DNA from: Achromobacter ruhlandii
GTDB lineage: Bacteria > Pseudomonadota > Gammaproteobacteria > Burkholderiales > Burkholderiaceae_B
Direction of reading: 5' to 3'
Length of the DNA stretch: 64,000 nucleotides
NCBI RefSeq assembly: GCF_902859695.1
Contig: NZ_CADIJL010000016.1
Span: forward strand, 1-64,000
The notes under the pieces are model-generated. The model saw only the letters and a list, made by a program, of their open reading frames with translations, ran no database searches and was not told the origin of the DNA. Shown here in pieces: positions 1 through 64,000 of this stretch. A program made the position numbers and the translations under genes. Positions within the stretch are counted from its first letter, which is position 1, and each line of letters starts with the position of its first letter.

Positions 1-406
1 CCGACAGGTCACGAATACGCGGTCGACCTCGTAGTATCCGGCAAACAAGCATATCGGTCACCAAGCGCTCCCGCCCCTTGGCCGAGGGGTTAAGCCACTC
101 GGAAACGGCGCGGGCGCTCTCGGCACCTTCCAGGCCCGTCCCATACTGCGTCCGCAAGATGTGGAAGCCCACGCTCTCGCCCAGCGTCCGCTCCATCAGC
201 TTCACGATGAACACGGCCTGCGCATGCCACTCATGCGGCGTCAGCCCTGACAGCGCCTTCCGCTCGTACTCCGCATCGAAGCGCTCGCGCAGGGCCTCGC
301 AGACCAACTGCGTCGGGTTCTTCGGCTCGATGGGCATGGCCAGCATCAGGTAGGCCACGGCGATCGCGTGCTCGGGGCACGAAAACGATCCGGCTTCACG
401 CGGCAT
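1..406 (-). CDS. Phage hypothetical protein, 3' part outside the window
   Basis: The reading frame opens at an ATG (404-406) behind a good AAAGGAG ribosome site and runs off the left edge, so at least 135 residues are coded and the C-terminus is unseen. The start MPREAGSFSCPEHAIAVAYL and a helical stretch with WHAQAVFIVKLMERTL look like a soluble helical protein. I do not recognise the family. It overlaps the end of the small upstream gene by 11 bases, as is usual in the tightly coupled leftward operon of this prophage. Its place downstream of the replication-type gene is where lambdoid phages keep ninR or antitermination-type genes, but nothing in the sequence proves that role. Confidence 0.6.
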   Translation of the reverse strand, partial: MPREAGSFSCPEHAIAVAYLMLAMPIEPKNPTQLVCEALRERFDAEYERKALSGLTPHEWHAQAVFIVKLMERTLGESVGFHILRTQYGTGLEGAESARAVSEWLNPSAKGRERLVTDMLVCRILRGRPRIRDLS

Positions 407-530
407 TCTTTACTCCTTTCAAATTCTCCAGCTCACAGCCTGGCTGTATCGGCCCGGTATAAGGCTGGCGCCCCGGCATGCGCATACCGGCTGGGAAAGC
501 GTCGACGTCGACTAGGCGGTCCATGGTCAT
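396..530 (-). CDS. Small phage protein, 44 residues
   Basis: A 44-codon frame starts MTMDRLVDVDAFPAG at an ATG behind an AAGGAG site and ends by overlapping the start of the next gene. Composition (several Pro, Gly, Met) looks like a genuine small protein. The frame is the same as that of the longer 396-1058 frame, so it could instead be that frame's C-terminus. I favour a separate gene, because a convincing plus-strand gene occupies the middle of the longer frame. No family recognised. Confidence 0.4.
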   Translation of the reverse strand: MTMDRLVDVDAFPAGMRMPGRQPYTGPIQPGCELENLKGVKNAA

Positions 531-1058
531 GGGCCGAGCTCCTTCTAATTCAGATGCGTTACGATCACCGCCATCACTTTCGGAGGAACAATGAGCACGT
601 GGACCTACAAAACGAACAAATCCTTCTGTACTGACGTCAAGAAACAGTGGATAGGTTCCTTGACAATCTTTGCCCCAGACGGCTCCAACGATGGGCCCAG
701 GTACACGACCGAAGGCTATGCCACCGAGGCGGAGGCTGACCGAGCTGCGGCGGATCTCGGCCAGACAGAGACAGACAAGCGCAATGCGAACCCCGGCCTC
801 TATCCGGCCAAAGTCAAAGGGAAACCCTTCTAACACCCAAATCATGTTGCACGTCCCTGCTCGAGCCGGTTTTGTCGGAAACAGGGTCGAACGCCAGAAT
901 GCCGCGGCCCGCCGGAACGGCCACACGGGGTGCACAAAGCTGCCCGGGGCGCAGACAAGGCAGCCATCGCAGCCGCGGGCCTGGCACTGCATCACCATCC
1001 AGGCCAGCGTTTCGCCCATCGGGTCGTAGGTGCCCATGAGGTTCCGTGAAGTCTTCAT
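396..1058 (-). CDS. Phage protein, N-terminal part credible, 3' end uncertain
   Basis: The start ATG (1056-1058) overlaps the stop of the upstream gene as ATGA, which supports a coupled start. The first 60 or so residues (METLAWMVMQCQ, then a Cys-rich CDGCLVC stretch) look coded. The frame stays open for 220 codons, but from about 833 down to 591 it is antisense to a well-formed plus-strand gene and its composition degrades. Either the gene is really 220 residues, or it was cut by insertion of the plus-strand gene and the rest is chance. The CxxC-type cysteines could bind metal; no function assigned. Confidence 0.35.
   Translation of the reverse strand: MKTSRNLMGTYDPMGETLAWMVMQCQARGCDGCLVCAPGSFVHPVWPFRRAAAFWRSTLFPTKPARAGTCNMIWVLEGFPFDFGRIEAGVRIALVCLCLAEIRRSSVSLRLGGIAFGRVPGPIVGAVWGKDCQGTYPLFLDVSTEGFVRFVGPRAHCSSESDGGDRNASELEGARPMTMDRLVDVDAFPAGMRMPGRQPYTGPIQPGCELENLKGVKNAA
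591..833 (+). CDS. Small hypothetical protein, antisense cargo in the early operon
   Basis: An 80-codon frame begins MSTWTYKTNKSF behind a CGGAGGA site seven bases upstream. Codon use and composition are natural, with a helical TEAEADRAAADLG segment and a basic C-terminus. It runs against the surrounding leftward phage operon, like several other single genes in this prophage, so I read it as a cargo (moron) gene. Family not recognised. Likely cytosolic: no signal peptide or membrane segment is visible. Confidence 0.55.
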   Translation: MSTWTYKTNKSFCTDVKKQWIGSLTIFAPDGSNDGPRYTTEGYATEAEADRAAADLGQTETDKRNANPGLYPAKVKGKPF

Positions 1059-1534
1059 GCCAGGTCACTCACCAAATCCACGGCCCTAAACCAACTCCCA
1101 AGGCCCGCACCGGCCGATGCTCCAGGCTGGTCTCCGCGCTGCTGCGGCGACGCGCATTCGTCGCCAAGCACCCGCAGCATCAACGCGCCCAGCGCCTGCG
1201 CGGTCACGTTCCCGCTCGCCGCTTCCGCGAAGTCCACGCGGTTGTGCCGGCGCAGCCAAGGAATCACGCTGTCAGGCACAGGCTGGCCAGGCAACGCCGC
1301 CTTCAGGCGCCCAGCCAGGATGAACAGGCTTCGGCGGTTGTGCATGCGAGCTGTGATGCCCGCCTGCTCCGCGTAGGCCGTGCCGTGGTGCAGATGGCAG
1401 TACCAGTCGGACACCCCCGTGGTGGTGTCAGCGATGGAGCCGGCCAGCATGCAGCCCCTGACGCAGCACATGCCGTAGCCCTGGACCGGGTGCTGGTGGC
1501 GGGTCACCGCTGCGGATGCTTCGGCGTAGCTCAT
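1055..1534 (-). CDS. Phage hypothetical protein
   Basis: A 159-residue frame whose ATG overlaps the stop of the DUF1376 gene (ATGA) and whose stop overlaps the next start in the same way, so it is the middle member of a translationally coupled set. The N-terminal 60 residues contain several Cys and His residues (CCVRGCM, then WYCHLHHG), which suggests a small zinc-binding module. The C-terminal half has a helical WLRRHNRVDFAEAASG region and a Gly/Ala-rich tail. Family not recognised; position suggests a replication or nin-type accessory role, which is inference only. Confidence 0.6.
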   Translation of the reverse strand: MSYAEASAAVTRHQHPVQGYGMCCVRGCMLAGSIADTTTGVSDWYCHLHHGTAYAEQAGITARMHNRRSLFILAGRLKAALPGQPVPDSVIPWLRRHNRVDFAEAASGNVTAQALGALMLRVLGDECASPQQRGDQPGASAGAGLGSWFRAVDLVSDLA

Positions 1535-2640
1535 GCGCCTCGCTCCTGCTCGTCACGCCGGCGACGCAGCTCGGCAAAGATCCGATCCTTGAAGGCCGGG
1601 TAGGACTCGCCGCCGCGGGCGAACATGCCCAGTTCACGGCCTTTGCGGTCGATACCACCGTCGGACGCCCACCACCGGTCCGCGTCCTGCGCGGGCTTGT
1701 CGGCAACCTTATCCGGCTTGGCGGGTACGGCCTGTGCGGCTTGGCGCGCTCTGGTCAGCACCTTGGCCAGGTACGGCCAGGGTATCGGCTCCGGGGCCGG
1801 CTTCGACTGTCGCGCAGCCTCGACAGCCGCCAACGCTTCGCCCTCGGTCAGACCTTTCTCGACCCATTCGCGGAAGTCGGGCCGACCTGGAGCGACGTCA
1901 ACGCCCTCAGCGCGAAGTCGCTTGGCCAGGACGCCGCAGGGCGTCGGGTCCGGCAAGTAGCCGGGCGAGTTATCCACAGTCGGAGGCTCGCGCGCGCTAC
2001 CCCCCCCTTCTTTTATATATGTCCCTGTCCCTGTCCCTGTCTTAGCCGTGACACCCCCGTGACTTTCCGTGTGACTTCCATGAGGTGTCACAGTGACAAC
2101 CTTGTGTCCCTCCGTGACGACGATGGATATTCCGCGTGACGCCGCGACCTCGCGCAGATGTGACGTACTGGTTCCCTTAGCCGGCAGAATCAAGCCAACG
2201 TCACGTAGCGCCGCAAAGAGCAGCTTGCGGTCTTGGCGCTCCTCGCGCTTGCGTTCGTTATCGCCATCCTTCGCGGCCTGGTGCTCCTCCCGTTTCGCCA
2301 TAGCCTTGATGGCCTCCTCCGCGATCACCGGGTGATAGAGCCGCCCGTCGGAGCACTTCACGAAGCCGCGCAAGGCCATGTCCTTCACCTTGCGCCAGGC
2401 GGACAACTCCTTGCCGGCCAGGTGGGCCAAAATCCTGTCGTCGTCAGGTAGCGATGCCGCGGGCTCCTGGTTCCAACTCTTGCACCACAGCCGCAAAGCC
2501 GTCTTGAACTCTTCGCCCGAGGAAAGCGCCATCATGTCGCTGTCCAGTAGGCGCTCGGTGTGCAGAGGCATGAACGGCAGGCCGCGCAGGTTGCAGTCTG
2601 GCGGTGTCAGGGGCGCAGGTAGCTGCTCAAAGTCTGTCAT
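1531..2640 (-). CDS. DUF1376-containing phage replication-type protein
   Basis: The 369-residue product opens with LPAPLTPPDCNLRGLPFMPL and continues with a compact helical domain (about residues 5-110) that matches the DUF1376 pattern: a short N-terminal strand, the FKTALRLWCKSWNQEPAASL motif and the LRGFVKCSDGRLYHPVIAEEA wing. Such proteins sit where lambda has gene O and are thought to start phage replication. After it come a charged coiled segment (about 115-140), a low-complexity linker with a TGTGTG stretch and a Gly-rich run, and a C-terminal helical region (about 230-360). It is coupled by ATGA to its neighbour. A run of eight G (minus strand, 2000-2007) in the linker is slip-prone but is in frame here. 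Confidence 0.7.
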   Translation of the reverse strand: MTDFEQLPAPLTPPDCNLRGLPFMPLHTERLLDSDMMALSSGEEFKTALRLWCKSWNQEPAASLPDDDRILAHLAGKELSAWRKVKDMALRGFVKCSDGRLYHPVIAEEAIKAMAKREEHQAAKDGDNERKREERQDRKLLFAALRDVGLILPAKGTSTSHLREVAASRGISIVVTEGHKVVTVTPHGSHTESHGGVTAKTGTGTGTYIKEGGGSAREPPTVDNSPGYLPDPTPCGVLAKRLRAEGVDVAPGRPDFREWVEKGLTEGEALAAVEAARQSKPAPEPIPWPYLAKVLTRARQAAQAVPAKPDKVADKPAQDADRWWASDGGIDRKGRELGMFARGGESYPAFKDRIFAELRRRRDEQERGA

Positions 2641-2762
2641 AGGTCACTCGCACACGTGTCGGGGGACACCGACCGAAAGGGGCCGTAGCCCTGCCGCTCC
2701 AACGCCATGAGCGCGGTGACAGTGCTATCCTTCCCGTCGAAGCGCGATACATCTCGCAACAT
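2637..2762 (-). CDS. Small phage protein or truncated remnant, 41 residues
   Basis: A 41-codon frame (MLRDVSRFDGKDSTVTALMA to CASDL) ends with a TGA that overlaps the ATG of the DUF1376 gene, the coupling used throughout this operon. Its natural composition argues that it is coded. It begins just 20 bases from the start of the divergent nuclease gene, so it may be the C-terminal remnant of a larger gene lost when the nuclease cassette arrived. No function assigned. Confidence 0.4.
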   Translation of the reverse strand: MLRDVSRFDGKDSTVTALMALERQGYGPFRSVSPDTCASDL

Positions 2763-2782
2763 CCCCTAAACCAGACCGCCCT

Positions 2783-3787
2783 ATGTTGACGAAGACTGCG
2801 AAAAAAATTGCCAATTCGACGGACTTGCGTCGCTCGCAACGTCTGACGAGTTCGGATATATCGCCCAACTACTGGTGGGTGAGCCACAATCAAATGCATC
2901 GCCGAGAGCTCAGCGGCGGCTACATCTGGTGTCCCCAAACCAAGAAAGGCGGCGGGGCGAGAGAAACCTGGACCAACGTGTCCCGCGTGCGACGGGGAGA
3001 CATCGTCTTTTCCTACGCAAAAACGAAGCTCCAAGCCGTTGGCGTTGCGCTTGGCGATGCACAGGAGGCAAGTGCCCCCAGCGAGGCGTATCACTCGTGG
3101 AACGATGCTGGATGGCGCGTGCAAATCCAGTGGGAATCCCTTGGATCCCCGTTGTCTCCCAAAGAGCATTGGGACGAAATCGGCGACCTTTTCCCTGCTG
3201 TCCATTCGCCACTGCGCGAGGATGGCGGCGGAAACATGACATACCTGGCGGCGCTGAGCGTGCCTCTGGGTTTGAAGCTGCTGGACCTGATCGGCATGAC
3301 GGACGACGACGCCCTCGCGAACGTTGATCGCGAGATGGTCAAGGTGTCTGGCGTCGATAAGACCGAAGTTGAGCGGGTCTACCAGGCGCGTATAGGCCAA
3401 GGCACGTATAGAAAGAACGTCATGTCCGTCGAACGCTCCTGTCGCGTAACGGGTGTCAGCAATGTGGATCTGCTCATCGCGAGCCACATCAGGCCGTGGC
3501 GTCAAAGCTCGAACCAACAACGTCTCGACGGCAATAATGGCCTGCTTCTCTCGCCTCACGTCGATAAGTTGTTCGACTCGGCCTGGATATCGTTTTCCAA
3601 TCAGGGAGAGATCCTGGTTGCCAGCGGCGAGGTTCGAGAAGTGCTCATCGCCTGGGGCATTGACCCAGACATGAACGTAGGACGATTCAATGAGGACCAA
3701 GAGAAGTACTTGGCCTACCATCGGGACGTCCTTTTCTCGGAAAAGGCTGAGCAACCAGCCCGGTCCCCCAGGCTTGGCAGCACTTGA
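2783..3787 (+). CDS. EVE/PUA-like plus HNH endonuclease, putative restriction nuclease
   Basis: The 334-residue protein has two parts. Residues about 25-165 (YWWVSHNQMHRRELSGGYIW, then a RRGDIVFSYAKTKLQAVGVA stretch) resemble EVE/PUA-type base-reading domains that occur in front of nucleases. Residues about 205-275 (VERSCRVTGV, then LLIASHIRPW and DGNNGLLLSPHVDKLFD) carry the HNH_2 pattern: the SH of the first motif, the central Asn and the final His. This architecture is typical of modification-dependent (type IV, McrA-like) restriction enzymes, so cleavage of modified foreign DNA in the cytoplasm is the likely job. The target base cannot be told from sequence. It lies antisense to the early operon as cargo. 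Confidence 0.65.
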   Translation: MLTKTAKKIANSTDLRRSQRLTSSDISPNYWWVSHNQMHRRELSGGYIWCPQTKKGGGARETWTNVSRVRRGDIVFSYAKTKLQAVGVALGDAQEASAPSEAYHSWNDAGWRVQIQWESLGSPLSPKEHWDEIGDLFPAVHSPLREDGGGNMTYLAALSVPLGLKLLDLIGMTDDDALANVDREMVKVSGVDKTEVERVYQARIGQGTYRKNVMSVERSCRVTGVSNVDLLIASHIRPWRQSSNQQRLDGNNGLLLSPHVDKLFDSAWISFSNQGEILVASGEVREVLIAWGIDPDMNVGRFNEDQEKYLAYHRDVLFSEKAEQPARSPRLGST

Positions 3788-3834
3788 ACCGACGGGCCCA
3801 TCCAGGCCAACGCCCGGTGTTGCGCTACTGTTAT

Positions 3835-3851
3835 GCGTCTCAAAGAGACGC
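3835..3851. promoter_or_regulatory. Perfect inverted repeat upstream of a winged-helix-like gene
   Basis: GCGTCTCAAAGAGACGC is a perfect 7-bp inverted repeat with a 3-base centre, located 90 bases upstream of the winged-helix-like gene at 3941 and 48 bases after the nuclease gene. No T-run follows, so an operator or a transcript hairpin is more likely than a terminator. Confidence 0.35.
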
Positions 3852-3940
3852 AGGCCGTCGACCAACATTCGCACCGTAGAGTAAAGACAATAGCTGCACT
3901 GAGAACAATCCAACCATCTCACGTAGATCCGCCACCAGCG

Positions 3941-4432
3941 ATGAAACTCGACCGCGCCGTACAAAAAGTGATTCTGGATACACTCGCCTCGCGATATCCG
4001 GACTGGATGGGCCTTGACGCGCTGCTCTCCCATCTTGACTTCAACCTCGAGCACCAGCACAGGTTGGCCAACGTCTACTATTTGGAAGGTCACGGGCTTG
4101 TGGAAGCCAAAGGGAATCCCAAGGGAACGGAGGGCCAGGGCCTGCGCATCACCGCAAAAGGCCTCGATTTCCTTGAAGATGATGGCGGAATCAGTGCCAT
4201 CCTTGGCGTGGTGACCATCAAGCTGCATGATGACACCATCAAGCATTTGATAGAGGCCAAGATCCTGGCATCCGATCTCCCTGCGGAGGAAAAAAAGCGA
4301 TGGACCGATCAGCTTCGATCTCTGCCCGCCAAGACCATAGAGCACCTGGTCATGAAACTGGTTGATAGGGGCCTTGATTCGGGGTCCGGAGTGCTCGCTA
4401 CCGTGGGCGCCTACCTCGGGATTTCCCAGTAA
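3941..4432 (+). CDS. Winged-helix-like protein, cargo
   Basis: A 163-residue frame. I chose the ATG at 3941 (MKLDRAVQKVILDTLASRYP) because the longer frame back to 3833 crosses the inverted repeat and has poor composition; no strong ribosome site marks either start. Residues about 5-75 look like a winged helix: an opening helix, a LDALLSHLD helix, a recognition-like helix ending VYYLEGHGLVEAKGN, then a wing with GLRITAKGLDFLEDD. The C-terminal half is helical (HDDTIKHLIEAKILASDL). It follows the nuclease in the same direction after 153 bases and may be its regulator or partner. That link is inferred from position only. Confidence 0.6.
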   Translation: MKLDRAVQKVILDTLASRYPDWMGLDALLSHLDFNLEHQHRLANVYYLEGHGLVEAKGNPKGTEGQGLRITAKGLDFLEDDGGISAILGVVTIKLHDDTIKHLIEAKILASDLPAEEKKRWTDQLRSLPAKTIEHLVMKLVDRGLDSGSGVLATVGAYLGISQ

Positions 4433-4689
4433 AACCCCAATCAACTCTTTCCGAACCGGCCCGATGGTCGGGGCAAACGCAACTTGAACATGCGCAAAAG
4501 AAACAATGGTGCGACTCACAAGCCCGATGCCAGAGTTGCAATTTCCGGCGTCAAGCATGTCCGCCCCATCCCTGGTCGAACACGTCGGGACAAATCCGCA
4601 ACCTAGAATTGCCAACCAATTTGGCGGCCAGTTCCAGCCATATATGATCGGGATTCCCCAACCCCAACCATGTGTGGAAGGAACTGACC

Positions 4690-4959
4690 ATGACGACACA
4701 AACAGGACTCCAACGCAGAATCCTCGACACGCTTGCACGCGTGAGAGTGGGTACACCGAGCGCTCCAGCCGATACCGAGACGGCATGGGAAGAAATACAA
4801 ACGTTCGCAGGTGATGACGAGGTCATTACAGCTCTGCTGGAGCTGGAAGAGAAAGGCCTGATACGCAGCGGCGTAACGCGAGGAGTGGACGGCGAGTGCG
4901 CCATAAGTACGGGCGTGCTGGCCATCACGGATTACGGTCGCCAAAGTCTGGCGCGCTGA
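4690..4959 (+). CDS. Small winged-helix-like protein, cargo
   Basis: An 89-residue frame starting MTTQTGLQRRILDTLARVRV behind a GGAAGGAAC site; an in-frame ATG 18 bases earlier is less well placed. Its plan repeats the fold of the gene at 3941: the opening LQRRILDTLA matches VQKVILDTLA there, followed by a LLELEEKGLIRSGV turn and a short wing ending VLAITDYGRQSLA. It has no C-terminal extension. The last 35 bases overlap the end of a convergent minus-strand gene. Probably DNA-binding or a protein-protein adaptor; the partner is unknown. Confidence 0.6.
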   Translation: MTTQTGLQRRILDTLARVRVGTPSAPADTETAWEEIQTFAGDDEVITALLELEEKGLIRSGVTRGVDGECAISTGVLAITDYGRQSLAR

Positions 4960-5266
4960 ATTTCTTACCCCAGCCGATCACGAGGTAGCCAAATGGTCGG
5001 CTCCACTCCGTCACACCGGCTGGCGGGATCGCGCCAGGAATAATCTCGGCCAACTCATATGTGAATCGCCCTGCGGCATCGCCAACGGGCCGAAAGGTGG
5101 CATAACCAATGTGGTTGCCGGCGCCGTCACGTAGGCGCATGCCCAAGAGTGTCGGAGCTTCAGGGCGCATTTTCGGCCCCTCAAGCACCAGTCGAACGCC
5201 ACCGCGGCCGGCAGGCTCGAGCCAGGTGTTGATATCGAGGTCAGCGTAGGTTTGGAATTCACGCAT
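4925..5266 (-). CDS. Phage hypothetical protein, 113 residues
   Basis: The ATG at 5266 (MREFQTYADLDINTWLEPAG) has an AAGGAG site seven bases upstream and is preferred over an extension to 5326. The sequence alternates short strands (RLVLEG, GYATFRPVG, YLVIGWGKKF), so a small beta-rich soluble protein is likely. It runs in the direction of the leftward early operon, after the Cro-like gene, and its end overlaps the convergent winged-helix gene by 35 bases. Family not recognised. Confidence 0.55.
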   Translation of the reverse strand: MREFQTYADLDINTWLEPAGRGGVRLVLEGPKMRPEAPTLLGMRLRDGAGNHIGYATFRPVGDAAGRFTYELAEIIPGAIPPAGVTEWSRPFGYLVIGWGKKFSAPDFGDRNP

Positions 5267-5355
5267 GGGAGGCTCCTTGCTGCGAATGGGCGCCCTGCCC
5301 CTCCCCCTTAAACTGGCTGCTCTCACACAAACCGTTCTTGGGAAAGGAGCAGGGC

Positions 5356-5616
5356 ATGAAGGACCACAACGGCAACGACATAGACTTCAGCGACAAGGAT
5401 TTCGGTATCACGCTCGATGCTCCTTTATCGGTTGGAATCGATCCGGAATCGGGCGCGCTTCGGCTCTCCGCGCCGCAGCTGCAAATGTTCGGCGCAACAT
5501 TCCACGTTTCGCTCTCGCCGGGCGCCTCTGCTCAACTGGCGTCGACCCTGAAGCAAATCGAGTCCTGGCTGGGAAAGCCAATCGAGGATATTGCGAAGCC
5601 GGATTCCGTCCAGTGA
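5356..5616 (+). CDS. Small hypothetical protein next to the Cro-like gene
   Basis: An 86-residue frame from ATG 5356 (MKDHNGNDIDFSDKDFGITL) with AAAGGAG seven bases upstream. The protein is acidic, with strands up to about residue 55 and a helix (GASAQLASTLKQIESWLG) near the end. It ends two bases from the stop of the convergent Cro-like gene, so both may share a transcription end. It is antisense to the early leftward transcript from the Cro promoter, so its expression may depend on the lysogenic state. Function unknown. Confidence 0.55.
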   Translation: MKDHNGNDIDFSDKDFGITLDAPLSVGIDPESGALRLSAPQLQMFGATFHVSLSPGASAQLASTLKQIESWLGKPIEDIAKPDSVQ

Positions 5617-5618
5617 TG

Positions 5619-5837
5619 TCACGCATGGCTCGGCTCCTGCGGCGCGGCCGTGGCCAGCTCGGCCGGCGGCTCGAAGGCCCCGGGCCGCACAGCCTGCAGG
5701 TACATGCGGCGCGCAGGCGGTATTCCTTCCTTGCGCCAATCGGAGACCGATGGCGGCTTCACTCTGCACAGGCGGGCGACGGCTACGGTGCCACCCAGCG
5801 CGTCGATAATTTGGGAGTCGGGGTGTTTAGTGTTCAC
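5619..5837 (-). CDS. Cro-like DNA-binding protein (YdaS type)
   Basis: A 72-residue protein whose N-terminal half is a helix-turn-helix (IIDALGGTVAVARLCRVKPP then SVSDWRKEGIPPARRMYLQA), the form seen in Cro/YdaS antirepressors of lambdoid phages. It diverges from the CI-like repressor with operators between, as in lambda, so it should shut off repressor synthesis and favour lytic growth. The start is a GTG. The predicted -10 box ends seven bases before it, so the transcript may be leaderless or nearly so; a GGAG overlaps the GTG and is too close to act as a normal ribosome site. The C-terminal 25 residues are Pro/Ala-rich. Confidence 0.75.
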   Translation of the reverse strand: MNTKHPDSQIIDALGGTVAVARLCRVKPPSVSDWRKEGIPPARRMYLQAVRPGAFEPPAELATAAPQEPSHA

Positions 5838-5844
5838 TCCACAA

Positions 5845-5872
5845 TTATTAGGCTTGCCTTAAATATAGTCAA
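5845..5872 (-). promoter_or_regulatory. Predicted lytic promoter of the Cro-like gene
   Basis: On the minus strand TTGACT (5867-5872) is separated by 16 bases from TAATAA (5845-5850), a near-consensus sigma-70 promoter pointing into the Cro-like gene. Operator O1 fills the spacer and O2 abuts the -35 box, so repressor binding would block polymerase. The predicted transcription start is at about 5838, at the start codon. Confidence 0.6.
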
Positions 5873-5906
5873 GACATGCCTAATGAAATTAAAAGGCATG
5901 CCTATT
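5848..5906. promoter_or_regulatory. Three repressor operators between cro-like and cI-like genes
   Basis: Three related sites occur: TTAGGCTTGCCTTAA (5848-5862), AAGACATGCCTAAT (5871-5884) and AAAAGGCATGCCTATT (5891-5906). The shared core is GGCATGCC or a close variant, a palindrome expected for a dimeric helix-turn-helix protein. Two more copies lie beyond the repressor gene (6371-6409), one identical to the first. Spacing of about 20 bases centre to centre suits side-by-side dimers, as at lambda OR. Confidence 0.65.
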
Positions 5907-5929
5907 CATTTTCCACTTAGGATTGCCGA

Positions 5930-6301
5930 ATGAGCACACTCGCACAACGTCTCAGAGAAGCAATGGACCAGACCGGCGTAAAGCAGGTGGACATTGCTCG
6001 CGCAGCGAACATCAAACCGCCCTCGGTGGCCGACTGGCTCAACGGAAAGACCAAGAACATTCGCGGTGCGAATTTGGTTAGCGTTGCACAGCTGCTCAAT
6101 GTGAGTGAGGCTTGGCTGGCAGACGGCAAGCTGCCCAAAGAGCGAATGCTCGATTCAGATTGGCCATTTCCGCGAATCCCCAAAGAGCTGTATTACCAGC
6201 TCACCGTATCGCAGCGCGATGGGATTGAAGAATGGGTACTCAAGCAAGTCGAAGCTTACGTTGGAACGCCGTCCGCAGAATCGAAGGCACAGAGCGCATG
6301 A
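5930..6301 (+). CDS. CI-like phage repressor (XRE family, short form)
   Basis: The 123-residue protein starts MSTLAQRLREAMDQTGVKQV and has a clear XRE helix-turn-helix over residues about 5-65 (IARAANIKPPSVADWLNGKT). The C-terminal 55 residues are helical, with no LexA-type serine-protease domain, so RecA-driven self-cleavage is not expected and induction must work another way. An AGGA site lies eight bases before the ATG. The gene sits between two operator blocks and is followed by a terminator, which fits the lysogenic repressor. It is short compared with lambda CI (237 residues). Confidence 0.75.
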   Translation: MSTLAQRLREAMDQTGVKQVDIARAANIKPPSVADWLNGKTKNIRGANLVSVAQLLNVSEAWLADGKLPKERMLDSDWPFPRIPKELYYQLTVSQRDGIEEWVLKQVEAYVGTPSAESKAQSA

Positions 6302-6335
6302 GCTATGCCTCATTTTTTGACTGGTAAGTAGACAT

Positions 6336-6364
6336 AGCCACTTCTGAGTGGCTTTCTTTTCGTC
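6336..6364 (+). terminator. Rho-independent terminator after the repressor gene
   Basis: AGCCAC and GTGGCT pair around a six-base loop (6336-6353) and are followed by TTCTTTTCGT. It lies 35 bases after the repressor stop and insulates the repressor transcript from the rightward operon. Confidence 0.6.
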
Positions 6365-6370
6365 TTAAAA

Positions 6371-6412
6371 TTAGGCATGCCTATTGAATGGTTGTTAGGC
6401 TTGCCTTAATTT
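6371..6412 (+). promoter_or_regulatory. Predicted rightward early promoter with two operators
   Basis: TTGAAT (6384-6389), a 17-base spacer and TAATTT (6407-6412) form a good sigma-70 promoter for the rightward early operon. The operator TTAGGCTTGCCTTAA (6395-6409) sits in the spacer and TTAGGCATGCCTATT (6371-6385) overlaps the -35 box. This is the same layout as at the Cro promoter, so one repressor should silence both. Confidence 0.65.
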
Positions 6413-6456
6413 CTCCTCAACACCTCCCCACCCCGGGGAGGAATGGGAGAAACAGC

Positions 6457-6807
6457 ATGGCAAGCAATCTGATCCTCACCACCGCCCAAGCCCAGGCCGT
6501 GTACAGCGCCATGTGCGCGCTGAATCAGGTCGGCGGCGGACAAGTTGAAGCCTACGTAGACGCCGCGTTCGCGTTGGTGCGCGAACACCTCTCGGGATGC
6601 GTGCGCGTCGTGTCCATCCGTGAGAACGACAAGCGCGAGGAATACGCCGATCAAGCCGCCTTCGCCGCCGCCTACGGCCTGCCCGTGGCCGCGCCGGATC
6701 TGGTTGCCGCGCTGCGCGTCGCCTACAGCGATATCCAGCGCCTGCCCGGACACACCATCGACATGCTCGGCCGTATCGAGGCCGCCATCGAGCAGGCCTC
6801 CGCCTGA
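6457..6807 (+). CDS. Phage early protein, 116 residues
   Basis: First gene of the rightward early operon, 45 bases after the predicted -10 box. The ATG at 6457 (MASNLILTTAQAQAVYSAMC) has a GGGAGA site; the frame back to 6388 overlaps the promoter and is rejected. The protein is mostly helical, with a VYSAMCALNQVGG start and a DLVAALRVAYSDIQRLPGHT end. A GC-rich hairpin (CCTCCCC pairing with GGGGAGG, 6423-6441) lies in the leader. No family recognised. Confidence 0.65.
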   Translation: MASNLILTTAQAQAVYSAMCALNQVGGGQVEAYVDAAFALVREHLSGCVRVVSIRENDKREEYADQAAFAAAYGLPVAAPDLVAALRVAYSDIQRLPGHTIDMLGRIEAAIEQASA

Positions 6808-6853
6808 CCTTCCCCACCCGCCCCGGGTACCGGGGCAAGGAGACCACCATGGA
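6801..6853 (+). repeat. Early-operon leader repeat, copy 1
   Basis: The 53 bases from the stop of the first early gene through the ATG of the second recur at 18217-18269 with only two differences. Inside is a GC-rich hairpin (CCCCGG, loop GTA, CCGGGG) followed by an AAGGAG ribosome site. The repeat marks homologous early operons in the two prophages. Confidence 0.8.
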
Positions 6854-7196
6854 AGTTACCCAAACCGTCAGCGCATGGCTGACGCCCACCAGCCTGATCT
6901 CGCCCGACGAGATCACCGATCCAAACAAGATCCGCCTCGGCGACCTGTCCTACACCAACCTGGACATGACCGAGTGCGGCTACACGCTGATTGGCAAGGC
7001 CCGCATCACCCTGGCACTGCCTGATCGCGAACGACTGATCGACTCCAAGGTGGCGTCGATGCGCGCGGAAGTAAAGAAGATCCGCGCCGAGGCCGAGGCG
7101 AAGGCCTGCCACATCGAAAACCAGATCAGCAACCTGCTGGCGATCGAGCTCAGCCCGTCGCCGGCATCGGAATCTGACCGCGCCGAGGGGAACTGA
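6849..7196 (+). CDS. Phage early protein with coiled-coil C-terminus
   Basis: A 115-residue protein from an ATG with AAGGAG nine bases upstream, inside the repeated leader. The N-terminal half has mixed strands (LGDLSYTNLDMTECGYTLIG, then ITLALPDRE); the second half is a long charged helix (about residues 62-98, MRAEVKKIRAEAEAKACHIE) likely to form a coiled coil. It ends one base before the next ATG. Function unknown; early position suggests a host-takeover or recombination accessory. Confidence 0.65.
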   Translation: MEVTQTVSAWLTPTSLISPDEITDPNKIRLGDLSYTNLDMTECGYTLIGKARITLALPDRERLIDSKVASMRAEVKKIRAEAEAKACHIENQISNLLAIELSPSPASESDRAEGN

Positions 7197-7197
7197 C

Positions 7198-7575
7198 ATG
7201 TCCAGCATGACGATTCCCACCCCGTGCGGCACGGCCGCGATTCTGCGCGTCTACAACGACGAGGAACGGCGCGCAGAGCTGATGCAAGACCTCGGCGGCG
7301 ACGTGCATCTGGCACTGTGCCGCGATCAGGTGATCCACCGCGAATACGACTTCAGCCAGCGCGCCGCCGAAGCGCTCTATGCCGCAACCGAAGGCAATCA
7401 GTTGGCCGAGGATGCATTCGCGCTGGTGGTGCGCTCGGTCGTGGCGCGAGACCCGCTGGCGGTGGTGGGGCTTCTGTTTCGCCAGTGGCTTGATCTGGCG
7501 GTCCGGCAACTGACCGCCGATCTTGCGGACCGCTGCGAAGACGGCCAGCGCGTGACCTTCGGGGCCCGCCAATGA
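7198..7575 (+). CDS. Phage early protein, 125 residues
   Basis: Starts one base after the upstream stop and ends in an ATGA overlap with a tiny downstream gene, so it is part of the coupled early operon. The protein is helical and acidic (RAAEALYAATEGNQLAEDAF, then VVGLLFRQWLDLAVRQLTAD) with no signal or membrane segment. No family recognised. Confidence 0.65.
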   Translation: MSSMTIPTPCGTAAILRVYNDEERRAELMQDLGGDVHLALCRDQVIHREYDFSQRAAEALYAATEGNQLAEDAFALVVRSVVARDPLAVVGLLFRQWLDLAVRQLTADLADRCEDGQRVTFGARQ

Positions 7576-7673
7576 CAGCCCTGCTCCTGTTCATCCTGGG
7601 CGGCCTGTGCGCCGCCTATCCCCTGGGCCTGCTCGGGGACGCCTGGATGGCCTACCGGCGGAGGTCTGCATGA
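7572..7673 (+). CDS. Tiny membrane protein, 33 residues
   Basis: The frame starts MTALLLFILGGLCAAYPLGL with an ATGA overlap to the gene before and overlaps the next ATG. About 20 hydrophobic residues followed by AYRRRSA give a single membrane helix with a positive cytoplasmic end. It forms a coupled pair with the next small membrane protein; a similar coupled pair is at 20019-20377. The role may lie in holin or exclusion functions, which is inference only. Confidence 0.5.
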   Translation: MTALLLFILGGLCAAYPLGLLGDAWMAYRRRSA

Positions 7674-7867
7674 TCCGCCGGCTGCGCAACCTCTGGCACC
7701 GCGCCCGACTTTCCGGCCGAGACCTGGACTTCGCCGGCGTCGCCGCGATCTTCGCCGGCGCGGTGGTGCTGCTGGCCAGCGGCATGGTCGGCCCGACGCG
7801 GGATGCCCACTCCCCCACTCCCACCGCCCATGACGGGCGCCCGACGGCATACGCCGCTAAGGACTGA
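7670..7867 (+). CDS. Small membrane protein, 65 residues
   Basis: The ATG at 7670 (MIRRLRNLWHRARLSGRDLD) overlaps the previous stop (ATGA) and follows a CGGAGG site. A basic N-terminus precedes one membrane helix (about residues 24-42, VAAIFAGAVVLLASGMVG) and a polar tail, so it should insert with the N-terminus inside. It precedes the exonuclease gene by two bases. Function unknown. Confidence 0.5.
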   Translation: MIRRLRNLWHRARLSGRDLDFAGVAAIFAGAVVLLASGMVGPTRDAHSPTPTAHDGRPTAYAAKD

Positions 7868-7869
7868 TC

Positions 7870-8847
7870 GTGAACGCTATTTCTGAACCTATCGCCCTGG
7901 ATCGCACACGCTTCCTCGGCGGCACCGACATGGCCGCGCTGTACGGCGTCAGCAAGTGGAAGACGCCCCTGCAGGTGTGGGCCGAAAAGACCCATCGTGA
8001 TGCCTACCGCGAAGACGACCCGGCCAAGACGAAGGTGCTCAACCGCGGCAAACGCCTTGAACCAGTCGTGGTAGCGATGCTGCGCGAAGACTACGGCCTG
8101 GACGTTGTCGCCGTGAACGAACGCTACACGCACCCCGAGCACAGCTTCCTGTCGGTCGAAATCGACTTCGAGTGGCGTGTCACCGAGCAGGCCCTAGCAG
8201 CATTCCCCTGGCTCGCGCCGCTCGAACTGGGCTCGATCCAGAACGGCGAGGTCAAGACCGTGCATCCGTTCGTCGCCCACGAGTGGGGCGACATGGGCAC
8301 CGATGACGTGCCGATTCACTATGCGGCGCAGTCCATGACCGGGTTGGCTGTCACCGGCCGCGAGGTGTGCCTTTACGCCACGCTGGTAGGCGTGGACGAC
8401 CTGACCTTCTACGCGGTGCGTCGCGATCAGGAGACGATCGACGCGATGGTCGCCAAGGCCGTGGACTTCTGGACCAACCACGTCCTGACCGACATCCCGC
8501 CCGATCCCGAAACGTTCGACGACCTGAAGTTTCTCTACGCCCGCGACAACGGCCAAGCGATCGAGGCAACCGACGAGATCCTGGTCCAGCTTGCCGAGTT
8601 TCGCGAGCTCAGCGACCAGGCCAAGCGCATCGAGGAACGCCGCGACGAGCTCAAGTTCGGCATCCAGACGTTCATGGAGCCCAACGCCATTCTGACGGCC
8701 AAGGGCGAGCCGGTCGCCACCTGGAAAAGCCAGTCCGCCAGCCGCCTGGACGGCAAGGCCCTGGCGCTGGCTCGCCCCGATATCGCCGCCGCCTACCGCA
8801 CCACTTCCGAAACCCGAGTCTTCCGCCTGAAAGGAGCGAAGAAATGA
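7870..8847 (+). CDS. YqaJ-family phage exonuclease
   Basis: A 325-residue protein with a GTG start behind AAGGA. The N-terminal RTRFLGGTDMAALYGVSKWK matches the GGSD-type opening of YqaJ/lambda-exonuclease nucleases. A NRGKRLEPVVVAMLREDYGL helix and the VEIDFEW then NGEVKTVHP segments supply the Asp and Glu-x-Lys metal-binding residues of the PD-(D/E)xK core. The C-terminal third is helical. Directly followed by recT with an ATGA overlap, it should resect double-stranded ends so that RecT can anneal them: the phage recombination pair. Confidence 0.8.
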   Translation: MNAISEPIALDRTRFLGGTDMAALYGVSKWKTPLQVWAEKTHRDAYREDDPAKTKVLNRGKRLEPVVVAMLREDYGLDVVAVNERYTHPEHSFLSVEIDFEWRVTEQALAAFPWLAPLELGSIQNGEVKTVHPFVAHEWGDMGTDDVPIHYAAQSMTGLAVTGREVCLYATLVGVDDLTFYAVRRDQETIDAMVAKAVDFWTNHVLTDIPPDPETFDDLKFLYARDNGQAIEATDEILVQLAEFRELSDQAKRIEERRDELKFGIQTFMEPNAILTAKGEPVATWKSQSASRLDGKALALARPDIAAAYRTTSETRVFRLKGAKK

Positions 8848-9866
8848 GCGCATCCAAATTGAAAGCCGTGGCCACCGGCCAGGCACAGTCCCAGCAGCTG
8901 GCCAGCATGAAGCCGAAGGACCAGATCGCCCACCTGCTGGAAAAGCGCAAGGGCGAGATCCAGAAGATGCTGCCCAAGCACCTTTCCGCCGACCGCCTGC
9001 TCAAGGTCGCGCAGATCGCCGCCACCACCACGCCGGCCCTGGCTGAATGCGACATCCCGTCGCTGGTGGGCGCCATCGGTCAATGCGCGCAAATGGGGTT
9101 GGAGCCGAACACCGTCCTCGGCCATGCCTACCTCGTTCCCTTCAACACCAAGCGCAAGGACGCCGGCGGCAATGAGCGCTGGGTGAAGTCGGTGCAGGTG
9201 ATCGTTGGCTACAAGGGCCTGATCGACCTGGCCCGCCGCTCCGGACAGATCGTGAGCATTGCCGCCCACGAGGTCTGCGAGAACGACACCTTCGACCTGG
9301 TGTATGGCCTGGACGAGAAGCTGGAACACCGCCCGGCCATGGGCGAACGTGGCGCCGTCACCGGCTTCTATGCCGTGGCGAAGCTCGTTGGCGGCGGTCA
9401 CGCCTTCGAATTCATGAGCCTGTACCAGATCGACCAGATCAAGGCGGCAACGCAAAGCAAGGGCGCCTACGGCCCCTGGAAGGACAACTTCGTGGAGATG
9501 GGCCGCAAGACCGTGATTCGCCGGCTGGCCAAGTACCTGCCGCTGTCCATCGAATTCCAGAAAGCGACGGCCCTCGACGAGATGGCCAGCAGCGGCCGCG
9601 ACCAGCATCTGGACGACAACACGCTCGACGGCGATTTCATCTTCGCCCAGCCCGAGCCGGGGGCCGACCAGGCAGAGGAAGCCGCTGGCGCGCCGCAACA
9701 GCTTGCCTATGACCCGGCGCCTGTGCTGGCGCAGATCACGAGCGCCACAAACATCGACACCCTGGACCTGGTCGCGGACGGCTTCCGCGACGCGCCGGAC
9801 GAGCACTACGACGCGCTCAAGAAGGCCTACGACGCCCGCCGAGCGGCGCTGGATCCGGCCGCTTAA
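8844..9866 (+). CDS. recT: RecT-family single-strand annealing protein
   Basis: A 340-residue protein, starting MSASKLKAVATGQAQSQQLA at the ATGA overlap with the exonuclease gene. Core RecT signatures are present: LLKVAQIAATTTPALAECDI, GAIGQCAQMGLEPNTVLGHA and YLVPF, then VIVGYKGLIDLARRSGQIVS and WKDNFVEMGRKTVIRRLAKY. It binds single-stranded DNA left by the exonuclease and anneals it to homologous strands. The C-terminal 90 residues are an acidic tail with low conservation, longer than in E. coli RecT (269 residues). Confidence 0.9.
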   Translation: MSASKLKAVATGQAQSQQLASMKPKDQIAHLLEKRKGEIQKMLPKHLSADRLLKVAQIAATTTPALAECDIPSLVGAIGQCAQMGLEPNTVLGHAYLVPFNTKRKDAGGNERWVKSVQVIVGYKGLIDLARRSGQIVSIAAHEVCENDTFDLVYGLDEKLEHRPAMGERGAVTGFYAVAKLVGGGHAFEFMSLYQIDQIKAATQSKGAYGPWKDNFVEMGRKTVIRRLAKYLPLSIEFQKATALDEMASSGRDQHLDDNTLDGDFIFAQPEPGADQAEEAAGAPQQLAYDPAPVLAQITSATNIDTLDLVADGFRDAPDEHYDALKKAYDARRAALDPAA

Positions 9867-9958
9867 CCGCTCTCCCTGGGCGGCGCCTCACCAAATGGAG
9901 GCCCCCCTGGCGCCGCCCGCCCCATTACCCAGCGATATCAAAACCCATAGGTGAACAC

Positions 9959-10324
9959 ATGGGAGCATTTTGCGTATACGGAATGACCGAGCAGCTCGCG
10001 AAGAAAGCCGCCGAGCGGGCTTGGGAAAAATATAAGGAATCCATGACCGCGGATGTTCGCGCATGCCTGCGGCCATCCGACCAGGCCGACTGGATCAAGG
10101 TCAAGACGGAGTACCACCTGGCCAAGGGCAATCCTGTGCAGCTATCGGCACCGTTCGATGCGCCACAGTTCGCCCGCGAGTTCATCAAACTCACCGTGGC
10201 CACCGGCCGGACCTCCCGGCTGTGCATCATGCAGCGCGGCCCGAAGCTCGACAAGCACGGAGCGCCACGTATCAGCAAGGCCACCAAGCGCCCGATGATC
10301 ACCTGGGTTCCATATCCGCGATAG
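9959..10324 (+). CDS. Phage hypothetical protein between recT and the ParB-like gene
   Basis: A 121-residue frame from ATG 9959 with an AGGTGA site; an in-frame ATG at 9983 (MTEQLAKKAAERAWEKYKES) is a possible alternative. The first half is helical and charged; the second half is basic with Lys/Arg-rich turns (RGPKLDKHGAPRISKATKRP), which suits nucleic-acid binding. Found in the recombination part of the early operon. No family recognised. Confidence 0.6.
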   Translation: MGAFCVYGMTEQLAKKAAERAWEKYKESMTADVRACLRPSDQADWIKVKTEYHLAKGNPVQLSAPFDAPQFAREFIKLTVATGRTSRLCIMQRGPKLDKHGAPRISKATKRPMITWVPYPR

Positions 10325-10361
10325 CGCACACAACGTATCACCTATCCCTATCGGAGCCTAC

Positions 10362-11153
10362 ATGGCCAAGAAATCCAAAGACGTGTACGGCGCGGACGGC
10401 CAGAGCAATCTGCTCAATTTCGACCCCGCCAAGCTGACTCTCGTCACCGACGAATCCAGCCCACTCTATGACAAGCGCGTGCATCTGCCCGTGAACGAGG
10501 CGCTGGCGCGAAACATCGACTATCAGGGCGTGCTGGAGCCCGTGGCGGTTTCCAAGAACCCCGAGACGGGCGACACCGAGGTCGTGTTCGGCCGGCAGCG
10601 CGTGAAGGCCGCCGTGCTCGCCAACCAGTGGCGCCGAGAACGCGGTGTGCCGGAGCGACTGATTCCCGGCATCGTCTACACGGGCAAGCGCGAGAACGCC
10701 CTGGACGCGATCGTCAGCGAGAACGAAGCCCGCACCGCTGATACGCCGCTGGGGCGCGCCGAGAAGATGCGCCAGCACCTTGCCCTGGGCAAGGGAGAAG
10801 ATCAGATTGCGGTCATTTACAACTGCACGGTCGCCACGGTCCGCGACACCCTGGCGCTGCTGGATAGCCCCAAGGCCGTGCAGAACGCCGTCGAAGCGGG
10901 TCAGATCACCCTGACCCATGCCAAGGCACTGGTGAAGCTCAAACCCGATGAACAGCGCGCCAAGGTGGCCGATCTGGTGCGGGCCGGCCAGGGCGCCAAG
11001 CCTCACGAGCGCAGCCGCAAGCAGGCCGCTGTGATGGGTGAACGCCCTCGCGTGAAATCCCGCAAGCAGATCCTGGCAGCGCTGGAACAGGCCCAAGGCG
11101 ACTATGCCGCCGCCCTGCGTTGGGTTTTGGGCGAAGTAGAAGATGTCGCCTGA
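10362..11153 (+). CDS. ParB-like nuclease-domain protein, copy 1
   Basis: A 263-residue protein with the ParB/Srx N-terminal domain (about residues 40-130: NIDYQGVLEPVAVSKNPETG, then VVFGRQRVKAAVLANQWRRE) and a helix-turn-helix (about 140-165, GKGEDQIAVIYNCTVATVRD). The C-terminus carries a VMGERPRVKSRKQILAALEQ helix. Chromosome-partition ParB proteins clamp DNA in a CTP-dependent way; in phage early operons such proteins more likely act as regulators or nucleases. A second, frameshifted copy lies at 21381-22174. Here the gene is intact. Confidence 0.75.
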   Translation: MAKKSKDVYGADGQSNLLNFDPAKLTLVTDESSPLYDKRVHLPVNEALARNIDYQGVLEPVAVSKNPETGDTEVVFGRQRVKAAVLANQWRRERGVPERLIPGIVYTGKRENALDAIVSENEARTADTPLGRAEKMRQHLALGKGEDQIAVIYNCTVATVRDTLALLDSPKAVQNAVEAGQITLTHAKALVKLKPDEQRAKVADLVRAGQGAKPHERSRKQAAVMGERPRVKSRKQILAALEQAQGDYAAALRWVLGEVEDVA

Positions 11154-11256
11154 TGAACAATCCAGCCCCGATATTGAGCACGACAAGGATGGCTACGCTC
11201 CCCCCAGCGAACCATTCTTCTCAAGCCACTTCTACTTGCTCAAGCAATTTTTCTAA
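11143..11256 (+). CDS. Possible tiny protein overlapping the ParB-like gene end
   Basis: A 37-codon frame (MSPDEQSSPDIEHDKDGYAP, ending LLKQFF) overlaps the last 11 bases of the ParB-like gene in another frame and runs 17 bases into the end of a convergent gene. The composition is natural but the ribosome site is weak, so this is tentative. Confidence 0.3.
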   Translation: MSPDEQSSPDIEHDKDGYAPPSEPFFSSHFYLLKQFF

Positions 11257-11488
11257 TGACTCGGATACCCGTGGGCGGACTCAGCACCTCTACCTCATAA
11301 ATGCCCGAATAACCCGGGTAGCTTCGTATGAGCCCAGTCGCGCTGTACATCGCATCATCGGACTCCTGCACACGCTCGCCTCCAGCGATGATGCCTCCCA
11401 TCTCAACAACAACATAAATCCCGGGCTGGAGATACGGTCCAAGATTGAGCACCTCTTTTTCTGTCAATGCACGGTCCGATAGCGCCAT
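11240..11488 (-). CDS. Small hypothetical protein antisense to the early operon
   Basis: The ATG at 11488 (MALSDRALTEKEVLNLGPYL) follows an AAAGGTGAG site; a longer frame to 11605 is less likely. The 82-residue protein looks beta-rich (QPGIYVVVEMGGIIAGGE, then YEVEVLSPPTGIRVIRKIA). It stands alone on the minus strand between the ParB-like gene and the integrase block, the typical setting of a phage cargo gene. The local sequence is less GC-rich than its neighbours. Function unknown. Confidence 0.5.
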   Translation of the reverse strand: MALSDRALTEKEVLNLGPYLQPGIYVVVEMGGIIAGGERVQESDDAMYSATGLIRSYPGYSGIYEVEVLSPPTGIRVIRKIA

Positions 11489-11608
11489 ATCAATCTCACC
11501 TTTCAAAAAAATATGCGAAGGCCGAGTGTACTCGTAGGCGCCCACCAATCCGTTCGGTAACGCTCTCTTTAGCCCCGATATTGGAGTTATGCAAAAGGAT
11601 CTCACGCA

Positions 11609-11839
11609 ATGCTTACCCTATCAGCCAAAGAGCTCGTTGCGGTTACCGGTAAGTCCAGAAAGTCCGCACAAATTGTCGTCTTGAGGAATTTAAATGTTCC
11701 CTTCAAAATCAGGCCTGACGGTACCCCTGTCGTATTGCGGGCAGCGTTGGAGGCCGCGTTAGGCCATGCGCCCAAGAACCAAGGACCGACACCTCCCCGC
11801 GTGCGTGTACCAGAAGCACGGCGCGTACTGGTACGTTAA
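11609..11839 (+). CDS. DUF4224-type protein next to the integrase
   Basis: A 76-residue protein, MLTLSAKELVAVTGKSRKSA onward, matching the short DUF4224 family that habitually sits directly before phage integrases. A helix-turn-helix-like N-terminus (about residues 4-45) suggests a DNA-binding directionality factor or integrase regulator. Its last 74 bases overlap the integrase start in another frame, which is common for this pair. Confidence 0.65.
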   Translation: MLTLSAKELVAVTGKSRKSAQIVVLRNLNVPFKIRPDGTPVVLRAALEAALGHAPKNQGPTPPRVRVPEARRVLVR

Positions 11840-12734
11840 GGGCGGAAAGTGGCGCAAGATCGGCGCCGATCTACACAGCGCGTTGACCGAATATGCTCGT
11901 ATCGTCTCCGCCCCAAAGGACGGCATGCCGGCATTGATCGATGACGCCCTTCCGATACTGACAAAAGACGTCGCCGCCTCGACTCGCAAGCAATACGAAT
12001 ACTGCGCAGCTCAGCTCAAAGAGGCTTTCGTCGACTTCTATCCGAACCAAGTGCGCCACGGCGACGTTGTGGAGCTGCTGGACGGCTACGCCGATCGAAG
12101 AGCCCTGGCCAATCGAATGCTGACCGTACTGAAGCTGGTCTTCCAGTGGGCCTTGGACCGCGGCCGGGTAGAAGCCAATCCATGCGTCAGCGTGAAGCGC
12201 TTCGTTCAGAAGCCGCGAGACCGGCTAATCACGCCCAAGGAATACGCAGCCATCTACGAGGGCTGCCCACCTTGGCTCCAATGCGTCATGGATCTTTGCT
12301 ACTTGACCGGCCAGCGCATCGGCGACGTGCTGAAGATCGAGGATGGCCACCTTCGTGACGAGGGGCTGTACTTCGAACAGCAGAAGACGGGAAAGCGCCT
12401 GGTGGTCGCATGGACACCGGAATTGCGCGCAGCGGTGCATCGCGCCCAGGAGCTCCGCGTCGCCCCCACCAGAACGCCGTACGTCCTCGGCGGCCGCGGT
12501 GGCAATCTCCGACTCCATTCCAATGTCTGGCGCATCTTCAAGGACGCCGCGGTCAAAGCCAACGTCCCCGACGTAACCCTGCACGATTTGCGGGCAATGG
12601 CGGGCACAGATGCTGAATCCCAAGGTATAGACCCGAGCGCCCTGCTCGGCCACTCGGATCCCCGAACGACCCGGATCTACCTGCGGGACAAGCGCCCCAA
12701 ACTCGTGAAAGGTCCAACCAGAAAGGCTGTATAG
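11766..12734 (+). CDS. Phage tyrosine integrase
   Basis: A 322-residue site-specific recombinase. The N-terminal part has an arm-binding type segment (residues about 1-40) and a SAM-like core-binding helix bundle (about 60-150). The catalytic domain shows the Arg in LTGQRIGDVLKI, the HDLRAMAG motif (HxxR), GHSDPRTTRIYL with the second His, and the nucleophile Tyr. It is full length and apparently functional. As the last gene of the early operon it marks the right end of this prophage; the attachment site should lie just beyond 12,735. Confidence 0.9.
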   Translation: MRPRTKDRHLPACVYQKHGAYWYVKGGKWRKIGADLHSALTEYARIVSAPKDGMPALIDDALPILTKDVAASTRKQYEYCAAQLKEAFVDFYPNQVRHGDVVELLDGYADRRALANRMLTVLKLVFQWALDRGRVEANPCVSVKRFVQKPRDRLITPKEYAAIYEGCPPWLQCVMDLCYLTGQRIGDVLKIEDGHLRDEGLYFEQQKTGKRLVVAWTPELRAAVHRAQELRVAPTRTPYVLGGRGGNLRLHSNVWRIFKDAAVKANVPDVTLHDLRAMAGTDAESQGIDPSALLGHSDPRTTRIYLRDKRPKLVKGPTRKAV

Positions 12735-13309
12735 ACACACAGTCCAGGGCGTCGAGTTTTAGACATCTAATTGACGACCGAGCGCAAAGCCTTTGTTTAT
12801 GCGGTTCTCCGGTCTATAGATGTATTCCGTCATGCCCTGTCCGGCCTGACGCCTCAGATATCCCGACACTGCCGCTCTCCCCACAAGATGAAACGAGGAT
12901 CCAGTGTCCGCGCTCCCACACCGCGCGCCAATTCGCGGATACCGAGCTGGATAAATGCGTCACATCACCTTGACGGCGGCCTCCCGGCATGGGCACGACA
13001 CGATCCGCAAGCCCGGCACGCGGCACGGGAAAATGTTGTAACCCCCTAATATCTATCGGGTTTTCCCTATTGCCCGCCCTCTGGACCGGCAGTAGATTGG
13101 AATTGCCGGGCTGTCTGACACCCATCGCGTGCGAAGCCGGGCAGGAGCGCCTCAGACTCATCTAGAGCTGGGGCGCTCTTCCATTTTGCGACCCGCCAGG
13201 CACCGGCGCGGCGCGGTGGCGGCATTAACAAAATCCATACAGAGTCGCCCAATCCCCTCACAGCACGCTGGCTAGTATTGCGTCTTTCCGTGCCAGGACT
13301 GACCGACCC
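12735..13309. other. Gene-free stretch holding the probable prophage right end
   Basis: No convincing gene is seen on either strand; short open frames here have poor composition and no ribosome sites. Because an intact integrase ends at 12734, an attachment site is expected in the first hundred or so bases, but its core repeat cannot be named without the left end. The remainder is the upstream region of the acyltransferase gene. Confidence 0.4.
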
Positions 13310-14491
13310 ATGCTTGTCCAAGCCCAACCGCCGTGGGCCGCCCGCCCCGAGCAGGGCCCTGCCCATACTCCCGCCATCGACGCCCTGCGAGGACTGGCAA
13401 TCTTGTGCGTCGTGCTGCTGCATGTGCAGATCCACATTCCCCAGGAACAGAGCCTCCTGGGCAAGGTGCTGCCCGCCGCCCTCTTCAATATCGTGTTTCG
13501 CAGCGGCTACTACGGCGTCATCATTTTCTTCGTGATTTCCGGGTTTCTGGTCACGCGCGCGTCCATCGTGCGTTGGGGCGCTCTCGAGGCCGTGCCCTGG
13601 CGCGCCTTCCTGCGGCGCCGCTTCGCCCGCATCTATCCCAGCCTGTTGCTAGTGGTGTCTCTGCTGGCCTGCCTGCATTGGGCCGGGGTGCCCGGCTTCG
13701 TCATCGACAACGCCAGCCTCGGACGCGCCGTGGCCGGCGCACTGGCGCTGCACCTGAACTGGCTGGAGGCGCAGGTCGGCTACCTGCCAGCGGCTTGGAA
13801 CGTACTGTGGTCCCTGTCCATCGAAGAAGCGTTCTACCTGGCGTTCCCGCTGCTCTGCCTGCTGTCCTTGATGGCGGGCCGACGCGTCCTGGTCCTGGCC
13901 TTGTTGCTGTTCGTGGTGCTCGGACCGTTCGCACGCGTCGCCTTCAGCGACAACGAGATCTGGGCCGACCACGCCTACCTGTCCGGCATGGACGGCATCG
14001 CCATCGGCTGCCTGGCGGCGCTGTATGCCGCGCGCTCCACGCCCTCGCGCTCCCCGAGCCGTCCACTGCTGCTGGCGGGAACACTGCTCTTCGTGCTGGT
14101 GTTCTTCCTGCGCAAGGCCACTGCCATGCTGGGGCTGACGGCGTTGGGCCTGAACGTCACGCTGCTGGAGATCGGCGTGGCCTGCCTGCTGATCGGCTGG
14201 ACCCGGCGCTCGCGTCCTCTACGCCAGACCCCGCTCCTGGCCGCATTGCGATGGGCCGGGCGCAACAGCTACGAAATCTACCTGACGCACATGTTCCCCG
14301 TGCTGCTGTTGGCCACGGCCTCCTGCCGTAATTCCGGCGGCGCGATATCGACCTGGTGGCGCGCGGGGGCATTGACCGCCGCCGGCGTGTTGACGATCCT
14401 GCTGTCCGTCATGCTGGGCGGACTGGTGGCCCGCTATTATTCAACGCCCATGCGGCGCTGGCTGGCGGGGCCGGGCCGAGCCCGCCGGTGA
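13310..14491 (+). CDS. Acyltransferase 3 (OafA/YrhL-type) membrane protein
   Basis: A 393-residue integral membrane protein with about ten hydrophobic helices. The family opening AIDALRGLAILCVVLLHVQI (with the key His), the YYGVIIFFVISGFLVTR motif and RRRFARIYPSLLLVV are all present, followed by WSLSIEEAFYLAFPLL. Such enzymes move acyl groups onto surface polysaccharides such as lipopolysaccharide O-antigen. The substrate cannot be told. The start is taken at the first ATG; the ribosome site is weak. It lies between the two prophage regions and may be cargo or old chromosome. Confidence 0.85.
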   Translation: MLVQAQPPWAARPEQGPAHTPAIDALRGLAILCVVLLHVQIHIPQEQSLLGKVLPAALFNIVFRSGYYGVIIFFVISGFLVTRASIVRWGALEAVPWRAFLRRRFARIYPSLLLVVSLLACLHWAGVPGFVIDNASLGRAVAGALALHLNWLEAQVGYLPAAWNVLWSLSIEEAFYLAFPLLCLLSLMAGRRVLVLALLLFVVLGPFARVAFSDNEIWADHAYLSGMDGIAIGCLAALYAARSTPSRSPSRPLLLAGTLLFVLVFFLRKATAMLGLTALGLNVTLLEIGVACLLIGWTRRSRPLRQTPLLAALRWAGRNSYEIYLTHMFPVLLLATASCRNSGGAISTWWRAGALTAAGVLTILLSVMLGGLVARYYSTPMRRWLAGPGRARR

Positions 14492-14496
14492 TCGGG

Positions 14497-15801
14497 TCAG
14501 CCAGCCGCCGCGCGCCCGCTCGCGCCATTGAGGCGATCGGCATCCAGGCGCCGGAACACCAGCGCCGACAGCAAGGTAATGGCGCCGACGCACAGGAAGG
14601 TCAGCGTGAAAGCGAGGCCCGGCAGCGCGTTGTCGCCCCCCCCGAACACGCCGACCAGCCCGCCGCCGATGGTCACGCCCAGGCCAATGGCCAGCATCTG
14701 CACCATGGAGAACAGGCTGTTGCCGCTGCCGGCGTCGCGCGTGCTCAAGCCTTTGAGGGTGACGCTGTTCATGGCCGCGAACTGCATCGAGTTGGCCACG
14801 CCGAACACCGCCAATTGCGCGATCTGCCAAGACAGCGGCCAACCGTGCCCGATCACCGCGAACGACATGATGGCGGCACCCACCAGAACCGTATTGGCCA
14901 ACAGGAACGTGTCGTAGCCAAACCGCCGCACCAGCGGCGCGATCCAGGGCTTGGAGATCGTGCCCGCGATCGCGGCGGGGAGCATCATCAGCCCCGATTG
15001 CAGCGGCGTGTAGCCCAGCCGCAGTTGCAGCAACAGCGGCAGCAGGAACGGCACCGCGCTGCTGCCGACGCGGCACACCAGGTTACCGACCAGGCCAACG
15101 CTGAAATTCGGTTCACGGAACAGCCGCAGCTGGAACAAGGGGTTCTCGCGCCACCGCGCATGCACAACATACAGCAGCACCGTCAACCCGCTCAGCGCGA
15201 ACAAGGCGGCCGACCAGGCCATGCGCCCCTCGCCAGCGGGCAGATCCAGCGCCAGCGAGAACGCCACCATGCACAGCGACAGCAGCCCACAGCCGAGCAC
15301 ATCGAACGGCGCGACATCGGCCAGCGCATCCTCGGGCAGATAGCGACGCACGGCAAACAGGCCCGCCAGGCCGATCGGCACGTTGATCATGAAGATCCAA
15401 TGCCAGCTGGCCGCCTGTACCAGCAGGCCGCCCAGCGTCGGCCCGAAGATCGGCCCGACCTGGCCCGCGATGGAGACAAACGCCAGCGCGGAAATGTACT
15501 GGTCGCCCGGCACCCGCCGCAGCACCGCGAGGCGTCCGATCGGCAGCAGCATCGAGCCCCCCACGCCCTGCACCACGCGTGCAATCGTCAACTGCGTCAG
15601 ACTCTGCGCCAACCCGCAGAAGATCGATCCCAACGCAGATACCGCATCTGTATGTGCCCCGAACAGGCGCCTTAAACGATGAAGATGAACGACGGCCGGA
15701 CGCCGCGCGCGGGCGTTCAGAGCGCGGCCACGCGGCCCAAAATGGCAAAAAGGGGAAAGGGCTAAGGCGCGGACTGCAGGGTTGCTCAGATCGACAGGCA
15801 C
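14497..15801 (-). pseudogene. MFS exporter (DHA2/EmrB type), N-terminus missing
   Basis: From about 15,640 downward the frame codes a clear DHA2-family drug exporter: GSIFCGLAQSLTQLTIARVV, QGVGGSMLLPIGRLAVLRRV (helix 4 motif), then PTLGGLLVQAASWHWIFMIN, and continuous membrane helices to the end. The first 50 or so residues (from a GTG at 15801) are basic, non-membrane and unlike the family. Helices 1 to 2 and the motif A loop (GxLaDRxGxR) are absent, and no other frame upstream supplies them. I read this as a gene whose 5' end was replaced by unrelated DNA, hence probably non-functional. Confidence 0.65.
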
Positions 15802-15879
15802 TTCATATCAGAACCTGTAGCCGAACATCAGGACCCGCAGCCAAACAGGCGATCCGCCGCAATCAGGAAGAGGCCCTGC

Positions 15880-16170
15880 TCAGAACAGACAGGCCTTCTG
15901 CGAACACTCGATCAGGAAAAGCGCCACCCTGGCAGCCGGATACAACACGACCGCCGCCGTCAGCAACACCCACCAGCGCCGGTGGCGGCGAACGGCAAGC
16001 ACGACGCTGACGAACCACACCAGCACCAAGGCCCAATAAGCAGGAAAAACCGGCCCCAGCCCCACCGTCAGCCAGTCGTTCCACAGCAACAGCAACGCCA
16101 CGGCAAGCAGAATCCCGAGGATGAGCAGGGTCGATCGGTTGTCGGCGCGCGCGGGTACGGCGGTGGGCAT
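15880..16170 (-). CDS. Small integral membrane protein, three helices
   Basis: A 96-residue protein with three hydrophobic stretches at about residues 14-30 (LLILGILLAVALLLLW), 36-58 and 66-85, separated by short loops with a basic RRHRRWW turn. No signal-cleavage site or known motif. It reads in the same direction as the truncated exporter. Function unknown. Confidence 0.65.
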   Translation of the reverse strand: MPTAVPARADNRSTLLILGILLAVALLLLWNDWLTVGLGPVFPAYWALVLVWFVSVVLAVRRHRRWWVLLTAAVVLYPAARVALFLIECSQKACLF

Positions 16171-16330
16171 GGATGGAAAGAGAATCCGTGAGGGATAAGA
16201 AGTCGCATCACCGCAGGCGATGACCGCGTAGAGGCGGTCAATCTCCTGCCGCGGACCATTCTACCTGCGGGCAGGAACACAAGCGCGAATTCACCAGAAT
16301 AACGAGAGGCTCAGCTTTTGGGAGGATCCA

Positions 16331-16516
16331 ATGTATGACGATATCCGGCAAGAAGGCAGGCTAGCGGCAGCACAAGGTATCTGGAAGCTAGGTTGCCCGT
16401 ATCTTCGAAGGGACAAACTGCCCACCTATACCCACGAACCGCTGGGGCGTTGGTTGGCCAACGTGCGGGCGTGGGAGGATGGCTGGAAGGCTGGCCAACT
16501 GCCCCTACAGCATTAG
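16331..16516 (+). CDS. Rmf/CrpP-like small protein
   Basis: A 61-residue protein behind a GGGAGGA site. It shows the spacing of the ribosome modulation factor family: an EGRLAAAQG helix, then CPY, then a W-x-x-GW-x-x-G ending (RAWEDGWKAGQL). Rmf dimerises ribosomes in stationary phase; related short proteins on mobile elements include CrpP. It is longer between CPY and the final motif than E. coli Rmf. Position at the border of the second prophage remnant suggests element-borne cargo. The family match is by pattern only. Confidence 0.55.
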   Translation: MYDDIRQEGRLAAAQGIWKLGCPYLRRDKLPTYTHEPLGRWLANVRAWEDGWKAGQLPLQH

Positions 16517-16606
16517 CGCCGTCACCAAGGCCCCGAATGGGGCGATATCTTTGTAGCGTCCCCGAATGGCGAAATCCGGGCCGAATTGCGCGAAATCCAG
16601 GTTTGA
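16517..16606 (+). pseudogene. C-terminal scrap of a phage gene, possibly tail
   Basis: Directly after the Rmf-like stop and in the same frame, 29 codons (HQGPEWGDIFVASPNGEIRA then ELREIQV) end in TGA. The W-G-D-I-F-V and N-G-x-I-R pattern resembles the end of phage tail-tip or fibre proteins. There is no start codon, so it is a leftover of a gene otherwise deleted and marks the left edge of the second prophage remnant. Confidence 0.4.
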
Positions 16607-16611
16607 TTAAA

Positions 16612-16627
16612 CTGTATTTTAATACAG
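16612..16627. promoter_or_regulatory. LexA (SOS) box
   Basis: CTGTATTTTAATACAG fits the CTGT-N8-ACAG LexA consensus exactly and extends to a near-perfect 20-base palindrome (16610-16629) with an AT-rich centre. The next gene begins within about 100 bases downstream, so DNA damage should induce it. Confidence 0.75.
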
Positions 16628-16709
16628 TATTTTAGCCATACCTTTCCGCAACCCTCTCTCCGCCGAGCGGCTGCGCGCCATCCGCGAGCGCCAGCCCTGG
16701 AACCCCGAT

Positions 16710-16931
16710 GTGATCGCCCTGCTGTGGGAGGTCAAGCGCCTGCGCTCGGTGCTGCTGCGCCTGCATCAGGTATCAGGCGACCTGAAGCGGCCGCCCAGCC
16801 TGATGGGCCAGATCTACGACGACCTGATGGAAGGCCTGGCCGCCGAGCCCTGTGTGATCGAGCGCGACCGAGACACGGCCGAGCTGCTGGAAGAGCCGCG
16901 CAAGCTGCGCAAGGGCATGGCGCCGAGGTAG
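16710..16931 (+). CDS. SOS-controlled phage protein, start uncertain
   Basis: A helical 73-residue product counted from GTG 16710 (MIALLWEVKRLRSVLLRLHQ). Coding quality continues upstream in frame through FRNPLSAERLRAIRERQPWN to codon ATA at 16638, where an ATG would make a natural start, so the native start may be lost or non-standard. The gene lies right behind the LexA box. The C-terminal part is acidic then basic (TAELLEEPRKLRKGMAPR). No family recognised; its place beside the spanin genes and the SOS box suggests a role in prophage induction or lysis timing. Confidence 0.5.
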   Translation: MIALLWEVKRLRSVLLRLHQVSGDLKRPPSLMGQIYDDLMEGLAAEPCVIERDRDTAELLEEPRKLRKGMAPR

Positions 16932-16995
16932 ACGGCGCCGTCGCACTAATGCGGTGGGGCGATACGCGGTATGCGCCCCACCGCAGCCAGTCGGC

Positions 16996-17214
16996 TTAAG
17001 TGTTCAGCGATGGAAAGTCTTGCTGAAACCTGGCCAGAATGTCGGCCTTGATCTGACCGAGCGTCAGCGCATCAGCCGCCACTTCCGAGGGATACCCCGC
17101 CGGGACAGTGAACTTCGCGCCGGTACCGTTCAGATAGTTCACCATCGTGCCCGACACGCGGTAGCCTTCCGGGGCCCCGGGGTCAAACGAGATTTCGGTC
17201 AATTGCAGTGCCAT
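16996..17214 (-). CDS. Small phage protein next to the lysis genes
   Basis: A 72-residue protein from ATG 17214 (MALQLTEISFDPGAPEGYRV) behind a GAGGA site. Beta-rich N-terminal half, then a helix with ALTLGQIKADILARFQQDF. Minus strand, 144 bases downstream of the Rz1-like gene. Probably a late-region accessory; no family recognised. Confidence 0.55.
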   Translation of the reverse strand: MALQLTEISFDPGAPEGYRVSGTMVNYLNGTGAKFTVPAGYPSEVAADALTLGQIKADILARFQQDFPSLNT

Positions 17215-17358
17215 GGAAAGTATCCTCAATCTACATAGTTATGGAAACTTCATGGTATCGACGGCCGCGCCTCGGGTCGATTCTGCCGTGTCGCAGGACG
17301 TTGGATCGCTGCACAGGATGTAGCAAAAGGCTTTCAATGCGCGCGCAACCTACTCGTT

Positions 17359-17604
17359 TTAGGGCTTGGGCCATCCCTCGACTGTGGCAAGGTGCCGCGC
17401 CGCGCACTGCCCATACTGCACCGTGAGCGCCATGTAGCTGCGGGCAAAGTCGTCCCAGCTAACGCTGGTCACCTCTGGCACCGGCGGGCACGGCTGGGCC
17501 AGGTTGGCCGGCAGAATTGGCCACGCGGCCGGCTTCGTTGATGTGCTGCAGCCGGCCAGCGTCAATACGACAGCCAGCAGGCAAAGGGCTTTGGACTTCG
17601 ACAC
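17359..17604 (-). CDS. Rz1-like outer-membrane spanin lipoprotein
   Basis: An 81-residue frame with a GTG start at 17604, embedded mostly within the Rz-like gene in another frame, the classic nested Rz/Rz1 layout. The start SKSKALCLLAVVLTLAGC has a signal peptide and LAGC lipobox, so the Cys is lipidated and sent to the outer membrane. The Pro-rich mature part (PCPPVPE) is typical. With the inner-membrane partner it fuses the membranes in the last step of lysis. Confidence 0.7.
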   Translation of the reverse strand: MSKSKALCLLAVVLTLAGCSTSTKPAAWPILPANLAQPCPPVPEVTSVSWDDFARSYMALTVQYGQCAARHLATVEGWPKP

Positions 17605-17860
17605 GGGTGTACCTCTCGATAACCTTGGGCTCGGCGCGGCGCAGCTCAGCGACGCTCGCCTCGAACGTGGTGGCGATGCCGGCCAGCCGGCCGGTCTGAG
17701 TCTTGAACTCGTTGAGCTCGGCCAGCGCGTGATCGGCGTTGGTCTTGTCCACGCCGGCGTCATAGCGACTGGATCCGTACAGCAAAACGCCAGCGCCGAT
17801 CGCCATCAGCACCGCCGCGCCGCCGATCCAGGGCGCGGCCATCTTCCAGAAAGGGTTCAT
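17459..17860 (-). CDS. Rz-like inner-membrane spanin
   Basis: A 133-residue protein with an N-terminal membrane anchor (about residues 10-28, IGGAAVLMAIGAGVLLYGSS) and a periplasmic helical region (about 35-85, NADHALAELNEFKTQTGRLA), as in inner-membrane spanins. The start overlaps the end of the upstream lysis-region frame as ATGA. The Rz1-like gene is nested in its 3' half. Both seem intact although the gene before them is broken. Confidence 0.7.
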   Translation of the reverse strand: MNPFWKMAAPWIGGAAVLMAIGAGVLLYGSSRYDAGVDKTNADHALAELNEFKTQTGRLAGIATTFEASVAELRRAEPKVIERYTRVEVQSPLPAGCRIDAGRLQHINEAGRVANSAGQPGPAVPAGARGDQR

Positions 17861-18170
17861 GGCCGCACCTGCGACGGCCTGGCGGTAGAGAACCGGCCAG
17901 CTATCGGGCTTGGGCTTGCCCGGCCGCCAGGTGCGCAGGTACAGCGCCCAGCCGGCGTCTGCATCACCGACCGGCGGCAGCGCCTTCGGGTCCGTCCAGA
18001 GCAGTAGCGCGCCACACCGGCCGCCAGCACGTCGTCATACTCCAGCGCCGCGTAGATCGCATCCGGGTCGCAGGACACACTGCGGGCCTTGCAAATGGCC
18101 GCCAGGCGGTCCTTGCTGGCCGGGTGCAGGAACACGCCCCACACGCCGCCGCGGCTGGCGTGCGTGACTG
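17857..18170 (-). pseudogene. Broken phage lysis-region gene (endolysin-like C-terminus)
   Basis: Two frames must be joined to recover sense: a first part THASRGGVWGVFLHPASKDR through AALEYDDVLAAGVAR, then, one base out of register near 18005, LLLWTDPKALPPVGDADAGW and ALYLRTWRPGKPKPDSWPVL. A TAG also falls in frame near 18178 (WSA-stop-ARAV). The 5' half of the gene is missing. Position directly before Rz suggests a lysis-enzyme remnant; no catalytic motif remains to prove it. Confidence 0.45.
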
Positions 18171-18223
18171 CCCGCGCCTATGCCGACCAACACGTAGGCT
18201 GGACGTTCAAGACCCCCGCCTGA
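18170..18223 (+). pseudogene. C-terminal scrap of an early phage gene
   Basis: On the plus strand the codons RAYADQHVGWTFKTPA and a TGA stop directly precede the repeated early leader, exactly where the 6457-6807 gene ends in the other prophage. There is no start. The fragment abuts the broken minus-strand lysis-region gene, so the join between them is a deletion scar. Confidence 0.45.
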
Positions 18224-18269
18224 CCTTCCCCACCGGCCCCGGGTGCCGGGGCAAGGAGACCACCATGGA
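18217..18269 (+). repeat. Early-operon leader repeat, copy 2
   Basis: Fifty-one of 53 bases match 6801-6853, covering an upstream stop codon, a GC-rich hairpin, the AAGGAG site and the next ATG. The genes that follow differ, so the leader has been kept while coding parts were exchanged. Confidence 0.8.
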
Positions 18270-18450
18270 GAACACCGAAGCCCTGTCCCGGGCAATCTCC
18301 GTACAACTCGCCGCCGCCGTCGCCATCAACACCAGCCACGGCGATATCCCCCTCGATGACGAAATGCGCGTCGCAGTCGACAACGCAGTCCGGCCCATCC
18401 TCAAGCGCCGCTTGAATGCGCGCCTCGCCGACAACACCCCGAAGGAATGA
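18265..18450 (+). CDS. Small early protein, 61 residues
   Basis: The ATG belongs to the repeated leader and has the same AAGGAG site as the gene at 6849. The protein (MENTEALSRAISVQLAAAVA onward) is helical and ends with a basic RPILKRRLNARLADN stretch. Coupled by ATGA to the next frame. It is not similar to the 6849 product, which shows gene replacement behind a common leader. Confidence 0.6.
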   Translation: MENTEALSRAISVQLAAAVAINTSHGDIPLDDEMRVAVDNAVRPILKRRLNARLADNTPKE

Positions 18451-18659
18451 CCATGCCCGTAAAGAAGCGTGAAGCCATGCGACAAGCGATTCTCAACGCC
18501 GCCGCGCTGGTTGAAGCGATGGATCTGGAACAGTTGTTCGGCGAGTTCTACGCCGAAGTGGGAGGCGATGCGAACGCAGAGCAAGCTTTAACGGAAGCGC
18601 AATCCAAGTTGGTAGGCCGGATTCGCGCACTTGATCGCAAACCAGCACCGGGCCGCTGA
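18447..18659 (+). CDS. Small helical early protein, 70 residues
   Basis: Starts at an ATGA overlap (MTMPVKKREAMRQAILNAAA; the second Met is an alternative). Helical and acidic in the middle (LEQLFGEFYAEVGGDANAEQ), basic at the end. A strong GC-rich inverted repeat (18650-18672) spans its stop codon and may end transcription before the convergent gene. No family recognised. Confidence 0.6.
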   Translation: MTMPVKKREAMRQAILNAAALVEAMDLEQLFGEFYAEVGGDANAEQALTEAQSKLVGRIRALDRKPAPGR

Positions 18660-18689
18660 GGCTCAGCGGCCCAGAGATCTGGGCTGGTG

Positions 18690-18911
18690 TTACTTCACCT
18701 TAACTTGGCGCCCTTCAGACTCCATCAGCTCCGCGAACTTTTCCCACGACATGCGGCGCTTGTTGACGGAGTTGCCCGCAGGAAGCCATTCCACATTGCC
18801 CTTACTGACCAACACGGTTCCCAACTTCTTTTTATCTTTGCGAACCTCAATTTCCACATCTTTGTGCAAGACAAGCTTGTCATTGATGTTCATGCTGACT
18901 TCATGGGCCAT
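18690..18911 (-). CDS. Small hypothetical protein, antisense cargo
   Basis: A 73-residue protein (MAHEVSMNINDKLVLHKDVE onward) behind a GGAG site. The strand-rich centre EIEVRKDKKKLGTVLVSKGN followed by a SVNKRRMSWEKFAELMESEG helix resembles a widespread family of short uncharacterised proteobacterial proteins. It is basic and might bind nucleic acid. It interrupts the plus-strand early genes alone on the opposite strand. The surrounding intergenic DNA is AT-rich compared with the neighbours. Confidence 0.6.
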   Translation of the reverse strand: MAHEVSMNINDKLVLHKDVEIEVRKDKKKLGTVLVSKGNVEWLPAGNSVNKRRMSWEKFAELMESEGRQVKVK

Positions 18912-18991
18912 CTCATAACTCCAGAATTAAGAGGGGGAGATGTAAATGTAACTTATGAATCAAAGTTGTACTAAATAAATCCGGAGTTCTC

Positions 18992-19069
18992 ATGATCAAG
19001 TTCATCGAGGCCCTGCTCGACATCCTCGCGCCCATTCTCAGCGTGCTGGACCGCAACGGGAAGCTGTAA
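18992..19069 (+). CDS. Possible 25-residue hydrophobic peptide
   Basis: MIKFIEALLDILAPILSVLD plus RNGKL, preceded by CCGGAG seven bases upstream of the ATG. The sequence is an amphipathic or membrane helix of the kind found in small phage or type I toxin-like peptides. It is too short to judge by codon use; the ribosome site is the main support. Confidence 0.4.
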   Translation: MIKFIEALLDILAPILSVLDRNGKL

Positions 19070-19096
19070 TTCCCTCGATATTGGAAGAACACAACC

Positions 19097-19327
19097 ATGG
19101 AAGAAGTGACCATTCACGAAGCGGGCGCGCTACTCGCCGCCACCGGCCGCATCATGATGCGCCACGGTGTGCATTTCGACGTTCTGATCGGTGACTGCCG
19201 CGACGATTGCAGCGATAGCGACTTGCTGGAAATTATGGGCAATGCAGGCGTGCCGGAAGAACGGGCCCGCGAACTGCTTCGCATGGACCTCAGCGACGTT
19301 GTCGCCGATCTGCACTTCGGCACCTGA
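19097..19327 (+). CDS. Small acidic early protein, 76 residues
   Basis: MEEVTIHEAGALLAATGRIM onward, with a GGAAG site 11 bases upstream. Very acidic (GDCRDDCSDSDLLEIMG), helical, ending RMDLSDVVADLHFG. Its charge would suit a DNA-mimic or protein-binding role, which is inference only. Same direction as the other early genes of the remnant. Confidence 0.55.
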   Translation: MEEVTIHEAGALLAATGRIMMRHGVHFDVLIGDCRDDCSDSDLLEIMGNAGVPEERARELLRMDLSDVVADLHFGT

Positions 19328-19369
19328 CAGCCCCGGCTCATGCCCAGCGCGCAGCGCCGACTACCAGCA

Positions 19370-19798
19370 TTACGAGACCGACGCCAGGCATTGCTTGCCA
19401 AGCTCTTCCATCCGCCTGGCGACGGCCTGAAGCGATTGCCATTCGATAGGAAGCTCGCAGAACCAGCGAAAGCTGACAACGTTGAAACCGCTAGTGAATT
19501 CCAGAGAATAGGTCTCGCCGTCGACGCCCGCGACGACAGGCGACACTACTTGCACGGATGCCTTTGCCAATAGTTCGTAAAGCTCAAGCCCGGAAGCAAG
19601 CTCAAGGTCGATAGTTGGGAATGCCTGTCCCGGCGTGCCCCATGGATCGGGCTGCATCCAATCACCGATTAGAAGCTGCGCTGAAACCCGGCAGACGGAC
19701 GGATGTGCGGCAAATGGTCCCATGAGCTGGGCAGCGACTCCTTCGCCCATCGCACGATTTACGGAGAAATTGAGCAACCAGTTTTCGGGTGTCTTCAT
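19370..19798 (-). CDS. Hypothetical protein, antisense cargo, 142 residues
   Basis: I chose the ATG at 19798 (MKTPENWLLNFSVNRAMGEG) because the frame further upstream to 19933 has poor composition; no strong ribosome site is visible. The protein shows alternating strands (VCRVSAQLLIGD, YSLEFTSGFNVVSFRWFCEL) and a C-terminal helix (WQSLQAVARRMEELGKQC). The overall look is that of small immunity-type proteins, but I cannot name a family. Alone on the minus strand among plus-strand early genes. Confidence 0.5.
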   Translation of the reverse strand: MKTPENWLLNFSVNRAMGEGVAAQLMGPFAAHPSVCRVSAQLLIGDWMQPDPWGTPGQAFPTIDLELASGLELYELLAKASVQVVSPVVAGVDGETYSLEFTSGFNVVSFRWFCELPIEWQSLQAVARRMEELGKQCLASVS

Positions 19799-20018
19799 AT
19801 GAGAACAAAATCGAAGCCGGTTTTGCCCAGCGATTTCCACTATGGAAGAGTGCGGGCAAGTATAGCTTTGCCAGTCCCCGCACGCTGGGGCGGCTTCGGA
19901 GAGCAGGCCGGCGCCGCTTCGCCACCGGCGCAAAAAGTGACCTTCCCCTGGAAGTGAACTGATCGGGCCTCCGGCCTGCTCTCCGAGGCCTCACCACCGC
20001 GCATTCGCGCAAATCCCC

Positions 20019-20147
20019 ATGACCTACATCGAAACCCTCGCCTGGGGCCTGGGCCTGTTCGCGTTCGCGCGGCTGGTGCTGGCGCCCCTCGGCGACTACC
20101 TCTCACGCCGCTACGTCGCGGCCGATCCCTGGAGCGCTACCCAATGA
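20019..20147 (+). CDS. Tiny membrane protein, 42 residues
   Basis: MTYIETLAWGLGLFAFARLV LAPLGDYLSRR: one membrane helix with a positive end. It overlaps the next gene by ATGA. The pair mirrors the 7572/7670 pair of the other prophage in size, order and coupling, although the sequences differ. Confidence 0.5.
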   Translation: MTYIETLAWGLGLFAFARLVLAPLGDYLSRRYVAADPWSATQ

Positions 20148-20377
20148 ACACCATCAGCGCAAGCGCGCCCCCGGCGCGCATCCGCCCCCTGCGCATCGCC
20201 GCCAAGGCGCCCCGCAAGCTGGGCGACCTCATCGCACCGCGGGACCACGCCGGCAAAGGCAACTGGAGCCAGGATGCGGATATCCCGTGGTGGGCATGGC
20301 CCGCCGCCGCGGTCTTGGCCGCGTTCTTCCTCTTCGGCCCGCAGCCGTTGGGCTGGATCCTGCGCAGCGTCTTATGA
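20144..20377 (+). CDS. Small membrane protein, 77 residues
   Basis: Starts MNTISASAPPARIRPLRIAA at an ATGA overlap. A basic N-terminal 45 residues precede one membrane helix (about residues 50-70, WWAWPAAAVLAAFFLFGPQP). It ends in an ATGA overlap with a damaged helix-turn-helix gene. Function unknown. Confidence 0.5.
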   Translation: MNTISASAPPARIRPLRIAAKAPRKLGDLIAPRDHAGKGNWSQDADIPWWAWPAAAVLAAFFLFGPQPLGWILRSVL

Positions 20378-20617
20378 ACGGAATTGACTCATCCCGCGTG
20401 ACCGCGCTGGGTGGATTCCGCCCGTGCCATTGCCTCGGCGTCGGGCACAGTGGGAAGACCCAAAGGCCGAACCGGCGGTACAGGCCGAGAAAATCGGGAT
20501 TTTCCAGACCACACGCGGGCGACCGGCCACTTACGACCTGGCCAATGCTACGGCGTGTCTCCGCAGACCATTAGCAATATATGGCGCCGCCAGGGGACCA
20601 TGCCCAATGAACCTTGA
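20374..20617 (+). pseudogene. Frameshifted small helix-turn-helix gene
   Basis: The ATG overlaps the previous stop, but sense requires changes of frame. One frame gives AVQAEKIGIFQTTRGRPATY DLAN; one base is then missing before YGVSPQTISNIWRRQGTMPN. The joined DLAN-A-YGVSPQTISNIWRR is a clear helix-turn-helix with a recognition helix. An earlier frame change near 20465 also seems needed. The product is probably lost. Confidence 0.5.
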
Positions 20618-20622
20618 ACTAC

Positions 20623-21264
20623 TCAGATAGGTAACTTCGGCCTTTCGCCGCGCTCGATTGACGTGAGAGCGTGCCGAAAGATTTGCAGCGTTTGGGCGAC
20701 AGATTCCTTCGCCAACTTTGCCGCGAGTAGCTCATGGCGCCACTTAGTACCCTGCAGATCGTTGCGCCACCTATTAGCAGCGTGACGCAGTTGAACCTCC
20801 ATCTTCCGCAATACACGGCATACGTCGATGAAGTATGCACAGAGATATCCAGTGGGTAGCTGATGAACGTTGACACGGTCCATAGCACCCAGCAGTGCGC
20901 CCACGTCATCAATGATCACGTCCGTTCGCAAGACCTCTTCAGCAGGCACATAGCCATCAAGGACATCTTGTATGTAAGCCATCAACCAATGCGCTTGGCC
21001 GATGAGGCTGCAAATCGGCTCGAAAGCGTCAATTCGCTCCTCAATCCTAATCTGTGAGTCGCGCCTCATTTGCAAAGTGTGCTGCCACAGGACAAAGCCC
21101 GCTCCCGACACAATTGCCACGACTGAGAAGATGGCCTGAATCCATGCTGGCGCTCCCTCACTATGAAACAGAGCTTGACCCCATGGGGAAAGCGCGCCAC
21201 CGATAAGGAGCATTCCCATCAGTAAGGCAAGTATTGCCCACTCATACCACTTGAAGTTCTTCAA
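20623..21264 (-). CDS. Two-helix membrane protein, 213 residues, paralogue A
   Basis: A TTG start (21264) behind GGGAG. Two membrane helices at about residues 9-27 (WAILALLMGMLLIGGALSPW) and 42-60 (IQAIFSVVAIVSGAGFVLW) are followed by about 150 cytoplasmic residues, mostly helical, starting QHTLQMRRDSQIRIEERIDA. Length, topology and opening words (MKNFKWYEW) match the protein at 22208-22849 (MKDVKFEDW), so they look like distant paralogues. It is a single minus-strand gene in a plus-strand operon, a setting typical of phage exclusion or defence genes. No known domain seen. Confidence 0.6.
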   Translation of the reverse strand: MKNFKWYEWAILALLMGMLLIGGALSPWGQALFHSEGAPAWIQAIFSVVAIVSGAGFVLWQHTLQMRRDSQIRIEERIDAFEPICSLIGQAHWLMAYIQDVLDGYVPAEEVLRTDVIIDDVGALLGAMDRVNVHQLPTGYLCAYFIDVCRVLRKMEVQLRHAANRWRNDLQGTKWRHELLAAKLAKESVAQTLQIFRHALTSIERGERPKLPI

Positions 21265-21380
21265 TTGCAGCTCCCGTTGGAATTCTGCCGCGCATCGTAT
21301 CCCAACCCTCCAAGGGTGTCAGCCGTCCCGCCCCGGGCGGCCCGCTCCCCTTTGTCCACTCACTTCAATCTGAACAGACC

Positions 21381-22174
21381 ATGGCAAAAAATCGAAAGAC
21401 GTTTATGACGCAGAAGGCCAAAGCAACCTCCTCAACTTCGACCCCGCCAAGCTGACCCTCGTCACCGACGAAAATGGCCCGCTCCACGACGCACGTGTCC
21501 ATCTGCCGGTGGACGAAGCGCTGGCCCGCAATATCGACTACCAAGGCGTGCAGGAACCCATCGCAGTCTCCAAGAATCCCGAGACCGGCGAAACCGAGGT
21601 GGTGTTCGGGCGCCAACGCGTCAAGGCTGCCCGACTTGCCAACGAATGGCGGCACCACCGCGGCGAGCCCGAGCGACAAATTCCGGCAGTCGTGTACCCA
21701 GGGAAGTGGCAATCAGCTCTGGACGCCATCGCCAGCGAGAACGAAGCCCGCACGGCCGACAGTCCGCTCGGCCGCGCCGAGAAAATGCGTCGGCACCTGG
21801 CACTGGGCAAAGGTGAAGACCAGATTGCCGTCATCTACAACTGCAGCGTCGCCACGGTACGCGACACGCTGGTCCTGCTGGATAGCCCCAAGGTCGTGCA
21901 GGATGCCATCGAGGCCGGGCAAATCACCCTTACCCATGCCAAAGCCCTGGCGAAGCTCAATCCAGAAGATCAGCGCGCCAAGGTGGCCGAACTGGTCGCA
22001 GCTGGCAAGGACGCGACGCCCCACCAGCGCAACCGCCAGCAGGCCGCAGTCATGGGCGAGCGCCCCCGCGTGAAATCCCGCAAACAAATCCTGGCGGCGC
22101 TGGAGCTGGCGCAGGGAGACTACGCTGCGGCTTTGCGCTGGGTGCTAGGGGCAGAAGACGGTGCCATAGCATAA
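21381..22174 (+). pseudogene. ParB-like protein, copy 2, frameshifted near the start
   Basis: Close copy of the protein at 10362 (for example NIDYQGVQEPIAVSKNPETG, then GKGEDQIAVIYNCSVATVRD). The natural ATG at 21381 is followed by GCA and six A in all after the C; a seventh A would put MAKKSKDVYDAEGQSNLLNF in frame with the rest. As it stands the frame breaks after three codons. Translation could begin at ATG 21509, giving 221 residues with part of the ParB domain missing, or slippage on the A-run could restore the frame. A sequencing error is also possible. Confidence 0.6.
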
Positions 22175-22207
22175 TCCCTGTTCGCTGGCACCCATATCCC
22201 GTAGGGA

Positions 22208-22849
22208 TTAGGCAGTGGAGCTGACCTCTCGCTTTAGCAACTGATAGCCGCTCTCCGATAACGACTCAATCAGCGGCATTGCAACTTTAATTCCCTGTTG
22301 CATGAATTGGACAACCTCAAGTCGCCCCGCCCGAGTCTCTAGCGCTTCATCCACCGCAAAGCTCACCATTGGGTGCAATTGCGAAATAACAAGTGCCATT
22401 TCGTGGGCAAGCGATTCCCTTAGTGGAAGGAGTTGTTTGGGCGCGGGCAAGTCTGCCATTCGGTAAGCGTCCTGAATATCGGATATGACTGCCCTTATGT
22501 CTTTGACACTCAGATCAACTTTTTCCACACCATCGATGGTGTTGGAACATTCGATGAGCACGGCATGGAAGCCTGCCAATCTTGGATAGGCCTCGCCAAT
22601 CACAAGTACAGCCTCCGCGTATCGCTCCATACGCTGCGTCCGATACTGCCAACTAGCAATGGCGACGGCGGCGACCGTGGCTCCGACAGTACCAATCGCG
22701 GTCATAGCCGCAAGCAAGCTGACGTTTGCCAGCGCCCCGGTTCTATCGCGCCAACTCCAGCCAAATACAAACCCAGCAATTGCAGTTGCTGCTGCCACGG
22801 CTACCCAGAAGACCGTTAATCGCCAGTCTTCGAACTTCACATCTTTCAT
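22208..22849 (-). CDS. Two-helix membrane protein, 213 residues, paralogue B
   Basis: ATG start behind a G-rich ribosome site. Helices at about residues 12-30 (VFWVAVAAATAIAGFVFGW) and 43-65 (LLAAMTAIGTVGATVAAVAI) are followed by a helical cytoplasmic domain that begins WQYRTQRMERYAEAVLVIGE. This matches the plan of the protein at 20623-21264, including equal length. The two flank the ParB-like copy on the minus strand. A likely membrane sensor or superinfection-exclusion protein by context only. Confidence 0.6.
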   Translation of the reverse strand: MKDVKFEDWRLTVFWVAVAAATAIAGFVFGWSWRDRTGALANVSLLAAMTAIGTVGATVAAVAIASWQYRTQRMERYAEAVLVIGEAYPRLAGFHAVLIECSNTIDGVEKVDLSVKDIRAVISDIQDAYRMADLPAPKQLLPLRESLAHEMALVISQLHPMVSFAVDEALETRAGRLEVVQFMQQGIKVAMPLIESLSESGYQLLKREVSSTA

Positions 22850-22919
22850 ATCGCCCCCCCTCGCGGGCGCCCTCTCTGGCGCAATCGCGATCGTATCTCA
22901 TTGAGCAGGAGCCATTTAT

Positions 22920-23183
22920 ATGAACCGTAGCCGCAACATCGGCGGTGTGGCCAAGGGAATCAAGGAGTATTCCCTGCGCGTGACCGTGCCGATTCCCTTT
23001 GACGATGACATCAAGTGGGCCGAAATCTTCGGCGCGACCATCACGGTGTTTCCGTCCTCGCCCGGCGGCAAGCGCGAAACCTACCTGGACTGCTGCACGT
23101 CCGAAGTTGGCAAGCAATACACGGTCGACAACGAAGCGCGCCGTACCCTCACCATGTTCGCCGTCAAGAAGGTGGATGAATGA
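22920..23183 (+). CDS. Phage protein before the tail assembly chaperone
   Basis: An 87-residue protein (MNRSRNIGGVAKGIKEYSLR onward) coupled by ATGA to the next gene. Strand-rich, with YSLRVTVPIPFDDDIKWAEI and a short RRTLTMFAVKKVDE end. Tail-tube or tail-completion genes are usual here, but I cannot match a family. Starts 70 bases from the divergent membrane-protein gene. Confidence 0.55.
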   Translation: MNRSRNIGGVAKGIKEYSLRVTVPIPFDDDIKWAEIFGATITVFPSSPGGKRETYLDCCTSEVGKQYTVDNEARRTLTMFAVKKVDE

Positions 23184-23599
23184 CCAATGCCAACCATCAA
23201 GCGCAGACGCGCGCTGTCACGCAACCGGACAAGGAAGTCCTGGCTACCGGCACGCTGGTCTACGGCGTGCCGTACCAAGGCCGCCGGCACTACAACTTCG
23301 CTATGCGCCTGCCGACCATGGGCGACAACATCGACGCGCTGGAGACCCACCCGGACGCATCGGTCGCGCGCATCGACTTGGCCATGTTCGCCGCGTGCAT
23401 GCAGCGCCTGGGTGACATCCCCGAGGATGACATCACCTTTGAGCTGCTGGCCACGATGGTCCCCACGGACCTGGACGTGATCTATGCGGAGATGAGCGAG
23501 GCAAAAAAAAGCTGCTGTTGCCGAACGTCGCCTGCGAACCTTCCGAAAACTCATCCTCGTCCTCGGAAAACACGGCATCTCAGAGGACCGCGTCCGTAG
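23180..23599 (+). CDS. Phage tail assembly chaperone (G-type frame)
   Basis: Residues about 15-110 fit the Mu gp41-like tail assembly chaperone pattern: FAMRLPTMGDNIDALE, then ARIDLAMFAACMQRLGDIPE, DDITFELLATMVPTDLDVIY. At codon 108 the mRNA has eight A followed by GCT; in the zero frame the protein degrades to SCCCRTSPANLPKTHPRP and ends at 23599. In tail assembly genes a fraction of ribosomes shift here to make a longer GT-type form; see the following entry. These chaperones coat the tape measure protein during tail building. Confidence 0.6.
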   Translation: MTNANHQAQTRAVTQPDKEVLATGTLVYGVPYQGRRHYNFAMRLPTMGDNIDALETHPDASVARIDLAMFAACMQRLGDIPEDDITFELLATMVPTDLDVIYAEMSEAKKSCCCRTSPANLPKTHPRPRKTRHLRGPRP

Positions 23600-23771
23600 C
23601 CTGACCTTTGAACAGGTGCAAGGCTACCTGGAATCCCAGGCTGAACTGAACGGGACAGCCAGGGATTCCGGCAATTCGACCACTCGCCGCATCGTCAGCC
23701 AGCGGCGTATCAAACCCAAGAAGCGGGGCAGACCGACGCACGCCGCCAGGTCGTCGTCGCAGACCATGTAG
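23508..23771 (+). CDS. T-type extension of the tail assembly chaperone, reached by frameshift
   Basis: After the A8 run the +1 (equivalently -2) frame reads KAAVAERRLRTFRKLILVLG, KHGISEDRVRSLTFEQVQGY LESQAEL and ends RRIKPKKRGRPTHAARSSSQ TM at a TAG (23769-23771), just before the tape-measure start. It has natural helical composition and no start codon of its own: a TGA sits at 23493 in this frame. It should be made only as a fusion to the upstream chaperone. The alternative explanation is a one-base insertion in a former A7 run. Confidence 0.5.
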   Translation, partial: KAAVAERRLRTFRKLILVLGKHGISEDRVRSLTFEQVQGYLESQAELNGTARDSGNSTTRRIVSQRRIKPKKRGRPTHAARSSSQTM

Positions 23772-23784
23772 CAAGAGGTCCACC

Positions 23785-23893
23785 GTGTCCAATACCAACA
23801 TGAAGGCTGCCCTTGAGATCGTCGTCAGCGACCGGGGCAGCCGTGACGCCGCTCAGGCTGTATCCGCTGTTGCGCAGAAGAAGCAGGAGGCTG
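23785..23893 (+). pseudogene. Tape measure protein, first 36 codons only
   Basis: A GTG behind GAGG starts SNTNMKAALEIVVSDRGSRD AAQAVSAVAQKKQEAG, the look of a tape-measure N-terminus and in the right place after the chaperone. At about 23893 the sequence passes into an integrase gene in reverse, so the remainder of this normally very long gene is gone. Confidence 0.5.
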
Positions 23894-24208
23894 GTCGAAA
23901 CCCCAGTCCTTGCGAATCACCTTGTAGACATGTGACAGGAAGGCCATGCGCCGCGCCACGGTGGCCGGCGCTCGGTCCTTGAGCCATTCGTCGCGCAACT
24001 CCGTCAGGTCGGAGCTACGGATGCGGTCGACCGGGCGGATGGCCAGGCGCGTGGCGCGCCAGATACGCGCGATGGATTTACGCGCGATGGATTGTTCGGA
24101 GACGTGGCCCTTCTTGGTGGCGGAAACCTCGGCCAGATAGCACGTGAGCGCGTCGGCAAGGGTCGGGGCGGGCTTTCGGCGAGGCTGACGGCGGGACCAG
24201 GGTTTCAT
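23894..24208 (-). pseudogene. Phage integrase, N-terminal fragment
   Basis: About 105 residues from MKPWSRRQPRRKPAPTLADA to MAFLSHVYKVIRKDWGFDQP show the core-binding domain of a tyrosine recombinase (LADALTCYLAEVSATKKGHV, then RTSDLTELRDEW-like spacing in IRSSDLTELRDEWLKDRAPA). The catalytic domain is missing; the frame runs into reversed tape-measure sequence. It lies 319 bases from the 3' end of a tRNA gene, the usual place for the integrase of an element inserted in that tRNA. Confidence 0.7.
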
Positions 24209-24467
24209 GGCTCGGCAGGGGCGTTATAACCGGGCAGTATCCCCGATTTACCGCCCCAGCCGCAGGCCGGGTTGAGGGCCAAGGTGGTGGGGGGATGCCT
24301 GCCTTGCCCCCTGATCGCGCGTCCTGGGGCGTTTTGGCGGGTCTCAGCGGTATCAAATGACGCACCGATCCGTCTCAAACGACGCGCCGCGCTACAGTAC
24401 GCCCACCTTGCCCCGACGCACCTGGCCGCACACGCTGAGACGGTCACGTTTTGGTCACAGCGGGCGG

Positions 24468-24500
24468 CAGAAACGAAACAGCCGCCATTGCTGGCGGCTG
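24468..24500 (-). terminator. Terminator behind the tRNA gene
   Basis: CAGCCGCCA and TGGCGGCTG pair around a four-base loop (24479-24500). On the minus strand TTTCGTTTC follows. It lies 28 bases after the CCA end of the tRNA and should end the tRNA transcript. Confidence 0.6.
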
Positions 24501-24527
24501 TAAATACCTGATTTACCGGGTATTTTT

Positions 24528-24606
<79 letters not shown>

Positions 24607-24613
24607 AGGAAAC

Positions 24614-26881
24614 TTATTGCCCTTCCAGGAAGCTCTTCAGCTTGTCGGCCCGGCTCGGGTGACGCAGCTTGCGCAGCGCTTTAGCCTCTATTTGGCGGAT
24701 GCGCTCACGCGTGACGTCGAACTGCTTGCCCACTTCTTCCAGGGTCTGGTCGGTGCTCATTTCGATACCGAAACGCATGCGCAGCACCTTGGCTTCCCGC
24801 GGGGTCAGGGAGTCTAGCACTTCCTTGACCACGTCGCGCATGGAACCATGCAGCGCGGCGTCCGAAGGCGCCAGGGTCGAGGTGTCCTCGATGAAATCGC
24901 CCAGGTGCGAGTCGTCGTCGTCGCCGATCGGCGTTTCCATGGAGATCGGCTCCTTGGCGATCTTCAGGATCTTGCGGATCTTGTCCTCGGGCATGTCCAT
25001 CTTCTGCGCCAGGGTCGCGGGATCCGGCTCGGCGCCGGTTTCCTGCAGGATCTGGCGGCTGATCCGGTTCATCTTGTTGATCGTTTCGATCATGTGGACC
25101 GGAATACGGATGGTGCGCGCCTGGTCGGCGATGGAGCGGGTGATGGCCTGACGGATCCACCACGTCGCGTAGGTCGAGAACTTGTAGCCGCGACGGTACT
25201 CGAACTTGTCCACCGCCTTCATCAGGCCGATGTTGCCTTCCTGGATCAGGTCCAGGAACTGCAGGCCACGGTTCGTGTACTTCTTGGCGATCGAGATCAC
25301 CAGGCGCAGGTTGGCCTCGGTCATTTCGCGCTTGGCCTTGCGGGCCTTGGCTTCGCCAGTGGCCATGCGCTTGTTGACGTCCTTGAGGTCCTTGAGCGGC
25401 AGCACCACGCGGGTCTGCAGGTCGATCAGCTTCTGCTGCAGTTCCTGCACGGCGGGGATCTGGCGCTCCAGCGTTTCGGCGTACGGATGGCCGGCGGCCA
25501 CTTCGTCGACGACCCACTGCAGATTGGTTTCGTTGCCCGGGAACACCTTGATGAAATGCGTGCGCGGCATGCCGGCACGGTCCACACACGTGTGCAGGAC
25601 GGCGCGCTCGAGCTGGCGCACTTCTTCCACCTGGTTGCGCAGCGTGTCGGCCAGCTTCTCGACCATCTTGGCGGTGAAGCGGATGCCCATCAGTTCGTTC
25701 TGGATCGACTCCTGCGCGCGCACGTAGACGTCCGACTTGTAGCCGTCCTTTTCGTACGACAGGCGCATCTTGTCGAACTGCTTGCCGACCTCGTCGAATT
25801 TGGCCAACGCCTTCACGCGCAGGTCTTCCAGCTGCTTGCTGGACATGCCGCCAGCGGGGCCGTCATCGCTCTCGTCTTCATCGGCGGTGACGCCGGCGCC
25901 GGCATACTCTTCGCCGTCTTCCGGATCGACCAGGCCGTCGACCACTTCGTCGATCTGCGCCTGGCCTTCACGCACGCGCATGACGTGAGCGAGGATTTCG
26001 TTGATGGTGGTCGGGCAGGCCGAGATGGCCATGACCATGTGCTTCAGGCCGTCTTCGATGCGCTTGGCGATCTCGATTTCGCCCTCGCGCGTCAGCAGTT
26101 CCACCGAGCCCATTTCGCGCATGTACATACGCACGGGGTCGGTGGTGCGGCCGAAGTCGGAGTCCACGGTGGTCAGCGCGGCTTCGGCTTCGTCTTCGAC
26201 GTCATCGTCGTTGGACGCAACCGGCGCGTTTTCGCTCATCAGCAGCGTTTCGGCATCGGGCGCCTGGTCATAGACCGCGATGCCCATGTCGCTGAACGTG
26301 CTGATGATGCCGTCGATGGCTTCGGCGTCGACCAGGTCATCAGGCAGATGGTCGTTGATTTCGCCGTAGGTCAGGTAGCCGCGATCCTTGCCCAGCTTGA
26401 TCAGCTGCTTGAGGCGGTTGCGGCGGGCTTCGTATTCTTCGGCCGAGACGGGGCCGCGGGCGATCAGATCCTTGGGATCCGCCTTGCCGCGCTTGCCACC
26501 GCGCTTGGGCGGCTTCAGGTCCGGCAGGACCTCGCCTTCGCCGTCCATGGTGTCGTCGAAACCGTCGGAATCGTTGTTGGCGTTCTTGGCCGGGCGACCC
26601 GGGCGGCGGCCGCTGGGGGCCGGACGCGCGCTGCCGACCAGATCGGCCAGCTTGTCCTCGGCCTTCTTGGCACGCGCCTTGGTCACCTTCTCGGGCTTGT
26701 CTGCCGCCGCCGTCTTGGCAGCCGCCTTCTTGGCGGCCGTCTTAGCGGCAGGCTTGGCGACCTTCACCGCCGTCTTGGCGGGCGCTTTTTCCGCCGCCAT
26801 GCTGACGACACGCTTGGCCTTGGTGGCCTGGGTGTCGGTCGCATCAATTGCAGAGGAGGATTTGCCGGTGGATTTGGTCAT
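24614..26881 (-). CDS. rpoD: RNA polymerase primary sigma factor (sigma-70)
   Basis: A 755-residue sigma-70 from ATG 26881 ([20 protein letters not shown]) with a GGAAG site. A lysine/alanine-rich tail (about residues 35-80, repeats such as [15 protein letters not shown]) and an acidic stretch precede region 1.1 ([20 protein letters not shown]). Region 1.2 begins [20 protein letters not shown]. Region 2 has [20 protein letters not shown] and [20 protein letters not shown]; region 4.2 has [20 protein letters not shown]. It directs housekeeping transcription. It follows dnaG in the rpsU-dnaG-rpoD block with an 856-base gap that may carry its own promoter. Confidence 0.97.
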
Positions 26882-27737
26882 AGTCGCTTCCGTGGTCGTC
26901 GCAACCCGTTCGGGCATGTGCACCGCATGAAACCGCTGCCGGGCAAAGGCCCATCGCGGCATCCATGCGGGTAAAACTGGTGAATCGGCGGAAGCCCTGC
27001 GGCTGCGTTGTTCGCGGCACAAGCTCTTGCGAGCCCGCCTGGCGTCATTGCGGTCCGTGACCGGCTGAACGCCTGGCGTGCATGGTTTCATCCAGCCGCG
27101 GACTCCCGGCATCGAGGGGGGCTGTCTGCCTATAAATAGGCGTTGCTTGCCTGGCGGGCCTTGCCCTTGGCAGCTAAATAGACACAGCACCCAAACCTCA
27201 GACGCGACGCGAAGATAACCGCCGCCGAACTGCGTGATTCACCACTCAGCTATAGTAATTAACTATGTAACAAATTTGATGCGCACGTCCGCTTTTTTTC
27301 GCGCTGGCGCTCGGGGCTTATCCACCCCAGACCGACCCGTTCAACCGGTATCCGCCTTGCCCGCCAGCCCGGCATCGCTTCAGCCGACCTGCCCATCAAA
27401 CCCTAAAACTATTAGATTCCAGCAGCGGAAATAGATTCCGTCCGCCGTTCTTTTTCCTGCCGCTTGCGCAATCGTTTTCGCGCAACCGTGCCCCAACACT
27501 GGCGCGATAACGAAGGATTCATCGCAATACCGCGCCTGCGCGCCTACAAATACCGCGCCTACGCGCCCTGCATCCCGCCGGCACAGATTCAAGGCCGATT
27601 CATTCAACCGGCTTTCAGCCTGCATTCAACATCGCGGGATCCTGGCGCCGACAGGTCATCGCCATACAGCCAACAACTACCGCCACAAAACGGTTTGCGG
27701 CAATGCCGCGGCGGGAAAACCCTTGATTTTACCGCAT
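26882..27737. other. Long gene-free gap between dnaG and rpoD
   Basis: No convincing gene is present: short frames on both strands have poor composition and no ribosome sites. The part around 27,240-27,300 is AT-rich for this chromosome and is the best place for an rpoD promoter, but I could not fix clear -35 and -10 boxes. The rpoD frame is open upstream to 27190, but that extension does not look like sigma factor. Confidence 0.5.
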
Positions 27738-29801
27738 TTAGCGTATGCCGGCACCTTTGAGCACCAGCATCCGGCTCGACAGCTCCAGGTAGCGCTTGCG
27801 CGCCTCCTCGGTTGCCAGGCCGGCCGCGGCCAGCTTGGCCATTTCCGCCTTCGCCGAATCGAATTCGATGCGCCGCAGCGCATCGTCCCATTCGGTTTGC
27901 GGATCCGGCAGATCTTCCTGGGACAAAATGTCGACCCGCAGCCCCTTGAGCACTGTCGCAAGATCCGAGTCCGGCTCGGCCGCTTCCAGCAGGGCGCCCA
28001 CATGGCGCGCACCGCTGGATTGGGCCAGCATGATCAGATCCCTTACCAGTCCTAGATGGGGGCCGTGGTCGATGACTTCAAGCTGCTGGTCGCCCATCGA
28101 GTCGACCAGTTCCGGGTGGGCCAGCAACAGACTCAACAGGCGCTTGGCCAGCGAAGGCATGGTGCGGCGCCCTTCGAAGCCGCCGACGTCATCGCGCCTG
28201 CCCTTCCAGTTGCCCTTGCCGCCTTTCCAGTCGCTTTTGCCCTTCCAGTCGCTCTTGCCCTTCCAATCGCCCTTGCCTTTCCAGTCCTGCTTGCCACCGC
28301 CGCCACTCCAGCCGCCCGATTCGCCGCCTGGCGACGAGAATTGGCCATAGTCCACGTACTCGCCATCGTCGGCGGGAATGTCGTGGAAATCGTGGCCTGC
28401 GAAGTCGTAGCCGCCTTCGTGTGGCACGCTACCCTCTTGCGGCGCCGGTGCGCCGGCGATGCCCGCCTCGCCCGCGGCCGGCTTGGCCGGCGCGCCGAAC
28501 GGCTTGGCGGGTTGCTGCGCCAGCACCTGCGCCATTTCCTCCGGCGTCAGCTGCACCAGCTTGGCCATCTCGCGTTCGATCTGCACGCGCAGCGCGCATT
28601 CCGGAATCGACGCCAGCAGGGGCTTGGCCTCATGCAGGCAGCTGGCGCGCCCTTCGGCTTCGTCCATGTTATGGCGCGATGCCAGCTCGTCCAGCAGGAA
28701 GCGCGACAACGCCACCGCCTCGCCCAGGCAAGCACGGAACGCTTCGGCGCCCAGTTCGCGCACATACGAATCCGGGTCATGCTCGGTTGGCAGGAACAGG
28801 AAGCGGATGGCGATGTCGTCGCGCAGCACCGGCAGGCACGCCTGCAGCGCGCGCCACGCGGCCCGGCGGCCGGCGCCATCACCGTCGAAGCTGAAGATCA
28901 CCTTGTCGCTGGTGCGCAGCAGCTTCTTGACGTGATCCGGGGTGGTCGCGGTGCCTAGCGTGGCAACGGCATTGGCGATACCCTGCTGCGCCAGGCCGAC
29001 CACATCCATGTAGCCTTCGACCACGATGACCTGACCTTCCTGGCGGATCGCCTGACGCGCTTCCCACAGCCCGTACAGCTCCTGACCCTTGGAAAACAGC
29101 GGGGTCTCGGGCGAATTCAGGTACTTGGGCTCGCCCTTGCCGATGATGCGGCCGCCAAAGCCGATCAGGCTGCCGCGCGCATTGCGGATCGGGAACATGA
29201 TCCGTTCGCGGAAGCGGTCGTAGCGCCGGCCGTCCTCGGACTCGATGACCAGGCCCGACTCCACCAGGGTCGGATCTTCGTAATTCGGAAAAACCTGCGA
29301 CAGCCCATGCCGGTCCGTGCCGGACCAGCCCAGGCCGAAATGCGCCGCGATCTCGCCGGTCAGGCCACGTTGCTTCAGATAGCGGATCGCGGCGGGCGAT
29401 GCGCGCAACTGCTTCAGATAATGGGCTTGAGCGGCGTCCAGCACCTGCGTATGGCGGGACTCCTCGGCCTTGCGGCGCGCGGTTTCCTGCTGCTGGCGGG
29501 GACTGCGATTTTCTTCGGGGACCGTCATTCCCGCCGAAGCCGCGAGCGTGCGCACGGCCTCGGGGAAACTGGCGCCCGTATGTTCCATCAGGAAGGTGAT
29601 GGCACTGCCGTGGGCGCCGCAACCGAAGCAGTGATAGAACTGCTTGGTGGGACTGACAGTGAACGACGGACTTTTTTCGTTATGAAAGGGGCACAGGCCA
29701 AGCAAGTTGGCCCCACCCTTTCGCAACTGCACGTATCGCCCGACAACATCGACAACGTCGACCCGGGCGAGTAGTTCCTGGATGAATGATTCTGGAATCA
29801 A
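27738..29801 (-). CDS. dnaG: DNA primase
   Basis: A 687-residue primase. The zinc-binding domain has GLCPFHNEKSPSFTVSPTKQ then YHCFGCGAHG. The catalytic core has FGGRIIGKGEPKYLNSPETP and the Toprim segment GQVIVVEGYMDVVGLAQQGI. It makes RNA primers for replication and contacts the DnaB helicase through its C-terminal domain (about residues 555-687). Between core and C-terminal domain lies an unusual linker of about 110 residues with several WKGK repeats (about residues 500-535). It follows rpsU after 19 bases. Confidence 0.96.
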   Translation of the reverse strand: MIPESFIQELLARVDVVDVVGRYVQLRKGGANLLGLCPFHNEKSPSFTVSPTKQFYHCFGCGAHGSAITFLMEHTGASFPEAVRTLAASAGMTVPEENRSPRQQQETARRKAEESRHTQVLDAAQAHYLKQLRASPAAIRYLKQRGLTGEIAAHFGLGWSGTDRHGLSQVFPNYEDPTLVESGLVIESEDGRRYDRFRERIMFPIRNARGSLIGFGGRIIGKGEPKYLNSPETPLFSKGQELYGLWEARQAIRQEGQVIVVEGYMDVVGLAQQGIANAVATLGTATTPDHVKKLLRTSDKVIFSFDGDGAGRRAAWRALQACLPVLRDDIAIRFLFLPTEHDPDSYVRELGAEAFRACLGEAVALSRFLLDELASRHNMDEAEGRASCLHEAKPLLASIPECALRVQIEREMAKLVQLTPEEMAQVLAQQPAKPFGAPAKPAAGEAGIAGAPAPQEGSVPHEGGYDFAGHDFHDIPADDGEYVDYGQFSSPGGESGGWSGGGGKQDWKGKGDWKGKSDWKGKSDWKGGKGNWKGRRDDVGGFEGRRTMPSLAKRLLSLLLAHPELVDSMGDQQLEVIDHGPHLGLVRDLIMLAQSSGARHVGALLEAAEPDSDLATVLKGLRVDILSQEDLPDPQTEWDDALRRIEFDSAKAEMAKLAAAGLATEEARKRYLELSSRMLVLKGAGIR

Positions 29802-29820
29802 TAGATTCGGGAATCAGAAA

Positions 29821-30033
29821 TCAATACAGGCGCGGGGGCAGTTGCTGGCTACGGATGCGCTTGTAGTGGCGCTTCACAGCGGCGGCGTGCTTGCGCTTGC
29901 GCTCGGCCGTGGGCTTCTCATAGAACTCGCGCGAGCGCAGTTCGGTGAGCAAACCGGTCTTTTCGATGGTGCGCTTGAAGCGACGCAGAGCGGCTTCAAA
30001 CGGTTCGTTTTCCTTCAGTCGAACGATAGGCAT
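29821..30033 (-). CDS. rpsU: Ribosomal protein bS21
   Basis: A 70-residue basic protein, [20 protein letters not shown] then [20 protein letters not shown], matching S21 along its whole length. I chose the ATG at 30033 because the ten extra upstream residues are not part of the family. It is the first gene of the rpsU-dnaG-rpoD macromolecular synthesis block and acts in translation initiation on the 30S subunit. Confidence 0.95.
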
Positions 30034-30517
30034 AAAGTGATTGGCCTGCTTGTAGGGTAACAAAAGTTGATGACAAACCTGGCTTGCTTACCAGCAACGC
30101 CACGTGGTTCCGGACGGCGAACCGCCTGTAAGCTCAGGCCGCAGACTACGCACGCAACAATAGTAATCGCGCATGCTGTCCGGACCAAGAGTTCAAGAGC
30201 CCCGCGCACAGGATTCCCTGCCCGCCGACCCCTTCGCTTCCAGGCGCCAGCGCCAAGAGCCTTGCAGCGCTAAAGTCCTAAAATCGGCTGGCTCTAGGGC
30301 CGGCTGGCTGCTGACTGGCAAAAGTCTCCAGGGCCGGTTGCGTTACCCAAAGACTACCTAAAGAGTAACAAGCCAAGTTCGGTTTAGCGATAACCAGCGA
30401 TTCTAGCATGGTCATGGCTATTTTGACTACCGGGGGAACAGTCTGGCACCCTGCCCTCGCACGATCGTGCCGCGCATGGGCGGCGGGGATCGCCAGACCA
30501 TCCGTCCCCCTATGATT
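30034..30517. other. Gene-free region upstream of rpsU
   Basis: No supported gene. It must hold the promoter of the rpsU-dnaG-rpoD block, transcribed leftward, and the end of the phosphoribosyltransferase transcript. I could not define the promoter boxes with confidence. Confidence 0.45.
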
Positions 30518-31060
30518 TCAGCCCTTCGAACCCTTGCGGATCCAGGCTTCCAGCTGGTGCGGACGCAGGCTGTCGTAATCCTCGAACGGCTGATGGATCC
30601 AGGGGTTGGTCGGCAACTTGTCGACGTAATAATCGGGCTGCGCCTGGGAATGCCCCTTCCACCACAGCACGGCGCTGCGCAATTCGGTGATGTCGGCGAA
30701 CTGGCTCTTGAGGTGGTCGTACACCTTCATGAACGTCTTGCCGGTATCCACCATGTCGTCCACCAGCAACACCCGCCCGGACAGCGTGCCGCGCGTGATG
30801 GTGATGAACTGCGCGATATCCATATCGCCCTGCTTGGTGCCCGCGGCTTCGCGGTAGCTGCTGGTCGCCAGAATGCCCAACGGCACATCAAAAATACGGG
30901 ACATAACGTCGCCAACGCGCATGCCGCCACGCGCCAGGCACAAAATCTTGTCGAACTCCCAACCGGACTGATGCACCTGCAAGGCCAGGCGCTCGATCAA
31001 GCGGTTGTAGTCGTCCCACGTCACCCACAGATGGCTATCGTCACTGGTTGGCGCGCTCAT
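30518..31060 (-). CDS. Phosphoribosyltransferase (Gpt-like)
   Basis: A 180-residue type I phosphoribosyltransferase. The PRPP-binding motif VLLVDDMVDTGKTFMKVYDH is at about residues 97-116, and CLARGGMRVGDVMSRIFDVP at about 42-61 forms the pyrophosphate loop region. It probably converts a purine base (xanthine, guanine or hypoxanthine) to its nucleotide; the exact base is not clear. The ATG at 31060 is chosen over a TTG six bases earlier because of AGGAG spacing. It lies behind purA but is separated by a terminator. Confidence 0.75.
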   Translation of the reverse strand: MSAPTSDDSHLWVTWDDYNRLIERLALQVHQSGWEFDKILCLARGGMRVGDVMSRIFDVPLGILATSSYREAAGTKQGDMDIAQFITITRGTLSGRVLLVDDMVDTGKTFMKVYDHLKSQFADITELRSAVLWWKGHSQAQPDYYVDKLPTNPWIHQPFEDYDSLRPHQLEAWIRKGSKG

Positions 31061-31084
31061 AGGCAAGGATCTCCTGCGTGAAAA

Positions 31085-31124
31085 TACGAAAAGGCCGCCG
31101 CCGGTATGAGCCGGCGGCGGCCTT
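31085..31124 (-). terminator. Strong terminator after purA
   Basis: AAGGCCGCCGCCGG (31091-31104) pairs perfectly with 31111-31124 around a six-base loop. On the minus strand TTTTCGTATTTT follows. It lies 19 bases after the purA stop and just before the phosphoribosyltransferase start. Confidence 0.8.
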
Positions 31125-31142
31125 GCGAATGATAACCCGATG

Positions 31143-32510
<1,368 letters not shown>

Positions 32511-32514
32511 TTAG

Positions 32515-33672
32515 TCACAGCGTTCTGACCGTCCAGGCGCCATCCTGCAGCGCCAGCTCGCGATCGCAAACGAATTCGTCCTGATCCTGCTCGTGACCGG
32601 GCAATACCTGAACGACGATTTCCCCTGACCGGCGCAGGCGGCGGACCGCCTCGACCAGGGCGGGGGCTTGCCCCCAGGGCGCGCGAACCGCACGCGCCCG
32701 TTCCGCCGGCGGCAAACCCGCCGCCAGCTTGCGTAAATCCAGACTGAAGCCGGTGGCCGGACGGGCGCGCCCGAACGCCAGGCTGACGTCGTCATAGCGG
32801 CCGCCGCGCACCAGCGCGTCACGCCAGCCTTCGGCGTACAGCGCGAACTTGATGCCGGAGTGGTAGCCGTAGCCGTCCACATCCGCCAGGTCGACACCGA
32901 AGTCAACGTTCGGCTGGCCATCCACCAGCACCTGCAGCGCATCCAGCGCGGCGACGACGCCAGGCAGCAGCGGCAGATCGTGGCGGGCCCGCTTCAGCAC
33001 CTCGGGACCGCCGTAAAGCTTGGGCAGCAGCTGCAACGCCTTGAGCGTTTCAGCGCGCATGCCGGGGGTGCGCGCGGCCAGTTCGGTCAGGCCAGGCACG
33101 TCTTTCTCGCGCATCAGGCGGATGACGTCCTGCGAGACCGCGGCAGCGGCCGGATCGGCTTCGACGATGCCGCGCAGCACGCCCGGATGGCACAACACCA
33201 GGCGCGGATTGCGCACGCCGGCAATGGCCACGGTTTCCAGCACCAGCTGGATGATCTCGAGGTCGGCCTCGAAACCGGCATGACCGTAGATTTCGGCGCC
33301 GATCTGCAGCAGCTCGCGGCTGGACAGCAGGTCCGCCGGGCGCGCATGCAGCACGTTGCCGCAGTAACACAGGCGGGTTACGCCAGCGCGGTTCAACAAG
33401 TGCGCGTCGATGCGCGTGACCTGGGGCGTCATGTCGGCACGCACGCCCAGCGTGCGGCCCGACAATTGATCCACCAGCTTGCAGGTACGCAGATCCAGAT
33501 CGCTGCCGGTGCCGGACAGCAATGAATCGATGTATTCGACCAACGGCGGCGCGACCAGCTCGAAACCGTAAGTGCGGTACAGATCGAGAAGTTCGCGGCG
33601 CACTTCCTCGATGCGCCGGGCCTCTGCCGGGAGTACGTCGGCAAGGCTCTCGGGCAGCAACCAGTTACCCAT
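32515..33672 (-). CDS. hisZ: ATP phosphoribosyltransferase regulatory subunit
   Basis: A 385-residue paralogue of histidyl-tRNA synthetase without the anticodon-binding domain. It starts [20 protein letters not shown] and shows class II motifs in weakened form ([60 protein letters not shown]). It has no synthetase activity; it completes the short form of HisG and provides feedback control by histidine. Its presence implies a short HisG elsewhere. Confidence 0.92.
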
Positions 33673-33719
33673 GAATGTTTACCTGAATAACGCCTAGAGA
33701 TGCGTGGGCGTCGCCCAAA

Positions 33720-33759
33720 CGAAAAAGCGGCTGAGGGGGCGTAAGCCCGCTCAGCCGCT
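33720..33759 (-). terminator. Hairpin with T-run between hflC and hisZ
   Basis: AGCGGCTGAG (33726-33735) pairs with CTCAGCCGCT (33750-33759); five T follow on the minus strand. It is a second terminator, 128 bases after another behind hflC, and lies 48 bases before the hisZ start, so it isolates hisZ-purA from the hfl operon. Confidence 0.6.
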
Positions 33760-33885
33760 GCGGAATGTTTTCTAGCTTACGGGGTATTGTACATGGTTCA
33801 GCCGACAGCGCCAGCCGGGAAAGCCAGCGGCGCAACACCGTCCCCGATTGCCGAACCACCGCGGGCGACCCGGCCTGGCCGCCAG

Positions 33886-33917
33886 GAAAAAGCCCCTTGG
33901 CGCAGGCCAAGGGGCTT
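33886..33917 (-). terminator. Terminator after hflC
   Basis: AAGCCCCTTGG pairs with CCAAGGGGCTT around a six-base loop, and the minus-strand continuation is TTTTTCC. It lies 25 bases after the hflC stop. Confidence 0.75.
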
Positions 33918-33941
33918 GGGGATACCGCCTGCGGCGCCGCC

Positions 33942-34844
33942 TTATTTGGCGGGCACGGTCACCGGGGCCAGGGCCTGACCGGTGGGGTCCTTCATGAACT
34001 GGAAGAAGCTGGAACTGGGGTCCACCACCAGCACGTCGCCCGGCTTCGAGAACGAAGCGCGGTAGGCCTCCAGGCTCTTGTAGTACGTGTAGAACTGCGG
34101 GTTCTTGCCGTAGGCCTGCGAATAGATCGCGGCGGCCGCAGCATCGCCCTCACCCATGATCGTCTGGGCCTTGGCATAGGCCTGGGCCACGATCACTTCG
34201 CGTTGGCGATCGGCTTCGGCGCGGATCTTCTCGCCCTCGGCGGCACCGATCGAGCGCAGCTCGTTGGCGACGCGGGTACGTTCGGCTTCCATGCGGCGAT
34301 ACACCGACTCCGAGATCTCGGGCGCGAACTCGATGCGGCGCAGACGCACGTCGACGATCTGCACGCCCAACGGCTCGGCGCGCTTGGCGACGTTGGTCAG
34401 GATTTCGGCCATGATCTTGTCGCGTTCGGTCGAGACCACGTCGCGAACCGTGCGCACGTTGACCGAGGCGTTGAGCGCATCGCGGATCAAGGCCTGCAGG
34501 CGCTCCTGCGCCACGCGTTCATTGCCGCCGGTCGACACGTAGTACTGGCGCGGATCGGCAATGCGCCACTTGACGTACGAATCGATCAGCAGGTTCTTCT
34601 TTTCGGAAGTCTGGATGCGCTCGGCTTCGTTGGTTTCGATGGTCAGGATGCGCTTGTCCAGCGTCACCACGTTCTGGAACGGCGGCGGCGCCTTGAAGTA
34701 CAGGCCGGGCTCGTTGATGACCTTGCGCACTTCACCCAGTGAGAACACCAGGGCGTAGTCGCGCTCGCGCACCACGAACACGCAGGAAGAAAGGGCAGCC
34801 AGCACGATGAGCAGGCCGACCAGGATGGGCATAAGACGTTGCAT
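33942..34844 (-). CDS. hflC: HflC, protease modulator
   Basis: A 300-residue SPFH/Band 7 protein with one N-terminal membrane helix (about residues 5-25, PILVGLLIVLAALSSCVFVV) and a periplasmic body (VIAQ-type helices such as EADRQREVIVAQAYAKAQTI). With HflK it forms a cage around the FtsH protease and tunes membrane-protein turnover. The ATG at 34844 is chosen; a TTG six bases upstream is an alternative. It follows hflK by 18 bases. Confidence 0.93.
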   Translation of the reverse strand: MQRLMPILVGLLIVLAALSSCVFVVRERDYALVFSLGEVRKVINEPGLYFKAPPPFQNVVTLDKRILTIETNEAERIQTSEKKNLLIDSYVKWRIADPRQYYVSTGGNERVAQERLQALIRDALNASVNVRTVRDVVSTERDKIMAEILTNVAKRAEPLGVQIVDVRLRRIEFAPEISESVYRRMEAERTRVANELRSIGAAEGEKIRAEADRQREVIVAQAYAKAQTIMGEGDAAAAAIYSQAYGKNPQFYTYYKSLEAYRASFSKPGDVLVVDPSSSFFQFMKDPTGQALAPVTVPAK

Positions 34845-34862
34845 GATCAAGAATCCTCCGGG

Positions 34863-36167
34863 TTAGCGCGACTGGCGGTCGCGGGGCAGCGCGTTGCTAT
34901 TGCTGCTGCCGGAGGGTTGCGGGGCCGGCGCCACGTTGCCGCGGAGCGGCGTCTGGGCGGGCGGATTGATCAGGGTCGACGAACCGGCGCTGCCGGCCGT
35001 GGACTTGCTGGCGTCTTGCGCGGCCAGATGCATGATCTTGTCCAAGGGCAGGTACAACATGTTGTTGTTGCTCTTGGTGTCGACCATGACCTTGCTGGCA
35101 CGGGTGAAGATCTCCTGCATGCTTTCGAGATACATGCGCTGGCGCATCACCTGCGGGGACTTCTCGTATTCGCCCAGGATGCTGGTGAAGCGCGCCGTAT
35201 TACCCTGCGCGTCGCCCACCACCTTGGCGCGGTAGCCTTCGGCCTGCTCGGTCATGCGCGAGGCCTGACCGCTGGCGAGCGGCACGACCTGGTTGGCATA
35301 GGCCTGGCCCTCGTTGATCTGGCGTTCGCGATCCTGGCCCGCCTTGACGGCATCGTCGAACGCGGCCTGCACCTGCTCGGGCGGCTGCACGTTCTGGATG
35401 GCGACGGTACTGACCTGCACACCGGTCTGGTAGCGGTCGAGGATCTGCTGCATCAGCGTCTGGACCTGGCTGGCGACGGCGGTACGGCCCTCGTACAGCA
35501 CGAAGTCCATGGACTGCTTGCCCACCACTTCCCGCATGGCGGTTTCGGATGCCTGGCGCACGGAATCGTCAGGGTCGCGGGTCATGAAGAGGTAGTCCGG
35601 CGCGCCGTCGGCACGCAGGCGGTACTGCACGACGAACTGCATGTCGACGATGTTCTCGTCCGTCGTGAGCATCAGCGCCTCGGGCAGCACCTTGTTGCGG
35701 GCGCCGCCACGGAAACCGACTTCGAACGTGCGCAGTTGCGACACGTTGACCATTTCATGGCTCTGGATGGGGTACGGCAGGCGCCACTGGAAGCCGGCTT
35801 GCGATGTGCTCTTGTATTTGCCGAACTGCGTGACAACCGCGACCTGGCCTTCCTGGACGATATAGAAGCCGCTGGCCGCCCAGATGCCGACCGCGACCAG
35901 GGCGATCACCCCCAGTCCGATGCGGGCGCCGCGCGGCGACGGCGGCGTCATGCCGCCGCGATTGCCGCCGGGGCGGTTGTTGCCCCCCCCGCCCTTGCGG
36001 CCGAACAACGATCCGATGCGATTATTGAAATCGCGCCAGACCTCGTCGAGGTCGGGCGGACCGTCTCCGTTGCCTTGGGGCCGCTTGGGCGGCGGCTCGG
36101 AGCCATTATTGTTTCCACGACCCCAGCCGGGGTCATTCAGATTGAAGAGTTTGATAATTCGCGGCAT
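34863..36167 (-). CDS. hflK: HflK, protease modulator
   Basis: A 434-residue partner of HflC. The Gly/Asn-rich cytoplasmic start (MPRIIKLFNLNDPGWGRGNN) is followed by one membrane helix (about residues 80-98, IGLGVIALVAVGIWAASGFY), the Band 7 domain (VQEGQVAVVTQFGKYKSTSQ) and a long periplasmic helix (INEGQAYANQVVPLASGQAS). Its start overlaps the end of hflX by 35 bases. The C-terminal tail is Pro/Ser/Asn-rich. Confidence 0.93.
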   Translation of the reverse strand: MPRIIKLFNLNDPGWGRGNNNGSEPPPKRPQGNGDGPPDLDEVWRDFNNRIGSLFGRKGGGGNNRPGGNRGGMTPPSPRGARIGLGVIALVAVGIWAASGFYIVQEGQVAVVTQFGKYKSTSQAGFQWRLPYPIQSHEMVNVSQLRTFEVGFRGGARNKVLPEALMLTTDENIVDMQFVVQYRLRADGAPDYLFMTRDPDDSVRQASETAMREVVGKQSMDFVLYEGRTAVASQVQTLMQQILDRYQTGVQVSTVAIQNVQPPEQVQAAFDDAVKAGQDRERQINEGQAYANQVVPLASGQASRMTEQAEGYRAKVVGDAQGNTARFTSILGEYEKSPQVMRQRMYLESMQEIFTRASKVMVDTKSNNNMLYLPLDKIMHLAAQDASKSTAGSAGSSTLINPPAQTPLRGNVAPAPQPSGSSNSNALPRDRQSR

Positions 36168-37239
36168 TGTTTCCCACAATCTGTCCGGTCTCCGCAATTG
36201 CCCCGCGCAACGCGTCCAAACCGGCGCGCTCGGTGGCGCTTACAAATACTCGCGCAATCGTACCATGGGCGTCGCGCTCCGCCCGGGGTTCCAGGCCAGC
36301 GCGGTCGATCTTGTTGTATACCAGAATGGTGGGAATCGCGGCGGCCCCGATTTCCGCCAACACCTTATTGACCTCGAAGATCTGCTCGTCGCGCTGCGGA
36401 CTGGCGGCGTCGACCACATGCAGCAGCAGGTCGGCATGCACGGTCTCTTCGAGCGTGGCGCGGAACGCCGCGATCAGGTCGTGAGGCAGGTCGCGGATGA
36501 AGCCAACGGTATCCGACACCACGACATTGCCCGCGCCTTCGATCCAGATACGGCGGGTGGTGGTGTCAAGCGTGGCGAACAACTGGTCCGCCGCGTAGGT
36601 ATCGGCGCGGGTCAAGGCGTTGAACAGCGTCGACTTGCCGGCGTTGGTATACCCCACCAGCGACACCGACAAGGCGCCGCCGCGAGCCCGCGCGCGCCGT
36701 TGCGTGACGCGCTGGCGCTCGACCCGGTCAAGGCGCTCGCGCAGCGTCTTGACCTTGGCGCCGATCATGCGACGGTCCATTTCGAGCTGCGATTCGCCGG
36801 GGCCGCGCATGCCAATGCCGCCGCGCTGGCGCTCCAGGTGGCTCCACATGCGGGTCAGGCGCGTGGCCAGGTGCTGCAACTGGGCCAGTTCGACCTGCAG
36901 CTTGCCTTCGTGGCTCTTGGCGCGCAGCGCGAAGATGTCCAGGATCAACGCCACGCGATCCACCACGCGCAGGTTGAAGACCCGTTCCAGGTTGCGCTGC
37001 TGGGCCGGCGACAGCGGCTGGTCGAACAGCACGATGTCGGCCAGCAGCGCCTGCGCCATGCCCACGCCTTCGTCGGCCTTACCGGAACCGATGAAGAACT
37101 TGGCGTCGGGCCGGTCGCGGCGGGCCGTGAGCGTGCCAACGATTTCCGCGCCGGCGCCCTTGGCCAGCATGGCGAATTCCTCCGCGTGGGCGGCGAAGTC
37201 GGGATCACCCAGATCCACGCTGATGATCAGTGCGCGCAT
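36133..37239 (-). CDS. hflX: GTPase HflX
   Basis: A 368-residue ribosome-binding GTPase. The N-terminal HflX domain (about residues 1-190) has FIGSGKADE and QLQHLATRLTRMW, then the GGIGMRGPGESQLEMDRRMI signature; the G domain starts at VSLVGYTNAGKSTLFNALTR with DTVGFIRDLPHDLI and YNKID. It splits stalled 70S ribosomes, notably under heat stress. It lies between hfq and hflK, the usual order. Confidence 0.95.
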   Translation of the reverse strand: MRALIISVDLGDPDFAAHAEEFAMLAKGAGAEIVGTLTARRDRPDAKFFIGSGKADEGVGMAQALLADIVLFDQPLSPAQQRNLERVFNLRVVDRVALILDIFALRAKSHEGKLQVELAQLQHLATRLTRMWSHLERQRGGIGMRGPGESQLEMDRRMIGAKVKTLRERLDRVERQRVTQRRARARGGALSVSLVGYTNAGKSTLFNALTRADTYAADQLFATLDTTTRRIWIEGAGNVVVSDTVGFIRDLPHDLIAAFRATLEETVHADLLLHVVDAASPQRDEQIFEVNKVLAEIGAAAIPTILVYNKIDRAGLEPRAERDAHGTIARVFVSATERAGLDALRGAIAETGQIVGNNAANYQTLQSE

Positions 37240-37263
37240 ACATGCACCATTTTGGAGCCAAAG

Positions 37264-37299
37264 CGAAAATGCCCGCCGACGTAGACCGTTCGGCGGGCA
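37264..37299 (-). terminator. Hairpin between hfq and hflX
   Basis: TGCCCGCCGA pairs with TCGGCGGGCA around a ten-base loop (37270-37299) and is followed on the minus strand by TTTTCGCTT. It lies 24 bases after the hfq stop and probably ends part of the hfq transcript before hflX. Confidence 0.65.
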
Positions 37300-37323
37300 A
37301 TAAAAGGTACTGCGGGAGCGAGA

Positions 37324-37560
37324 TTACTCAGCAGGGACTTCCACCTGGAAATTCACGGCGCGCGCGGGAACGACGGTGGAAATGGCGTGCTTGTAGACCA
37401 TTTGCGTGACCGTGTTACGCAGCAGCACCACGTATTGGTCGAAAGATTCGATTTGCCCTTGAAGCTTGATACCGTTCACCAGGTAGATCGACACCGGCAC
37501 ATGATCCTTGCGCAGCGTGTTCAGGAACGGATCTTGCAGAGTTTGCCCTTTATTGCTCAT
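37324..37560 (-). CDS. hfq: RNA chaperone Hfq
   Basis: A 78-residue Sm-like protein: [40 protein letters not shown] and the [12 protein letters not shown] Sm2 motif are all intact. The hexamer pairs small RNAs with mRNAs. It lacks the long disordered tail of E. coli Hfq (102 residues). First gene of the hfq-hflX-hflK-hflC block. Confidence 0.97.
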
Positions 37561-37721
37561 TGGCCAGGCTCCATTTGTTTGTTATTGAGTGGTGACGCGC
37601 TTTTTACAGGTGGGGCACGCCGAAACATGTACTCTACAGGGTTTTCCCGGCCCGTGCTACTTGTGTCGGATGCAAAAGATGACACCAGAGTTTTCCGCCG
37701 GAAAGGCCCTTCAGCTGGGGT

Positions 37722-38789
37722 TCAGACGACCTCGGCAAGCGCTTTCAGAAGCAGGTCGCACTGCGCGTCCGTGCCCACTGTAATACGCAGAAACTGGTCG
37801 ATGCGCGGCAGGCGGAAATGGCGCACGATGATGCTGCGTTCGCGCAGGCCGGCCGCCAGTTCACCGGCATCGCGCGACGGGTGCCGGACGAACACGAAGT
37901 TGGCGCTGGACGGCAGCACCTCGAAGCCCAGGGCCTGCAGGCCGGCGGTCATCCGACCGCGAGTCTGGATCACTGCCTGGCGGGTCTGTTCGAAATACTC
38001 GACGTCCTCGAGCGCGGCGACCGCGCCGGCCGAGGCCAGGCGATCCACGGGGTAGGAATTGAAGCTGTTCTTGACGCGCTCCAGGCCATCGATCAGTTCT
38101 GGACTGCCAACCGCGAAACCGACCCGCAGGCCTGCCAGGGAACGCGACTTGGACAGCGTATGGATGACCAGCAGGTTGTCGTGGCGCTCGGTCAGCGCAA
38201 TCACGGATTCGGCGCCGAAGTCGACATAGGCCTCGTCAACCACCACCACGGTGTCCGGATTGCCGGCCACGATGCGCTCGATTTCGGCCACGCTCAAGGC
38301 GCGGCCCGTGGGCGCGTTCGGATTGGGGAAGATGATGGCGCCGGCCTGACCATGACGGCCCGGCAGGTAGTCTTCGACGTCGATGCGGAAATCTTCCGTC
38401 AGTGGCAGGGTCTCGTAATCGATGCCGTACAGGCCGCAATAGACCGGATAGAAGCTGTAGGTGATGTCCGGAAAGCGCAGCGGACGCTCATGCTTGAGCA
38501 GGGCCAGGAAGGCATGCGCCAGCACTTCGTCCGAGCCATTGCCCACGAACACGCGGGCCGGCGCCACGCCGACGGCCGTCGCCACCGCCTGGCGCAGCCT
38601 GTCGGACGACGGATCCGGATAGAGCTTGAGCGTGTCGTCGCACGCCGCGCGGATCGCTTCGAGCACCTTGGGCGACGGCCCGTAGGGGTGCTCGTTGGTG
38701 TTCAGCTTGACCAGGTTCTGAAGCTTGGGCTGCTCGCCCGGCACATACGGACTGAGCGTCCCGACCACGGGACTCCAGAAACGGCTCAT
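37722..38789 (-). CDS. hisC: Histidinol-phosphate aminotransferase
   Basis: A 355-residue PLP enzyme (fold type I). [20 protein letters not shown] at the N-terminus binds substrate phosphate; [11 protein letters not shown] holds the PLP-contacting Asp and Tyr; [20 protein letters not shown] contains the Schiff-base Lys. It makes histidinol phosphate in histidine synthesis. It lies three bases behind der on the same strand. Confidence 0.9.
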
Positions 38790-38792
38790 GGA

Positions 38793-40148
38793 TCAGCTTT
38801 CCTGCGCGTAGGGGTTGTGCGAAGACTTGAATTCGATCCGCAACGGCGTGCCGGCCAGATCGAAAGCGTTGCGGAAACGGGTTTCCAGGTAGCGGCGGTA
38901 CGAATCGGGCACCGCGTCCAGCGCGTTGCCGTGGATCACCACCAAGGGGGGGTTCTGCCCGCCCTGGTGCGCATAGCGCATCTTGGGACGGAAGATGCCC
39001 TTGCGGGGCGGCGGCTGCTGCTCGACGGCGGCCTGCAGCTCTCGCGTCAGCTTGGGCGTGGACAGCTTGGCGAAGGCGGCGGCGTGGGCGGCGTTGACCG
39101 ACTTGAGCAGCGGCTTGATGCCCTGGCCGCGCAAGGCCGAGATGGTGTGCACGCGGGCGAACGACAGGAAGCGCAGCTTGCGCATGAATTCGCGTTCGAT
39201 GCGTTCCTTTTCCTCGCCGTCCAGGCCATCCCACTTGTTGACGGCAACAACCACGGCGCGGCCGGTTTCCAGCACGAAGCCGGCGATGTGGGCGTCCTGC
39301 TCGGAGATTTCGGTCTGCGCGTCCAGCATCAGCAGCACGACGTTGCTGGCCTCGATGGCCTGCAGCGTCTTGATGACCGAGAACTTCTCGACCGCCTCGA
39401 ACACCTTGCCGCGCTTGCGCAGGCCGGCGGTGTCGATCAGCGTGTAGCGGCGGCCATCGCGTTCGAAGTCGATCTCGATGGCGTCGCGGGTGGTGCCGGG
39501 CATGTCGAACGCGATCACGCGCTCTTCGCCCATCAGCGTGTTGATCAGCGTCGACTTGCCGACGTTGGGGCGGCCGACGATGGCCAGCTTGATGCGGTGG
39601 TCGTGCTCGCCCTCTTCGGCCGGTTCCTCTTCCTCGGCGGGCGGCTCGGCCAGGTCCTGCAGCGCGAGTTCGATCAGGTCGACGATGCCGTCGCCGTGCG
39701 CCGCCGAGATGGGATAGGGTTGCCCCAGACCCAGCTCGTGGAATTCGGCGATGGCGGCGCCCGCCCCCATGCCTTCGGCCTTGTTCACCGCGAGCAGCAC
39801 GCGCTGCTGTCCCGACTTGCGCAGCAGCGTGGCGATCTCGTGGTCATGCGCGTTCAGGCCGGCGCGGGCGTCCACCAGGAACACCACCACGTCCGCCTCG
39901 GCGATGGCCTGCCGGGTCTGGCGGGCCATTTCCAGCAGGATGCCATCCTTGGCGACCGGCTCGAAACCGCCCGTGTCGATGACGATGAAGGGGATATCGC
40001 CCACCCTGCCCTCGCCGTAGTGGCGATCGCGGGTCAGGCCGGAAAAATCGGCCACCAGCGCGGCGCGCGATCGCGTCAGGCGATTGAAAAGGGTCGATTT
40101 CCCCACATTGGGGCGGCCGACCAGGGCAACGACAGGCTTGAAGGACAC
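38793..40148 (-). CDS. der: Ribosome biogenesis GTPase Der
   Basis: A 451-residue protein with two G domains in tandem, the Der hallmark: [20 protein letters not shown] at residue 7 and [20 protein letters not shown] at about residue 186, each with its own DTxG (DTGGFEP and DTAGLRK) and NKxE/NKWD motifs, then a C-terminal KH-like domain. An acidic linker ([16 protein letters not shown]) separates them. It acts in 50S subunit assembly. Confidence 0.96.
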
Positions 40149-40173
40149 GGTGTAAGGCTTTGTTCTTGAGGGT

Positions 40174-41331
40174 TTAGTTGGTGCCGATCAGGACGAGATT
40201 GCCATTGCCCGTCTGAACCAGCACACCTTGGGAAGTCGTCTGCGGCGGCGACACGACAGCGCCCCCCCCGACGGACAGGCGCGCCATCAGGCTGCCATCG
40301 CTGCGCGACAGGAAATGCACGTAACCGTCCAGGTCGCCGACGGCGAGCGCGCCGCCCAGCAGGGCCGGCGAGGTCAGCTGGCGGTTCTTCAGCGCGGCCT
40401 GCTTCCAGACGTTGCCGCCGTTGTCCAGCGCGAAGGCGTTGACCACGCTGTTCTGGTCGGCCGAGTAGGCGAAGCGCTGGTCCAGGGTCATGCCGCTGAC
40501 GCTGGAGAAGTCCTTGGCCCAGATCGGACGGCCGCCGGCCGTGACGTCAAAGCATACGATACGCCCTTGGTAGGCCACCGCGCAAAGCAGGTTGCCCGCG
40601 ATCTGCGGGGCGCCGACCACGTCGGTCAGGCGCTCCAGGTCGCTGGCGCCGCGCGGGGTGGCGACAGTGCCTTCCCATTGCACGTTGCCGCTGTCGGAGG
40701 CGATGGCCATCAGCTTGCCGCCCGGCAGGCCGGTGATGACAAGGCCTTCGGCCAGCACCATTTGCGCGGCGCTGCGCAGGGCCAGCGCCGGGCCGGGACG
40801 CTGCACGCTCCAGAGGCGCTCGCCGTTGTTGGCGTCGAAGGCCTGGATGCGGTAGTCGCCGCTGCGGACCACGACGATGCCATAGCCCACCACCGGCGGG
40901 ATATTGACGTCGCTGGTGGCGCGCACTTTCCACTTGACCTTGCCGCTATCGTCGAACGCGACCACGTCGCCGTCGGGCGAAGCCACCGCGGTGGTGGTGC
41001 CGTCGCTGCCGGCGCCCGCCGTCAGCTTCACGCCCGCCTGCGACTTCCAGATGGGACGGCCGCTTTGCAGGTCGAACTTGCCGACCGAACCGTCGGGCGT
41101 GGCGGCGTAGACCGCGTTGTTCAGCACGGTGGGCGCGAAGCCCAGGCCGGAACCGCTGCCGATCGACGTCGACCAGACCTGGCGCACCGACATGCCGGCC
41201 TTGTATTCGGTCAGGGGAGCGGGGTCGTAACGGCCATCGTCATGGGAAAACAGGCCGCAGCCTCCCAGGGCCAGCAGGCCCGTCAGGCAAACCGCGCCAC
41301 GCCACGTACGGCCAAAGGCAAATTTACGCAT
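40174..41331 (-). CDS. bamB: Outer membrane protein assembly factor BamB
   Basis: A 385-residue lipoprotein. The signal ends in the lipobox TGLLALGGC from ATG 41331, chosen because the longer frame lacks a signal. The mature part is an eight-bladed beta-propeller of PQQ-like repeats ([40 protein letters not shown]). It works in the BAM complex. It lies between der and a YfgM-like gene, its common setting. Confidence 0.93.
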
Positions 41332-41336
41332 TCCAG

Positions 41337-41975
41337 TCACGCTCCGCTCAGGGCATCCAGTTTCAGTTGCACGACCTGGGTCAGCGGATTCGCCGTGCCC
41401 AGACCATCGATGGCGCTTTGCCATGCGGCACGCGCCTCATCGCGCTTGCCTTGCGCCGCGAGGATATCGCCACGGCGGTCGGCGAACAAGGCGGCGAAGG
41501 CGGCCGGCGCATTGTTCAGCTGCCCCAGGGCGGCGTCGTACTGCTTCTGGTCGAGCAGCAGGCCCGCCAGGCGCAGCCGGGCCACGGCCTGCATCGAGGG
41601 ATTCTTGGACTGGCCGGCCAGCCATTCGAGCTGCTGGCGGGCGCCATCGACATCATTCTGGGCCTGCAGCGCCTGGGCCGCCACCAGCGCGCCACGGGCG
41701 GCGTAGCCGGTCGAACCGTACTGGTCGCGCAGCGTCGCCGCCGCGGCCTTGATGCGCACGGAGGAATCGGCGCCGCCCAGCCGGGCCGCGTCTTCGAGCG
41801 CTTCGAAATAACCCATGGCCTGGTTCGCCTTGTGCGATTGGTAGGCCTTGGCGCCCCACCAGCCGCCCCAGGCCAGCGCCACGGCCGCCACCAGCGCCGC
41901 CACCAGAGTGCCGTAGCGGGCCCACCACGCCTTGATCGCGTCGAGTTTTTCCTGTTCTTCCAGATCGTATGCCAT
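41337..41975 (-). CDS. YfgM-like tetratricopeptide membrane protein
   Basis: A 212-residue protein with a short cytoplasmic start (MAYDLEEQEKLDAIKAWWAR), one membrane helix (about residues 21-42) and periplasmic TPR-like helices (YGSTGYAARGALVAAQALQA, then ARLRLAGLLLDQKQYDAALG). In E. coli YfgM joins the SecYEG-PpiD complex and helps periplasmic folding. It sits directly between hisS and bamB, each gap being under ten bases. Confidence 0.85.
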   Translation of the reverse strand: MAYDLEEQEKLDAIKAWWARYGTLVAALVAAVALAWGGWWGAKAYQSHKANQAMGYFEALEDAARLGGADSSVRIKAAAATLRDQYGSTGYAARGALVAAQALQAQNDVDGARQQLEWLAGQSKNPSMQAVARLRLAGLLLDQKQYDAALGQLNNAPAAFAALFADRRGDILAAQGKRDEARAAWQSAIDGLGTANPLTQVVQLKLDALSGA

Positions 41976-41976
41976 G

Positions 41977-43263
41977 CTAACCCTTGAGATTCAATACGTC
42001 GGCCAAGCCCGCCAACGGGACTTGCTGCTGCGCGGCGTCGCCTTGGGCGTCGGCGCGCAGGAATTTGATGCTGGCGGTCTGCGAAGCCACTTCATCGGCG
42101 CCAAGGATAACCGCAACCCGGGCGCCGCTGGCGTCCGCGCGCTTGAATTGGGACTTGAAGCTGGCGGCGCCGGCATGCACCACCACCGCCAGGCCGGCGT
42201 CGCGCAGGTCTTCGCCGACCCGGGCGGCCAGGCGCTGCGCCGCTTCGCCCTGGTGCACGACGTAGACCTCGCATTCGGCCGGCGCCTCGACCTGCACGCT
42301 TTGCTCCCACAGGTCCAGCAGGCGTTCCATGCCGATGGCGAAACCGACGGCCGGCGCGGGCTTGCCGCCCAGCAGTTCGATCAGGCCGTCGTAGCGGCCA
42401 CCGCCGCACACCGTGCCCTGGGAGCCGAGGCGGTCGGTCACCCATTCGAAGACGGTCAGGTTGTAGTAGTCCAGCCCGCGCACCAGGCGCGGGTTGAGGC
42501 GGTATTCGATGCCGGCGTCGGTCAGGCGCTGGCACACGCCCTCGAAGTGCGCGCGCGATTCTTCGCCCAGGAAGTCGAACAGGCGCGGGGCGCTGTCGGC
42601 CATTTCCTGCATGGCGGGGTTCTTGGTGTCCAGCACGCGCAGCGGATTGGTATACAGGCGGCGCTTGCCATCCTCGTCGAGGATGTCGACGTGCTTTTCC
42701 AGGTGCGCGATCAGGGCGGCGCGGTGCGCGGCGCGCTCGGCCGGCTGGCCCAGAGAATTCAGTTCGAGGCGCACGTCGGTCAGGCCCAGCAGCTTCCACA
42801 GGCGGGCCAGCATGACGATCAGTTCGGCGTCCACATCGGGACCGGCGAAACCCAGCGCCTCGACGTCGATCTGGTGGAACTGGCGGTAGCGGCCGCGCTG
42901 CGGGCGCTCGTGGCGGAACACCGGGCCGATCGAGTAGACGCGCTGCGGGCGGTCGTACAGCAGGTTGTGCTCGATCGAGGCGCGCACGATGCCGGCGGTC
43001 ATCTCGGGCCGCATGGTCAGCGATTCGCCGTTGAGCGCGTCGGTGAACGTGTACATCTCTTTTTCGACGATGTCGGTCACTTCGCCGATGCCGCGCGTGA
43101 ACAGGCGCGTATGCTCAAGCACGGGCGTACGCACGTTGCGATAGCCGTAGCCGCGCAGCCAGCCGCGCACGATTTCCTCGAATTGCTCCCAGCGGGCGCT
43201 GGCCCCTGGCAACAGGTCATTCATGCCGCGGATGGCGGCGACTTTCTGGAAAGCTTGAGTCAT
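41977..43263 (-). CDS. hisS: Histidyl-tRNA synthetase
   Basis: A 428-residue class II synthetase. It has [20 protein letters not shown], motif 2 ([20 protein letters not shown]), the histidine motif [16 protein letters not shown], and motif 3 ([15 protein letters not shown]), then an anticodon-binding domain. It charges tRNA-His in the cytoplasm. ATG 43263 is used; ATG 43272 (MIKMTQAFQ) is a possible start. Confidence 0.95.
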
Positions 43264-43319
43264 CTTGATCATGCCGCCCCGCGCGCCGGCAAGCGCGCCT
43301 CGCGGCCACACCCTTTCTT

Positions 43320-44606
43320 TTAATGAGAGGCGAGCGCGCCGTAGCGACGCGCAACGTAGTCTTCAACGATGGCCTGGAATTCTTCGGCGATGTGGTCGCC
43401 CTTCAGGGTGACCGTGCGCTCGCCGTCGACGAACACCGGCGCGGCCGGCACCTCGCCGGTGCCCGGCAGGCTGATGCCGATGTCCGCGTGGCGGCTTTCG
43501 CCAGGCCCGTTGACCACACAGCCCATGACCGCGACGTTCATGCTTTCGACGCCGGGGTACTGGGCGCGCCACACCGGCATCTGCCGGCGCAGGTAGGACT
43601 GGATGCTATCGGCCAGTTCCTGGAAGAACGTGCTGCTGGTGCGGCCGCAACCGGGGCAGGCCACCACCATGGGCGTGAACGCGCGCAGGCCCATGGTCTG
43701 CAGGATCTCCTGCGCCACCACGGCCTCGCGACCGCGGTCGCCGCCCGGTTCCGGCGTCAGCGAGATGCGGATGGTGTCGCCAATGCCCTGCTGCAGCAGC
43801 ACGGCCAGCGCGGCGGTCGAGGCGACGATGCCCTTGCTGCCCATGCCGGCTTCGGTCAGGCCCAGGTGCAGCGGATAGTCGCAACGCGCCGACAGGTCGC
43901 GGTAGACCGCGATCAGGTCCTGCACGTGGCTGACCTTGCACGACAGGATGATGGCATCGCGGCGCAGGCCGAGTTCCTCGGCGCGCTGGGCGTTGCTGAT
44001 GGCGGACACCACCAGCGCGTCGCGCATCACCGCCTGCGCTTCCCAGGGCTGGGCGCGGCGGCTGTTTTCGTCCATCTTGCGCGCCATCAGCTCGTGATCC
44101 AGGCTGCCCCAGTTCACGCCGATGCGCACCGGCTTGTCGTAGCGGCACGCCACTTCGATCATCTGGGCGAAATTGTCGTCACGGCGCTTGCCGCCGCCCA
44201 TGTTGCCGGGATTGATGCGGTACTTGGACAGCGCCTGGGCGCAGTCCGGGAATTGCGTCAGCAGCTTGTGGCCGTTGTAGTGAAAGTCGCCCACCAGCGG
44301 CACGTCCACGCCCATGCGGTCGAGCTGCTCGCGGATCGCCATGACTTCCTTGGCGGCTTCGGGCGTGTTGACGGTGATGCGCACCATCTCGGAGCCGGCC
44401 AGCGCCAATTCCTTGACCTGGATCGCCGTGGCGATGGCATCGGCGGTGTCGGTGTTGGTCATGGACTGGACCACCACCGGCGCGTCGCCGCCGATCATGA
44501 CCGTGCGGTCGCCCCACTTCACCGCCACCGAACGCGTGGCGCGGCGGGGAGCCGCGCCCACGGCGGGCGGCGGCGCATCCTGGCAAGGCAGAGAGGAATC
44601 TTGCAT
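43320..44606 (-). CDS. ispG: HMBPP synthase, isoprenoid pathway
   Basis: A 428-residue iron-sulfur enzyme of the MEP pathway: it makes HMBPP from MEc[22 protein letters not shown] starts the barrel; [16 protein letters not shown] and [20 protein letters not shown] hold the three cluster cysteines and the glutamate. The 57-base gap to hisS and 15 bases to the RodZ-like gene suggest one operon. Confidence 0.95.
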
Positions 44607-44621
44607 CGGCGAAACCGGTAT

Positions 44622-45122
44622 TTACTTGGACAGCTTGGGAAGCCAGTCGAACGCCAGCCACTGCTGCGGCAGCCAGCCCTGCCAGAAGGCATAGGCGACA
44701 CCGGCGGCAAGCACCAGCACGATGGCGATCAGCCAGCCCCAGGAGGTCGAGGACGCGCGATCATCGTCGGCGCCGGACTGGGGAATGGAATGGGCCGAAT
44801 GCAGCGCTCCCGGACTCAGCTTGACCGGGCCGGTGACGCGGGCCTTGGGGTCGAGCGAATCAACGATCGCCTGCGAATCGGCGCCCAGCATGCGGGCGTA
44901 GTTGCGGATCAGGCCGCGCAGCGAGACGCCGGTGGGCAGATCGCCCCACTGTTCGTTCTCGAGGGCCTCGATCTGCTTGGCCGAAAACTTGATGCGGCTG
45001 GACACTTCGTCGAGCGACCAGCCCTTGGATTGGCGCAGCGTGCGCAACGCCGAGCCCACATTGCCCGAACCGCCCGCGCTCGCGGGCGTCTCTGAAACTG
45101 CAGAAGCGATATCCTGCGTCAT
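44622..45122 (-). CDS. RodZ-like protein without the periplasmic domain
   Basis: A 166-residue protein with a cytoplasmic helix-turn-helix (about residues 24-90, [20 protein letters not shown] then [15 protein letters not shown]), a Pro/Ser linker and one membrane helix (about 128-146, [20 protein letters not shown]). This is the cytoplasmic and anchor part of RodZ, which links MreB to the wall machinery. The usual large periplasmic beta domain is missing: about 20 residues follow the helix. The start overlaps the rlmN stop by four bases. Confidence 0.8.
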
Positions 45123-46273
45123 GCATGCACCTGTCTAATTGGTATGGTCTGGCGCTGCGCGGCGTTCCGTTCGGTGATCCGGGTACGGTCGCGCACTTCT
45201 CCGGCCAGTTGACCACAAGCGGCATCGATATCGTCCCCCCGGGTCTTGCGCACCGTCGTGATGATGCCGGCGTCCATCAGGCGCTGGGCGAACACCTTGA
45301 CGCGGGCCGAAGGCGAACGCTTCAGGCCGGACGCGGGGAAGGGATTGAACGGGATCAGATTGAGCTTGCAGCGGATCTGGCGTGCAATGTGTATCAATTC
45401 CTTGGCATGCTGGTCGGTATCGTTGATGCCATCCAGCATGCAGTATTCAAACGTGATGAAGTCGCGCGGCGCGAAAGCCAGGTAGCGTTCGCACGCGGCC
45501 AGCAACTCCTTCAACGGGTATTTCTTGTTCAGCGGCACCAGCTCGTCGCGCAGCGCATCGTTGGGCGCATGCAGCGACACGGCCAGCGCCACCGGACAGT
45601 CCTGAGACAGGCGGTCCATCATGGGCACCACGCCCGACGTGGACACGGTGACGCGGCGACGCGACAGGCCATAGGCGTTGTCGTCGAGCATCAGGCGCAG
45701 GGCCGGCAGCACCTGGTCGTAGTTGAGCAGGGGCTCGCCCATGCCCATCATGACCACGTTGCTGATGACGCGGGTGTCTTCGGTGGCGCGGGCGCCTTCC
45801 AGGCGCGCGGTGCCGACGTCGGCTTCCAGCACGCGCTTGGCCCACCACAGCTGGCCGATGATCTCGCTGGTCTTGAGGTTGCGGTTGAACCCCTGGTGGC
45901 CGGTCGAGCAGAAACGGCAGTTCACCACGCAGCCCGCCTGGCTGGAGATGCACAGCGTGCCGCGGTCGTCCTCGGGGATGAACACGGTTTCGATGGCGTT
46001 GCCCTGCCCCACGTCGAACAGCCACTTGCGGGTGCCATCCGACGAGCGCTGCTCGGTGTTGACCGCCAGCGCCTCGATGACGCAACGGGACGCCAGCTGG
46101 CCGCGGAAATCGCGGGCCAGGTCGGTCATGGCGTCGAACGAATCGGCGCCGCGCTGGTGCATCCAGCGCTGCAACTGGCGGGCGCGAAACGGCTTGCCGC
46201 CCCACTGCCCGACGAGTTCGGACAGGGCGGAGCCATCCAGCCCCAACAGGTTGATTCGTTCGACGGATTCCAT
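45119..46273 (-). CDS. rlmN: 23S rRNA/tRNA adenine-C2 methyltransferase RlmN
   Basis: A 384-residue radical SAM enzyme. The cluster motif [11 protein letters not shown] (Cx3CxxC) is at about residue 114; the conserved [20 protein letters not shown] and the C-terminal [19 protein letters not shown], with the methyl-carrying Cys, are present. It methylates A2503 of 23S rRNA and A37 of some tRNAs. Confidence 0.95.
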
Positions 46274-46314
46274 GACCAGGGTATTGCTATGACGCTAAAG
46301 GAATTTCCGGGAAA

Positions 46315-46740
46315 TCAACGGCTGTGGATGTTGATTTCGGGGAAGAAGAAAGCCACTTCGACAGCGGCCGTTTCCGGCGCGTCCGAGCCGTGCACGGCGT
46401 TGGCGTCGATGCTGTCGGCGAAGTCGGCGCGGATGGTGCCCGGGGCGGCCTTCTTGGGATCGGTGGCGCCCATCAGGTCGCGGTTCTTCTGGATGGCGTC
46501 TTCGCCTTCCAGCACTTGCACGAACACGGGGCCCGAGACCATGAAGTCAACCAGGTCCTTGAAGAAGGGGCGCTCTTTGTGGACGGCGTAGAAACGCTCG
46601 GCGTCGGCGCGCGACAGCTGGGCCAGGCGGGCGGCGATGACCTTCAGGCCGGCTTGCTCGAAGCGGGCGACGATCTGGCCGATGACGTTCTTGGCGACGG
46701 CGTCGGGCTTGATGATCGAGAGAGTGCGTTGGACGGACAT
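46315..46740 (-). CDS. ndk: Nucleoside diphosphate kinase
   Basis: A 141-residue enzyme, [20 protein letters not shown] onward. The active-site [20 protein letters not shown] includes the phosphorylated His. It balances nucleoside triphosphate pools. First gene of the long leftward ndk-rlmN-ispG-hisS-der group and divergent from valS. Confidence 0.96.
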
Positions 46741-47151
46741 GAGAACTCCAAAAACGGATACTGACTGGTTTCTATGATTGCCTGGCGTGGCCTGCGCTTG
46801 TTGGTGTCACCCTTCAAGCGGCAGCGCGCCATGGGCGCGCAAGCGACTCGGACCCGCTGCGTCACGACAGCGTGTTCCGGGCCGTCCCGGCCGCCTGTGC
46901 CAAGGCGGGGATTCGACACTGACAACCCTTCGGAGTGATCCCGCATTGAATGTTCGCTCGGTTCATTGTGCTGAAATCCTCAGCGTTTTTTCAATGAACT
47001 TTTGGCGAAATCCCAATGAATTCAGGGACTTCTAAAAGGTTTACAGTAACCCGGTATTCTAACACGCCGATACGACCGCATTACATCTTAAAATGAGCGG
47101 TTTGCTTGCCCGTTTCCATCGACCGGGCGCCCTGTCTGCCGGAACCCTGTA
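46741..47151. other. Divergent promoter region between ndk and valS
   Basis: No gene is supported. The half near valS (46,960-47,090) is AT-rich and should hold the valS promoter; the ndk promoter lies near 46,760-46,850. I did not find boxes good enough to name. Confidence 0.45.
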
Positions 47152-50046
47152 ATGACTCAAGCCGCTCCCCCGAACGCCGCGTCCGCCGCGACCGACTCCC
47201 CGGAACTCTCCAAGAGCTTCGAACCCGCCGAACTCGAATCCCGCTGGTACGCCGAGTGGGAAAAGCGCGGCTACTTCGCCGCGGGGTCGCACGTAAAAAC
47301 GGGGACCGAAGGCCAGCCTTACGTCATCCAGTTCCCGCCGCCCAACGTGACGGGCACGCTGCACATGGGTCATGCGTTCAACCAGACCATCATGGATGGC
47401 CTGATCCGCTACCACCGCATGCTGGGCGACGACACTGTCTTCATTCCGGGGACGGACCACGCCGGCATCGCCACGCAGATCGTGGTTGAAAGACAGCTCG
47501 ACGCGCAGAAGGTTTCGCGCCACGACCTCGGCCGCGAGAAATTCGTCGAGAAAGTGTGGGAATGGAAGGAAAAGTCGGGCAACGCCATCACCGGCCAGGT
47601 GCGCCGCCTGGGCGCCTCGGCCGACTGGCCGCGCGAATACTTCACCATGGACGACCGCATGTCGCGCGGCGTGGTGGAGACCTTCGTGCGCCTGCATAAA
47701 CAGGGCCTGATCTACCGCGGCAAGCGCCTGGTCAACTGGGATCCCAAGCTGCTGACGGCCGTGTCCGACCTGGAAGTCCAGTCGGAAGAGACCGACGGCC
47801 ACATGTGGCACATCCTCTACCCCTTCGTCGACGGTCCGCAGACCATCGTCGACAAGGACGGCCAGACGGTCACCCTGCGCGGCATGACCATCGCCACCAC
47901 CCGCCCCGAGACCATGCTGGCCGACGGCGCGCTGTGCGTGCACCCCGAAGACCCGCGCTACAAGCACCTGGTCGGCAAGGAAGTCGAACTGCCGCTGTGC
48001 GACCGCAACATCCCCATCATCGCGGATGACTTCGTCGACCCCGAATTCGGCACCGGTTGCGTCAAGATCACCGGCGCGCACGACTTCAACGACTACGCCT
48101 GCGCGATGCGTCACGACCTGCCGCTGATCGTGATCTTCACGCTCGACGCGCACATCAACGAGAACGGCCCCAAGCAGTTCCAGGGCATGGAGCGCTACGA
48201 GGCCCGCAAGGCCGTGGTGGCCCAGCTGGAAGCCGAGGGCTACCTGGTCAAGGTCGAACCGCACAAGATGATGCAGCCCAAGGGCGACCGCACCGGCGTC
48301 GTGCTCGAGCCCATGCTGACCGACCAGTGGTTCGTCGCCATGAGCAAGCCGGCCCCCGAGGGCACGCTCAACCCGGGCAAGAGCATCACCGAAGTGGCGC
48401 TGGAGGTCGTCGCCGACGGCCGCATCCAGTTCTACCCGGACAACTGGACCACCATCTACAACCAGTGGCTCAACAACATCCAGGACTGGTGCATTTCGCG
48501 CCAGCTGTGGTGGGGCCACCAGATTCCCGCCTGGTACTCGGATGACGGTCAGGTGTTCGTCGCCCACGATGAGGCCGAAGCCATCCAGCAGGCCCGCGCC
48601 GCCGGCGTCACCGGCGAACTCAAGCGCGATCCGGACGTGCTCGACACGTGGTTCTCGTCGGGCCTGGTGCCCTTCACCACGCTCGGCTGGCCCGACAAGA
48701 CGGCCGACCTGGAACGCTACCTGCCGTCCAGCGTGCTGGTCACCGGTTTCGACATCATCTTCTTCTGGGTCGCGCGCATGGTCATGCTGACCACGCACCT
48801 GACCGGCCAGATCCCGTTCAAGCACGTCTACGTGCACGGCCTGATCCGCGACGCCGACGGCCAGAAGATGAGCAAGTCCAAGGGCAACACGCTGGATCCG
48901 GTCGACCTGATCGACGGCATCGACCTGGACGGCCTGGTGGCCAAGCGCACCTACGGCCTGATGAACCCCAAGCAGGCCGGCGCCATCGAGAAGGCCACGC
49001 GCCGCCAGTACCCGGATGGCATCCCCGCCTTCGGCACCGACGCGCTGCGCTTCACCATGGCCGCCTACGCGACCCTGGGCCGCAACATCAACTTCGACCT
49101 GAAGCGCTGCGAGGGCTATCGCAACTTCTGCAACAAGCTCTGGAACGCCACCCGTTTCGTGCTGATGAACACCGAAGGCCACGACCTGACCGGTCCGGAC
49201 GCGGGCGAAACCTCGTTCGTCGACCGCTGGATCGTCAGCCAGCTGCAGGCGCTGGAAGCCGACGTGGCGCGCGGCTTTGCCGACTACCGCTTCGACAACA
49301 TCGCCAATGCGCTGTACCGCTACGTCTGGGACGAATACTGCGACTGGTACCTGGAACTGGCCAAGGTGCAGATCCAGACCGGCACGCCGGCCCAGCAGCT
49401 GGGCACGCGCCGCACGCTGATCCGCGTGCTCGAAGGCGTGCTGCGCCTGGCCCACCCGATCATTCCGTTCATCACGGAAGAACTGTGGCAGAAGGTCTCG
49501 GTGGTGGCCGGCAAGCGCCAGCAAGGCGTGGCCGACAGCGTCAGCGTGCAGCCCTACCCGCAGGCCAACCCGGCCGCCGTGGACGCCGCCGCCGAAGCCG
49601 ACGTGGCCGAACTGAAGGCCCAGGTCGAGGCCGTGCGCGCCCTGCGCGGCGAGATGAATCTGTCGCCGGCGCAGAAAGTGCCGCTGTGCGCCCAGGGCGA
49701 CGCGCCCACGCTGACGCGCAACGCGCCCTACCTGGCCGCGCTGGCCAAGCTCAGCCAGGTCGACGTGCTGGACGCCCTGCCCGACGCTGGCGCGCCGGTG
49801 CAGGTGGTGGGCACCAGCCGGCTGATGCTGCGCGTCGAGATCGACGTGGCTGCCGAGCGCGTGCGCCTGGACAAGGAAATCGCCCGCCTGGAAGGCGAGA
49901 TCGCCAAGGCCAACGGCAAGCTGTCCAACGCCAGTTTCGTCGAACGCGCTCCGGCCGCCGTGGTCGAGCAGGAAAAGGCCCGCGTGGCGCAATTCGGCGA
50001 GACGCTGCGGACGGTGCGCGAACAGCGCGGCAAGCTGGGCAACTGA
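47152..50046 (+). CDS. valS: Valyl-tRNA synthetase
   Basis: A 964-residue class I synthetase. The HIGH-type motif is [15 protein letters not shown] (about residue 63-77), the editing domain has [20 protein letters not shown], the KMSKS motif is [12 protein letters not shown], and the C-terminal coiled coil ([20 protein letters not shown]) is typical of ValRS. It charges tRNA-Val. The only long plus-strand gene in this part of the chromosome, followed by a strong terminator. Confidence 0.97.
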
Positions 50047-50068
50047 TCGCCTGACCCGCCGCGCGCAA

Positions 50069-50096
50069 AGCCCCGGACCCGTCCGGGGCTTTTTTT
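50069..50096 (+). terminator. Terminator after valS
   Basis: AGCCCCGGAC pairs with GTCCGGGGCT around a two-base loop, followed by a run of seven T (50090-50096). It lies 22 bases after the valS stop. Confidence 0.85.
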
Positions 50097-50144
50097 CGCG
50101 GGTATCTTGCCGATGCCTGCCGCGTCCGCGGATGGGGCGCCGGC

Positions 50145-51434
50145 CTACACGCCGCCGTCCGTCATGCGGTACCACGTGACCACCGCATTGACGTACAGGC
50201 GCCGCAGCCCATAAAGCGGGAACGACTTCACCGGCGACAGCGGCACCGGCAGCGCCTGTGCGTCGCCGCTGACGAGGTACTGCGCCATGGCGCGACCCAT
50301 GCTGGTCTGCAGGCCCACGCCGCGCCCCTGGCAGCCGATATCCACCAGCAGGCCGGGCTGCGGCTCGTGCAGGTGCGGCAGATAGTCGCGGGTGATGGCC
50401 ACGCGGCCGCACCAGCGGTACTCGAACGGCGTGCCGGTCACCTGCGGGAACATCTTCACCATCACCCGTTCCAGGTGGGCCCAGTCCTGCGGCCCCTTGG
50501 GCTCTCGGAACGGCCCGCGCCCGCCCATCAGCAGGCGGCCCTGGTGGTCCAGCCGGAAATAGAGCAGCAAATTGCGGGTATCGGAGGTGACCTGCCCTTC
50601 CGGAAAGATGCCTGCGCGCAGGCGCTCCGGCAGCGGCGCGGTGGCGACCTGGAAGGTATTGGCGTCGATGATCGAGGTCTTCAGGCCCGGCAGCAGATCG
50701 GCGCCGTAGGCGTTGGTGCACATCACCACGCGGTCGGCAGTCACGCTGGCGCCGCCGGCGGTCGTGGCGGTCCACTTGCCGCCGTCGCGCTTGAGCCCGG
50801 TGACGGGCGTGTCGGTATGGATCACCGCCCCCGCATTCAGGGCGGCCCGCGCCAGGCCGCGCGCATAGCTCAGCGGCTGCACCGCGCCCGCGCGCCGGTC
50901 GATCCAGCCGCCCAGATAACGATCGGTGCCGATCAGGCGCGCCACCTGCGCCTTGTCCAGCGGCTGTGCGTCGGCGCCGTGGCGCGCCCATTGCGCGGCG
51001 CGGGCGTGCGCCAGTTCCAGCGCCGCGGGGGTGTGGGCGCCCTGGATCCAGCCGCTGCGCACGTGCGGCACGTCCATCGCGTGCCGCTCGATCAGGTTGA
51101 ACACCGAATCGGCGGTGGCGCCGGCGAAGCGCACCAGGCGTTCACCGCGCTCGCCGCCGAACATCGAGACCAGCGCATCGGGATCGTACTTGAGGCCCGG
51201 AATGACCTGCCCCCCGTTGCGCCCTGAACCGCCGAAACCGATCTCGCGCGCCTCCAGCACCACCACCCGCACGCCCTGCTCGGCCAGGTGCAGCGCGGTG
51301 CTCAGGCCGGCATAGCCGCCGCCCACTACCAGCACGTCGGCCTGCGCGGACTGCGTCAGCGGCTGCGTGTCCGGCGGCGGCGCCGCGGTGGCGGCCCAGA
51401 GCGACGGGGAAAGTGGAAACGGCGTCTGCGACAT
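50145..51434 (-). CDS. FAD-dependent amine/amino-acid oxidase (DAO family)
   Basis: A 429-residue oxidase. The dinucleotide motif VLVVGGGYAGLSTALHLAEQ is followed by VVVLEAREIGFGGSGRNGGQ, the DAO family signature, and near the end LLVDIGCQGRGVGLQTSMGR completes FAD binding. The best relatives by pattern are PuuB-like gamma-glutamylputrescine oxidases. It is the last gene of a transporter operon, nine bases behind the ATPase gene, so it probably oxidises what the transporter brings in, with release of ammonia and peroxide. The substrate is not defined. Confidence 0.8.
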   Translation of the reverse strand: MSQTPFPLSPSLWAATAAPPPDTQPLTQSAQADVLVVGGGYAGLSTALHLAEQGVRVVVLEAREIGFGGSGRNGGQVIPGLKYDPDALVSMFGGERGERLVRFAGATADSVFNLIERHAMDVPHVRSGWIQGAHTPAALELAHARAAQWARHGADAQPLDKAQVARLIGTDRYLGGWIDRRAGAVQPLSYARGLARAALNAGAVIHTDTPVTGLKRDGGKWTATTAGGASVTADRVVMCTNAYGADLLPGLKTSIIDANTFQVATAPLPERLRAGIFPEGQVTSDTRNLLLYFRLDHQGRLLMGGRGPFREPKGPQDWAHLERVMVKMFPQVTGTPFEYRWCGRVAITRDYLPHLHEPQPGLLVDIGCQGRGVGLQTSMGRAMAQYLVSGDAQALPVPLSPVKSFPLYGLRRLYVNAVVTWYRMTDGGV

Positions 51435-51443
51435 GATGGTTCC

Positions 51444-52175
51444 TCACATGGGATGCAGCACGCGGCGCAGGAAATCCTGCGTGCGCGGGTGCCGCGGGTG
51501 ATTCAGCACTTCACGGGCGGCGCCCTGCTCCACCATCACGCCGCCGTCAAAGAACATGACGCGGTCGGCAACCTCGCGCGCGAAGCTCATCTCGTGCGTC
51601 ACGACGACCATGGTCATGCCGGCCTCGGCCAGCTTGCGCATCACGCCCAGCACGTCGCCCACCAGTTCGGGGTCGAGCGCCGAGGTCGGTTCGTCGAACA
51701 GGATCGCCTTGGGCTGCATGGCCAGGGCCCGCGCGATCGCCACGCGCTGCTGCTGGCCGCCGGACAGCTGTGGTGGATGGGCGTCGGCCTTGTCGGCCAG
51801 GCCGACGCTGGCGAGCAGTTCGCGGCCGCGCTCCAGCGCCTGCGCGCGCGGCTCGCCCTTCACGTAGATCGGCCCTTCCACCACGTTCTCCAGCGCGGTG
51901 CGATGGGGAAACAGGTTGAAGCGCTGGAACACCATCGCCACCTGTGTGCGGATGGAAACAATGGACGCCGCATCGCAGTCCACCAGCTCGCCATCCACGG
52001 TGATGCGGCCGGCGTTGTAGCGCTCCAGCCCGTTGATGCAGCGCAGGATGGTGGACTTGCCCGAGCCGGACGGCCCGATCACGCACACGACTTCCCCCTT
52101 GCTGACCTCGGCATCGATGCCCTTGAGCACTTCCAGCGACCCAAAGCTCTTGCGCACGCCCTTGAGTTCGATCAT
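51444..52175 (-). CDS. Polar amino acid ABC transporter ATPase
   Basis: A 243-residue ATPase with Walker A ([20 protein letters not shown]), Q-loop ([20 protein letters not shown]), signature ([20 protein letters not shown]), Walker B ([20 protein letters not shown]) and switch His (VVVTHEM). It matches the GlnQ/ArtP group. The Q-loop has QRF where QQF is usual. ATG 52175 is chosen for its overlap with the permease stop (AAATGA). Confidence 0.9.
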
Positions 52176-52825
52176 TTGGCGGCACTCCTCTTTTCCAGAT
52201 GCCGCACCAGCAGGATCAGCGGCACGCACATCACCAGGTACATCAGCGCCACCAGCGAGAACACGGTGGCGTTCTTGAACGTCGACACGGCGATCAGCTT
52301 GCCCTGCAGGGCGAGCTCGGCCACCGTGATGGTGGACGCCTGCGACGAGTCCTTGAGCATCATGATCATGATGTTGCCGTAGGGCGGCAGCACGATCTTG
52401 ACGGCCTGCGGCAGCACCACGCGGCGCATGGTCATGCTCCAGCTCATGCCCATCGCCATGGCCGCTTCGATCTGGCCGCGGTCGATGGCTTCAATCCCCG
52501 CGCGGAAGTTCTCGGCCTGGTAGGCCGAGTAGGCAATGCCCAGCCCGATGATGGCCGCCTGCACCGCCGTCAGCGCGATGCCCATGTCCGGCATCACGAA
52601 GTAGATGTAGAACAGCAGCACGATGATCGGGATGCCGCGCAGCAGGTTGATCACACCCGCGCTGAACTTGGACAGGTACTTGTTGCCGGAGACCCGCATC
52701 AGCGCCCACACCAGTCCCAGCAGCGTGGACAGGACCAGCGACCCAAGCGTCACCAGGATGGTGAGCTTGGCGCCCTGCAACAGGATCGGCAGATATTCCG
52801 CCGCGTCTTTGAAGAATTCCGTCAT
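52172..52825 (-). CDS. Polar amino acid ABC transporter permease
   Basis: A 217-residue inner-membrane permease of the HisMQ type. It starts [20 protein letters not shown]; a GTG 12 bases upstream is an alternative. The helices include [20 protein letters not shown], and the EAA loop is [20 protein letters not shown] followed by [13 protein letters not shown] single permease gene suggests a homodimer. It sits between the binding protein and the ATPase gene. Confidence 0.9.
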
Positions 52826-52944
52826 GACTCGATTCACCCCAACTGGGCCGCATCCGGGAAGCCCGGTCGCGGCCGGTCCGCGCGCCAGGGCGCGCAGTCC
52901 GGGCGGACACCTGCCGTGGCGCCGCGCCCGCCATCAAACGGGCG

Positions 52945-53697
52945 TCAGCCGCCCAGCCCCCACTTCTTCAGGATCTGGTCGATGGCGCCATCGGCCTTGA
53001 GCTTGGCCAGCGCCTTGTTGATGCGTTCGAGCAAGGCGGTGTCGTCCTTGCGCGTGGCCAGGCCCAGGCTGCCCATGACGGTGGGCTGGTAGGACTGCGC
53101 CATCTTCAAGTTGGGATAGTTGCCCTGGGTCAGGATGTAGGCGGCGATGGGATAGTCCATGAACCCGCCCTGGATGCGGCCGGCGTTGGCGTCGCGCATC
53201 ATGTCCGGCGGATTGTCGTAGAGCTTCACCTCCTTGAACACGCCGCTCTTCTGGATCGGCTCGACGAAGGCGGTGCCGACCTGCACCCCCACCGTCATGC
53301 CCTTCATGTCGGCGAATGACTTGTATTCCTTGTTGTCGCTCTTGAGCACCATCAGGCCTTCGCCATAGCGATAGACCGGCTCCGAGAAACTCACCACCTG
53401 CTGGCGCTGCGGCGTGATGAACATGGCCGCCGAGACGATGTCGATGCGCTTGGAAGTCAGCGAACCGATCAGCGCCGAAAACGCCATGGGCTCGATCTGC
53501 ACCTCGAAGCCAGCCTCCTTGCCGACCGCTTTCACAATATCGACCATCACCCCCTCGATGGAGTTGGTCTTGGTGTCAAGAAAAGTGAACGGACTGCCGG
53601 TGGGCGTGGACCCCACCTTCAACACCGTCTGGGCCTGCGCGGCCGTGGCCGTGGACAATGCTGCGAATACAGAGACAACCAGAGTCTTGAATTTCAT
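52945..53697 (-). CDS. Periplasmic amino acid-binding protein
   Basis: A 250-residue family 3 solute-binding protein. A signal peptide (MKFKTLVVSVFAALSTATAA, cut near AQAQ) is followed by LKVGSTPTGSPFTFLDTKTN and VMVDIVKAVGKEAGFEVQIE. Cluster residues in LTSKRIDIVSAAMFITPQRQ match polar amino acid or opine binders. It delivers substrate to the permease. The exact ligand is unknown. Confidence 0.9.
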   Translation of the reverse strand: MKFKTLVVSVFAALSTATAAQAQTVLKVGSTPTGSPFTFLDTKTNSIEGVMVDIVKAVGKEAGFEVQIEPMAFSALIGSLTSKRIDIVSAAMFITPQRQQVVSFSEPVYRYGEGLMVLKSDNKEYKSFADMKGMTVGVQVGTAFVEPIQKSGVFKEVKLYDNPPDMMRDANAGRIQGGFMDYPIAAYILTQGNYPNLKMAQSYQPTVMGSLGLATRKDDTALLERINKALAKLKADGAIDQILKKWGLGG

Positions 53698-53799
53698 GAC
53701 ATTTCCTCATCTAGGCAAAGCGTTCCGGAGCGTGCCCGGACGGCGGATGATCCCCAGTGTCATCGCGCCGATTCACTGCCCGCGCGCTCAAGGCGGCGG

Positions 53800-54462
53800 T
53801 TACGTCACATCCCCCGCGGCTTGATTGATATTCGAGATGGCCCAGATGACTTCGGTCACCTGCGAGCCGGGATTGCGCCAGCGCCGCGGCGTGCTGCTGG
53901 CATAGCAGAAACTGTCGCCCTCCTTGAGCAGCACGACGCGGTCACCCACCCAGAGTTCGAGCGTGCCCTTGAGCACCACGCCGATCTGCTCGCCCTGCCC
54001 GGTCACGAACAGTTCGTTGCCGGTCGAGCCGCCGGGCTCGATGGTGGCGCGGCACAGGTCCATGCTGCGGCAGGCCGGCGGCGTGTACATCTCCTTGACG
54101 ATGCCCTTCTCGCGCAGGTCGATATAGCGGTGCGTGCCGGCGCGGGCGACGCGGCCGCCGTCCTCGCCTTCGGTGTGCTCGGCGTTGCGCAGCAAGGCGT
54201 TGACCGACACGCCGAACTCGCGCGCCAGCTGGTGCAGCGTCTTGACCGACGCCGAGCTCAGGCCGCGCTCGATCTGGCTGAGCAGGCCCAGCGACATGCC
54301 GCAGGCCTGCGCCACGTCCGCCAGCGAGCGGCCGTGCTGCTTGCGCAATTGGCGCAACTGCTGGCCCAGCCACATGTCGACGGCGGACTCAGGGCGACCC
54401 GCCGCCAGCGCTGGCCTGGACAGCGCGGCGGCATCACGCGGCACGGGAGAGGATCGGCTCAT
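53800..54462 (-). CDS. XRE-cupin transcriptional regulator (PuuR-like)
   Basis: A 220-residue regulator: helix-turn-helix at about residues 35-95 (LGQQLRQLRKQHGRSLADVA, then LGLLSQIERGLSSASVKTLH) and a C-terminal cupin barrel (about 140-212, ELFVTGQGEQIGVVLKGTLE then LKEGDSFCYASSTPRRWRNP) that would bind the inducer. It precedes the transporter-oxidase operon in the same direction and likely controls it and itself. An inverted repeat touches its start codon. Confidence 0.85.
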   Translation of the reverse strand: MSRSSPVPRDAAALSRPALAAGRPESAVDMWLGQQLRQLRKQHGRSLADVAQACGMSLGLLSQIERGLSSASVKTLHQLAREFGVSVNALLRNAEHTEGEDGGRVARAGTHRYIDLREKGIVKEMYTPPACRSMDLCRATIEPGGSTGNELFVTGQGEQIGVVLKGTLELWVGDRVVLLKEGDSFCYASSTPRRWRNPGSQVTEVIWAISNINQAAGDVT

Positions 54463-54463
54463 A

Positions 54464-54491
54464 TGAAAATTTCATTTTTATGTAATTTTCA
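54464..54491. promoter_or_regulatory. Inverted repeat at the start of the XRE-cupin regulator gene
   Basis: TGAAAATT (54464-54471) and AATTTTCA (54484-54491) are perfect 8-base arms 12 bases apart, in AT-rich DNA. The near arm begins two bases upstream of the regulator's ATG. The likely reading is an autoregulatory operator overlapping the ribosome-binding region. Confidence 0.5.
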
Positions 54492-54782
54492 ATACTAAGG
54501 AGCGAGCCGAGTCACTACAACCTAGGAGCATCCCTAGGCTGATCGGGTCTTGGAAAAGGGGAAAAGGCTTGCGGACGAATCCCGCGCGATGAACGGCGGC
54601 CAGCCGGCCAGGCTGCAGGAACGAGGACGAATGAAGGCCGGAGCGTCCGCATGAAACCAGGATGCCCGCATCCTGGCGCGCCACCGAAAGATGCGCCTCG
54701 GCCCAGAATCGGGAGGGATGCGCGCGTCACGAAACCGACAGGAGCGCGTAATGGCGCAAGGCCTGGGAATGCGCCTGCCGAC
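54492..54782. other. Gene-free region between the regulator and trmD
   Basis: No gene is supported here. This is where rplS usually follows trmD, but neither an L19-like frame nor a remnant can be seen on the minus strand. It holds the regulator's promoter. Confidence 0.5.
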
Positions 54783-55601
54783 TCAGGAAGCCTTGGACTT
54801 GGATCCGCGGCGGCGCTTGGCGGGCAGCGGCGGCAACGGCTCGCCGGCCAGTTCGGCCAGGAAGCGCTCGTCGGCCAGCGACAGCCAGCCCTGGGCGCGG
54901 GCCGACTCGATCAGCTCGGGGCGCCGCGCGACGGTCAGCGCCAGCGAACGTTCCCGGCGCCAGCGCGAGATGTTGGCATGGTGGCCGCTGAGCAGCGGCG
55001 CCGGCACGGGTGCGCCCTCGTAGACTTCGGGGCGCGTGTAATGCGGGCTGTCCAGCAGGCCGGACAGCGTGTCATTGAAAGAGTCCTGCAGCGCGGAGTC
55101 GCCATCGTTCAGCACGCCCGGCAACAGGCGCACCGCGGCGTCGATCACGGCCAGCGCCGCGATCTCGCCGCCGGACAAGACGAAGTCGCCCAGCGAGATT
55201 TCATGCGTGACGCAGCGCTCGATGAAGCGCTGGTCGACCCCTTCGTAGCGACCGCAGATGAGGATCAGGCCGTCGCTGGCAGCCAGCGCCTCGGCGCCGG
55301 CCTGGTCGTAGCGCTTGCCCACGGGCGCGAGCAGCGCCACCGGGGCCGGCCCCAGGCCTTGGGCCTCGCGCGCCGCCTGGGCGGCATTGACGGCGGCCTC
55401 CAGCGGCGCCGCCATCATCACCATGCCGGGGCCGCCGCCATAGGGGCGGTCGTCCACGGTACGGTGGGGATCACTGGTGAAATCTCGCGGATTCCAGGCA
55501 TGCAGGGCCCACCGGCCCTGGGCATGGGCCCGGCCGGTGACGCCCAGGTCGCGCACCACCCCGAACATCTCGGGAAAGAGTGTCACGACATCGATGCGCA
55601 T
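54783..55601 (-). CDS. trmD: tRNA (guanine-N1) methyltransferase
   Basis: A 272-residue SPOUT methyltransferase: [20 protein letters not shown], the [15 protein letters not shown] loop, [18 protein letters not shown] and the knot region [20 protein letters not shown]. It makes m1G37 and so prevents frameshifting. Somewhat longer than E. coli TrmD (255), with a basic C-terminus. It shares one base with the end of rimM. Confidence 0.96.
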
Positions 55602-56218
55602 CAGAGATTCGCGGGCCAGTCGCTGTCGATGCGGCGCGCGGCCAGATCGACGGCTTGGATGTGCGCGCGCACGAACGGAACGAGCATTTCGGCGGGCTTT
55701 CCCTTGGCGTTCAGCAAGGTTTCGGGGCCGTCGGCTCCGACCTTCTGGCGCAAGACCTTCAAGACGGCGTGAGCGCCGTTATCCAGGACCTCGTCCACCA
55801 CGCCGATGAGCGCGGCATCGCCGTCCGCCGTGGTATACAGCGAACAGCCAATGAGGTCGACCCAGTAGTATTCGTCTTCTTCGGGCGCGGGGAAGGAACC
55901 CCGCGGCGCCTGCACGGAATAACCGCGCAGCGCTTCGGCCTGGTCACGGTCGGCGATGCCGGCCAGCTGGGCCACCACGGTGGCGCCCTGCGAACGGACT
56001 TGCACGACCTTGTATGCGACAGGCGCAGACGCGACAGCGCCCCGCGCCAATTCAGGCACAGGGCGAGTCAACCACCATTGAGAAGCTGAGAGCAGCACTT
56101 CGGCATTGGCCGAATGCGGCTGCACCTTGACCCAGCCTTTCACACCGTAGGCCGCACTGATGCGGCCCAACTCGATCAAGTCCGCAGGCGCCGCGTTGGA
56201 ATGTGCGGCATCAGACAT
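55601..56218 (-). CDS. rimM: 16S rRNA processing protein RimM
   Basis: A 205-residue protein with an N-terminal RimM barrel ([20 protein letters not shown]) and a C-terminal PRC barrel ([20 protein letters not shown]). It assists 30S head assembly with S19. It lies between rpsP and trmD as usual. Confidence 0.94.
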
Positions 56219-56285
56219 GTATCGGGCTATCGGTTTCGTACAGCGTAGCTAGAAACTAGCAGGGTTCAGGCGTGCGACGCGGGCA

Positions 56286-56546
56286 TTAAGCCGCGGCGGA
56301 AACCTTGGCCGAGTAGTCCTTGACCAGACGCTCGACGGCCGGCGACAGCTGGGCGCCGTTGCTGGTCCAGTGTTGCACGCGATCCAGCGCGATGCGCAGG
56401 TTTTCCGCGCCTTCGTTGCCGACGGGGTTGTAGAAACCCACGCGCTCGATGAAACGGCCGTCGCGACGGTTACGCGAATCGGTGGCCACCAGGTTGTAGA
56501 ACGGACGCTTCTTGGACCCACCGCGGGCCAGGCGAATCACCACCAT
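56286..56546 (-). CDS. rpsP: Ribosomal protein bS16
   Basis: An 86-residue S16, [20 protein letters not shown] then [20 protein letters not shown], complete. First gene of rpsP-rimM-trmD; the upstream gap holds its promoter. Confidence 0.97.
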
Positions 56547-57039
56547 AGGTAATCCCTTGAATTAGTTGTGAAAAACGGGAAATTCTAGCACTTAAACAAG
56601 CCAGCTGGCAAATGCAGGTGCTGAACATCGGAAGTCGCGGCGCGATTTATACGCGAAAACACCACATATGCACCGCGTACGGGTATTCTACAAAATCCGG
56701 GCCGGAGCCCGCCGCAGACAGAGTGTAGCCCGTCACGGGCCGCTGTGCTGCGCGGGGGCGCATGAAAATCGCCCGGCGGCGTTGCCATCCGGGACGCGCC
56801 GCCCGACCGGCGCCCTTGGCAAGTGCGTGTGAAGCATTTCCCCGATTGGAGAGATCGGAATGTCACCCTACGCCACATCCTCAAGCCCGCTCCCCCCGGC
56901 CGCGCCGCAACGGCGTCGCCCTTCCCTGCTCTCACGCACCGCATGCCCGCGCGAACGTCCCCGTTTTCGCAGGGGCTGATCGCGCCCTGTTTCTCCCCAG
57001 CGTTTTCCCACAACTTCCTCTACCGGAGGGTGCTACACC
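56547..57039. other. Gene-free divergent region between rpsP and an exported protein
   Basis: No gene is supported. The part at 56,547-56,710 is AT-rich and should carry the rpsP promoter; the rest leads to the plus-strand exported protein, whose start is preceded by ACCGGAGGGT. I see no riboswitch or other known motif. Confidence 0.45.
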
Positions 57040-57621
57040 ATGAAGAACCGTAAAACTGTCTTCACCCCTGTCGCGCGCCTGGCGGCAACAGGTTTGCTGG
57101 CGAGCATGCTGGCGCTGCCGATGGCGGCCGAGGCCCGGGTGGTCGGCGCCGCGCTGACCACCGCCACCGGCAAGGTCACGGCGGTGGATCCCGCCACCCG
57201 CACGATCACCCTGCAGGGCGCCAATGGCAATGTGGTGGATATCCAGGCGGGCCCGGAAGTGCGCAATTTCAAGCAGATCAAACCAGGCGATTCGTTGACG
57301 CTGGACTATTACGAGTCGGTGGCCGTCGACGTGCGCCCGGCCGGCTCCGGCGCTCCCGAAGTGGTCACCCAGACCGCCGGCACGCGCAGCGCCAAGGGAG
57401 CCAAGCCAGGCGGCGCGGTCGGCCGGCAGACCACCATCACCGCCGAGATCTGGCACATCAACAAGAGCGCCAATCTTGTCACTCTGAAGGGCCCGCAAGG
57501 CGCGCTGCGCACGATCCAGGTGCAGGACCCGGCAATGCAGGCGCGCCTGGCGAAACTGAAGGAAGGCGACTTGGTGGACTTCACCATCACGCAGGCGGTG
57601 GCGGCGGCCATCCATAAATAG
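57040..57621 (+). CDS. Exported protein, probable periplasmic beta domain
   Basis: A 193-residue protein with a Sec signal (MKNRKTVFTPVARLAATGLL then ALPMAAEAR, cut after AEA). The mature part has two similar beta units, TGKVTAVDPATRTITLQGAN with VRNFKQIKPGDSLTLDYYES, and HINKSANLVTLKGPQGALRT with LAKLKEGDLVDFTITQAVA, so it may be an internal duplication of an OB-like fold. A GGAGG site lies upstream. Function unknown. Confidence 0.75.
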   Translation: MKNRKTVFTPVARLAATGLLASMLALPMAAEARVVGAALTTATGKVTAVDPATRTITLQGANGNVVDIQAGPEVRNFKQIKPGDSLTLDYYESVAVDVRPAGSGAPEVVTQTAGTRSAKGAKPGGAVGRQTTITAEIWHINKSANLVTLKGPQGALRTIQVQDPAMQARLAKLKEGDLVDFTITQAVAAAIHK

Positions 57622-57662
57622 ACGGCGCGACGCGCAGACGCGCGCCACGGCACGCCAAACAA

Positions 57663-57690
57663 AAAGGCCAGCCCGTAAAGGCTGGCCTTT
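57663..57690. terminator. Bidirectional terminator
   Basis: AAAGGCCAGCC pairs with GGCTGGCCTTT between the convergent exported-protein and TusA-like genes. A-run and T-run on either side let it act in both directions. Confidence 0.75.
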
Positions 57691-57706
57691 GTCATGGAAC
57701 GCCGGA

Positions 57707-57962
57707 TCAGCGGCGGCGCAGGAAATGCACGCCGCGGCCATCGGCCTCGTGTTGCGCGACCAGCACGTTGCCGGTCTGGCGCGAGAAGGCCTGGAAGTCA
57801 CGAATGGCGTTGCGGTCGGTGGTGACGACGCGCAGCACCTGCCCGCTTTCCATCTGCGCCAGGGCTTTCTTGGCGCGCAGGATGGGCAAGGGGCAGGTCA
57901 GGCCGCTGGCATCCACTTCCTGGTCGAACGACGGCGCCGGCGCGCCGGACGCGTTGTCCATG

Positions 57963-57976
<14 letters not shown>
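57707..57976 (-). CDS. TusA-family sulfur carrier protein
   Basis: About 89 residues from ATG 57976 ([20 protein letters not shown]); ATG 57961 is also possible. The family core [20 protein letters not shown] contains the sulfur-carrying Cys in CPLP, followed by [20 protein letters not shown]. Such proteins relay sulfur for tRNA thiolation or cofactor synthesis. Overlaps the end of alaS by 14 bases if the upstream start is used. Confidence 0.85.
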
Positions 57977-60587
<2,611 letters not shown>

Positions 60588-60620
60588 CGTGGATGAAGCA
60601 GGATTTAGGCGAATCGTTGA

Positions 60621-61061
60621 TTATAGAGGGTTGTCGCCCGCTTGCACCCTGGGGGCCACCCCAGCGCGTCCCGCCTCGTCCAAACCGCCCCCTGGCGAGG
60701 CGCGGCGCGCCTGGGCCGCCAGCCTGCCGCCACGGAATACCAGGGCCTGCCAGCGACCCGCCACCACCACGTACGGATCGCGGTGCGCAAGGGGCAGGAC
60801 GCGCTCGCCGTCGGCCGCCACGCCCAGGATGGCGGGCAGCGCCTGGCCAGGCGCGAACTGCAGCCAGGTCTCGCGGCCGTCGTCGAACACCTGCATCGGC
60901 GCCACGGCGGGATCGCCGGACAGCAGCCAATCGAAGTGGAACCCGGGCGCGGCGATGGCCGATGCCCGCCAGCCCGGCCGCGCCATCGGAGTGCCGGCGG
61001 GCGACCACGCGCAAGCGGCCAGGCTCGACAGCGCGCCGGCGAAAAAAAGGATTCTGAACAT
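60621..61061 (-). CDS. Lipoprotein with VirB9/CagX-like domain
   Basis: A 146-residue frame from ATG 61061 (MFRILFFAGALSSLAACAWS) with a signal and LAAC lipobox, so it is probably anchored in a membrane. The mature part (VFDDGRETWLQFAPGQALPA, then RDPYVVVAGRWQALVFRGGR) follows the strand pattern of the C-terminal VirB9/CagX/TrbG domain that lines type IV secretion pores. It stands alone, with no other secretion genes in the window. It lies 33 bases upstream of alaS. Confidence 0.55.
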   Translation of the reverse strand: MFRILFFAGALSSLAACAWSPAGTPMARPGWRASAIAAPGFHFDWLLSGDPAVAPMQVFDDGRETWLQFAPGQALPAILGVAADGERVLPLAHRDPYVVVAGRWQALVFRGGRLAAQARRASPGGGLDEAGRAGVAPRVQAGDNPL

Positions 61062-61198
61062 GCTCCACCCTGCCTGAAACGGCGACCCGGGAGCGGATCG
61101 CATCACGCCAGGCATGGTGAGCCCAAGCCGGCGGCAACGACAGACCGGCATGTACGCATGGACCGATATATCCCGTCCGATGGCATGGGCGTGGCCCG

Positions 61199-61227
61199 AA
61201 AAAAAGCCCGGTTCGGAAACCGGGCTT
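61199..61227 (-). terminator. Terminator after the UgpB-like gene
   Basis: AAGCCCGGTT pairs with AACCGGGCTT around a four-base loop (61204-61227), followed on the minus strand by a run of T. It lies 45 bases after the stop of the UgpB-like gene. Confidence 0.8.
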
Positions 61228-61272
61228 GCGGACGGCTGTCAAACGGCGCGCGGGCGCCGCCGGCGGACTGTC

Positions 61273-62613
61273 TTAACGCTGCGTGGCGATGGAACGCGCC
61301 TGGTTGGCGGCGTTGTTCAGCGCCGACACCGGCGGCGTCTTGCCTTCCAGCGCGTCGTTGAGCTGCTGGTTGAACACCGGCTCGATGCGGTCGTAGTTGG
61401 CCATGCGGAAACCGCGGCTGTTGGCGACCGGGCGAGCGCTCATCGAGGCCACCACGGCTTGCGCGCCGGGGATGCTCTTGTAGAACGACACATCCGAGGC
61501 GCGGAACGCGGCTTCGGTCAGCGGCAGGTAGCCAGTGCGCTGGTGCCATTCCGCCGCGATGACGGGCTTGGACAGCCAGGCCAGGAACTGCGCCGTGGCC
61601 TTTTCCTCATCCTTGGGACGGCCTTCGAGCGCCCACAGGGCCGAGCCGCTCACGAACGGCTGGCCGCCGTTCTGGGTGACCTGGTCGTAGTAAGGCAGCG
61701 GCGCCACGCCGAACGACAGCGACTTGGTGTTCAGGAACTGGCCGAACGAACCCGAGTTGCCGGTCAGCACCGCGCATTCGCCCTTGGCGAACAGCTTGTC
61801 GGCGCTGTTGTCGGCAGTGTGCGCCATGAACAGCAGCGAACGCTTCCAGCTGACCATCAGCGAGATGTGACGCATGTAGAGCGTGTCGAACTGCATCGCC
61901 GGCGCCGCGCTCTTCTTGGTGACCGCATCCAGGCCGTTGTTGTTGCTGGTGTATTGCTGGTTGTTCACCGGCGCCAGGTTTTCCAGGTGAATCGAAACCT
62001 GGTCGCTGGAGGCGTAGGGACAGTCGAGGTCAGCCACGTCACGCAGCTTCAGCAACTCGGCCTGCAGGCCGGTCCAGGTGCGGGCGGGCTTGTTGGGGTC
62101 GAGGCCGGCCTTCTTGTAGGCGGCGGTGTTGTAGAACATCACCGGCACTTCGGCCATCCACGGGAAGGCCAGCAGGCGGCCCTTGCCGTCGCGGATGAAG
62201 CTGCTGGTGGCCGGCACGAACCAGTTCAGGTCCTTGATCGGATACTTGGCCAGCAATTCGTACATCGGCAGGATGGCCTTGTGTTCGGCCACGACTTCCG
62301 GCGAGTGATTGTCGTTCAGTTGCACCAGGTTGGGGGCCTTCTTGGCCTTGACCGCGGCGGCGGCCTCCTGTTGCAGTTGCGCCTGCGTCGGGAAGGCGCG
62401 CAGGGTCACTTTGACCTGGTCCTGCTCCTTGTTGTACTGCTTGGCGAGCTTTTCGAACTCGGCCTTGTTGGCGTCCGGCAGCGTGTGCCAGACCTGGATT
62501 TCCACGGGAGCGGCATGGACCGCGCCCGCGACCGCCATGGCGGCGCCAAAGACCCATGTGCGCCGGCTGGCGAACATCGCGCGGGCAATGCCCGCCAATT
62601 GCAATTTCTTCAT
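61273..62613 (-). CDS. UgpB-like glycerol-3-phosphate/sugar-binding protein
   Basis: A 446-residue family 1 solute-binding protein. The signal (ARAMFASRRTWVFGAAMAVA, cut near VHAAP) is followed by VEIQVWHTLPDANKAEFEKL and AFPWMAEVPVMFYNTAAYKK; the C-terminal part has SGSALWALEGRPKDEEKATA and QFLAWLSKP. It resembles UgpB, which delivers sn-glycerol-3-phosphate to an ABC transporter. No permease genes lie downstream on this strand. The start is five bases from the DadA-like stop. Confidence 0.8.
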   Translation of the reverse strand: MKKLQLAGIARAMFASRRTWVFGAAMAVAGAVHAAPVEIQVWHTLPDANKAEFEKLAKQYNKEQDQVKVTLRAFPTQAQLQQEAAAAVKAKKAPNLVQLNDNHSPEVVAEHKAILPMYELLAKYPIKDLNWFVPATSSFIRDGKGRLLAFPWMAEVPVMFYNTAAYKKAGLDPNKPARTWTGLQAELLKLRDVADLDCPYASSDQVSIHLENLAPVNNQQYTSNNNGLDAVTKKSAAPAMQFDTLYMRHISLMVSWKRSLLFMAHTADNSADKLFAKGECAVLTGNSGSFGQFLNTKSLSFGVAPLPYYDQVTQNGGQPFVSGSALWALEGRPKDEEKATAQFLAWLSKPVIAAEWHQRTGYLPLTEAAFRASDVSFYKSIPGAQAVVASMSARPVANSRGFRMANYDRIEPVFNQQLNDALEGKTPPVSALNNAANQARSIATQR

Positions 62614-62617
62614 AGGT

Positions 62618-63874
62618 TCATAGACCAAGAAAAGGGAATTCCGGTTCTGGACGACGTCCGCTCAGCAGGTCGGCCAGTGCCCGGCCCGAGCCAACGCCCA
62701 TCGTCCAGCCGAGAGTACCGTGTCCGGTATTGATATACAAATTCGGGATGTGACTGCGGCCGATGATGGGCACGTTCGAGGGAGTGGACGGGCGCAGGCC
62801 CGACCAATAGCTGACACGCTCGAAATCGAGCGCGTCGGGAAAGAGTTCGCGGGCCAGCCGCGTCATGGCTTCGCAGCGGCCGGTGTTCAGGCCGCGCGAA
62901 TAGCCGGACAGCTCGGCCGTGCCGGCCATGCGCAGGCGGTCGCCCAGGCGGGAGAACACCACCTTGTGGCTGCTGTCGGTCAGGCTGACCGTGGGCGCGC
63001 CGTCGGGTTTCAGGACCGGGAAGGTCGCCGAGTAGCCCTTGGCCGGGTAGACGTTGCACGGAATGCCGAGCGGGCGCAGCAGCGACGGGCTGAAACTGCC
63101 CATGGCCACCACGTAGGCGTCGGCCGCCAGGGCGCCGTAGCGGCCGTCGGGCTCGATCAGTTCGACGCCGCTGACGGCGCCGGCCTGGGTGATGAGCCGG
63201 GTGACGCGGGTGCTGTAGCGGAATTCGACCCCGGCGCGCGCGCAGCGCTCGGCCAGCGCGACGGTGAACAGATGCACGTCGCCGCTTTCGTCCTCGGGGG
63301 TGTAGTCGCCCCCGACGATGGTGTTGCGATGCGGCGCCAGGGCCGGTTCGATGGCGATGACCTCGTCGGTCGAGACGACGCGGCGCTCGACGCCGAAATC
63401 GCGCATCAGGCCGGCGGCGCGCTGCGAGTTCTCGAATTCGTGCTGGTCGCGGTAGAAATTCAGGATGCCGCGCTCGAGGTGATCGTATTCGATGCCGAGT
63501 TCGGCGCGCATGCCGCGCAGCGTGGCGCGGCTGTATTCGGCCATGCGGACCATGGCGCGGATGTTCGGCGCCAGGCGGCCGGGCAGGCACTCGCGCAGGA
63601 AGGCCAGGCCCCACATCCACTGGCGCCAGTCCAGCTGCGGACGGAACAGCAGCGGCGCGTTGTCCTGGAACATCCACTTGAGCAGCTTCAGGGGCGCCTG
63701 CGGATTGGCCCAGGGCTCCGCATAGGAAACCGAAATCTGCGCGCCGTTGGCGAGGCTGGTCTCCTGGGCGGGTCCGGTGCAGCGGTCGATGACCACGACG
63801 TCGTGGCCGGCCTGGCTCAACCACCAGGCGCTGGAGATTCCGATGATGCCGCTACCCAATACCGCTACTTTCAT
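62618..63874 (-). CDS. dadA: D-amino acid dehydrogenase (DadA-like)
   Basis: A 418-residue FAD enzyme, from ATG 63874 (MKVAVLGSGIIGISSAWWLS). The FAD motif is followed by VVVIDRCTGPAQETSLANGA QIS. Residues such as GLRPSTPSNVPIIGRSHIPN and LYINTGHGTLGWTMGVGSGR at the end fit DadA, and the length is right for the family (about 416-432). It oxidises D-amino acids, feeding electrons to the membrane chain. It precedes the UgpB-like gene by only five bases, an unusual pairing. The last 126 bases of the window hold its upstream region and no other gene. Confidence 0.88.
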   Translation of the reverse strand: MKVAVLGSGIIGISSAWWLSQAGHDVVVIDRCTGPAQETSLANGAQISVSYAEPWANPQAPLKLLKWMFQDNAPLLFRPQLDWRQWMWGLAFLRECLPGRLAPNIRAMVRMAEYSRATLRGMRAELGIEYDHLERGILNFYRDQHEFENSQRAAGLMRDFGVERRVVSTDEVIAIEPALAPHRNTIVGGDYTPEDESGDVHLFTVALAERCARAGVEFRYSTRVTRLITQAGAVSGVELIEPDGRYGALAADAYVVAMGSFSPSLLRPLGIPCNVYPAKGYSATFPVLKPDGAPTVSLTDSSHKVVFSRLGDRLRMAGTAELSGYSRGLNTGRCEAMTRLARELFPDALDFERVSYWSGLRPSTPSNVPIIGRSHIPNLYINTGHGTLGWTMGVGSGRALADLLSGRRPEPEFPFLGL

Positions 63875-64000
63875 GCCCGCATTGCTCCCTGCGTATCCGC
63901 CGGGCCCGCGGACACGATGTCCGCCCCCCGCGGCAAGCCGCTGCCAAGATGACACCGCAGTTTACCCCGGCGCCCCGCCCTCGCCTACGCCCGCCCTCAT

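What the first reader, a model, noticed from the sequence alone, without database searches (positions are those of the whole stretch)
2783..3787. Putative EVE/PUA-like plus HNH restriction nuclease as phage cargo
A base-reading type N-terminal domain coupled to an HNH_2 nuclease, sitting antisense inside a prophage early operon, fits a modification-dependent restriction enzyme used against competing phages. The conserved SH, Asn and His positions of the HNH are all present, so it should be active.
Basis: partly seen in the sequence, partly recalled or inferred. Interest (0 to 1): 0.6.

Follow-up and report, generated by a model that had tools for sequence, protein, structure and literature searches.

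The report
Prophage nuclease that cuts modified DNA
A dormant virus in a bacterial chromosome carries a gene for an enzyme that very probably recognises chemically modified cytosine in DNA and cuts that DNA, an anti-virus weapon of a known type that has here lost an extra front domain still present in sister viruses.

Summary
Window ORF 2783-3787 (+, 334 aa) is a full-length homologue of the EVE-HNH restriction endonuclease VcaM4I (PDB 6yex; phmmer E 6e-67 over residues 29-319). Its predicted structure matches 6yex first, then EVE and YTH domains. The modified-base pocket (P51, W106, Y154, E42) and catalytic set (H235, N252, D261, D265) are invariant in 20 aligned sequences. It lies antisense in a prophage's early region, in a cargo site whose content varies between sister phages.

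New here: in three sister phages 131 residues precede the EVE domain. The window allele and two others share one deletion of about 1.1 kb that removed that domain and its start and fused EVE in frame to the first codons of an upstream ORF. The short alleles show few amino-acid changes in their domains, though recombination may contribute. The lost domain has no sequence relatives; its predicted fold weakly resembles the DNA-binding domain of T4 MotA. Activity and phage defence are untested.

The parts
2783..3787 (+). EVE-HNH endonuclease ORF (334 aa), deletion-fusion allele
   Evidence: ORF; VcaM4I match; HNH_2; fold
2783..2848 (+). Leader of about 22 codons derived from an upstream ORF (intact copy L006:4789-5451), fused by the deletion; AlphaFold2 confidence under 50 for residues 1-26
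2867..3298 (+). EVE domain (aa 29-172), modified-base reader; P51, W106, Y154, E42, W49 invariant in A1
   Evidence: VcaM4I residue roles from PMC7897488
3299..3379 (+). Linker (aa 173-199), helices 174-188 and 193-203 predicted at low confidence; in VcaM4I the linker helix is auto-inhibitory
   Evidence: PMC7897488
3380..3739 (+). HNH nuclease domain (aa 200-319): H235, N252, D261, D265 = VcaM4I H224, N241, D250, D254
   Evidence: PMC7897488
3740..3784 (+). C-terminal tail (aa 320-334), variable between alleles
3941..4432 (+). Downstream cargo ORF, phrog_3983, unknown function (ORF opens at 3833; start 3941 corresponds to the 163-aa form in L006)
4672..4959 (+). Small ORF, weak match to phrog_3983 (E 0.009); also present at the border of the cargo site in L006, L121 and L126
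1531..2640 (-). Phage replication protein (DUF1376; phrog_22470), border of the cargo site; a different gene stands there in L007, L121, L125 and L126
4925..5326 (-). 133-aa early ORF, other border of the cargo site; used as anchor to find sister phages

Best explanation
[quoted passage not shown] The EVE domain flips a modified cytosine (5mC or 5hmC) out of incoming DNA into a pocket made by P51, W106 and Y154. This releases the HNH domain, normally held off by the linker, to cut DNA nearby, so a lysogen restricts phages or plasmids with modified cytosine while unmodified host DNA is spared. Shown here: homology along the whole enzyme, fold, conserved pocket and catalytic residues, prophage cargo position, no methyltransferase among the neighbouring ORFs scanned, few amino-acid changes. 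Inferred from VcaM4I: base specificity, flipping, auto-inhibition, phage restriction. This allele is a shortened form in which a deletion removed an N-terminal domain and fused the EVE domain to a neighbouring ORF's first codons.
For: VcaM4I match E 6.2e-67 over residues 29-319; 40% identity, pocket and catalytic residues invariant among 20 sequences and again among 26; model to 6yex Foldseek E 4.8e-32, VIA Z 22.4 over 274 residues (rmsd 13 A over both domains together, so their mutual orientation differs), EVE proteins 2p5d Z 14.4 and 2eve Z 11.9. VcaM4I restricts T4gt, and H224A, D250A and D254A impair it drastically though not wholly (PMC7897488). Cargo site variable: 3 of 9 sister records have no match to the enzyme and carry other plus-strand ORFs there. 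Between window, L003 and L004, aa 29-319 has 9 synonymous and 2 non-synonymous polymorphic sites, the 2 in one codon; dN/dS 0.07, 0 and 0.20.
Against: No activity or phage test. The start and ribosome-binding site of this allele are unclear, so expression is not assured. Positions around the base differ from VcaM4I: T11 is M38, S23 is C50, Q128 is M152, F132 is A156; S23L abolished restriction in VcaM4I, though Cys is small and occurs in L013, L014 and L023. The genome holds one C5-methyltransferase-like frame, which a 5mC-cutting enzyme might not tolerate. Some polymorphisms within the short trio are shared with long alleles, so recombination may have brought them in, which weakens the selection argument for the short form itself. 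In the collection of 50,697 deposited phage records only 2 matched, over the HNH part alone, so the enzyme is not established in isolated phages.
Confidence: 0.82

Rival explanations
1. The window allele is a decaying remnant: the deletion removed the native start, ribosome-binding site and N-terminal domain, and the remaining ORF is not expressed or not functional.
For: The long form has AGGAG before a TTG start in both L006 and L008, absent before ATG 2783; of 6 base differences in the first 66 bases between window and L006, 5 change the amino acid; the promoter scan of 2600-5400 found 1 site against 1.3 expected, and not upstream of the ORF.
Against: Frame open across the junction in 3 of 3 records; few amino-acid changes in the domains; active-site and pocket residues intact; remaining architecture equals that of VcaM4I.
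Confidence: 0.1
2. It is an HNH nuclease for the phage's own life cycle (DNA processing, packaging or homing) and not defence.
For: HNH enzymes of those kinds are common in phages (recalled).
Against: The match to a restriction enzyme extends over the base-reading domain as well; 3 of 9 sister records lack a match, and the gene sits in a variable antisense site.
Confidence: 0.05
3. The enzyme is of this kind but reads another modification (for example 4mC, glucosyl-hmC or a modified purine), because the pocket differs from VcaM4I at several positions. This overlaps with the best explanation in mechanism, so the odds need not sum to one.
For: T11 to M38, S23 to C50, Q128 to M152, F132 to A156; Met at the T11 place was seen only in the window's own subfamily with L008; the EVE domain is fold-related to YTH m6A readers.
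Against: The three pocket walls and the E15/W22 contacts to the cytosine edge are kept; the Cys (L013, L014, L023) and the Met at the Q128 place (L013) occur in other EVE-HNH relatives.
Confidence: 0.15

Closest known systems
VcaM4I (EVE-HNH, Vibrio campbellii; PDB 6yex; PMC7897488)
   Same: Whole two-domain architecture, 40% identity, pocket P24/W82/Y130, catalytic H224/N241/D250/D254
   Different: T11M, S23C, Q128M, F132A; extra leader; carried in a prophage; derived from a longer protein with a further N-terminal domain
TspA15I and CmeDI (EVE-HNH, named in PMC7897488 section 4)
   Same: Same architecture class; TspA15I prefers 5hmC and protected E. coli against T4gt
   Different: Not compared by sequence here
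TagI (SRA-HNH) and EcoKMcrA (NEco-HNH; E. coli McrA lies on the prophage-like element e14 per PMC12707154, passages)
   Same: Work alike: modified-cytosine reader plus HNH nuclease
   Different: Different reader domain; not the same family
HHPV4I/HhiV4I (PUA-wH-HNH of an archaeal virus; PMC10101028 search listing only, PMC11037411 passages)
   Same: Virus-borne modification-dependent HNH nuclease
   Different: Acts on 6mA DNA; winged helix in addition; archaeal host
MmcQ/YjbR-EVE fusions (PMC7641849, passages)
   Same: A double-wing DNA-binding domain fused to EVE, once with a GIY-YIG nuclease; possibly comparable to the lost N-terminal domain
   Different: No sequence similarity found between that domain and YjbR

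Membership tests
EVE-HNH modification-dependent endonucleases (VcaM4I type) | N-terminal EVE (PUA superfamily) domain | tested here: met
   phmmer to 6yex over residues 29-319; Foldseek and VIA matches to EVE proteins; no Pfam EVE hit
EVE-HNH modification-dependent endonucleases (VcaM4I type) | Hydrophobic pocket for the flipped base (P24, W82, Y130) and edge contact E15 | tested here: met
   P51, W106, Y154, E42 invariant in A1, 20 of 20 rows
EVE-HNH modification-dependent endonucleases (VcaM4I type) | Catalytic H224, D250, D254 and structural N241 | tested here: met
   H235, D261, D265, N252 invariant in A1, 20 of 20 rows
EVE-HNH modification-dependent endonucleases (VcaM4I type) | Auto-inhibitory linker helix between the domains | tested here: inconclusive
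   Helices 174-188 and 193-203 predicted, block pLDDT 51-63 for residues 171-200; inhibition not testable here
EVE-HNH modification-dependent endonucleases (VcaM4I type) | No cognate methyltransferase beside the gene | tested here: met
   None among the 10 ORFs of the region scanned with Pfam and PHROGs; the only PF00145 frame found in the genome is on another contig
EVE-HNH modification-dependent endonucleases (VcaM4I type) | Cleavage of 5mC/5hmC DNA and restriction of modified phage | not testable with these tools
   Needs protein or strains
MmcQ/YjbR or MotA-type double-wing domain (the N-terminal domain of L005-L007) | Sequence match to the YjbR family | tested here: inconclusive
   No Pfam hit in 5 of 5 rows; hhalign p 0.89, with only about 1.3 effective sequences
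MmcQ/YjbR or MotA-type double-wing domain (the N-terminal domain of L005-L007) | Double-wing fold | tested here: inconclusive
   Top three VIA rows are T4 MotA C-terminal domain, Z 6.5, 6.1, 5.6 (92, 92, 91 residues, 3.5-3.6 A), next unrelated 5.3; Foldseek none at E 0.001 or better

The most novel reading that the evidence does not exclude
In sister phages the enzyme has two DNA readers in series: a MotA-like double-wing domain that grips DNA carrying bulky (hydroxymethyl- or glucosyl-) cytosine, followed by the base-flipping EVE domain, then the HNH cutter. The two forms, 96-98% identical in the shared part, would be a ready-made pair showing how an added reader changes the target range of a phage-borne restriction enzyme. 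More widely, EVE nucleases on viral contigs would swap N-terminal readers as cassettes: seven recurring extensions with no detectable similarity to each other, the window subfamily's among them, were seen in front of EVE.
Probability: 0.2. Interest if true: 0.65.

Novelty: new member of a known kind. Interest (0 to 1): 0.42.

Why it matters
It adds a prophage-borne member to the small group of EVE-HNH enzymes studied in the laboratory, and such genes are frequent on IMG/VR contigs (98 confirmed stretches, best 80 kept as 75 distinct loci), although deposited phage records show only partial matches (2 of 50,697). Natural short and long alleles, 96-98% identical in the shared part, make a direct test possible of what extra N-terminal domains in front of EVE do. 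That is open for the whole group: 41 of 75 loci have at least 40 residues before EVE if the first start codon is taken, and 35 of these 41 fall into 8 groups of similar extensions, one of which (2 loci) is probably read-through.

Tried and rejected
EVE in Pfam: no hit to the window protein, solved through VcaM4I and fold search. Genome-collection scans with the protein and with the N-terminal domain found no relative. N-terminal domain searches: no Pfam, PADLOC, PHROG, plasmid or phage match; 2 of 399 genomes of the order gave E 5.8e-5 and 1.4e-3 hits that on reading are a nitrogenase-like oxidoreductase matching over 57 residues (that name is recalled), rejected as chance. Profile comparison with YjbR (28 rows; of 31 fetched loci L127, L157 and L158 left out) and DUF5655 (8 rows; of 11 fetched loci L129, L130 and L168 left out) gave p 0.89 and 0.14: no support, low power. 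A comparison with the single YjbR-like sequence L127 aligned only 14 residues around a Trp, probability 0.5%. VIA rows other than MotA were mostly PLP-enzyme domains, Z up to 5.3, treated as background; YjbR itself was not among the rows, which excludes nothing.

Terminase search in the own genome with PF03354 found none; the contig begins at window position 1, and the rest of the prophage was not looked for further. A second HNH gene in the genome (C56) has a different N-terminal part and was not followed. Host genus: a genome of 6.9 Mb whose L006 cargo neighbour has its only phage relative in Achromobacter phage CF418P1 suggests Achromobacter; not shown, and that match runs antisense to an annotated CDS. 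Its C5 methylase and the host's C5-methyltransferase-like frame are only distantly alike.

Print status: seven searches of the held library gave no listed title or abstract start that describes an EVE-HNH enzyme on a phage or an EVE-HNH with this N-terminal domain; I read listings, passages and a few sections only, and Lutz et al. 2019, the screen cited for the first EVE-HNH enzymes, is not held.

Full report
Observation. The ORF at 2783-3787 (+, 334 aa) is real and looks coding: GC by codon position is 0.60/0.44/0.69 in frame, and its GC of 57.5% is below the window's 64.2%. HNH_2 matches residues 220-271 at 44 bits, over the curated cut-off of 21. PADLOC HNH and restriction-enzyme models match the same half (best E 1.6e-23). 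The N-terminal half matches no Pfam model, but phmmer against solved structures finds VcaM4I (6yex) over residues 29-319 at E 6.2e-67. The AlphaFold2 model (mean pLDDT 77.6, pTM 0.54, residues 1-26 below 50) finds 6yex first by Foldseek (E 4.8e-32) and by VIA-align (Z 22.4, 274 residues), then EVE proteins (2p5d Z 14.4; 2eve Z 11.9) and YTH domains. The 13 A rmsd to 6yex over both domains means that their relative orientation in the model should not be trusted.

Residues. In the alignment of 20 sequences (A1) the residues that form the flipped-base pocket in VcaM4I, P24, W82 and Y130 (PMC7897488, abstract), correspond to P51, W106 and Y154 and are invariant; so are E42 (E15) and W49 (W22). The catalytic set H224, N241, D250, D254 corresponds to H235, N252, D261, D265, all invariant. 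The third HNH moniker is thus Asp, as in VcaM4I. Differences from VcaM4I: T11 is M38, S23 is C50, Q128 is M152 by the ungapped alignment (MAFFT shifts it by a gap), F132 is A156. In VcaM4I, T11F was not significantly reduced while S23L lost restriction. Cys at the S23 place is also found in L013, L014 and L023, Met at the Q128 place in L013; Met at the T11 place only in the window's subfamily and L008.

Setting. Minus-strand replication gene 1531-2640 (phrog_22470), 133-aa ORF 4925-5326 and Cro-like gene 5619-5837, plus-strand repressor-like gene 5930-6301, RecE-like 7870-8847, RecT-like, ParB-like 10362-11153 and integrase 11766-12734 make this the early arm of a prophage; the contig begins at window base 1. 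The EVE-HNH gene is on + among minus-strand early genes. A search with the 133-aa border gene found 7 loci of sister phages: 4 lie in records already found (those of L003, L004, L006, L007) and 3 are new (L121, L125, L126). These 3 of the 9 records searched have no match to the enzyme and instead have ORFs at that place that look by eye like two-helix membrane proteins; L006 and L008 have such an ORF in front of the enzyme gene. So the place is a cargo site. That the cargo is defensive is inference.

The deletion. In L005, L006 and L007 (96-98% identical to the window protein in the shared part) 131 residues precede the EVE domain, starting at a TTG; in L006 AGGAG stands before it. L008 (71% in the shared part) has the same kind of start and the same domain, but split by a frame change into residues 1-65 and 67-430 of the query; a sequencing error is not excluded. 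Because the more distant L008 has the domain, its absence from the window is best read as loss. The window, L003 and L004 agree base for base around the junction: up to about base 2848 they follow the start of the L006 ORF 4789-5451, then they continue at the EVE domain; about 1146 bases of L006 are missing. The frame is open across the junction in all three. Between these three alleles residues 29-319 have 9 synonymous and 2 non-synonymous polymorphic sites, the 2 in one codon (binomial P 1.3e-4 against an expectation of 75% non-synonymous); over the whole ORF it is 11 and 8 (P 0.002), the excess lying in the C-terminal tail. Pairwise dN/dS is 0.07, 0 and 0.20 within the trio. Some of these polymorphisms are shared with the long alleles, so recombination may have imported them; the inference that the short form itself is under selection is therefore moderate. 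By eye the leader has no ribosome-binding sequence, and 5 of its 6 base differences from L006 change the amino acid, so the start codon is uncertain.

The N-terminal domain. It has no relatives in Pfam, PADLOC or PHROGs, nor in the plasmid and phage collections, and only chance-like hits in 2 of 399 genomes of the order. In 268 genomes of the family none of the listed matches to the 437-aa protein, other than the short window gene itself, begins before residue 111. Its dN/dS between L006 and L005 or L007, which are identical to each other there, is 0.28. An AlphaFold2 model from 5 rows has mean pLDDT 76.7 and pTM 0.72. Foldseek finds nothing at E 0.001 or better in the PDB or among viral models. 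VIA-align puts three entries of the phage T4 MotA C-terminal domain on top (Z 6.5, 6.1, 5.6), with unrelated proteins from 5.3 down; by the tool's own note Z under 8 can mean only a common arrangement. MotA reads T4 DNA by straddling a major groove filled with glucosylated hydroxymethyl groups (PMC6755090, passages), and the double-wing domain MmcQ/YjbR is known fused to EVE, once with a GIY-YIG nuclease (PMC7641849, passages). This is an attractive lead, but sequence profiles do not support it.

Relatives. A profile scan of viral contigs (IMG/VR) confirmed 98 stretches, of which the best 80, or 75 distinct loci, were kept. Many matches lie near a contig end, so some may be host DNA flanking a provirus. 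In deposited phage records the protein matched 2 of 50,697, over the HNH part only; in plasmids 85 of 72,556, 16 of them over at least 80% of the query. Of the 75 loci, 49 align over both domains, 21 over EVE only (including split alignments), 3 over HNH only, and 2 fall outside these bins. By first start codon 41 of 75 have at least 40 residues before EVE; 35 of the 41 fall in 8 groups of similar extensions (14, 4, 3, 3, 3, 3, 3, 2; some members near-identical) and 6 stand alone; several of these 6 and the group of 2 look like read-through of non-coding sequence. The largest group carries DUF7662 (one member tested). Two genomes of the family have a domain before EVE that by eye resembles another EVE (L023, L026, not tested further). 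In the genus, 43 genomes were searched with the 437-aa protein: 8 matched, namely the window's own genome, two with an EVE-HNH at 42-44% identity whose match begins at residue 125 or later, and five over the HNH part only.

Mechanism and target. By homology the enzyme should cut DNA with 5mC or 5hmC. Possible natural targets exist: Achromobacter phage CF418P1 encodes an annotated C5 cytosine methylase (phrog_116). The host genome itself has one C5-methyltransferase-like frame that matches phage methyltransferase families; whether it is active, and so whether the enzyme must avoid 5mC, is unknown.

Verdict. A confirmed, well-read finding: a prophage-borne member of the known EVE-HNH family. The unexpected part is the natural domain-loss allele beside intact sister alleles.

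Noticed in passing
L006:5626-6018, L005 and L007 same coordinates, L008 about 5621-6021: N-terminal domain of about 131 aa in front of EVE-HNH without sequence relatives; best structural resemblance is T4 MotA C-terminal domain at Z 6.5.
   Followed up: partly
L051, L059, L064, L068, L069, L072, L073, L077, L090, L097, L112, L114-L116: 14 EVE-containing proteins on viral contigs share one N-terminal extension (DUF7662 in L073); other groups carry unrelated extensions.
   Followed up: partly
L023 (G059) and L026 (G057): Frames of about 500 aa in which a domain that by eye resembles a second EVE precedes EVE-HNH; G059 has two such frames.
   Followed up: no
L121, L125, L126 (cargo site) and L006:4789-5451, L008:4670-5416: ORFs that look by eye like two-helix membrane proteins recur in the same phage cargo site; function unknown, possibly exclusion proteins.
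   Followed up: no
G000:C56:7264-7662 (L002): Second HNH gene in the same genome, 37% identical in the HNH part, with a different N-terminal region; a match of the same length and identity in G040.
   Followed up: no
L169 (Achromobacter phage CF418P1, OQ817832.1 36677-45252): The only phage relative of the L006 membrane-like ORF lies antisense to an annotated hypothetical CDS next to a C5 methylase gene; the annotated strand, or my reading of the ORF, may be wrong.
   Followed up: no
window 3941-4432 and 4672-4959: Two adjacent ORFs that both match phrog_3983 (E 2e-43 and 0.009), perhaps an old duplication.
   Followed up: no
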